Below, in pieces: positions 1 through 33,510 of a DNA stretch of 33,510 nucleotides; positions within the stretch are counted from its first letter, which is position 1; every line of letters begins with the position of its first letter. Position numbers and translations under genes: made by a program. The stretch comes from Sulfolobales archaeon (GTDB lineage Archaea; Thermoproteota; Thermoprotei_A; Sulfolobales; AG1): NCBI GenBank assembly GCA_038881635.1, contig JAVZPJ010000012.1:1-33510 (forward strand), written 5' to 3'. The notes under the pieces were generated by a model. The model did no database searches, was not told the DNA's origin, and saw only the letters and a list, made by a program, of their open reading frames with translations.

Positions 1-1
1 C

Positions 2-1300
2 TACTCAACACTTAGAGATCTTTATATTCCTAAAGGTCTCGGGCTTACTCATCCTATAACTATTATAAGAGGATCTGGAGAGTATCTCTATGATGCTGAT
101 GGAAACAGATATATAGATCTTACGTCTGGCATAGGTGTTACAGTCTTAGGTCATTCTAATCCTGAGCTTGTGGAGACTGCCATGAGTTCTCTAAAGAATC
201 TATGGCATATAAGTATCATGGTTGCCAACTATCCATCATATCTCAAGCTTGCTCGAGAACTCTCAGAGATGATAAGTATTTCTGGGCGGAAGAAGGCTTT
301 ATTCTTCAATAGTGGTGCTGAAGCTGTGGAGAATGCTGTTAAGATCTCCAGAGCTTATACTGGGAAGCCTTATATCATATCGTTTATAGGAGCTTTTCAT
401 GGGAGAACAACTCTAGCTCTATCTCTTACAGGCAAGTACAAGCCTTATAAGAAGAAATTTGAACCTCTAGCCTCTCATGTAGCTAAAGCTCCTTATCCAT
501 ACTGCTACAGGCTTAATGCTGAGAGCGAGGATGAGTGTATAAATATAGTTATGAATTATCTAGAACTACTTGTTGACGTAGATCTATCTCCAGAGGTTAT
601 TGCCGCAGCCATCGTAGAACCTGTTCAAGGCGAGGGAGGATTTATAGTGCCTCCTCGAAGATTTCTCAGTGAGTTAGAGAGTTTTCTGAGGAAGAGAGGT
701 ATAATGCTTATAGTCGATGAAATTCAGACAGGCTATTGTAGGACTGGTAGATTCATGGCTTTCGAGCATTTCAACATAGATCCTGATATAGTGACCTTGG
801 GTAAGGCTATAGCCAATGGAATGCCCTTAAGCAGTGTAGTAGGTAGAGCTGGTATTCTAGATTCAATGGATCCAGGAATGATGGGTGGAACCTATGGAGG
901 TAATCCTATAGCTGCTAGTGTTGCTCTGAAAGTTCTCGAGATAATTAGAAGAGAGAAGATATGTGAGAAGGTTGAAAGACTTGAGAGAATTATGACGAGA
1001 AGACTTGAAGAGATAGCAGAGAAATACGATGTAGTGGGAGAACATAGAGGTCTGGGAGTTATGAGAGCTCTTGAGTTTGTGAAGAATAGAAGAACTAAAG
1101 AACCTTATCCAGAGCTTGTATCTAGAATCTTGGAGGAGGGTAGGAGGAGAGGTTTGCTCCTATTGAAGGCGGGATACTATGACAATGTCATAAGATTCCA
1201 TCCACCACTAGTTATAGAATCTGAAACCTTGGAGACTGCTATGAGCTTGTTCGAAGAAGCTCTTAAGGAAGCTGTGAGAAGTCTGGCACATAAGAGTTGA
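2..1300 (+). CDS. Class III (PLP) aminotransferase, 4-aminobutyrate/acetylornithine type, 5' end missing
   Basis: The reading frame is open from base 2, so the true start lies outside the window; 432 codons are visible. An internal ATG at 170 is not the start, because the 56 codons before it read as the conserved N-terminal part (SGEYLYDADGNRYIDLTSGI, then GHSNPELV). Fold-type I, class III marks follow: NSGAEAVENAVKISR, FHGRTTLALSLTGK, the cofactor aspartate in IVDEIQTGYCRTG and the PLP lysine in TLGKAIANGMPLSS. The family moves an amino group from an omega-amino acid (GABA, ornithine or lysine derivatives) to 2-oxoglutarate or pyruvate in the cytoplasm. The exact substrate cannot be told from motifs. 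It points toward the small sulfur-carrier gene on the other strand, 41 bases away. Confidence 0.9.
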   Translation, partial: YSTLRDLYIPKGLGLTHPITIIRGSGEYLYDADGNRYIDLTSGIGVTVLGHSNPELVETAMSSLKNLWHISIMVANYPSYLKLARELSEMISISGRKKALFFNSGAEAVENAVKISRAYTGKPYIISFIGAFHGRTTLALSLTGKYKPYKKKFEPLASHVAKAPYPYCYRLNAESEDECINIVMNYLELLVDVDLSPEVIAAAIVEPVQGEGGFIVPPRRFLSELESFLRKRGIMLIVDEIQTGYCRTGRFMAFEHFNIDPDIVTLGKAIANGMPLSSVVGRAGILDSMDPGMMGGTYGGNPIAASVALKVLEIIRREKICEKVERLERIMTRRLEEIAEKYDVVGEHRGLGVMRALEFVKNRRTKEPYPELVSRILEEGRRRGLLLLKAGYYDNVIRFHPPLVIESETLETAMSLFEEALKEAVRSLAHKS

Positions 1301-1341
1301 CAAGCTTTCGAGAATTAAAATTATAGTTCTTTAAAGCATCT

Positions 1342-1623
1342 CTAACCTCCTACTGCGGGTGGTAGGATTGCTATGACGTCATCATCTTTAATCTTTACAG
1401 ATCTAGCGTCATAGTCCTTCACAGCGGAACCGTTGATCAGAATAGCGTATCTACCCTTGATCCTGCCATTCTCATCAAGCAATATGCTGGAGATCTCTAC
1501 ACCCAGCTCTCTACTCAGAATCTCTATAAGCTCGTAGAGTGTTAGATCTTTTGATATCCTTATCATGTATTCTCTCACCTTTACTATCTCATATAATTCT
1601 CCATAGAATCTTATCTCAACCAT
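1342..1623 (-). CDS. MoaD/ThiS-like ubiquitin-fold sulfur carrier, probably for the pterin cofactor of the nearby AOR
   Basis: A 93-residue protein of beta-grasp size whose sequence ends exactly in a di-glycine (ILPPAVGG), the tail that is adenylated and thiocarboxylated in MoaD, ThiS and SAMP proteins. The N-terminal strand (MVEIRFYGELYEIVKVRE), the central helix (LYELIEILSRELG) and DDDVIAILPP near the end all fit MoaD. It starts at an ATG. It lies next to genes for a flavoprotein, a polyferredoxin and a tungstopterin aldehyde oxidoreductase, matching the AorD position known from bacterial AOR clusters. A role in making dithiolene sulfur for that enzyme is therefore inferred. It could also serve as a general MoaD or as a protein modifier. 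Confidence 0.85.
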   Translation of the reverse strand: MVEIRFYGELYEIVKVREYMIRISKDLTLYELIEILSRELGVEISSILLDENGRIKGRYAILINGSAVKDYDARSVKIKDDDVIAILPPAVGG

Positions 1624-1772
1624 GACGATATCAATCCTCTAAATATTACTCGTGCTATAGTAATTAAATAGTATTATGCTAATAATCTGTATCCTGCTAT
1701 GAAGATCTCGGCAGATTTCTCCAACAGTATATTAATTTTCCATAATTAGAAGAATATTATCAGGTAGTTATC

Positions 1773-3017
1773 TTGGAGAACGAAGTTCTTGTTGTAGGAG
1801 GAGGAGTTGCTGGTGGTAGTGCTATTTTAAGTCTTCATAATGCTGGTTATAAGGTGACTCTTGTATCTTCAGATCCTCTGGTTTATTCTAAGATGACTTT
1901 ATCATATGCTTTGAAGAGAAGAGTAACTTCTATAGATCCTTATGTGATATTCAGACCAGAGGATCTTAAACAACTAAACGTGGATTTTATTAATGATTCA
2001 GTGGTTTATATAGATCCTGATAATCGTGTTATTAGAACTAAGAGTGGTAGTATTATTGAATTCGATAATCTTGTTCTAGCAACTGGTAGTAGGATTGCAG
2101 CACCTCATATTGAAGGTATCGAGCTGAAGGGAGTGTACACATTTCTATCGTTTGAGGATGTAGTAGAATTAGATAGAGTAGCTACTCATGGAAGAAGAGC
2201 TGTTATAGTAGGTGCTGGCATGATAGGTCTTCTAGCAGCAGACAGTCTTTATAGCAGAGGTCTAGATGTGACTCTAATAGATATACTACCATATCCTTTG
2301 ATGACAGCTGTAGAAGAGCGTATAGCTAGAATTATGCTGGAAAGACTTACCGCGAGAGGAGTCAGGTTTCTAGGTAATAGTATTGTTGAGAGGATCGAGG
2401 GTTTCGGTAGAGTTGAGCAGGTGGTTTTAGCTACGGGAGATAAGATTCCAGCTGATATAGTTATAATAAGTACGGGGGTTAGAGCTAATGTTCCCGAGGG
2501 TTTGGAGAGACTTGTGGAAGGTCCTGGCAATTCTGTATTGACAGACGAGTTCTTCAGAACCAAGATGAAGAATATATATGCTATAGGAGATTGTGCTAGT
2601 AGCATAGACTATATAACCGAGAGAAAAGTTTACAGACCTCTAGGAATTATAGCATCTTATGAGGCTAGACTTCTGCCGAGAGCTTTGAAAGGTTTGAGCT
2701 ATAGAGGTTTTATACCATATCAAGTTGAAGAAGCCTTTGGCTATTACTTCATAAGACTGGGATTAAACGGCTTTGAAGCTAGAAGACTTGGTGTGAGCTA
2801 TTCCACGGCTTTGATAGAGTATAAGGTTCCGGGCCTGTATATTCTCAGAAGCCTTGTTATCTACGAGAGAGGTTCTGGAAGAGTTATAGGGTGGCAGAGC
2901 ATAGGTCCTTCTATGGTATCTTATAAATCTAAGATCTTTGAGGATATAATAAGAGCTGGTGGCAGTCTAGAAGATATTCAAGAGAAAAAAATTAGAATAG
3001 TTTGTGAGAATTGCTAG
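1773..3017 (+). CDS. FAD/NAD(P)-dependent pyridine nucleotide-disulfide-type oxidoreductase (candidate AorC-like subunit)
   Basis: 414 residues starting at TTG. An N-terminal FAD dinucleotide fold (VVGGGVAGGSA) is followed by the ATG motif in LVLATGSR, a second NAD(P) fold (VIVGAGMIGLLAADSL, about residue 145) and the FAD-closing motif YAIGDCASS near 272. The position where NADH oxidases or CoA-disulfide reductases carry an active-site cysteine reads YSKMTLSYALKRR, with no cysteine, so a thiol redox step is unlikely and simple electron transfer between NAD(P)H and FAD fits better. It converges on the ferredoxin gene with three bases between stop codons. Bacterial AOR complexes use a homologous flavin subunit to reduce NAD+, so I infer it is the partner of the neighbouring AOR and ferredoxin, although it is on the opposite strand. 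The C-terminus ends in CENC, a pair of cysteines of unknown use. Confidence 0.85.
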   Translation: MENEVLVVGGGVAGGSAILSLHNAGYKVTLVSSDPLVYSKMTLSYALKRRVTSIDPYVIFRPEDLKQLNVDFINDSVVYIDPDNRVIRTKSGSIIEFDNLVLATGSRIAAPHIEGIELKGVYTFLSFEDVVELDRVATHGRRAVIVGAGMIGLLAADSLYSRGLDVTLIDILPYPLMTAVEERIARIMLERLTARGVRFLGNSIVERIEGFGRVEQVVLATGDKIPADIVIISTGVRANVPEGLERLVEGPGNSVLTDEFFRTKMKNIYAIGDCASSIDYITERKVYRPLGIIASYEARLLPRALKGLSYRGFIPYQVEEAFGYYFIRLGLNGFEARRLGVSYSTALIEYKVPGLYILRSLVIYERGSGRVIGWQSIGPSMVSYKSKIFEDIIRAGGSLEDIQEKKIRIVCENC

Positions 3018-3020
3018 AAT

Positions 3021-3536
3021 TTATGTAGGTCTCACACCAGACCATACTCTCTTAGAAGCATCTGTCTTAGATCTCAGGAGTGAAGCGTATTGATAGGCGA
3101 AGTCTACGCCTACTTTTTCTACTTTCACAAATCTAAGAGCTCCATATTCGCAGGCTTTTACACATGCCGGCTCGCCATTACATAGATCACATTTTATAAC
3201 CTTACCATCACTACCCAGAGTTATAGCACCATAGGGGCATGCGTAGACACAAGCCTTACAATTTATGCATTTCCTATAGTCTATGAGAACAGCGTTAGTC
3301 TTAGGATCTCTATATATAGCATCAACACCACATGCCTCCATACACGGTGCCGGATCACAGTGATAGCATCCTGTCACTACAAAATCTCCAGTATCTCTCC
3401 AGGCGAAAACTCTGATCCTAGAATCTCTAGTGCTAAAACGTCCTGTCTTAGCATAGCTACATGCTAGAACACATCTCTCGCAACCAGTACACTTGCCGGA
3501 ATCGAACTCTAATATGTAGTAGCTTGAGACAGCCAT
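3021..3536 (-). CDS. HycB/AorA-like ferredoxin with four [4Fe-4S] clusters
   Basis: 171 residues with sixteen cysteines in the order of the DMSO-reductase beta-subunit/HycB family: CTGCERCVLAC near residue 16, CYHCDPAPCMEAC near 60, CINCKACVYAC near 90 and CDLCNGEPACVKAC near 115. Each set can ligate cubane clusters, giving four in all. There is no signal peptide or membrane segment, so it is cytoplasmic. It begins 10 bases after the stop of the AOR gene on the same strand and must be co-transcribed with it. The likely job is to carry electrons from the tungsten subunit to a flavoprotein or to other ferredoxins, as in bacterial AorA and the small subunits of WOR enzymes. The partner assignment is inferred from position. 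Confidence 0.9.
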   Translation of the reverse strand: MAVSSYYILEFDSGKCTGCERCVLACSYAKTGRFSTRDSRIRVFAWRDTGDFVVTGCYHCDPAPCMEACGVDAIYRDPKTNAVLIDYRKCINCKACVYACPYGAITLGSDGKVIKCDLCNGEPACVKACEYGALRFVKVEKVGVDFAYQYASLLRSKTDASKRVWSGVRPT

Positions 3537-3546
3537 CTACCATCAC

Positions 3547-5416
3547 CTACCATGTGACATGCTTGAAAACACCTTCATCTACACCAACTCTCTTCAAAGT
3601 CTCTTTAGTGGGTCTTCCCTCTCTATCCCAGCCTCTCAGCTCGTAATATTCGTTCTTCATTTTCTCAAACCATTCTCTGGGTAGCACTCTACCTCTAGTA
3701 GGTCCTGAAACATGTGGATCCTCGTGAATTCTGGGTGGTAGCACATCATCTTTAGCAGTCATACCCTCTCTAACATTAAACACTCGTATTAGATTGACAA
3801 TTCTCTCACCCGCTAACTCGAAGTTTCTTACATCTTTATACTCCTCGAAACCTGTCACAGCATATATGAGCATACTCAGTCTCTCATTATCCCAGCAGCA
3901 GAAGTCGCATACTCCCGCAGCAAATTTAGCTGCATACTGATGCTCCTGCTGGATCACTATTAACGCCTTGTTTTCAGGACTCCATCTCTCAATAGGAATA
4001 GGCTTAGCTCCCAGCCAGTATCTACCTAGAACCTCCGGGCCTATAGGCCATGATCTAAGATGGTCTCCGCCTCTGTCAGCAACTGCATAACTTAATCCCA
4101 TAGCCGGAGCCGCTCTAGGGTCGTATGCGGGGAGTTCTAATCCCTTGACATGCACAGCATATCTACAAGAATCTCTACCGATTTTTTCACAAGCTCTTCT
4201 ACTACCTTCAGCAAGTATATCTGCGAACACTGTCTTTCTATATGCTATAGCCTCTGTTAGTGCTATATAAGCCTCATCATTTCCAAATCTAAGTTCTAGA
4301 CCTCCAGTCTCTTCTCTTGATATAATACCTCTCTCATAGAGTTCTGTAGCCCATCCCAGAACTCCTCCTAGACTTATCGTATCAAGGCCGAGTTCGTCGG
4401 CGAGGTAGTTAAGCTTAGCAAGAGCACCTATATCTCCTATACCTAGATTTGATCCTAGCAATGCTGCAGTCTCATACTCAGGACCTTCAGTAAGAGTTCC
4501 AGCATACCTGCCACTCGATATTAGAATCCAGTTATGACATCCGATAGGGCATTGCCTGCATGAAGCTCTCTTAACTCTAACTCTCGCTACAGCTATCGCA
4601 TCAATACCATTCCACAGCTCGAAACTTCCTGTCTGGAAGTTTCTTGTTGGCAGAGCTCCCGCCTCATTAGTGAACCAGCCTAGAGATATGCTACCCCATT
4701 TAATACCGAACTCAGCTTCTGGATTCTTGAAAATATCTTTTTCTTTCATCTCTTCAATAATCTTCTCAAATTCTCTAGGTAGCGATATCTCAACACTTCC
4801 AGAACCTCTAACAGCTATAGCCTTTAGATTCTTAGACCCCATAACAGCACCAGCACCACCTCTACCATGCTGTCTACCCTCAGAATCTACTATTGAGAAT
4901 CTAACGAGTTTCTCGCCGGCAGGACCTATGCTTAATACTTTAACCTGTGGATCTCCTAGTTCTTCTTTTATAGCTTTTCTAGTCTCACTAATCCTCAGAC
5001 CCCACAGATGATCTGCTTTTCTGAATTCTATCCTGCCATCCTCTATATACAGATAGGAAGGCTTCTCAGCTCTACCTCTTATAATAACCCCATCGAATCC
5101 TGCATATTTTAATTCAACACCAACAGCTCCACCACTATGGGTATCAAGCCAGAACCCTGTTAGAGGAGATTTCGTGACTATAGGATACTTAGGCGAGGCT
5201 GGAGCTAGAGTGCTGTTGGCGGGGCATGTCATTATTATCAGCAGGTTATCTGGAGAGAGGATCCACGTCTTTAGGCATGTGATCTAGCATATATCTTGCT
5301 GCAATACCCTTACCGCCTATGTAGAGTCTTGCATAGCTCATGTTGAGAGGTTCTATAAAGTATTTCTCCTTAGACAGATCTATAAATGCGATTCTACCTA
5401 CATATCCTCCAGGCAT
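3547..5416 (-). CDS. aor: Tungsten-containing aldehyde:ferredoxin oxidoreductase family, interrupted by a frameshift
   Basis: The enzyme oxidises aldehydes to acids with a bis-tungstopterin centre and one [4Fe-4S] cluster. The main open frame (5232 to 3547, 561 residues) has GRGGAGAVMGSKNLKA, cluster cysteines CRQCPIGC, the pterin motif DELGLD and a late cysteine in AAGVCDFCCW. It lacks the family's first 60 residues. These lie upstream in another frame: ATG at 5414-5416 after an AGGTG site gives GGYVGRIAFIDLSKEK, IGGKGIAARYML and DPLS, then stops at TAA (5246-5248), while the main frame continues PDNLLII. Joined, the protein is about 620 residues and its cluster cysteines fall near 286, 289 and 293, as in the Pyrococcus enzyme. 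The break lies in a CT repeat (5251-5260): one more CT would restore the frame. It could be a true mutation, a recoding site or a sequence error. The DxxGLC motif is altered before its cysteine. Confidence 0.88.
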
Positions 5417-5440
5417 GTAAAACACCTTAAAATTATCTCA
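5414..5440 (-). promoter_or_regulatory. Ribosome-binding site and start context of the AOR N-terminal fragment
   Basis: On the minus strand the bases just before the ATG at 5414-5416 read TTAAGGTGTTTTAC, giving an AGGTG site about 7 bases upstream. An AT-rich run (TTTAAATA, about 5462-5470) about 50 bases upstream could be the TATA box. This normal translation start is the main evidence that the AOR gene begins here and not at the downstream ATG at 5232, which has no such site. Confidence 0.55.
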
Positions 5441-5587
5441 TGAAGATATTACTTAGAAAGTATTTAAATATTTCCAATCTAAATTACAGATCTTTATAAT
5501 AGTTTGATATCATCAATTAAAAAATTTAGATCTAATCGATTGAAAACCTAGCATCTGCAATATGCAAATCATCTTATAGATCTTAAT

Positions 5588-5626
5588 ACTTTAAATTTAT
5601 ACCTCCATAATTCAGTCTATGAGGTG
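5588..5626 (+). promoter_or_regulatory. Promoter and ribosome-binding site of the M20 peptidase gene
   Basis: A TATA-like box (ACTTTAAATTTATA, 5588-5601) lies about 25 bases before the probable transcript start near 5620. GAGGTG at 5621-5626 then sits 7 bases before the ATG at 5634, which decides that start over the ATG at 5619, since the latter overlaps the ribosome-binding site. Confidence 0.55.
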
Positions 5627-5633
5627 TACACAT

Positions 5634-7031
5634 ATGAGCGAGCGGGGAGAGAGTTCTCAAGATCTAGAGGTTCTTAAAAACAGGATCTTTAGATATGTAG
5701 ATGAGAATCACGGTAGATATATAAAGCTTTTAGAGGATCTGGTATCTATACCAACAGTCTCAGCATGGGGTGGTGAGAGTATGAGAGAAGGAGCCGAATA
5801 TGTTGCCAGTATTCTTAGAGAGAGAGGATTCAGAGTAGATATAGTGAGTGGAGGAGGACATCCAGCTGTTCTAGCAGAAATAGGTCGTGGAAGTAGGAGT
5901 ATTCTTATATACAATCACTATGATGTTCAACCACCAGATCCTCTAGAGCTCTGGAGCTACGATCCTTTCAAGCTTTCAATTAAAAATGAGTATCTCATTG
6001 GTAGAGGTGTTGCTGATAATAAAGGGAATATAGTTGCTAGAATTCTCGCAGTAGATTCTTTATATCCACTACTCGACGAACTGGATCTAAGGATTAAATT
6101 CTTTATAGAAGGTGAGGAGGAAATAGGATCCCCTACATTGGAGAAGATAATAGATCTCAGGAGAGAATGGATTAGAGCTGACGGCGGCTTCTGGGAGACA
6201 GGGTATGTGAGAAGAGATGGTAGACTCGGGATCTCACTCGGCTTCAAAGGAATGTTATATGTAGAGATTATACTTAGAGGAGCTTTAAGAGATATTCACA
6301 GCGGCTACGCCCCGCTGATACCAAACCCTGTGTGGAGAATGGCGAAACTTCTTCAGAATCTTAAAGATGAGAATGGGAGGGTTCTGATTCCAGGATTCTA
6401 CGATGATATAGATAAAGAGTTTCTAGAGATATCAGAGAGAATATTAGAAGATCTGGATTTCGAAGAGCTGGACTCTCTCAAGAAAGAGCTTAATCTCAGA
6501 TCCTTTGTAAGAGGCTTAGAAGGTTTAGAAGCTCTTAGAGAGCTCTATACGAAACCTTCTCTCAACGTATCAGGTCTCTACGCAGGTTATACGGGGAAGG
6601 GTAGCAAGACTATAGTACCATCTGTAGCAGGTGTGAAGATAGATATAAGACTAGTGCCTGGACAGGATCCTGTTAGAATCCTTGAGAGACTTAGAAGATA
6701 TCTAGATCAGCTTGAGTTCTCAGACTCCGAAATAATAGTACATGGATCCTATCCATCAGGTTATACAAGACCTGATGAGAAGATTGTTAGAACATCTGTG
6801 AAAGCCGGGGAGGAGGTTTATGGGAGAGCACCTGTTATAACACCTCTATCAGGAGGTTCAGGACCTATATACTTGTTCACAAACATAGCTAGAATCCCTA
6901 TGACAGGTGCTGGCGTAGGTTATTTCGGATCTAGAGTTCACGCACCTGATGAGAATATAAGATTAGATGATTTCATAAAGAGTGCGAAACATGTAGCATA
7001 TACTCTGATACTGTTCTCCAGAAGCTTTTAA
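5634..7031 (+). CDS. M20 family metallopeptidase (dipeptidase/carboxypeptidase/deacylase)
   Basis: About 465 residues. The di-zinc amidohydrolase pattern is complete: YNHYDVQPPD supplies the first histidine and aspartate, GRGVADNKGN the bridging aspartate, EGEEEIGSP the general-base glutamate and next metal ligand, and SRVHAPDEN the last histidine. The central inserted dimerisation domain begins near GISLGFKGMLYVEI and includes IHSGYAP. Members cut dipeptides or remove acyl groups from amino acids in the cytoplasm; ArgE/DapE-like or CNDP-like specificity cannot be chosen from motifs. There is no signal peptide. Its stop codon touches that of the converging serine hydrolase, and a run of seven T (7037-7043) follows as a probable terminator. 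Confidence 0.9.
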   Translation: MSERGESSQDLEVLKNRIFRYVDENHGRYIKLLEDLVSIPTVSAWGGESMREGAEYVASILRERGFRVDIVSGGGHPAVLAEIGRGSRSILIYNHYDVQPPDPLELWSYDPFKLSIKNEYLIGRGVADNKGNIVARILAVDSLYPLLDELDLRIKFFIEGEEEIGSPTLEKIIDLRREWIRADGGFWETGYVRRDGRLGISLGFKGMLYVEIILRGALRDIHSGYAPLIPNPVWRMAKLLQNLKDENGRVLIPGFYDDIDKEFLEISERILEDLDFEELDSLKKELNLRSFVRGLEGLEALRELYTKPSLNVSGLYAGYTGKGSKTIVPSVAGVKIDIRLVPGQDPVRILERLRRYLDQLEFSDSEIIVHGSYPSGYTRPDEKIVRTSVKAGEEVYGRAPVITPLSGGSGPIYLFTNIARIPMTGAGVGYFGSRVHAPDENIRLDDFIKSAKHVAYTLILFSRSF

Positions 7032-8396
7032 TCATCTTTTTTTAACGAACTTATACCTCTCATAGATCATCTCTATAACTCCGTTTCTCTCGCTGAATAT
7101 AACAGGTATTCTAGCTCCTAGACTAGGTGTGTAGAATATATACTCTCTATCTTCGAATCTCTCTGGTATGAGAGGTAGATCCCATGTAATATATCTTCCT
7201 CTCGAGACCATGTAGAGCAGAGAATCTCTTCTTTCAATTCTCACTCTCATAGTTGATCTGAATGTCTCGTAATCTCCTTCGAGTTTTTCCAAGATCCTTT
7301 CATATCTCACGAAAGGAAGCTCTCTCTCAGGATCTCTTCCTAGAGCTAGTGCTAGAGCGTATAATCCTATGAAAGAAGGTGAGTATCCACTGGCATTGGC
7401 TAGAACCACTACCCCCAGCCTCTCACTCTCTATATATCCTATGTAGGCTGTGTACACTAGAACAGAACCTCCATGGCCAACGAGTTTTCTACCGAAGAAA
7501 TCCTCGGTGATTCTAAGTCCAAAGCCGTAGCCTTCTCCTCTGAAGTATCCTCCAGGGGTTTCAACCCTGATCTTCTCCATTTCTTCAATACTTCTTCTAC
7601 TTATGATCTCTCTATCCTCATACCTGCCTCTGTTGATCAGCATAGTAATATATCTAGATAGATCTCTCGCATTACTTAAGAGACCTCCATCAGATGTAAC
7701 CCCGTATGGGAATACAGATCTTCTCAGTCTACCATCTCGATCTATTACGTAAGGAACAGCTACATTAGGATCTCTCTCAACCTCCTCTTTATAGAAGTAA
7801 GTTCTTCTCATGCCTAGAGGCTCTAAGATTCTTTTTCTAACATAATCCTCATATTTCATCCCAGAAACCTTCTCAACGATCATTCCCAGGAGTACGTAGC
7901 CTTCATTAAGATAGAAGTATCTCTCTCCAGGTCTTGCAACAGCCCATTCATCAGATCCTCTTAGAAAAGAGATCATATTATCATAACCTGCTATAGGAAG
8001 CCATGATCCTATCTCCTCACCCACAGCACTTCTTATGTAAGCTTCTGCATAAGCCAGAGCAGGTATCCCACTCGTGTGGGATAGAAGATGCCATATTCTT
8101 ATGATCTCTCCTTTAGGTCTTAGATCTATAGGCACGTACCTGTTAACAGGATCCTCTAGAGAGATCCTCCCCTCCTCAACTAGACTCATTATACTGAAAG
8201 CTGTGAATGATTTGGTAATAGATCCTATGCCGTATACCGTATCAATATCAGCTGGTAGAGCATTCTCATAATCTCTGAAGCCGAAGGCCTTGGAATATCT
8301 CGTCTCGCCATCTTCTACTAGCAGTATAACCAGACTAGGTAGTCTGGTTCTAGAGATCTTCTCAAGAACGAAGTTCTCGAGCTTAGAAATATCCAA
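7032..8396 (-). CDS. Class C beta-lactamase/PBP4-fold serine hydrolase
   Basis: 454 residues, TTG start with a GGTG site 6 bases upstream. The three catalytic motifs of the beta-lactamase (AmpC/DD-peptidase, MEROPS S12-like) fold are present: SITK with Ser59 and Lys62, YLN at 162-164, and HGG at 308-310 in place of KTG. A C-terminal beta-rich domain from about residue 365 (LEKLEGDYETF onward) resembles the lipocalin-like domain often attached to these proteins. No signal peptide is seen, so it is probably cytoplasmic. Archaeal members such as Pab87-type enzymes cut peptides with D-amino acids or act as esterases; which applies here is unknown. It ends against the M20 peptidase, suggesting but not proving a shared role in peptide breakdown. 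Confidence 0.87.
   Translation of the reverse strand: MDISKLENFVLEKISRTRLPSLVILLVEDGETRYSKAFGFRDYENALPADIDTVYGIGSITKSFTAFSIMSLVEEGRISLEDPVNRYVPIDLRPKGEIIRIWHLLSHTSGIPALAYAEAYIRSAVGEEIGSWLPIAGYDNMISFLRGSDEWAVARPGERYFYLNEGYVLLGMIVEKVSGMKYEDYVRKRILEPLGMRRTYFYKEEVERDPNVAVPYVIDRDGRLRRSVFPYGVTSDGGLLSNARDLSRYITMLINRGRYEDREIISRRSIEEMEKIRVETPGGYFRGEGYGFGLRITEDFFGRKLVGHGGSVLVYTAYIGYIESERLGVVVLANASGYSPSFIGLYALALALGRDPERELPFVRYERILEKLEGDYETFRSTMRVRIERRDSLLYMVSRGRYITWDLPLIPERFEDREYIFYTPSLGARIPVIFSERNGVIEMIYERYKFVKKR
7037..7043 (+). terminator. T-run terminator after the M20 peptidase gene
   Basis: Seven consecutive T on the plus strand begin five bases after the stop codon at 7029-7031. Archaeal RNA polymerase stops at such U-runs. 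The same bases encode the lysine-rich end (KKR) of the convergent serine hydrolase, so the terminator sits inside the opposing gene. Confidence 0.45.
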
Positions 8397-8469
8397 GACC
8401 TACACCATTTATATCTATGGTAGAACTATAAAAACCCGAGTAATACCTTAGATACTCTAGAAGTATTCT

Positions 8470-9789
8470 CTATATCACTTTCATAATAAGTCTATTTCTG
8501 AACTTCCTATAGACAGCATATGATATAAGAAATCTCCCATACATATCTGTTATCTGAGTAGACCAGACTCCGTAGATCCCGAAGAATAATTGTAGGATCT
8601 GTGCTAGAAATGCTCTTAGAATGAGAACTGTGAATGAGCTTATGACCAGAGGAATCCACGTGCTACCCATACCCCTGATCACTCCATAAAGTGCTAGAGA
8701 TCCTCCGAAGCCTATCTCAGAAATAGCAGCCAGGATCAGATATGTTCTGACAAGACTCAAGATCTCTGGATCAATCTCGAGAAGAAATTCTAGAGCTAGA
8801 GATAGTGCTAATAGTATCACAGTTGCTATAGACATCCACGAGATCCCTATCTCAAGAGATTCTCTCATGAGATGATCTAGATCTCTTCTACTATTAGATC
8901 CAACGTGATAACCTACTCTAGCAGATGCAGCGATACTGATCGCGAAAACAGGGTTTATAATGAGATTCTCAATGCTAATCCCTATATTATGCGCAGCAAG
9001 AGCATTCAACCCGGATCTTGCTACAGCATTAATATATATATTATGCCCCACACTACTTACAAATCTCTCGAGAGACGCTGGAACACCTACTGCGAGAACC
9101 TTCAGAAGATATCGAGAAGGAGGTGCGATTCTTATCCTAGTAGGAGGTCTGAAGAAGAGATACACTATAAGACCAGCATACTGGGAAAGAGCTGATGCAA
9201 GACCTAGACCTTCGATTCCTTTGAATGGTGTTTCTATGAATCCTAAGGCTATTGATGGTATTAGAACAACGGCTATAGATGATGAGAGTATTGCCGAGTA
9301 GTTAGGAGGCCAAGGCTTTTCCAGAGCTCTATACAGTGTGGAGAGTACTGAAGATATCATGAGAGCTGGCACTGAGAGTAGTCTGAATGCGAGGTAAGTC
9401 TCAGCGATCATTCCAGCAGTCTTCTGACCTCCCGATAGAATTCCCACGTATAACTCAAGCCACAGAGGTTGAGTGACTATGATAAGTAGTGAGAGAGCTA
9501 GTGAGAAGAGCAAAGTCTCGCCAGAGATCCTCTCAATAGCTTCTCTATCTCCAGCTCCATATGCTTGTGATACTGCTACGAGCATTCCAGTCATGAATAT
9601 GGAGGATACAGCTCCTATGATGAAGAAGAAGTATGATGCAAGTCCTGTTCCTGCGAGAGCTTCAGCTCCTAGATAGTATGATGTGATCATGCTTACAAGA
9701 CTTACTATCGAATCAGGTATCATGCCGATGAGTATAGGTAGGGCAAGCCTCCATATCTCACCTCTGTCATCTCTACCCAGTCTATACAC
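8470..9789 (-). CDS. MATE-family multidrug/metabolite efflux transporter
   Basis: 439 residues with about twelve hydrophobic segments in two six-helix halves. The N-terminus (RGEIWRLALPILIGMIPDSI) and the segment GAEALAGTGLASYFFFI are typical of MATE (NorM/DinF) antiporters, as is the symmetric repeat beginning ALAAHNIGISIENL. Such proteins use a Na+ or H+ gradient to expel organic cations. The start is GTG at 9787-9789, with a GGTG site a few bases upstream; no ATG fits. It is read alone and divergently from the YjbQ gene. The substrate is unknown. Confidence 0.88.
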   Translation of the reverse strand: MYRLGRDDRGEIWRLALPILIGMIPDSIVSLVSMITSYYLGAEALAGTGLASYFFFIIGAVSSIFMTGMLVAVSQAYGAGDREAIERISGETLLFSLALSLLIIVTQPLWLELYVGILSGGQKTAGMIAETYLAFRLLSVPALMISSVLSTLYRALEKPWPPNYSAILSSSIAVVLIPSIALGFIETPFKGIEGLGLASALSQYAGLIVYLFFRPPTRIRIAPPSRYLLKVLAVGVPASLERFVSSVGHNIYINAVARSGLNALAAHNIGISIENLIINPVFAISIAASARVGYHVGSNSRRDLDHLMRESLEIGISWMSIATVILLALSLALEFLLEIDPEILSLVRTYLILAAISEIGFGGSLALYGVIRGMGSTWIPLVISSFTVLILRAFLAQILQLFFGIYGVWSTQITDMYGRFLISYAVYRKFRNRLIMKVI

Positions 9790-9903
9790 TCTAAAACACC
9801 TTACACTGAACCTGTATCTACATCACATGCACTGCATATGCTAGATATTCTTCTCATCTTAAAAATTGTGAGAATCTATCTAGCTCTTCTACTATTCTCT
9901 CGA

Positions 9904-9943
9904 TTTTTATAATACCCTAGATTCTAATCCTGAGTATGGTGAT
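9904..9943 (+). promoter_or_regulatory. Promoter and ribosome-binding site of the YjbQ gene
   Basis: TTTTTATAAT (9904-9913) is a TATA box about 26 bases before a likely transcript start near 9934. GGTGAT (9938-9943) lies 4 bases before the ATG at 9948 and supports that start. ATG at 9936 could be used on a leaderless transcript. Confidence 0.5.
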
Positions 9944-9947
9944 GCAC

Positions 9948-10358
9948 ATGAAGATCTATTCTGAGATGCTTAGTATCAGAACTAGCAAGCGTCTTCAGAT
10001 TATCAGAATAACAGAGAAGATTGAAGAGATCATTACCAGAAGTGGTGTGAAAGACGGTGTTTGCCTGATCTTCACACCTCATGCTACAGCAGCTGTTATA
10101 CTCAACGAGTACGAGCCTAGAATCGTGGAAGATTACATAAGATGGATCGTGGAAGTATTCAAACCTGGAGGTGGGTGGAAGCATGATGAGATCGATGATA
10201 ACGCTCATGCACATATAGCATCAAGCATAATAGGTTCTGGAAGATTCATTCCCGTGAGCGGGGGTTCTCTTGTGAGAGGTACCTGGCAGGAGGTTATGCT
10301 CGTAGAACTAGACGGTCCTAGAGATAGGAAGGTTTTCGTTCAGGTTTTGGGAGAGTAG
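9948..10358 (+). CDS. YjbQ/UPF0047 family protein
   Basis: A protein of about 136 residues matching the UPF0047 family from end to end: TSKRLQIIRITEKIEEI, then GVCLIFTPHATAAVILNE, the GGGWKHDEIDDNAHAHIASS segment with clustered His/Asp, and GTWQEVMLVELDGPRDRK near the end. The conserved histidines, glutamate and aspartates form a likely metal or phosphate site. The E. coli member YjbQ has weak thiamine-phosphate synthase activity; the physiological role in archaea is not settled. I prefer the start at 9948 because of the GGTGAT site and the family length; ATG at 9936 would add four residues. Its last 19 bases overlap the 3' end of the opposing antiporter gene. Confidence 0.9.
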   Translation: MKIYSEMLSIRTSKRLQIIRITEKIEEIITRSGVKDGVCLIFTPHATAAVILNEYEPRIVEDYIRWIVEVFKPGGGWKHDEIDDNAHAHIASSIIGSGRFIPVSGGSLVRGTWQEVMLVELDGPRDRKVFVQVLGE

Positions 10359-12064
10359 GAGAGAAGAATCTCTCTAACAGATCTTGCCAGAGGAATCAAA
10401 TTTCTTCTTATTATGTAGAGTAGATATGATAGAGCTAGGACTAGTAGGAGAACCTGATATAGCACGCTTAAAAGCTCTAAGCCTGAGATCTCTGATACGA
10501 GAGTCATTATTCTGATCTGAATTATTATTAGAAGTGCTAGAACTCCTATATCAAGCATAAACTCTGTTATTCTATAGTATGCAGAAACTCTGAGGTCTGT
10601 GATCTCTCTCCCGCTAAATCTTCTAGACATGTAGCGTATGAGCAGAACTCCTGAAGTCCAGAGAGCTAGGGTTAGCGCGAGAATATTTATGTATATTATA
10701 TGAATACCGGAATCTGCTATGATTGAAACTCCTCTCAGGATCTCGGTTAGAATTATTATAGCTACCACAGCTATTAGGAAATCTACTAGAACTCCTCCAA
10801 CTAGCTTCAGAGCTCTAGCTTCTCTGAGGATTTCTACAGGTGGCTTCAGCTCGCTTAACCTAGGTGGTATGATTCTTCTAATCTTCTCTCCTATGCTCTC
10901 TTGCTTCCTGATCATGATTCCTGAGATTAGTGATGATACGAAGAATATCATTACGGAAAGCCATAGGAAGATTTGTGGTATAAGACCTGTGGGAAGAATC
11001 TCTCTAGTTATTATTATACCTATCTCGCTTATAGAGATCATGTAAAGCCCTGTTCTAGCTACGTCTCCAGGACTATAGCCTAGAAACCATGCTGAGACGG
11101 TGAAGGCTGTGTATTTTATGCTCATAACGAGTAGAGGTATTAGAATTCCTAGAGCTACTATCTCGATGATGTATCCTACAGATCCTGAGATGTAGAGAGG
11201 TATGAATAAACCTGCTAGAGAGAAGTATATGAGAAGTCCTAGATCTCTTAAGACTGATAATCTCACAGCTAGAGGTCGAGGGTCTATAGATGATCCTATC
11301 GCAATACCAGCTAGAAATGCTCCGAAGAATATTGAGAGGCCTAGAACTATTGAGAGGTATGAGAAGATCATGACCATCGCCAGAGATAAGACTGCGAATA
11401 ATTCTATATCTATCCTTGCACTAGCTCTCTTAAAAACCCTGGATCCTATGTAGATTGATGCGAATGCTAGAAGCAATACCTTCCCGAAGAATATGAATGC
11501 ATCTAGCAGAGCTTCTGAAAGAGATGTTATTCGAAGTCCTCCTCCTGTGATCCCCATTAATATCGTTAAACCTGTTACAGCTATAAGATCTTCTGCAGCT
11601 GTTGTTGCTAGAATGAGTCTACGTAGAGATTCTGGAGCTCCTGCTACCTCTCCAAGAGCTTTGTAGAGTACTCCTGTTGACGTGTTCAATGTTATCAGAA
11701 ACAATAGTATGTGCTCTATAATACCTAGTCCTATGAGTGCACCTATTATACTCCATATATTCCATATTATTATCCCTGATACAAACTCTAATATCAATAC
11801 GTTTCTAAGCACAGATCTCAGTGTCTGTATATTGAACTCGCTACCTATCTCGAAACCCAGCAGTATAAGACCTAGCTGGCTTAGCAAGGTTATTGTAGGA
11901 TCTGTTGAAAGTTCTTCAGGATTCAAACCCGCGAGGTGGTAGAGGTAGTATGATAAAACTCCTCCTATTATAAATCCTAGGACTGATACAAAGCCAAGTC
12001 TTCTGAAGAGTGCTCCGAATAATACTGAGACTACTAGAAGAGGTAGTACATATGCTATATTCAC
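10340..12064 (-). CDS. CPA2-family cation/H+ antiporter (KefB/NapA-like membrane subunit)
   Basis: 574 residues, almost wholly hydrophobic. It shows the CPA2 plan: LGFVSVLGFIIGGVLSYY near the start, LGLILLGFEIG, an ATTAAEDLIAV segment with the acidic pair expected in the ion site, IFFGAFLAGIAIG, and roughly thirteen membrane segments by about residue 390. The last 150 residues hold three or four more membrane segments in place of the cytosolic TrkA-N domain found in Kef channels, which is less usual. Start is GTG at 12062-12064 with GAGGAG upstream. It follows the Trm10 gene by 33 bases on the same strand and may be read with it. Na+ or K+ exchange for H+ is inferred from family only. Confidence 0.87.
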   Translation of the reverse strand: MNIAYVLPLLVVSVLFGALFRRLGFVSVLGFIIGGVLSYYLYHLAGLNPEELSTDPTITLLSQLGLILLGFEIGSEFNIQTLRSVLRNVLILEFVSGIIIWNIWSIIGALIGLGIIEHILLFLITLNTSTGVLYKALGEVAGAPESLRRLILATTAAEDLIAVTGLTILMGITGGGLRITSLSEALLDAFIFFGKVLLLAFASIYIGSRVFKRASARIDIELFAVLSLAMVMIFSYLSIVLGLSIFFGAFLAGIAIGSSIDPRPLAVRLSVLRDLGLLIYFSLAGLFIPLYISGSVGYIIEIVALGILIPLLVMSIKYTAFTVSAWFLGYSPGDVARTGLYMISISEIGIIITREILPTGLIPQIFLWLSVMIFFVSSLISGIMIRKQESIGEKIRRIIPPRLSELKPPVEILREARALKLVGGVLVDFLIAVVAIIILTEILRGVSIIADSGIHIIYINILALTLALWTSGVLLIRYMSRRFSGREITDLRVSAYYRITEFMLDIGVLALLIIIQIRIMTLVSEISGLELLSVLYQVLLLVLALSYLLYIIRRNLIPLARSVREILLSYSPKT

Positions 12065-12097
12065 TGTAGACTCCTCTACTATATGAAAACTATCCGC

Positions 12098-12814
12098 TTA
12101 AATCCAGAGATCTCTTGGTATTCGTGCTCTATAGAGAGCTCTTCTATAGAGATCAGGGTCTATTTTGAGGAATGTCTGAAGTTCCTCATATATTCTCGCG
12201 ATATCATCTCTACATCTTATACTCTTCCTATGTTTATTCAACTCTACTAGAACTCTTGCGAGAACATCTCTTTTAGATTGAGTCTCTCTAATAGCTCTCT
12301 CAATATCATTATACATGAGTGTTCTGAGTATAATCTCTATAACTGAGTTGATCTCTGAAGGAACTCCTACTATAGATCCTCTTAAGCTTATTCTTCTAGA
12401 ATCAGCCCATGGAAGATCTAGTTCGATGAGAGTTGTAGTAGCTCTCTTCCTAGGAGGCTTATCAACTATACCTCCTATAATCACAGAATCATAGTATAAA
12501 AGCTCTTCAGGAGTTAGATCTCTTCTCGCGTAAGGATCTAGGAACAAGGGTTTTGAAGATCCTATTAGAGCTAGAATGTGTTCAAGAGATGTATTGAAAA
12601 TCCTAATCCTACTACTCTTCAGAATTCTCTCCACAAGAAAATCGTTTAAACCTTTAAACCTGTAGACCATTATAAGATCTCTATCACAATATTTTCTAAG
12701 AATACCCTGGCCTATCATAATCTGTTTGAGAAGGCTTTTCAACTCATCAAGTCTGTGATAGTATATCATATCACCATCTATTATAATCGAAGGGCACAAG
12801 ATCTTTGAGAACAT
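12098..12814 (-). CDS. Archaeal Trm10 tRNA (position 9) N1-methyltransferase, SPOUT fold
   Basis: 238 residues. The block LFLDPYARRDLTPEELLYYDSVIIGGIVDK and the following LRGSIVGVPSEINSVIEIIL agree closely with the Trm10 core I recall from Sulfolobus (IGGIVDKG, LRGSIIGVPDEINKILEIIL). Trm10 uses S-adenosylmethionine to methylate N1 of purine 9 in tRNA: m1A in Sulfolobus, m1G and m1A in Thermococcus. The protein begins about where the SPOUT domain begins, so it lacks the N-terminal 50 to 80 residues of its better-known relatives. ATG at 12814 follows the stop of the radical SAM gene by 8 bases, so the two form an operon. Methylated base preference (A or G) is not known. Confidence 0.87.
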   Translation of the reverse strand: MFSKILCPSIIIDGDMIYYHRLDELKSLLKQIMIGQGILRKYCDRDLIMVYRFKGLNDFLVERILKSSRIRIFNTSLEHILALIGSSKPLFLDPYARRDLTPEELLYYDSVIIGGIVDKPPRKRATTTLIELDLPWADSRRISLRGSIVGVPSEINSVIEIILRTLMYNDIERAIRETQSKRDVLARVLVELNKHRKSIRCRDDIARIYEELQTFLKIDPDLYRRALYRARIPRDLWI

Positions 12815-12822
12815 ACTCCTAT

Positions 12823-13899
12823 CTATAGCTCGTATACATTCTCTATAAGATTTTCACGAGATACATTTCCAAGCACTAGAGGCATTCTCTCAACGAGTTT
12901 TACTCTGCATATCTTCTTAAGCTCTTTAACTCTATCTCTATTAATATCTGGATGCACGTAGTATACTCCATCTCTATAGTAGTACTCGTATCCGCTCAGG
13001 ATCTTCTCAACAACTCTAGATCTAGATCCGCATGAGATCTCGATCCATGATAGAATACCATCTTCACCTATCTTCTGATGAGGAAGCGCGACCCTCATAG
13101 CAATTCTTCTATATCTTCTCATAGTCTGAATAGCGTCTTTAAGTTTCGAAGAGCAGAAATGCACTCTTATTCTCAACCCTTGATCTCTAGCCCATCTAAG
13201 TATCTTATAAGCAGTCTCTCTACTACCCTCAACAGAGATCCCATCACTAGAAATTCTAAAACCTCTGAACATGAGAGCTTCTTTATTCCTCTCAGAAACC
13301 TCAAGCTCGTTCAGATTTATGAATTCTGCTCCGATGCTCTCTAGATATAGTATGAGATCTCTGATCCTATCCTCATCACCAGGGATCACAGGGATCTCAG
13401 CTCCCACACTCATGCTAGTCTCTCTAACAGCTGTTCTAATCCTCTCAAGATATCTTCTATCTACAGGATGAAATCTTATCTCATCAAGACCTGCTCTCTC
13501 AAGAATCTTCAGACTCCCAAGATCCGCATACCTGCCTGAGGTGTAGAGATGTATATGAAATCTCTCTCCAAAACTCTCCTTAAGCCTTCTAATAATATAG
13601 CTAGTCTTATCAATAACAATCAGAGGATCTCCACCTGTTATAGAAGCACCTCTACCTCCTACAATCTCTATATAAGAGATCACATCCTCCAGATCTTCCA
13701 CTCTCTCCTCATCAACATAAATAGAATCCCAACCCATTCTACCAACCGATATAGGACAGTAGAAACAATTATCATGACACACACCGGTTATAAAGATAAC
13801 AGTTTTATCACCCTCTACACAGAGCTCGCAACCTATCGGATACCCTGAAACCCATTCTCTGTATAGATCCCTTCCTTCTATTCTTATCCTGCCCATCAC
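12823..13899 (-). CDS. Radical SAM protein related to pyruvate formate-lyase activating enzyme (COG2108-like)
   Basis: 358 residues. The radical SAM motif CHDNCFYC sits at about residues 39-46, preceded by CELCVEG and VIFITG, and followed by the SAM-binding GGDP motif in ITGGDPLIV near residue 100. This layout (extra CxxC before the motif, then a C-terminal RVHFCSSKLKD segment with another cysteine) fits an archaeal family of unknown reaction, distantly like PFL-activating enzyme. A TATA-like AATTTAAG (13918-13925) lies about 22 bases before the start. GTG at 13899 overlaps its own GAGGTG, so ATG at 13896 on a near-leaderless transcript is also possible. It precedes Trm10 in one operon, so a tRNA-related substrate is a reasonable guess. 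Confidence 0.82.
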   Translation of the reverse strand: MMGRIRIEGRDLYREWVSGYPIGCELCVEGDKTVIFITGVCHDNCFYCPISVGRMGWDSIYVDEERVEDLEDVISYIEIVGGRGASITGGDPLIVIDKTSYIIRRLKESFGERFHIHLYTSGRYADLGSLKILERAGLDEIRFHPVDRRYLERIRTAVRETSMSVGAEIPVIPGDEDRIRDLILYLESIGAEFINLNELEVSERNKEALMFRGFRISSDGISVEGSRETAYKILRWARDQGLRIRVHFCSSKLKDAIQTMRRYRRIAMRVALPHQKIGEDGILSWIEISCGSRSRVVEKILSGYEYYYRDGVYYVHPDINRDRVKELKKICRVKLVERMPLVLGNVSRENLIENVYEL

Positions 13900-14119
13900 C
13901 TCTACCTATGCCTCTGATGCTTAAATTCTTACGAGCAGTCTTAATAGCTGTTCTCTGAAGAAACCGAAATATTATGCAGAGATGCGAGGTAAAAAGATCC
14001 GATATAATGACTAGGGTTTAGAGATAAAACCGTTGAATGCAAAACATGGTAAAAATCCTAGGAGGCTGAGATAGGCATAGAGATTTGTCTGAGATCTAGA
14101 GTTATGAGAGTTGCGAGCT

Positions 14120-14836
14120 CTAGTCACATACATAGGAAGATGCTCTCCTTCTAAAAACAGGTTCTTCTCTGCATAGACGATCTATAACATTCTCTACAGG
14201 TTCTCCGTAGAGTATTCTTCTCTTGATAAAAACACCTGTTCTCCCATGTTCATCTCTTCTCGTGAGTGCTCTCACTCTGTCTAGCACTGTTTCTATTGAT
14301 ATGCCCAGGATTCTTGCTACCTCTGACTCGTATCCTATGATAGATCTCTCTATATGACCTTTCTCAGTAGGTATTATGAGCATGAGTCTTTTATCAACTC
14401 CTGGAACTCTCTCATTTCTGAGTAAACCTCTGAGATCTAGAACTCCTCCGAATCTGTAGAACTCTGCTTCAACGAGACCTAGTCTTCCTAGAGATGTTGA
14501 TATGACAATACTCTCCTGAGAATCTAGGTAGAAGTATATTTTAGGTGTGTGAGAAGGTGTTGCCATTATTATCTCAGCATGACTATATCCTCCCAGCTCT
14601 TCTATAGCTGCTGAGAGTAGTGCTGGATTTACCATGTCTAGTATAACTATATCTATGTCGCTATATCTGTTCACATCTCCTCTGGCAACAGATCCGTGAA
14701 CGAATCCTTTTAAACTTTTTCTCTCTAGATGAGATAGTATTCTAACGCTCTTCTCCCTGAGATCCTTGAGTATTCTCATATGTTCTTCTGAGTATAAAAC
14801 CTCTCGAAATTCTCCTGCTGGAGCTATCTTACTCAT
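14120..14836 (-). CDS. Minimal nucleotidyltransferase-domain protein (archaeal, COG2413-like)
   Basis: 238 residues with the polymerase-beta nucleotidyltransferase signature GFVHGSVARGDVNRYSDIDIVILD (GS, then DxD two-metal aspartates) near residues 43-66. The C-terminal third, from IPTEKGHIERSIIGYESEVA through RRDEHGRTGVFIKRR, looks like a nucleic-acid-binding helix-turn-helix region and is conserved in archaeal relatives as I recall them. Members could add nucleotides to RNA or to a protein. No substrate is known. It starts 16 bases after the stop of the coiled-coil gene on the same strand, so both should be made together. This is not a typical short MNT/HEPN toxin-antitoxin pair, since the partner is not HEPN-like. 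Confidence 0.75.
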   Translation of the reverse strand: MSKIAPAGEFREVLYSEEHMRILKDLREKSVRILSHLERKSLKGFVHGSVARGDVNRYSDIDIVILDMVNPALLSAAIEELGGYSHAEIIMATPSHTPKIYFYLDSQESIVISTSLGRLGLVEAEFYRFGGVLDLRGLLRNERVPGVDKRLMLIIPTEKGHIERSIIGYESEVARILGISIETVLDRVRALTRRDEHGRTGVFIKRRILYGEPVENVIDRLCREEPVFRRRASSYVCD

Positions 14837-14852
14837 ATAGCCTCCGATAAAT

Positions 14853-15593
14853 CTATTCTTCTACTAAGATCCATTTTCTCTCTATAGTGCTATAAGCTAT
14901 CAAACCATCCTTCTTAAGTCTCTCGAAGAGCTTGTACTCATCTCTAGAAAGAGCTTTTCTAATAGCCTCCTCACTATCTTCTTTAATATTTTCAATTTTT
15001 CTCATGAATTCACTCCAGAAATCCGGGTCTACTGCTACTCTCTCGCTAGATAGCTTTATAATCTTCGCACCATCGCTCTCAAGTCTTCTGAAGAAGCTGT
15101 CTCTATCTCTGATCTTTGATACTACTGATGATTCGAATATTATCTTCTGATCTTTTAGAACTTCTATGGCGGTCTTCTTATGAGGCTCTTCGCGGGCTTC
15201 GGTCTTCTCTCTTCTCTGAACACCTCTACCACTCTGATAGATCGAGTCTATCAATCTTCTCAGCTCATTATATCGATTATCAAGATCGTTATATCTATCA
15301 CTCAAACCATCAATCATATCACGAAGCTCGCTAATTCTCTGAGCAAGTTCATCAACTTTAGAAGTATACCTGTTCACGAGATCCATAAGCTTTCTCTCAA
15401 GTCTTACTAGATCCTCGGAAGGCTTCTCAATCGATGTGGTTCTCTCAAGATGAGATTGAATCAAAGAGATTATGTATTCTTCAACAGATTTGAAATTCTC
15501 GCTATAAGCTCTCTGAACAAGCTCTCTATAGAGAGCTTCTGAAATACTTAATCTAATCTCTCTCTCAGATTTTTTCAAATGCTTCTCACTCAT
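14853..15593 (-). CDS. Hypothetical protein: N-terminal ribbon-helix-helix-like segment, coiled coil, C-terminal winged-helix-like tail
   Basis: 246 residues of unknown function. Residues 10-48 (EIRLSISEALYRELVQRAYS, then VEEYIISLIQSHLE) have the strand-helix-helix rhythm of ribbon-helix-helix DNA-binding proteins. Residues 60-115 are a strong heptad-bearing coiled coil (LERKLMDLVNRY, ELRDMIDGLSDRYNDLDNRY), followed by a charged linker rich in Arg, Glu and Lys. The last 100 residues are helical and end in KLFERLKKDGLIAYSTIERK, like a winged helix. It is the first gene of a pair with the nucleotidyltransferase. A DNA-bound dimer is my inference. Segregation, transcription control or scaffolding of the enzyme are all possible. 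Confidence 0.7.
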   Translation of the reverse strand: MSEKHLKKSEREIRLSISEALYRELVQRAYSENFKSVEEYIISLIQSHLERTTSIEKPSEDLVRLERKLMDLVNRYTSKVDELAQRISELRDMIDGLSDRYNDLDNRYNELRRLIDSIYQSGRGVQRREKTEAREEPHKKTAIEVLKDQKIIFESSVVSKIRDRDSFFRRLESDGAKIIKLSSERVAVDPDFWSEFMRKIENIKEDSEEAIRKALSRDEYKLFERLKKDGLIAYSTIERKWILVEE

Positions 15594-15781
15594 CTTTCTA
15601 CCTCTTCTTCTATCTCTTCTCCTTCATTCTTCTCCAGATGCTTGTCCTCCGTCTACCCCACCATCTCTCATAATCTTTTTCAAATACCTTCTCTGGTTTT
15701 ATATTCTTTGTAAGGGTTAATATCTCTTAACCATAGCTGGTGGAAGTATGTAGTGAACCTTCCACAGGCCTGAGTATCTGA

Positions 15782-16945
15782 TCATGGTTTGAAAGAGTTT
15801 TCTATAGCTTCAACAACTCTACCAATGCTGATCTCAAACCCTAGATCTCTTAGAGCTCTGGCTAGTGATGCATATGTTATCAGAAGATGTGATCTAGAGG
15901 CTTGCACACCCATATGACCTATTCTAAGAACTTTATTCTGAAGCTTTCCCCAGCTTCCTGCGATCATGATCCCATATCTCTTCCACATGATCTCTCTAAG
16001 TCTTCTCTCGTCAAAACCTTCAGCTATGAATGCTGTGACCGTGGGAGAGGAGTGTTCTATAGAAATAGGATACGGCTTTAGATTCAAAACTTCAAGAGCA
16101 GACCATGAAGCTTTTCTAGCGTTCTCATGCCTCTTATAAGTGTTCTCAACACCTTCCTCGAATATCATTTTCAGAGATTCTTCTAATGCATATACAAGCA
16201 CATCACTCATCGTGTAGGGGAATATACTCTGCTCATCTAGCATCTCTCTCCAGAGTCTAAGATTGAGGTAGTAGCCTGAATATCTTACCTCGTTAATTCG
16301 ATCCCAAGCTCTTCTACTTATAGCTATTATAGTAAGTCCTGGTGGTGTGTTTAAAACTTTTTGAGATCCTCCGATCAGAATATCTATAGAGTTTCCTTCA
16401 AAATCAACAGGTACTCCTCCTATGCTGGATACCGCGTCAACTATCAAGAGAAGACCATGATCTCTTACAACTCTAGCCACACCCCTCAGATCATTTAAAA
16501 GAGCTGAGGGTGTGTCGCAGTGAACTAGTGTCACAGCTATAGCATCTTTATTCTTCTCAAGAGCTCTATCAAGATCCTCTAGATCCACACTCTTCCTCCA
16601 CTCATCTCCAGCCACGTAAACAGGCTTCCCACCATATGATCTAACAAGATCTCCAAAACCCTCTCCAAAAACACCATTGGCTATAACCATGATCTTATCA
16701 CCAGGCTTAACAGTATTCGCTATAGCAGCCTCCAGACCTAGCATTGCTTCTCCACTCATGATATATAGTGAGGAAGATCTTACTCCTAGAAGTCTTCCCA
16801 GCATATCTCTCACTCTATTATAAACATCTATAAACTCGGGATCTAGATCGGGATTTGTAGTCTCTCTGAGAAGAGCTCTTCTAATTCTCTCAGGTATCTC
16901 CGTAGGACCTGGAGTCATGATAAGTCTATCAGTATAGAAAGACAT
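15782..16945 (-). CDS. Class V aminotransferase, alanine-glyoxylate/serine-pyruvate type
   Basis: 387 residues. The start MTPGPTEIPERIRRAL is diagnostic of alanine-glyoxylate and serine-glyoxylate aminotransferases; the PLP lysine is in ILIGGSQKVLNTPPG, the cofactor aspartate in LLIVDAVSSIGG, and the late arginine of the substrate site is in LRIGHMG. The enzyme moves amino groups between small amino acids and glyoxylate or pyruvate in the cytoplasm. In crenarchaea it could serve glycine or serine synthesis. ATG at 16945, full family length. It is read alone; the gene-poor stretch starting upstream marks a change in base composition. Confidence 0.9.
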   Translation of the reverse strand: MSFYTDRLIMTPGPTEIPERIRRALLRETTNPDLDPEFIDVYNRVRDMLGRLLGVRSSSLYIMSGEAMLGLEAAIANTVKPGDKIMVIANGVFGEGFGDLVRSYGGKPVYVAGDEWRKSVDLEDLDRALEKNKDAIAVTLVHCDTPSALLNDLRGVARVVRDHGLLLIVDAVSSIGGVPVDFEGNSIDILIGGSQKVLNTPPGLTIIAISRRAWDRINEVRYSGYYLNLRLWREMLDEQSIFPYTMSDVLVYALEESLKMIFEEGVENTYKRHENARKASWSALEVLNLKPYPISIEHSSPTVTAFIAEGFDERRLREIMWKRYGIMIAGSWGKLQNKVLRIGHMGVQASRSHLLITYASLARALRDLGFEISIGRVVEAIENSFKP

Positions 16946-17115
16946 TAAACCCCCTACAACCTAATTTATCTGAGGATACTAAAATACTAGACCATCCCCA
17001 GGTTGCCTAGCCCTTGATCTTCCAGCAACCTGAGTTATCTCCAGAAACTTCAGATCCAGTCCAAGCACTAGTTAAAAACACAAGCCACAAAGAGTAAGCA
17101 CATCTGCTGAACAAG

Positions 17116-17129
17116 GTGTCTATAGACAC
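17116..17129. repeat. Perfect 14-bp palindrome directly before a direct repeat copy
   Basis: GTGTCTATAGACAC reads the same on both strands, and its last base is the first base of the repeat unit CGATCAAGCCAGCTGA. A palindrome next to a repeat could be a protein-binding site or an element end. No known site is recognised. Confidence 0.6.
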
Positions 17130-17263
17130 GATCAAGCCAGCTGAATAGCCGAGATAACCCCAATAACATCTGCCTTCAATCTTAAGAGAGTTATGCTCTG
17201 ACGAAAAACAGTGAGAGAAGCCAGTTGCGTTGCAAAGCGTACACTGCCGAAAGCAAGCCTGTG

Positions 17264-17279
17264 CGATCGAGCCAGCTGA
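17264..17279 (+). repeat. Direct repeat copy CGATCGAGCCAGCTGA (other copy at 17129-17144)
   Basis: The two 16-base units match at 15 positions and are 135 bases apart. This copy is not preceded by a palindrome; it follows GTG. Meaning unknown. Confidence 0.5.
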
Positions 17280-17562
17280 CCGGTGTTTCTGGTGGAAGCA
17301 TCTAAGGCGTGCTCCTTATAACTACTCTAACGCCCAGCTCTATACCTGCGAGAACGCGTGGGTAAGAAGATTAGGTGCTATTCGGAAGCGGTTGTAAGGC
17401 GGGTGTCGGACAACCCAGTTCTCTACGCCGTGGTTGAAGCGGTTTTCACAGCGGTAGACCCTGCACTCGAGCGAGGTCGGGAGACTGGTCGGTGTATCCC
17501 GTGAGCATGCGTATAACTTCCTAGCGAAGCTTGAGTACTCTCCTACTGCTGAAAACCCTCTT

Positions 17563-18879
17563 CTACCTGTAGTTTGAGAATCTCACTTCGTAAAGCATTG
17601 GGTCGTTGTTCGCAAACCACCAGTAGTACCATGCTGTAGTGCTCCCGCTTACGTCTCTGACTCTGAGGTAGGGGGTTGTGTATATCTGGTCATATCTGCC
17701 AGCTTTGTAGAGATTCACTGTGAGTGTGAAAACGCCGAATGTGAAACTAAAGCTCACACTTGTACCTACTAGCACTTCATCCGTCTCCTTAGCAGGAGTG
17801 AACCATATTATTCTGTCACCCCACACAGGTTCTCCAGCGTACGAAGGTGCTGGCTCTACGACGCTCAAGTACTCCTTCTCGTAAGGAGTAATAGGATACA
17901 GTGATTCGCTTCTCTGAATATCTTTAACCTTTAGCGGGTAGATGATCCAGTAGAGTTCTCCTATTCCTGCAAAGCCATCGTAGCTCGTGTACCACTTCTC
18001 GTACCTGTACAGCACGCTGAAGTAGACTCTATCTCTAAACCTACCTGAAAGGCTTGCTGTCTCTCCTGAAACCCAGCTGGTTGTCAGCCTCTTCCCAGCA
18101 CTACTCCACTGCTGCGGTGTATCGCGCTCGCAGACCACGGGGCAGTATGCTGAATCCCAGTAAGCCTCTAGATATACTGCTGATGGCTTAGCCTCCCCCT
18201 CCCCTTTCACTCCGAAGGCTGTTTCAAGGCCTGGTAGCGAGTATAGGTATGGTCCTCTAACCAAAGTAATGCACTCAGCAGCTTCAAGAGCGCCTGGTGG
18301 TGGAGTGACAGAGTAGAAGTTGCAGAGAAGAGGGTTGGTTGAGGAGCCACCTCCGCCATCTATTGTATAATACGATGGATACCTCTCTCCGGGTTTTTCC
18401 TCGAACTTTACCTCGACTACATGCGTTGTTACAAGGCTTATCGGGTAAACTTCGTGTATTCTACCGTATCTGAGTGCTGTGCCACCCTTCTTGCAGAGCA
18501 CTACGATGAGATATTCAACAGGCTCGTAGTACTCAACCTTGTATTCTCCTTTCTCGATTCTCGCCTTCGCAACTATTGCCGCGTGAAGCTCTTTGACAAC
18601 CACTGTATCCCCTCGCCTGTGAAGACCTGCGTAGACCTGCTCACTGAAGCCTGTCTCCGTCGGCCTGTACGGTGTCGGTAGTTTTCTGACGTGAACTGTG
18701 CACAGCTCTGCTTGAACTGGTGGTATGTGTATCTCCAGCTTAACCATGATCTTTGGTTCTCCGGATAACCAGCTGTTGAAGACAACAGCGAGATCATCTT
18801 GGTAAATGTAGACAATGGCTAGAGGAGTCACAAGAGATGCGATCAACAAATAGGCAAACAATGTCTTCGCAGGAAACAC
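17563..18879 (-). CDS. Orphan exported or membrane-anchored protein of unknown function
   Basis: 438 residues. GTG start, then a single N-terminal hydrophobic segment (residues 5-26, TLFAYLLIASLVTPLAIVYI) acting as signal anchor. The rest is beta-rich with many Tyr, Trp, Val and Pro and a Gly-Ser stretch (DGGGGSSTN), as in extracellular or S-layer-associated proteins. Five to seven cysteines are scattered, two close together (YCPVVC). I do not recognise a family. Codon use is unlike neighbouring genes: more C- and G-ending codons and fewer runs of AGA and CTA. A TATA-like ATATATT (18908-18914) lies about 30 bases upstream, so the mRNA is nearly leaderless. It stands alone between two gene-poor stretches, which suggests a transferred or fast-evolving gene. 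Surface display is inferred. Confidence 0.65.
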   Translation of the reverse strand: MFPAKTLFAYLLIASLVTPLAIVYIYQDDLAVVFNSWLSGEPKIMVKLEIHIPPVQAELCTVHVRKLPTPYRPTETGFSEQVYAGLHRRGDTVVVKELHAAIVAKARIEKGEYKVEYYEPVEYLIVVLCKKGGTALRYGRIHEVYPISLVTTHVVEVKFEEKPGERYPSYYTIDGGGGSSTNPLLCNFYSVTPPPGALEAAECITLVRGPYLYSLPGLETAFGVKGEGEAKPSAVYLEAYWDSAYCPVVCERDTPQQWSSAGKRLTTSWVSGETASLSGRFRDRVYFSVLYRYEKWYTSYDGFAGIGELYWIIYPLKVKDIQRSESLYPITPYEKEYLSVVEPAPSYAGEPVWGDRIIWFTPAKETDEVLVGTSVSFSFTFGVFTLTVNLYKAGRYDQIYTTPYLRVRDVSGSTTAWYYWWFANNDPMLYEVRFSNYR

Positions 18880-19307
18880 CCTAATTAAAAACTTAGGTTC
18901 TTCCGGGTAATATATCCTACATCTCCACGGTACGAAAGCTGAGTTATACAGACAACCCTATTACATTGCAATGCTTCTCGCCGAGTGATTGACGAGTGCT
19001 GGAGAGCGAGCTAGGTGAATTCACGAATGCTGAGGAAACCGTAGATACTTGAAGGATTCACAATCAGCTTAGACTCTACCACCCTACTTCCACCTTCTCA
19101 AAAGGAGGTCTGCACACTTCGATTCGATGGACTACAAGCTTTCTACAGTAGACGCAGTTGTTTGCATTTAGAAGGAATATATATGTTTAATTCATGCCCT
19201 TTAAAAATACTTTTACGATTGTTAAGTAAGGCTCTCGATATTTTAAGACACGTTACCTCTCCTACCATCATGGAATTATAAGTGTTGAAATGCGATCAAA
19301 ATATACT
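18880..19307. other. Gene-poor stretch of 428 bases between exported protein and ABC operon
   Basis: No open frame with a credible start or motif is seen. It contains the promoter of the exported protein at its left edge, a hairpin-like sequence ACCTTCT-CAAA-AGGAGGT at 19092-19109 (one mismatch), and AT-rich DNA from about 19170. The ABC ATPase gene ends at 19308 and its transcript would run through here, so the AT-rich part may stop it. The ten bases AGGAGGTCTG at 19103-19112 recur at 23799-23808 beyond the other end of the operon. Confidence 0.45.
18908..18914 (-). promoter_or_regulatory. TATA-like box of the orphan exported protein gene
   Basis: On the minus strand GGATATATTAC lies about 32 bases before the GTG start, leaving a leader of only a few bases. 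No ribosome-binding site precedes the GTG, in line with leaderless translation. Confidence 0.4.
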
Positions 19308-20423
19308 TTATTTTTCATTAACACGTTTGATTAATTCCGTCAGTTTTTGCAAATACTCACCAGTTTTTTTGTCGAAAATCCGTACATTTTTCCAGTTGAA
19401 TTTCAAATAAACTGGTTCACCGCTTTGAACTGAAATTTCTCTTAATGTTTTAGCTTTGATTATATTATCTCCAAGTTTAATGTCAACAATAAACTCTGAG
19501 CCAAGCGTTTCTACTACATATACTACTCCTTTAATACTCTCATCTACTGGTTTCTCAGAGACTTCAATGTGTTCCGGTCTAATTCCCAGGTATATTTTAT
19601 TTTCGCTAACAAGCTCTTTAAATTCTCCTGGAATTTTAATATTGAATCCTTGGCAATCTAGAATTTCTGATGTAACATTACACTCAATAACATTCATTGG
19701 AGGAGACCCAACGAATGTAGCAACAAACACATGCTTTGGGGTCTCATATATCTCCTTAGGTGTTCCAATTTGAATTATTCGGCCCTTATTCATAACAGCT
19801 ACTCGGTCAGCTAATGTTAATGCCTCGACCTGATCATGCGTAACATAAATAGTTGTTATGCCGAGGTCCTTCTGAAGTTTTTTGAGTTCTGCTCTTACCT
19901 GAACTCTAATTAGCGCGTCAAGATTAGAAAGAGGTTCGTCCATGAGCCATACTTTTGGTTCCACCACGAGAGCTCTCGCTAATGCTACCCTTTGCTGTTG
20001 ACCTCCGCTTAATTGCATGGGTTTTCGTTCAAGAAGTTCTTCGATCCCTAACATCTCTGAAACTCTATGAACCCTTTCCCTTATCTCCTCTTTGCTCAGT
20101 CTAAGCTTCTTTTTCCTAACAACAAGTGGGAAAGCTATATTATCAAATACAGTCATGTGAGGGTATAATGCGTAATCCTGAAAAACCATTGCTACATCTC
20201 TTTCTCCTGGCTCTAAGTATGTAACATCTCTTCCATCAATTACTACTTTACCTTCATCTGGATAAACAAGGCCGGCTATTATACGTAGTGTGGTAGTTTT
20301 ACCACATCCAGAAGGACCTAGCAGGACGATAAATTCTCCCCTACCGACACTTAGGTTGACCTTATCAACAGCAAGGCTTCTTCCATATTTCTTAGTAATA
20401 TTAACTAGCTCGAGATATGTCAC
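19308..20423 (-). CDS. CUT1-type sugar ABC transporter ATP-binding protein (MalK/UgpC-like)
   Basis: 371 residues. Walker A GPSGCGKTT near 36-44, Q-loop in MVFQDYALYP, signature LSGGQQQRVALARAL, Walker B VWLMDEPLSNLD and the switch histidine in VTHDQ are all intact. The C-terminal 130 residues form the TOBE/OB domain typical of MalK (GIRPEHIEVSE). It powers import by the two upstream-encoded permeases at the inner face of the membrane. The GTG start overlaps the TGA stop of the preceding permease gene by four bases (GTGA), so translation is coupled. It is the last gene of the operon. The sugar cannot be told from the ATPase. Confidence 0.93.
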   Translation of the reverse strand: MTYLELVNITKKYGRSLAVDKVNLSVGRGEFIVLLGPSGCGKTTTLRIIAGLVYPDEGKVVIDGRDVTYLEPGERDVAMVFQDYALYPHMTVFDNIAFPLVVRKKKLRLSKEEIRERVHRVSEMLGIEELLERKPMQLSGGQQQRVALARALVVEPKVWLMDEPLSNLDALIRVQVRAELKKLQKDLGITTIYVTHDQVEALTLADRVAVMNKGRIIQIGTPKEIYETPKHVFVATFVGSPPMNVIECNVTSEILDCQGFNIKIPGEFKELVSENKIYLGIRPEHIEVSEKPVDESIKGVVYVVETLGSEFIVDIKLGDNIIKAKTLREISVQSGEPVYLKFNWKNVRIFDKKTGEYLQKLTELIKRVNEK

Positions 20424-21286
20424 CTTTTAACACCCCAACCAGCTACTCCTCTAACATAGTATTTGTTAAACACTATGTAGATAATTAATGGTACACTCAT
20501 TGTGATGATTGATCCTGCAGATAATAAACCCCAATCAACCATATACTCACCTTTAATAGCTATAACTTTCTGTGTTGCTACCTGAAGATTTTTATCTACT
20601 AGGAAAACTAATGCATAGAATAGGTCGTTCCACACCCATGTAAATTGCATGATAAAAGCAGTTATCAGAGCTGGTTTGCTCAAAGGCAAGATTATTCTTG
20701 AAAAAATAGTCCAGTCTTTAGCTCCAAAAACTCTTGCTGCCTCGGCTAAACTACTTGGAAGCAAACGGAAATAATTCCTCAACAAGAAAGTTGACCAGGC
20801 GATTCCCCATGCACTATGCAATAATATAAGGCCTAAAAGAGTATTATAAAGACCTGTTTCAAAATACAGGAAGTACAGTGGGACTATAGATAATTGTTGA
20901 GGTACCATCATTATAAACAGTATTAGCGTAAACAGAAGTGCCTTCAACCTAAAATCAAACTGTGTGAACGCATACGCTGCTAGTGCAGCCGCAAAAACCG
21001 GGATGAAAGTACTCAGTGAGGCGACTATGAAAGAGTTTCTTAATCCAGTACCTAGGTCATAGGTTGGATCTGTTAAGACATTTAGATAATTGGCGAAAGT
21101 TAGATCTAAAGGATTAAGCGGTCTTAACCATCCTTCCACAATTACTGATCTATAAGGTAAAACAGAGACCAGAAATATACCATAAAAAGGTAGAATCCAG
21201 AGTACTGCAAGCATCCACACCGCTATATTAATTAAAATAGTCACAATTATTGATCTATATCTCATTCTTAATTTCATTCCTATCAT
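20420..21286 (-). CDS. ABC sugar transporter permease (MalG-like)
   Basis: 288 residues with six membrane helices. The cytoplasmic EAA loop reads SLAEAARVFGAKDWTIFSRIILPLSKP, with the conserved glycine and the IxLP end, which docks the ATPase. The N-terminal helix and ILPFYGIFLVSVLPY match MalG-type subunits. The ATG overlaps the TGA stop of the first permease gene (ATGA). It forms a heterodimer with that subunit to make the membrane channel. Confidence 0.9.
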   Translation of the reverse strand: MIGMKLRMRYRSIIVTILINIAVWMLAVLWILPFYGIFLVSVLPYRSVIVEGWLRPLNPLDLTFANYLNVLTDPTYDLGTGLRNSFIVASLSTFIPVFAAALAAYAFTQFDFRLKALLFTLILFIMMVPQQLSIVPLYFLYFETGLYNTLLGLILLHSAWGIAWSTFLLRNYFRLLPSSLAEAARVFGAKDWTIFSRIILPLSKPALITAFIMQFTWVWNDLFYALVFLVDKNLQVATQKVIAIKGEYMVDWGLLSAGSIITMSVPLIIYIVFNKYYVRGVAGWGVKR

Positions 21287-22170
21287 TCTCTCAGCCTCTT
21301 AATGGCAAGCAGTATTATTGGAGTAGTAAAAATTGTTAGTAAAACAGCAACAGTAGACGCCTTATAGTAGTCTATATCTCGCACGAAATAATCATACATT
21401 ACAACTGCAAGAACATTGCTCGCACCCAAAGGACCTCCTTTCGTTGAACCCCATACAAAATCGAATATTTTCATGTCCCACAAGGCGGTCATTACAACAA
21501 CCACAAGAATAACAGGTTTTAGCTCGGGAACAATAATACGCCAAAAAATGGTCCACGAAGATGCAGCAAAAACCTTCGCTGCATCTATGTGGCTTTGAGG
21601 TATAGCTTCAAGACCAGCAGATAAAACCGTTACGGCAAAACCCATCCAGAGCCAGATGGAGCCTAATATAAGGCCCCATAATGCTAGATCCCTGTAAAGC
21701 AACCATGATTTAGATAAGTTGTTAAAGCCTAGGTAGCCAAATATCATTGGAAAGACTCCAATTCGTTCGGAGAACATAAACATTGTTAAAAGTCCTCCTA
21801 CAGCTGGTGGTATGACCATTCCAAGAAACATTACAGCCTTTATCAATGTTCCACCTTTTACATAGAATTTCAATAAGTATGCCAATATGAGACCTCCAAT
21901 TGTTATAACTGGAACATGTATAGCCATCCATAGCAAATTATGAATTAACGCACCCCACGGAGGAGTAGAGGAAAAAGAGCTAGGGAGAATAGCTTTAATG
22001 GGACTGGTGGCCGTTAAAACGCTAATATAATTATCTAGCGTAAATGAAGACGATTTTTTGTCTATAAAACTTAGGATAGTTGTATAGATAATTGGATAAA
22101 TCACAAAGATAGATACGAGTATAAGTGCGGGAAGAAGGAAAAAATAAGGTCTTAAGATCCTTCCATTCAT
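21283..22170 (-). CDS. ABC sugar transporter permease (MalF-like)
   Basis: 295 residues, six membrane helices starting with PYFFLLPALILVSIFVIYPI, a hallmark opening of MalF/UgpA-type subunits. The EAA loop is AIPQSHIDAAKVFAASSWTIFWRIIVPELKP, with alanine in place of the usual glycine. It begins 16 bases after the binding-protein stop codon. It lacks the large periplasmic insertion of bacterial MalF, as usual for CUT1 transporters outside maltose systems. Confidence 0.9.
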   Translation of the reverse strand: MNGRILRPYFFLLPALILVSIFVIYPIIYTTILSFIDKKSSSFTLDNYISVLTATSPIKAILPSSFSSTPPWGALIHNLLWMAIHVPVITIGGLILAYLLKFYVKGGTLIKAVMFLGMVIPPAVGGLLTMFMFSERIGVFPMIFGYLGFNNLSKSWLLYRDLALWGLILGSIWLWMGFAVTVLSAGLEAIPQSHIDAAKVFAASSWTIFWRIIVPELKPVILVVVVMTALWDMKIFDFVWGSTKGGPLGASNVLAVVMYDYFVRDIDYYKASTVAVLLTIFTTPIILLAIKRLRE

Positions 22171-22186
22171 TTCATTTCCCAGTCTA

Positions 22187-23512
22187 TCATCTCTTGGGAT
22201 ATTGTTGGGTCAGCGTATCCAACATTTCACTCCATATGTTCGGATTAATGAATAGCGTTTTACAGTAATCCCAGAACAGTCTCTGCCAATCACCGCCGAT
22301 AGTGTCATCCATATCTGGGACGAACTTAATTTGACCCGTAGCAACCTTTTGATATAGTTCCCTAAAGATCGGGTACACTTTTTCAGGATCAGCTTTAGTC
22401 CAAGTAGGCACTCTTCCAGCTGGATACGAAGCCATAATCTCTTGGCCAGTCGTTGCTAAGAACTTCAAGAAATCCATTACTATGGGCTTTATTTCTGGTG
22501 GTATATACTTAGGGACGAATAAGAAGTCTACGTTACCTATCATATCCGGTTTCCCAGGTAATATGAAGAAATCAACGTCATTAGGATCATCTACCATTGG
22601 TAATAGAAACGATCCAAGCGGGTATATACCGTATTCCCCTGCCCACCAATACTCCCTAGCCGCCGTCCACTCTATAGGTTCGCTGAAGTATCCGGCTCTA
22701 ATAAGCGGGACAAGTTCATCTCTAAAAATAGCTTGTACCTGGGGATCATTGAATTTAATGGTGCCTCTAGTTAACCCACTATGTAGTTCAGCACCTCCAA
22801 ACGCTAGTATGAATGATTCAACGATATCGCTTTCCGGCCAACCCACACCGTCTCCAACAATGATTGCCTTCTTTGGTCCGAGAATCTTTGTTAAATTATT
22901 TAGAAGAGTTATGAATTCATCCCAAGTATTAGGTTTCGTTAGGTTATGAGCTTGGAAGAACGATTTTCTATACCAGTAAAGTTCTTTAAAGTATAGACCT
23001 ATTGGAATACCGTAAACTTTTCCTTCGTATGTTACTAATCGAACGTAGTCAGATAGAAACTCGTTGACTGGCACATACGTGCTAAGATCCTCTAGATGTC
23101 CTCTCTTTGCTAGTTCAAGGACAAACCACGACCACGGTGTGATCATTATTTCAGCAGGATACCTCTTGGCTTCTAATTGAGCTGGAAGTATGGCTGCAAG
23201 ATCCTCAGCTCTATAAACTACATATTCTATCTCGACATTTGGATTTCTACGAAGATATTCATTTACTGCGGCATCAAATGGTTCTCGCTCCTTACCCGTC
23301 CATCCAATACTGACAGTGATCTTCACTTTACCAGGTGGAGTGACTGTAGGTGTTTGAGTAGGAGTCTGAGCGATCGTTATATACCTTGTTTCCGTAACCG
23401 TTTCCTTAACTGGCGGCAGTGTGACAAGACCTATGCCATAACCAGCTAGTATACCTACTATTAATACTACTATAACCAGTATGAGAGACACTTTCTTCAT
23501 TATAAAACTCAT
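22187..23512 (-). CDS. Extracellular sugar-binding protein of the ABC transporter (family 1)
   Basis: 441 residues. The N-terminus has KK followed by a hydrophobic segment (VSLILVIVVLIVGILAGYGIG) and then a Thr/Pro-rich linker (AQTPTQTPTVTPPG), the usual way crenarchaeal binding proteins are anchored and glycosylated outside the cell. The mature part follows family 1 solute-binding proteins: KITVSIGWTGKEREPFDAAV, PAEIMITPWSWFVLELAKRG, and a C-terminal lobe with FLKFLATTGQEIMASYPAGR. ATG at 23512 has an AAGGTG site 8 bases upstream. It heads the operon, as the most strongly expressed component. Likely ligands are oligosaccharides or glycerol phosphate; not determinable. Confidence 0.92.
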   Translation of the reverse strand: MSFIMKKVSLILVIVVLIVGILAGYGIGLVTLPPVKETVTETRYITIAQTPTQTPTVTPPGKVKITVSIGWTGKEREPFDAAVNEYLRRNPNVEIEYVVYRAEDLAAILPAQLEAKRYPAEIMITPWSWFVLELAKRGHLEDLSTYVPVNEFLSDYVRLVTYEGKVYGIPIGLYFKELYWYRKSFFQAHNLTKPNTWDEFITLLNNLTKILGPKKAIIVGDGVGWPESDIVESFILAFGGAELHSGLTRGTIKFNDPQVQAIFRDELVPLIRAGYFSEPIEWTAAREYWWAGEYGIYPLGSFLLPMVDDPNDVDFFILPGKPDMIGNVDFLFVPKYIPPEIKPIVMDFLKFLATTGQEIMASYPAGRVPTWTKADPEKVYPIFRELYQKVATGQIKFVPDMDDTIGGDWQRLFWDYCKTLFINPNIWSEMLDTLTQQYPKR

Positions 23513-23594
23513 ATTATTGACACCTTCACTTTGAATGAAGTCACATAAATAATAAACTTTTACTTAACATGAATGCATAAATAATTAAATGATC

Positions 23595-23620
23595 ATTATC
23601 GCTACGACTAGCATGATAAT
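23595..23620. promoter_or_regulatory. Imperfect inverted repeat upstream of the ABC operon
   Basis: ATTATCGCTA at 23595-23604 and TAGC-AT-GATAAT at 23609-23620 pair around a CGAC centre with a two-base bulge. It lies about 85 bases before the binding-protein start, next to AT-rich promoter DNA, where an archaeal regulator could sit. No regulator gene is adjacent. Confidence 0.4.
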
Positions 23621-23643
23621 TTACTTTTTTAAATTAAAGATTG

Positions 23644-23678
23644 TTTATAAGAGAGTCCTACATGAGCTCTCTTATAAA
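23644..23678. repeat. Perfect 12-bp inverted repeat with 11-bp spacer
   Basis: TTTATAAGAGAG (23644-23655) and CTCTCTTATAAA (23667-23678) are exact reverse complements. The strength of the match makes chance unlikely in 350 bases. It lies about 130 bases before the ABC operon start and could be an operator, a hairpin terminator for plus-strand transcripts or an element end. Confidence 0.65.
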
Positions 23679-23776
23679 TAATTAAAACATGTAAAACATT
23701 TATTGTTGTCCACGTGGGGACTCTCTGTAAATCGATCCCCATTCAAGCTGAGCGAGTGATAAGCTTACAACCCAAA

Positions 23777-23808
23777 GCCTCATCCTCTGAGGCAGGGGAG
23801 GAGGTCTG
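23777..23808 (+). mobile_element. Hairpin plus GGGGAGGAGG motif, possible right-end remnant of an IS200/IS605-type element
   Basis: GCCTCA-TCCTC-TGAGGC (23777-23793) is a perfect 6-bp hairpin followed at once by AGGGGAGGAGGTCTG. Archaeal IS605/TnpB elements commonly end with a short GC-rich hairpin followed by a GGGG(A)GGAGG run just after the tnpB stop. The plus frame through about 23708-23830 is open but carries no recognisable TnpB zinc-ribbon, and no tnpA or tnpB is present. This would be a scar only. Call is by resemblance. Confidence 0.3.
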
Positions 23809-23882
23809 TCGGATATCTGATGATTCTTCTTATACGGAGGAGATGTGATCATGAATGTTTTGAATCTTCTGATGCATTGTTC

Positions 23883-24560
23883 TCAGGATTTATATAGTGA
23901 TCTGTATGTTCTCTCGTTTATCTTCTCTAGGATCTTCTTTCTCTCAAGCATGTTGAGAGCTTCTTCTAGATATAAATCATCGGGTGTGTATCCATACCAT
24001 TCTTTGAATGATGAGATTATCTCTTCTAAGTTCCATAAGCTTTTGCTACTATTCTCCTTGATTATTCTTGATATGAACTGGCTGAGATCTTCAACACGAG
24101 TCCATGGGTATTGGAACCAGATCCATTCTCTGACTTCTATGTAGTAGTAGTCTGGTTTGAATTTTGCTACAGAACTTATCCACTGAAGAGCTGCTATTCT
24201 AAGTTCTTCAGGCTTCCAGTTCTTCTGCACGTATTCTCTTGCTAGAAGTAGTGATTCTCCTGTGTCTACTATATCATCTACTAGTAGAGCTTTCAATCCT
24301 CTCAGATCTACTGTGTAGGGGAATTTTATTATAGCTCTCTCAGAAGCTTTAGCCGCTTCAGTCCAGTGCTGGCTCTGGAGAGATAGAAGGTTCTCGACAC
24401 CTAGAAAATCACATATAAGTCTTGCAGGAACATAACCTCCTCGAGCTATAGCTATCACGACATCTGGAATCCATCCTGATTCGAGGATTTTCCTAGCCAG
24501 ACCTCTGCTCCACTCTACGATGTCATTCCATGAAACCTGTTTAACTGGTATTCGAGCCAA
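23883..24560 (-). CDS. PRPP-dependent phosphoribosyltransferase (purine salvage type) with C-terminal extension
   Basis: 225 residues. The PRPP loop is LLVDDIVDTGESL near residues 90-102, the pyrophosphate loop region ARGGYVPARLICD precedes it, and the WNDIVEWSRGLA start fits archaeal hypoxanthine/guanine-type transferases (COG2236-like). It would join a purine base to PRPP in salvage. Residues 170-225, from SLWNLEEIISSFKEWYG to ERTYRSLYKS, form a helical tail that resembles a small winged helix and is not part of the catalytic fold. Start is TTG at 24558-24560 and a TATA-like TTTAAAAA lies about 35 bases upstream. Base preference is unknown. Confidence 0.85.
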   Translation of the reverse strand: MARIPVKQVSWNDIVEWSRGLARKILESGWIPDVVIAIARGGYVPARLICDFLGVENLLSLQSQHWTEAAKASERAIIKFPYTVDLRGLKALLVDDIVDTGESLLLAREYVQKNWKPEELRIAALQWISSVAKFKPDYYYIEVREWIWFQYPWTRVEDLSQFISRIIKENSSKSLWNLEEIISSFKEWYGYTPDDLYLEEALNMLERKKILEKINERTYRSLYKS

Positions 24561-24684
24561 TAAAATCCCGAGAAGAAAGATTATCTAGTAGAGTTTTTAA
24601 ATTTTTGAATATGCGTTCTAGAACTCTAAGCTGTCAGCCTCTTCGAGAAAGATCTTTTTAACATGAAAGTGTAAAATTATGATC

Positions 24685-25701
24685 CTATTCTGAGACACCT
24701 AGAATCTTAAAACCTCTCTGAATAATCCATTTAAATGCTGCATCAGCAGCCATAGCACCTTCAGCAGCTGATGTTATTATCTGCTGGAAGTAGTATTTGT
24801 AAGGTCCTCCAGCACAGTCTCCCGCAGCAAATATACCCTCCACACTTGTATAGCCTCCGGGCTTCACCACTACAAGTCCTTTGTCATCTACTTCTAATCC
24901 TATTTTCTTGAAGAAATCTGTAGGAGGTTCACTCCCTATCTCTACGAACACACCTTCTACATCTATTCTTCTCTTCTCACCTGTTCTAAGGTTTGTGACC
25001 AGAGCATACTCAACTTGTTTGCTTCCTCCGATCTCTGTGACAGTACTATTCATTATAATCTCGATCTTATCCGGATTCTGTTCTCTCAGCTTCATAAGTC
25101 TCTCTACATATATTGGAAAAGCTCTGAATCTATCTCCTCTCGTGATTAAATAGATCTTAGATACATAGCCTAGAGCATGTATAGCTCCAGTCACACCACT
25201 ATTACCCCCACCAACGATCGCAATCCTCTTACCCTTGAAGAAGGGGACATCACATACAGTACAATAGCTAACTCCTCTACCAGCGAACTCATCCTCACCC
25301 TTGGCACCAAGCTTCTTTCTCTTAAGACCTGTTGCTAGAATCACTGCTCTACTCAGGTATTTATAACCTTTTCTAGTCTCAACCTCGAAGAATTGATCCT
25401 CTGTTCTTCTAATATCCTCAACACGATCTATTACTATAGATACTCCATGCTTCTCCACATGAGATCTGAATCTCGCCACAAGTTCTGCAGCCTCCACATC
25501 CATGAAACCCGGATAATCATCTACAAGCCCCGCCATTGAAAGCTGACCTCCTAAGGTCTCTCCTATGGCTAGAGTCTTCAACTTGTATCTAGCCGAGTAG
25601 AGAGCTGCTGAAAGTCCTGCAGGTCCTAGACCTACTACTATCACATCATATTCTTGAGATGCAGGTTTAGAGATCTTTCCAAGCCTGAACATTCTCAACA
25701 C
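24685..25701 (-). CDS. trxB: Thioredoxin reductase (NADPH/FAD)
   Basis: 338 residues in the low-molecular-weight TrxB layout: FAD fold VVGLGPAGLSAALYSARY, GETLGGQLSMA, the redox pair CTVC in VSYCTVCDVPFFKG, the NADPH fold IAIVGGGNSGVTGA, and the closing FAD motif FAAGDCAGGPYKYYFQQI. It passes electrons from NAD(P)H to thioredoxin or glutaredoxin-like proteins in the cytoplasm. Three starts compete: GTG 25701, TTG 25698 and ATG 25692; the GAGGTG site favours TTG 25698 by spacing. The ten-residue N-terminal tail is therefore uncertain. It is followed by the phosphoribosyltransferase gene 124 bases on. Confidence 0.93.
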   Translation of the reverse strand: MLRMFRLGKISKPASQEYDVIVVGLGPAGLSAALYSARYKLKTLAIGETLGGQLSMAGLVDDYPGFMDVEAAELVARFRSHVEKHGVSIVIDRVEDIRRTEDQFFEVETRKGYKYLSRAVILATGLKRKKLGAKGEDEFAGRGVSYCTVCDVPFFKGKRIAIVGGGNSGVTGAIHALGYVSKIYLITRGDRFRAFPIYVERLMKLREQNPDKIEIIMNSTVTEIGGSKQVEYALVTNLRTGEKRRIDVEGVFVEIGSEPPTDFFKKIGLEVDDKGLVVVKPGGYTSVEGIFAAGDCAGGPYKYYFQQIITSAAEGAMAADAAFKWIIQRGFKILGVSE

Positions 25702-25868
25702 GCCACCTCAACATAATAATTTTACTCTAGAACATATTATAAGCCTAATGCAATTGTTTCGGCTTTTACATAGATTTATACTTCTTGATGTTATTCTTCT
25801 GTTTATGATTATTGTATATGTTTTTCGGTGGGGATATTTAGGTAGAGAGTTAAGTTTTAGAAGAAGTT

Positions 25869-26459
25869 CTAGGAATCTCTCAAGCGAGTAGTTGATATGA
25901 TGTAGTAGAATCCTCTCTCTAATCCTCTCTCGAGGATCTCTGCTTTCTCCTCTAAAAATCTCATGATCCTGCTCATCTTAGTCGAGAGAGTTCTCCTATC
26001 ATGTCCGGGAATTATGGTGTAAAGAATGCTGGGAACCAGATCTACCACCACTATTCTCCCTCTACTCCTTATAATTCTTAGAAACTCTTCTAACACTCTC
26101 TCTATATCGTCTATGTGATGCAGTGTTGTATGAGATATGAGATACTCGAAAGAATTATCTCTGAAAGGCATTCTCCTAGCATCACAGATCATGAGGTCTA
26201 GACTTCCTCTCATGATATATCTTCTAAGAACTTTAGAAGCCCATGCTACAGCTTTTTCATCGATATCTACCGAGACTAGAAACCCTTCTAAATCTTCTAC
26301 GAACCTCATCAGATTGAAAGTATTATAGCTGAAACCTGTTGAGATCTCAAGAACCCTAGATCTCTTCAGAGTAAGTCTAGCTCTATAAAATCTCTCAAGA
26401 TCAAACACCGCCCCATTCACAGCCCACGAGATAAGCCTGTAAATCAGATACAGAGACAT
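25869..26459 (-). CDS. Class I SAM-dependent methyltransferase (UbiE/MenG-like, Methyltransf_11)
   Basis: 196 residues. Motif I reads VLEISTGFSYNTF (serine and threonine where glycines often stand), motif II VSVDIDEKAV, then ICDARRMPFRDNSFEYLISH for motifs III/IV and LRIIRSRGRIVVVDLVPS. The acidic residue that binds SAM ribose (VDID) is present. The substrate is unknown; UbiE-like relatives methylate quinones, other close relatives act on small molecules or lipids. ATG at 26459 lacks a clear ribosome site; a T-rich TTTTTATTC about 27 bases upstream could be a TATA box for a leaderless message. The tRNA-Pro gene is upstream on the same strand. Confidence 0.85.
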   Translation of the reverse strand: MSLYLIYRLISWAVNGAVFDLERFYRARLTLKRSRVLEISTGFSYNTFNLMRFVEDLEGFLVSVDIDEKAVAWASKVLRRYIMRGSLDLMICDARRMPFRDNSFEYLISHTTLHHIDDIERVLEEFLRIIRSRGRIVVVDLVPSILYTIIPGHDRRTLSTKMSRIMRFLEEKAEILERGLERGFYYIISTTRLRDS

Positions 26460-26481
26460 ACCAGAAATCTATCTTTCAAAG

Positions 26482-26490
26482 AATAAAAAC
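26482..26490 (-). terminator. T-rich terminator after tRNA-Pro, possibly also the methyltransferase promoter
   Basis: On the minus strand the bases after the tRNA read CCTCTGTATG then TTTTTATTC. Such T-runs end archaeal tRNA transcripts. The same stretch lies about 27 bases before the methyltransferase ATG. Confidence 0.4.
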
Positions 26491-26499
26491 ATACAGAGG

Positions 26500-26613
26500 T
26501 GGGGCCGCCGGGATTTGAACCCGGGACCACGGGCGTTCTAGGAGCAGGTTAATCCCGGGTTCTGGGGATGCTCACCCCAGGCCCGCATCCTAGCCAAGCT
26601 AGACTACGGCCCC
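26500..26613 (-). tRNA. tRNA-Pro(GGG) with a 39-base intron
   Basis: Acceptor GGGGCCG/CGGCCCC (26607-26613 with 26501-26507), discriminator A at 26500, D arm GTCT...GGAT, anticodon stem CGGGC/GCCCG, T arm CCGGG-TTCAAAT-CCCGG. Mature length 75, no encoded CCA. The anticodon GGG is at 26578-26576. The intron is 26574-26536, between positions 37 and 38. It forms a canonical bulge-helix-bulge: central helix CTGG/CTAG, bulges GGT and AAC cut after the second base, and flanking helix GAGCA/TGCTC. A T-rich run follows 10 bases downstream. Confidence 0.93.
26536..26574 (-). other. tRNA-Pro intron (canonical 37/38 position)
   Basis: 39 bases bounded by the archaeal splicing endonuclease motif described for the tRNA. 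The 5' end TGAGCA pairs with TGCTC before the 3' site. The middle contains CCCCAG, which could also pair with the CTGGGG of the anticodon loop in an alternative fold of the precursor. Confidence 0.88.
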
Positions 26614-26664
26614 CTAAAGAATTTATTGAATAAAGCTTTTATTAATAAGAAGGATCTTCTCATA

Positions 26665-27402
26665 TTATCTTGTTTTATACATCTCACTACTAAGAGATCT
26701 CTTGATCCTAACTCCTAGATCTGGGTAGTCTGTTGCTATACCATCCACGCCTCTGGCCGCGAGTTCTCTAAACCATTTCTCATCATTAACAGTCCATGCA
26801 ATAGTTTTAAGATTCATTCTACGAGCTAGCTCCACCGATCTAGATGTTGCTAGAGTGTATCTTGGTAGAACTATTTCAAAACCTTCTCTTTTCGCTGTTA
26901 ATATCTCTCCAGGAGGCTTATAGTATATGATTCCTACCGGTGTGTAGGGGTCTAAACGCTTCACATTTCTCAGAACTTCTGTGTGGAAGCTTATTATTGC
27001 GATCCATTGTGATGCATCTAATCTTCTCACGAGATCCATTATATGGATCTCGTCACCAGGTTTCTTAACCTCGATGAGAACACCGATTCTATCTATAGAG
27101 AAGCTCAGCACCTCTTCCAGTGTAGGGATCTTCTCACCGTTAATCTTTATATCAGAGAGATCGCTGTACTTCATCTCTCTAATACTGGCGTTAATCCCAG
27201 CAATCCTTCTAAGATCCTCATCATGAAAAACTACCGCGATTCTATCTAGGGTTATCTGAACATCTATCTCGATAAGATCTGATCCTACTTCTAAAGATCT
27301 CTGAACACCTAGGAGAGTATTTTCAGGAGCAAGACCAGAACCTCCTCTATGAGCTATCACAGCAAAAGGTTTTTCACTAAGTTTCATAAGAACTCTATTC
27401 AT
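26665..27402 (-). CDS. Glycerophosphodiester phosphodiesterase (GDPD family)
   Basis: About 245 residues. The family pattern is whole: AHRGGSGLAPENT (catalytic His-Arg), EIDVQITLD (metal-binding Glu and Asp), VFHDEDLRR (second His), LIEVKKPG (Glu and Lys) and the closing TVNDEKWFRELAARGVDGIATDYP. It hydrolyses glycerophosphodiesters to glycerol phosphate and alcohol with a divalent metal, in lipid turnover. I set the start at ATG 27402, preceded by GGAGGT 5 bases upstream. A longer frame to 27555 would run into the opposing tRNA-Leu gene and encodes nothing family-like. No signal peptide with this start, so it is cytoplasmic. Confidence 0.92.
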   Translation of the reverse strand: MNRVLMKLSEKPFAVIAHRGGSGLAPENTLLGVQRSLEVGSDLIEIDVQITLDRIAVVFHDEDLRRIAGINASIREMKYSDLSDIKINGEKIPTLEEVLSFSIDRIGVLIEVKKPGDEIHIMDLVRRLDASQWIAIISFHTEVLRNVKRLDPYTPVGIIYYKPPGEILTAKREGFEIVLPRYTLATSRSVELARRMNLKTIAWTVNDEKWFRELAARGVDGIATDYPDLGVRIKRSLSSEMYKTR

Positions 27403-27531
27403 GAAAAACCTCCTACCATAGGAATATACCAAGAGCAAGATAAACCTGCCACAGATCCTTTTCCTCATAATAGATCCACATATGATCGATAGAGCTAAGT
27501 CTAATAAGTCTCCATATAATTTCTTTATTGG

Positions 27532-27616
27532 GCGGGGGTGCCCGAGCCAGGTCAAAGGGGTCGGGCTTAGGACCCGATGGCGTAGGCCTGCGTGGGTTCA
27601 AATCCCACCCCCCGCA
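27532..27616 (+). tRNA. tRNA-Leu(TAG)
   Basis: 85 bases with a long variable arm, as expected for leucine. Acceptor GCGGGGG (27532-27538) pairs with CCCCCGC (27609-27615), discriminator A at 27616. Anticodon stem TCGGG/CCCGA encloses CTTAGGA, anticodon TAG at 27568-27570 (reads CUA and related codons). T arm GTGGG-TTCAAAT-CCCAC. No intron and no encoded CCA. T-rich DNA (27650-27655) follows. Confidence 0.94.
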
Positions 27617-27682
27617 TCCTTCTACTCTTATAATGCTCTTATAGATCGCTTTTTATTCTGCAACATGCTTCTTCTACGAAGA

Positions 27683-29650
27683 TTATATTCTATCAAGAGG
27701 TTCTATTCCCAGGTATTTCAATCCGTTGCTTAGAATGCTTACTACTGCTTCTACCATTAGTATCTTGAATGCTCTAAGACCTTTGCTTTGCTCATGTATT
27801 ACAGGGTCTTTCTGATACCATGTGTTGAAAAGATCTGAGATCTTGATCAGTTCTACAGCTACTCCTTCTGGAGAGAGTTCCTCAACAGCTTTAGCATATA
27901 TTGTGGGAGCCTTAGCTAGTTCTAGTATAAGCTGTCTTCTCAGAGGATCTCTACAGCCTTCTATATAATCAGCCTCACCCGGATCAGGTCTTTCACCAAT
28001 TTTATTTAGAATGCTAAGAGCTCTGGCTCTCGAATATAGTATGTATGGTGCTGAGTTTCTCTCAAAATCTAGAGCTTCCTCTAGTTTGAATATGATCTGT
28101 TTTGAAGGAGATACTGATGCTAGACTGTATCTAACAGCTGAAACAGCGATCTTCTCAGCTATATGTGGATCCTGAGATCCTCTCGATCTCATGATACTCT
28201 CTGCTCTCTTAACAGCTTCTCCGAGAACCTGATCTAATGTCACATACCTGCCTCTCCTACCACTCATCCTAGTACCAGGCATGTTCACCATTTCATAGCT
28301 GTAGTGTATAAGTCTCTCCGCTTCTTCTCTGAAGCCTAGAGCGTAGAGTGCAAGTCTTATCTGAGCTTGTGGTAGTGTTTGTTCTGATGCGATGACGTTT
28401 ATAACATAATCAGCTTTTGAATCTCTGAACTTGTATATCGAGTATGCTATGTCTCTTAAAGTGTATAGTGTTGTCTCATCACTTCTCATTATTATAAGAG
28501 GTGGTATCTCAATACTTCTGGGAAGTCTGAGCTTCTCTCTTAGAATCTTATCTTTCTGAATATCTCTGAATATTATCGCGGGAGCATTCTTATAGATCCC
28601 GTAGTACGGAGATCTTCTAGCTCTCTCGATAATCTCATTTACAAGCCCGCTCCAGGCTATATCACTCTCAAAATCCCATTTGTCAAACTCCACCCCGAAT
28701 CTTTCTAAGGTTCTTTTAAAACCTCTTAGACATAGATCCACGAGTTTTCTAAAGCTTCTGACAATATCCTCATCACTCTTCTTCTCGTACGCCTGCATAA
28801 GTCTTGAGATCTCAGAATCAAAATCCTTGATCTTGTTAATCTCATCAGCGAGTTTATCGAAGTATTCTGGAAACATCTCTCTAAGTCTTGCCGCGTCAGC
28901 CACTAGATCGTCTAATTCGCTTAAAATCTCTCTATACCTCGTAGGATCTATTCTAGCTTTCTCAAGCTCTTCTCTAAGTCTTTTAACGTCATAGATTGTA
29001 TGAGTAGAAGCGTATATGAATCCAATCCATTCATCTTCCTTAATATTCGGAGGAGGATCTGGTTCTCCGAGAAGTCTGAAGCCTAGAACAGCAATAGCTA
29101 TCTGTCTTCCCATATCATTCACATAGAATCTCGTGACAACCTTATGACCTCTCATTCTAAGCATAGAAGCTACAGCAGAACCGAGAGCTGCGTTTCTCCC
29201 AGAACCTATGTGGAGAGGGTGTATCGGATTTGCAGAGACGTATTCAACAACATATGTTCTAGATCTCTCGACAGGAACTACTCCATAGAGTTCTCCTAGA
29301 TCTCTTACAGAAGTGAAGAGAGCTGATGCTAGATGTGTTGAGCTGATCCATATATCTATATATCCTCCTACTCTAGCAAATCTCTCTACCAGGATATTCT
29401 TCTCAAGAGTCGTAGAAATCCTGCCAGCCAGATCCTCAGCGTCTAGGCCTAGCTCTCTTGAGATTCTATGAATTGGCAGAGCTATGTCTCCTAACTCGGG
29501 TTTTACAGGTTCTTCGAAGAATATGTCTCTAGCATCTCTTCCTATGGCTAATCCTATATCTCTCAGGATCTTATCTCTAATTATTTTATAAGGCTCGTAG
29601 ATCTTCTCACTCATTCTTTCTCTCAATCTCTTTATAGAGCTATCTAACAT
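27683..29650 (-). CDS. argS: Arginyl-tRNA synthetase
   Basis: Up to 655 residues, class I synthetase. The HIGH-type signature is HPLHIGSGRNAALG after YVVEYVSANPI; the KMSKS-type loop is GTRMSGRRGRYV; the C-terminal DALR anticodon-binding domain starts near LEEALDFERNSAPYILYSRA. The long helical insert between about 170 and 310 is common in archaeal ArgRS. It charges tRNA-Arg. ATG at 29650 is the longest start; ATG at 29614 (MSEKIYEPYK) is also possible and agrees better with a TATA-like AGTTTTAAC at about 29662-29670. It is divergent from the helical protein gene with only 37 bases between starts. Confidence 0.95.
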   Translation of the reverse strand: MLDSSIKRLRERMSEKIYEPYKIIRDKILRDIGLAIGRDARDIFFEEPVKPELGDIALPIHRISRELGLDAEDLAGRISTTLEKNILVERFARVGGYIDIWISSTHLASALFTSVRDLGELYGVVPVERSRTYVVEYVSANPIHPLHIGSGRNAALGSAVASMLRMRGHKVVTRFYVNDMGRQIAIAVLGFRLLGEPDPPPNIKEDEWIGFIYASTHTIYDVKRLREELEKARIDPTRYREILSELDDLVADAARLREMFPEYFDKLADEINKIKDFDSEISRLMQAYEKKSDEDIVRSFRKLVDLCLRGFKRTLERFGVEFDKWDFESDIAWSGLVNEIIERARRSPYYGIYKNAPAIIFRDIQKDKILREKLRLPRSIEIPPLIIMRSDETTLYTLRDIAYSIYKFRDSKADYVINVIASEQTLPQAQIRLALYALGFREEAERLIHYSYEMVNMPGTRMSGRRGRYVTLDQVLGEAVKRAESIMRSRGSQDPHIAEKIAVSAVRYSLASVSPSKQIIFKLEEALDFERNSAPYILYSRARALSILNKIGERPDPGEADYIEGCRDPLRRQLILELAKAPTIYAKAVEELSPEGVAVELIKISDLFNTWYQKDPVIHEQSKGLRAFKILMVEAVVSILSNGLKYLGIEPLDRI

Positions 29651-29672
29651 ATATATTGCTCAGTTAAAACTC
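29645..29672. promoter_or_regulatory. Shared divergent promoter of argS and the helical protein gene
   Basis: The 37 bases between the two start codons contain CATATATATT (29648-29657, plus strand) and CAGTTAAAACT (29661-29671, TATA-like AGTTTTAAC on the minus strand). The two promoters must overlap, so transcription in one direction should affect the other. The ribosome site GGTGGT (29678-29683) favours TTG 29688 over GTG 29679 for the plus gene. Confidence 0.4.
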
Positions 29673-29687
29673 TTTCTGGTGGTCTCA

Positions 29688-30182
29688 TTGAGTATTGGGG
29701 ATATTCATCAGAATATCATAGTTATGCTGGAGCAGATAGCTAGTGCTGAGGAGTATCTATCTCTTCTCTACCTGAGACTGAGATTTATGGTTAGAGATCC
29801 TGCTGTTAAGATACTTGCCGAATATCTCTCAGAATCATCTCATCTTCATAGGAATACCATTAAAAATCTTCTAGATCTCAGTATAGAAAAGCTTAACATA
29901 CCTCAGGATAAGCTTAGAGAGGTTATAGAACTTGTGGGAGGAGGTTTTAGAGATATCAGAGATCTATATCATAAAGCTCTGGAGACCTATAATACTGATG
30001 AGATTATAAAGATTATTGAGAATCTTGAGAATAGTGTTAGAAGTCTGATCTCAGCTTACAAGATTATGAGAGAGTCTCAGGATAGAGATGAGAATATCAG
30101 ATTTATTCTAGAGATCTTAGAAGAGGATTCTGATAGGAATATAAGAATATTAAAGACCTTATGCAGTCATCTTAAGAAGTAG
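29688..30182 (+). CDS. Hypothetical all-helical protein, ferritin-like four-helix bundle possible
   Basis: About 164 residues, almost wholly helical, acidic, no membrane segment. I do not recognise a family. The second helix carries ESSHLHR (an ExxH pattern) and the first carries EEYLSLLYLRL, which is reminiscent of the iron-binding helices of rubrerythrin/ferritin-like proteins; the partner half has only EEDSDRN where a second ExxH would be. A metal site is therefore speculative. The start is chosen at TTG 29688 from GGTGGT four bases before it. A strong hairpin follows the stop. It is cotranscribed with nothing, and its promoter overlaps that of argS. Confidence 0.6.
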   Translation: MSIGDIHQNIIVMLEQIASAEEYLSLLYLRLRFMVRDPAVKILAEYLSESSHLHRNTIKNLLDLSIEKLNIPQDKLREVIELVGGGFRDIRDLYHKALETYNTDEIIKIIENLENSVRSLISAYKIMRESQDRDENIRFILEILEEDSDRNIRILKTLCSHLKK

Positions 30183-30184
30183 AG

Positions 30185-30203
30185 TAAACCTGAGACAGGT
30201 TTA
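30185..30203 (+). terminator. Hairpin terminator after the helical protein gene
   Basis: TAAACCTG-AGA-CAGGTTTA is a perfect 8-bp stem with a three-base loop, beginning three bases after the stop codon. A further half-copy TTAACCTG (30209-30216) follows. It could act as terminator, or as an operator upstream of hppA. Confidence 0.5.
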
Positions 30204-30218
30204 ACAATTTAACCTGAA

Positions 30219-30230
30219 AAAACATGTTTT
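30219..30230. promoter_or_regulatory. Perfect palindrome AAAACATGTTTT upstream of hppA
   Basis: Twelve bases identical on both strands, about 40 bases before the hppA start and just before a TATA-like ACTTAAAAC (30240-30248). Its position fits an operator bound by a dimeric regulator. No matching regulator is in the window. Confidence 0.45.
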
Positions 30231-30271
30231 AATCATAAAACTTAAAACCCCTACAATATTATTTCTTAGAG

Positions 30272-32461
30272 GTGGTGCTGACGGTAGATCTCATGATACC
30301 GATTGCAGGTGTTTTCACAGGCTTGGCAAGCATACTCTACGCGCTCTACCTAGGTAGATGGGTTCTCAAGCAAGATCCTGGAGATGAGAAGATGAGATTT
30401 ATATCTGATTCAATATCAGCAGGAGCTAGAGCTTATCTTAATAGACAGTTTAAAACCATAGCAGGGATCCTGGTAGTTCTCTTCATTATAATAGCTCTGG
30501 GGATTAGCTGGGCTGCTGCTGCCTCCTTCGTAGCGGGAGCTCTCGGCTCTATGATGGCGGGATATCTCGGGATGTATGTGACTACTAGATCTGCTTCTAG
30601 AGCTGCTCAAGCTGCTAGAAGAGGTGTGAGAGAATCTCTCAAGATCTCTTGGAGAGCTGGAGCTACCATGGGACTTACACTTGCTGGTGTAGCTCTTCTC
30701 ATAATCTCATCACTCTATATCCTCTATTCGAGAACCATAGGAGACTGGACTATTCCTCTGATCGCAACAGGTTTTGGTGCGAGTCTTGTGACTCTATTCA
30801 TGAGAGTTGGAGGAGGTATATATACTAAGGCTGCTGATCTAGGAGCTGATCTGGTTGGGAAGATCGAGGTAGGAATACCTGAGGATGATCCTAGGAATCC
30901 CGGTGTTATAGCTGATAATGTTGGTGATAATGTCGGTGATGTAGCTGGTATGGCTGCTGACGTATTTGAATCTTATGTAGTCACAGTCACTGCAGCAATG
31001 TTCCTCGCAGGAGTTCTAGGTCTCGGGCTTGTCTATGTTGAGATACCTCTTCTATACAGTCTTCTACTACTTCTAGCCTCAGTAGTCGGTGTTCTAATTC
31101 TAAGACTTAGAGATGAGAGGAATCCTCTCACAGCTATAAGAGGTTCTATAGTTATAACAGCTGTTCTAGGTATCATCCTGATTATTATTACGAGTATGCT
31201 TCTCTTCAGCTATGATATTGTAAGAGGTCTCTCTCTAGCTTTAACAGCTTCTCTAGGTATAATACTAGCACCTATCATACTATGGATCACAGAGTATTAT
31301 ACTACTTACACCTACAAGCCTGTGAGGAAGATAGCTGAGCAGGCTAGGATCAGTCCAGCCACAGTTATTGTATCAGGATATGCCATAGGACTTTCAAGTG
31401 CGGTACCCACTCTTATCGCGGTCTCACTAGCTCTAGGATTATCATATTTAATAGGCTATCAAGCTTTAAGCGAGCTTGTATCAGAAGTCTTCGGAGTCTA
31501 CAGAGGTCTTGTAGCCGGGGTTTACGGAACTGCGATAGCTTCTGTAGGTCTTCTATCTATGGCTGGCATCATAATAACAGCTGATTCTTTCGGTCCTGTG
31601 AGTGATAATGCTAATGGTGTTGTTGAGATGGCAGGGCTTCCTGACGAGGTTAGAGAGGTTACAGAGGTTCTCGACATGGTTGGAAACACTACTAAAGCTT
31701 CTACCAAGGGTTATGCTATTGCTAGTGCTGCTCTAGCATCTCTAGTTCTATTCATGGCTTTAATATTTGAGATCGTTAAGATTCTTGGTGTGAACAGTAT
31801 ACCCAGTATACTGAGTAGTCTAACGATTATAAATCCTAATCTTCTTATAGGAGCTTTCATAGGAGTTATGATCGTGTATATATTCAGTAGCAGAACTCTT
31901 GAAGCTGTGGGGAGAACTGCTATGGAGGTTGTTGAAGAGATAAGAAGACAATTCAGAGAAAAGCCTGGGATACTTGAGTGGAGAGAGAAACCTGATTATG
32001 AGAGAGTAGTAGATATAACCACGAGAAGAGCCTTAGAAGAGTTCCTCAAACCAGGATTAATAGCTCTAGCAACACCTATAGTAGTTGGAATAGTACTAGG
32101 CTGGCAGAGTCTTGCAGGAGTAATACTAGGAGCAGTAATAGCAGGAGTTCCGAGAGCACTTCTCATGGCTAATGCTGGAGGAGCGTGGGATAATGCTAAA
32201 AAGTATATAGAGTTGAGCGGAGGAAAAGGTTCTGAAGCTCATAAAGCTGCGGTAGTAGGAGACACAGTAGGAGATCCTTTCAAAGATACTACAGGACCTT
32301 CTATCAATCCTCTGATAAAAGTTCTCAACACACTCTCGGTAGTATTCGCATCACTAATCATATACATGAACACACTTCTAGGAATAGACGTCTTCACAGG
32401 GCTTCTCAAGATAACATTTCTCATCTCCTCCCTACTCTCTCATCTCCCCTTCCACCTCTAA
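30272..32461 (+). CDS. hppA: Membrane-bound H+-translocating pyrophosphatase, K+-independent type
   Basis: 729 residues with about sixteen membrane helices. The pyrophosphate site is KAADLGADLVGKIE, then EDDPRNPGVIADNVGDNVGD and a late GGAWDNAKKYIE plus VVGDTVGDPFKDTTGPS. The motif VGNTTKAST has lysine where K+-dependent enzymes have alanine, and threonine three residues later: the K+-independent pair. It pumps protons outward while hydrolysing pyrophosphate from biosynthesis. GTG 30272 is the longest start, but GAGGTG (30269-30274) overlaps it; GTG 30275 or ATG 30293 (MIPIAGVFTGLAS) could be the real one. ATG 30293 starts where the first helix starts. Confidence 0.95.
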   Translation: MVLTVDLMIPIAGVFTGLASILYALYLGRWVLKQDPGDEKMRFISDSISAGARAYLNRQFKTIAGILVVLFIIIALGISWAAAASFVAGALGSMMAGYLGMYVTTRSASRAAQAARRGVRESLKISWRAGATMGLTLAGVALLIISSLYILYSRTIGDWTIPLIATGFGASLVTLFMRVGGGIYTKAADLGADLVGKIEVGIPEDDPRNPGVIADNVGDNVGDVAGMAADVFESYVVTVTAAMFLAGVLGLGLVYVEIPLLYSLLLLLASVVGVLILRLRDERNPLTAIRGSIVITAVLGIILIIITSMLLFSYDIVRGLSLALTASLGIILAPIILWITEYYTTYTYKPVRKIAEQARISPATVIVSGYAIGLSSAVPTLIAVSLALGLSYLIGYQALSELVSEVFGVYRGLVAGVYGTAIASVGLLSMAGIIITADSFGPVSDNANGVVEMAGLPDEVREVTEVLDMVGNTTKASTKGYAIASAALASLVLFMALIFEIVKILGVNSIPSILSSLTIINPNLLIGAFIGVMIVYIFSSRTLEAVGRTAMEVVEEIRRQFREKPGILEWREKPDYERVVDITTRRALEEFLKPGLIALATPIVVGIVLGWQSLAGVILGAVIAGVPRALLMANAGGAWDNAKKYIELSGGKGSEAHKAAVVGDTVGDPFKDTTGPSINPLIKVLNTLSVVFASLIIYMNTLLGIDVFTGLLKITFLISSLLSHLPFHL

Positions 32462-32895
32462 TCTTTATTCTAACCTCCTACTCTCAGAATATTTTTCTGA
32501 TAAGACCAGCATAGGGTTGCTCACAAGGTTTAATACGGTTAAAAGCATGTGGCTGAAGGTGGGAAGTGGGAAACAGCTTTTGATAAGCTTCTACTATAAT
32601 CCTCTTATCATCACAAAGAAGACTGCAGATAGAAGAAGAACAATGGCTATGATCATTATTTTCTCATACTCTCCACCACCTTATGCAGAGATGGTGATCA
32701 CAAACATGAGAATAACTTTATTCCTAGAGAAATTCAAACCTAACCATATAAGCTTAATCTTCTCTTGAAACTCTTTCACCGATCATATGCCTCTTTCATT
32801 TTTCCAATAATCTCCCGTAGCTTATTCTCTCCAGAGATTGATGTCTTGCAAATAATTTTAAACCTTCTTAGATATATTCTTTGAGGTTAATTGAG
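32462..32895. other. Intergenic stretch of 434 bases
   Basis: No credible gene is seen. T-rich AATATTTTTCTG (about 32488-32499) after hppA may stop its transcript. A 7-bp inverted repeat TGATAAG/CTTATCA lies at 32581-32587 and 32604-32610. The right end holds the promoter of the next gene: ATTTTAAACC near 32855-32864 as TATA and GAGGT at 32883-32887. Confidence 0.5.
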
Positions 32896-33510
32896 ATGGT
32901 GTCTTCACAATCTCTTCCAGCATCTTCTTCTAAGCTATCTCAGGCGAAGATTCTTGGGATCATAGGTTCTCTACTTCCTTTCATAGGTGTTTTCATACCT
33001 TATGCAGAGCTTGTCCTAGGTTTAGTAGGCTTGGTGCTGATATTGCTAGCTCTCAAGTATATATCTGATGAAGTTGGAGAGCCTAGGATATTTAATTATG
33101 CTATCTACTCCGTGGTAGCGGGTGTAGTAGGTTATGTAGTGCTCGTGTTCTTCGTGGTAGGAGTCTTTCTAAGCGGTTTTCTCATGAGATCTCTACACAG
33201 AGAGTTTCCCCCGATCTCTATCCCTACCTATACATGGCCTTATCATGCTCTAGAATCACTTGATCTGGTGGGCTTGATAATATCTATAATAGCGTTTCTA
33301 GTACTAGCATGGATAGTGATGATTATCTCAACATACTTCCTCAGAAAAAGCTACTCTCTTGTAGCAGACCGCCTAGGAGTAGAACTTTTCCGTACTGTAG
33401 GACTTCTATACTTCATAGGAGCAATCCTACTAATAGTACTCGTAGGAGGGATCCTGATCCTTGTAGCATTAATACTCCAGATAATAGCCTTCATATCATT
33501 ACCAGAATCA
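32896..33510 (+). CDS. DUF996 family membrane protein, 3' end missing
   Basis: 205 codons are visible and the frame is open to the window edge. ATG at 32896 has GAGGT 8 bases upstream. The start KLSQAKILGIIGSLLPFIGV, the segment LLALKYISDEVGEPRIFNYAI and the end RLGVEL FRTVGLLYFIGAIL are the conserved blocks of DUF996, a family of archaeal and bacterial integral membrane proteins with no known function. About five membrane helices are visible. The last visible residues IIAFISLPES match the usual family end, so few residues are missing. Confidence 0.85.
   Translation, partial: MVSSQSLPASSSKLSQAKILGIIGSLLPFIGVFIPYAELVLGLVGLVLILLALKYISDEVGEPRIFNYAIYSVVAGVVGYVVLVFFVVGVFLSGFLMRSLHREFPPISIPTYTWPYHALESLDLVGLIISIIAFLVLAWIVMIISTYFLRKSYSLVADRLGVELFRTVGLLYFIGAILLIVLVGGILILVALILQIIAFISLPES

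Follow-up and report, generated by a model that had tools for sequence, protein, structure and literature searches.

A private frameshift in the large-subunit gene of an AorABC-like locus of a Sulfolobales archaeon

One enzyme of the Class III tungsten oxidoreductases has been characterized (PMC13328260). In the cellular genes of archaea, programmed frameshifting is known chiefly from fucA1, where a −1 shift takes place at a conserved heptamer (PMC8211752). According to the authors of GeneTack, in programmed frameshifting the site must be conserved and the cases must form a cluster, and singletons are recent indels or sequencing errors (PMC3711429). Here we analyze a stretch of 33,510 nucleotides from a Sulfolobales archaeon (the window), in which the large-subunit gene of a predicted tungsten aldehyde oxidoreductase (AOR) is divided between two reading frames.

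The features of the locus are summarized in Table 1. They include those of a Class III tungsten oxidoreductase, namely AFOR_N and AFOR_C domains (here spread over two frames), an adjacent FeS small subunit and an FAD-binding subunit for NAD, and each of the three chain types of AorABC (8c0z) has a sequence match here. The locus thus resembles AorABC, and tungsten- and NAD-linked activity is predicted for it. The AOR-FeS-FAD arrangement of this gene set (positions 1342-5416 with the MoaD/ThiS-like gene included) recurs in eight relatives, among them Aigarchaeota/Geocrenenecus-type MAGs, and the MoaD/ThiS-like gene is conserved beside it in the four closest. As similarity to the FeS and FAD subunits is weak elsewhere in the genome, this looks like its only locus of the AorABC type. 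A second FeS subunit gene stands directly before another AOR-family gene of the genome (L049:2843-5015, G000:C1), in a two-subunit (WOR5-like, Class II) arrangement.

Table 1. Positions of the features of the AOR locus in the window.
Feature	Position	Strand	Evidence
MoaD/ThiS-like small protein	1342..1623	-	ThiS E 4.7e-10; TIGR01687 E 2.2e-11, below its cut-off
FAD/NAD subunit (WorN / AorC-like), convergent	1773..3017	+	Pyr_redox_2; 8c0z_E E 3.4e-28; NADH oxidase 6ruz E 1.4e-44; conserved in eight loci
FeS subunit (WorS / AorA-like), directly downstream of AOR	3021..3536	-	8c0z_C E 1.9e-33; adjacency in eight loci
ORF2, remaining AOR large subunit with cluster ligands and catalytic residues; frame open upstream to the junction	3547..5232	-	AFOR_N 58-198, AFOR_C, 1aor
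Frame junction GATCCTCTCTCCAGATAAC containing the 7-bp tract CTCTCTC; two bases (net) fewer than in the family	5245..5263	-	Uninterrupted DPLSP[D/E/N]N in orthologues
ORF1, AOR large subunit, N-terminal 56 residues from the native start (5416)	5246..5416	-	AFOR_N match, translation
Putative promoter GGAAATATTTAAATA (BRE/TATA-like) and AAGGTG ribosome site before ATG 5416	5425..5475	-	Inspection only

Direct reading of the minus strand from ATG 5416 gives MPGGYVGRIAF...DVDPLSR, and ORF1 is ended after 56 residues by TAA at 5248-5246. A second frame of the same strand carries PDNLLIIMTCPANS... and contains the 561-aa ORF2, from ATG 5232 to 3547; it remains open for another 17 codons upstream of that ATG, giving 578 aa. 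The frames of ORF1 and ORF2 meet at GATCCTCTCTCCAGATAAC. The Pfam AFOR_N profile is divided between them, with positions 1-49/50 in ORF1 (E = 3.8e-10 for positions 1-49) and 46-198 in the second frame (58-198 if counted from ATG 5232), while AFOR_C lies in the second frame, and ORF2 matches 1aor with E = 1.1e-120. Because both halves match the family strongly and abut exactly, the division is not a matter of chance; judged by these matches, ORF1 and ORF2 belong together as parts of a single tungsten aldehyde oxidoreductase. The frameshift in the deposited sequence is therefore confirmed, and the sequence-only reading, which had reported an AOR gene broken at this place, described and located it correctly.

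Nine orthologous loci are present in archaeal MAGs, with identities of 91% (L028), 88% (L029), 86% (L030), 85% (L035) and 66-69% (L031-L034 and L010). L029 is the same locus in G001, the sole congener that was found. All nine are uninterrupted here. Eight were read at the junction and each has VDPLSP[D/E/N]N in a single open frame, which bears out the earlier proposal that the family reads D-P-L-S-P-D-N at this point, with D, E or N at the sixth position; in the ninth (L010) both halves of the gene share one frame. The CT tract is absent from all eight, whose codons differ (CCT TTA TCT, CCC TTG TCG, CCT CTA TCT, CCA CTA AGT and others). Since the orthologues are uninterrupted and lack the tract, the tract is private to this genome, and so is the break. 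If a single T is skipped, the peptide falls one residue short of every orthologue, whereas two more bases restore the family length, and therefore a net loss of two bases is the best description. It had been suggested that one more CT unit is needed. The net two-base loss does fit the peptide length, but the unit itself is a deduction from the length and the sequence around the junction, and no relative has it. We looked for a second assembly of the same species and found none.

The remainder of the gene is well preserved. The sequence-only reading had regarded many other disabling mutations as evidence against a switch, yet codon comparison with four close orthologues revealed no further stop or frameshift. 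The same comparison gave dN/dS = 0.039-0.054, ratios that are rough because dS is saturated, and the gene has been under constraint until very recently. The 568-codon part has 16 private replacements, equal to the number in the nearest relative. The 54-codon N-terminal part has five, compared with none in the nearest relative (Fisher p = 0.06), and within this gene the two parts differ (5/54 versus 16/568, Fisher p = 0.03); these p-values are weak and uncorrected, and the excess is too weak to claim relaxed constraint. The [4Fe-4S] ligands, together with a Glu and a His, align to identical residues of Pyrococcus furiosus AOR, where we take the Glu and His to be residues near the tungsten. On inspection the promoter and start look intact. 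We rejected a decayed pseudogene, given the lack of any other lesion and the low dN/dS. With the gene otherwise intact, the break must be recent, or not in the DNA, or bypassed.

The CTCTCTC tract is of an ordinary kind. It is 7 bp in length, and dinucleotide tracts of that length occur about every 630 bp in the genome, with 2,174 of 7 bp, 717 of 8, 216 of 9, 89 of 10 and 13 of 11 in 1.38 Mb. CT/AG words in a 0.83-Mb sample are about as frequent as dinucleotide composition predicts, with 2,001 at 7 bp (1,516 expected) and 176 at 9 bp (185 expected). This is not a contingency-locus repeat. The draft assembly is in 18 contigs, and we screened 1.38 Mb of the 1.405-Mb genome (98%) for frameshifts, as distinct from in-frame stops, using as queries the ORFs of at least 100 aa from 0.78 Mb of the congener. 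Among 507 matched frames, which include some antisense ORFs, there were two candidates, the AOR gene and phosphoglucosamine mutase (L113, G000:C6). The latter was rejected as an over-extended upstream ORF, leaving no further convincing case in the 98% of the genome that was compared against part of the congener. We therefore rejected a generally error-prone assembly; the assembly is not indel-prone overall, but may still contain a single residual error.

We think that a very recent, singleton two-base deletion broke the AOR large-subunit gene, and give this a probability of about 0.5. Two bases would have been lost from the short CT run, too recently for other decay to follow, and the large-subunit gene of an AorABC-type locus would thereby be disrupted. 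Translation from the native start would end after 56 residues, and the cofactor-binding domain of any ORF2 product would be missing its first 62 or so residues; the PDB homologues all have some 61-64 residues more before the start of the match. With these residues missing, cells carrying the allele would be expected to have an inactive enzyme, and an active product is unlikely. There are five other intact AOR-family genes in the same genome, and these could buffer the loss. We infer that the bases are missing from the DNA and not from the consensus alone. The screen bears on this, because an assembly with no other convincing frameshift is not indel-prone, and this counts for a real deletion. 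Counting against it, the flawless remainder of the gene, its promoter and its partner genes would fit a misread intact gene equally well.

That the gene of the organism is intact, and the deposited contig two bases short at this one place, is quite possible, though at less than even odds. The rest of the gene is pristine (dN/dS about 0.04-0.05), the assembly is a draft and a dinucleotide run is a plausible site for a miscount. Moreover, the GeneTack authors expect homology-validated singleton frameshifts to come from sequencing errors more often than from true indels (PMC3711429). Yet the genome screen brought up no second convincing frameshift, the tract is short, and dinucleotide tracts of at least 7 bp are common elsewhere in the genome without visible trouble. 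A recent mutation and an assembly error, which the sequence-only reading had called the dull options, together fit best with a break that is private and a tract that is ordinary.

Recoding is very unlikely. It would require the ribosome to slip back by two bases (P site, CUC to CUC; A site, UCC to UCU), or slippage in transcription, to generate the full-length enzyme. At CCTCTCTCC both tRNAs can pair anew after a −2 slip, with the exact family peptide DPLSPDN as the product, both halves of the gene are still constrained, and −1 programmed frameshifting is known in Sulfolobus (PMC8211752). However, the re-pairing results from the loss of a repeat unit and is not independent evidence, and the shift site is not conserved in the relatives. 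No stimulatory RNA structure was found in the 123 nt from the site onward, which give no better fold than shuffled sequences do (z = +0.94, for local folding as distinct from long-range or pseudoknot pairing), and there is no Rfam match at the junction. Shifts of −2 are known mainly from viruses (PMC5009743); the junction has no match in the viral contigs searched, and a literature search on AOR frameshifts in archaea gave nothing relevant. We rejected a programmed frameshift as the main reading on the basis of the unconserved site, the private interruption and the lack of a stimulator in the region examined. If true, recoding would mean that a cellular archaeal gene compensates for an indel by a −2 slip.

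Slimmer still is the chance of a split protein, in which ORF1 assembles with an ORF2 product reinitiated at ATG 5232, or ORF2 functions alone. The in-frame ATG is only 13 nt past the stop, the cluster and catalytic residues are all in ORF2, and the slightly denser private replacements in ORF1 might be read in the same sense, weak as that difference is. Against this, inspection revealed no clear ribosome site before the ATG, and the further residues present upstream in the PDB homologues lie within the cofactor-binding domain. The suggestion that the enzyme might be switched on and off by changes in the length of the CT run has the least to commend it and we rejected it, for although the break is in a dinucleotide repeat, that tract is 7 bp only, near its chance frequency and absent from all relatives, with no structure found and the interruption private.

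As it stands a single private frameshift in a single draft genome carries little weight. It has a consequence for annotation, as gene callers would report the AOR protein as 561 aa long and start it wrongly at 5232, and the locus is modestly useful as an archaeal example of predicted three-subunit, NAD-linked tungsten oxidoreductases. In another part of the window a tRNA-Leu gene (plus strand, 27532-27616; anticodon TAG by inspection) overlaps the TTG start at 27555 of a minus-strand ORF (26665-27555) that looks like a glycerophosphodiester phosphodiesterase. The called start is probably too far upstream.

The locus shares with AorABC of Aromatoleum aromaticum (PDB 8c0z; PMC10413684, PMC13328260) the joint encoding of W-type, four-cluster-type FeS and FAD/NAD subunits. 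It differs in being archaeal, in having the FAD gene on the opposite strand and an added MoaD-like gene, and in the frameshift of its large-subunit gene, and by score the nearer match of the large subunit is P. furiosus AOR (1aor), ahead of 8c0z. The α-fucosidase gene fucA1 of Saccharolobus/Sulfolobus solfataricus is similarly an interrupted thermoprotean enzyme gene whose junction contains a short repeat. In fucA1 there are a slippery poly-A heptamer, rare codons and a putative stem-loop, which are kept in relatives, and its full-length products have been demonstrated (PMC8211752). By contrast the AOR gene has a net shift of +1/−2, no such structure found and a site that is not conserved. It is like the singleton frameshifted genes of GeneTack (PMC3711429), being found in a single genome, validated by homology and without a conserved shift site, and from these it has no notable difference.
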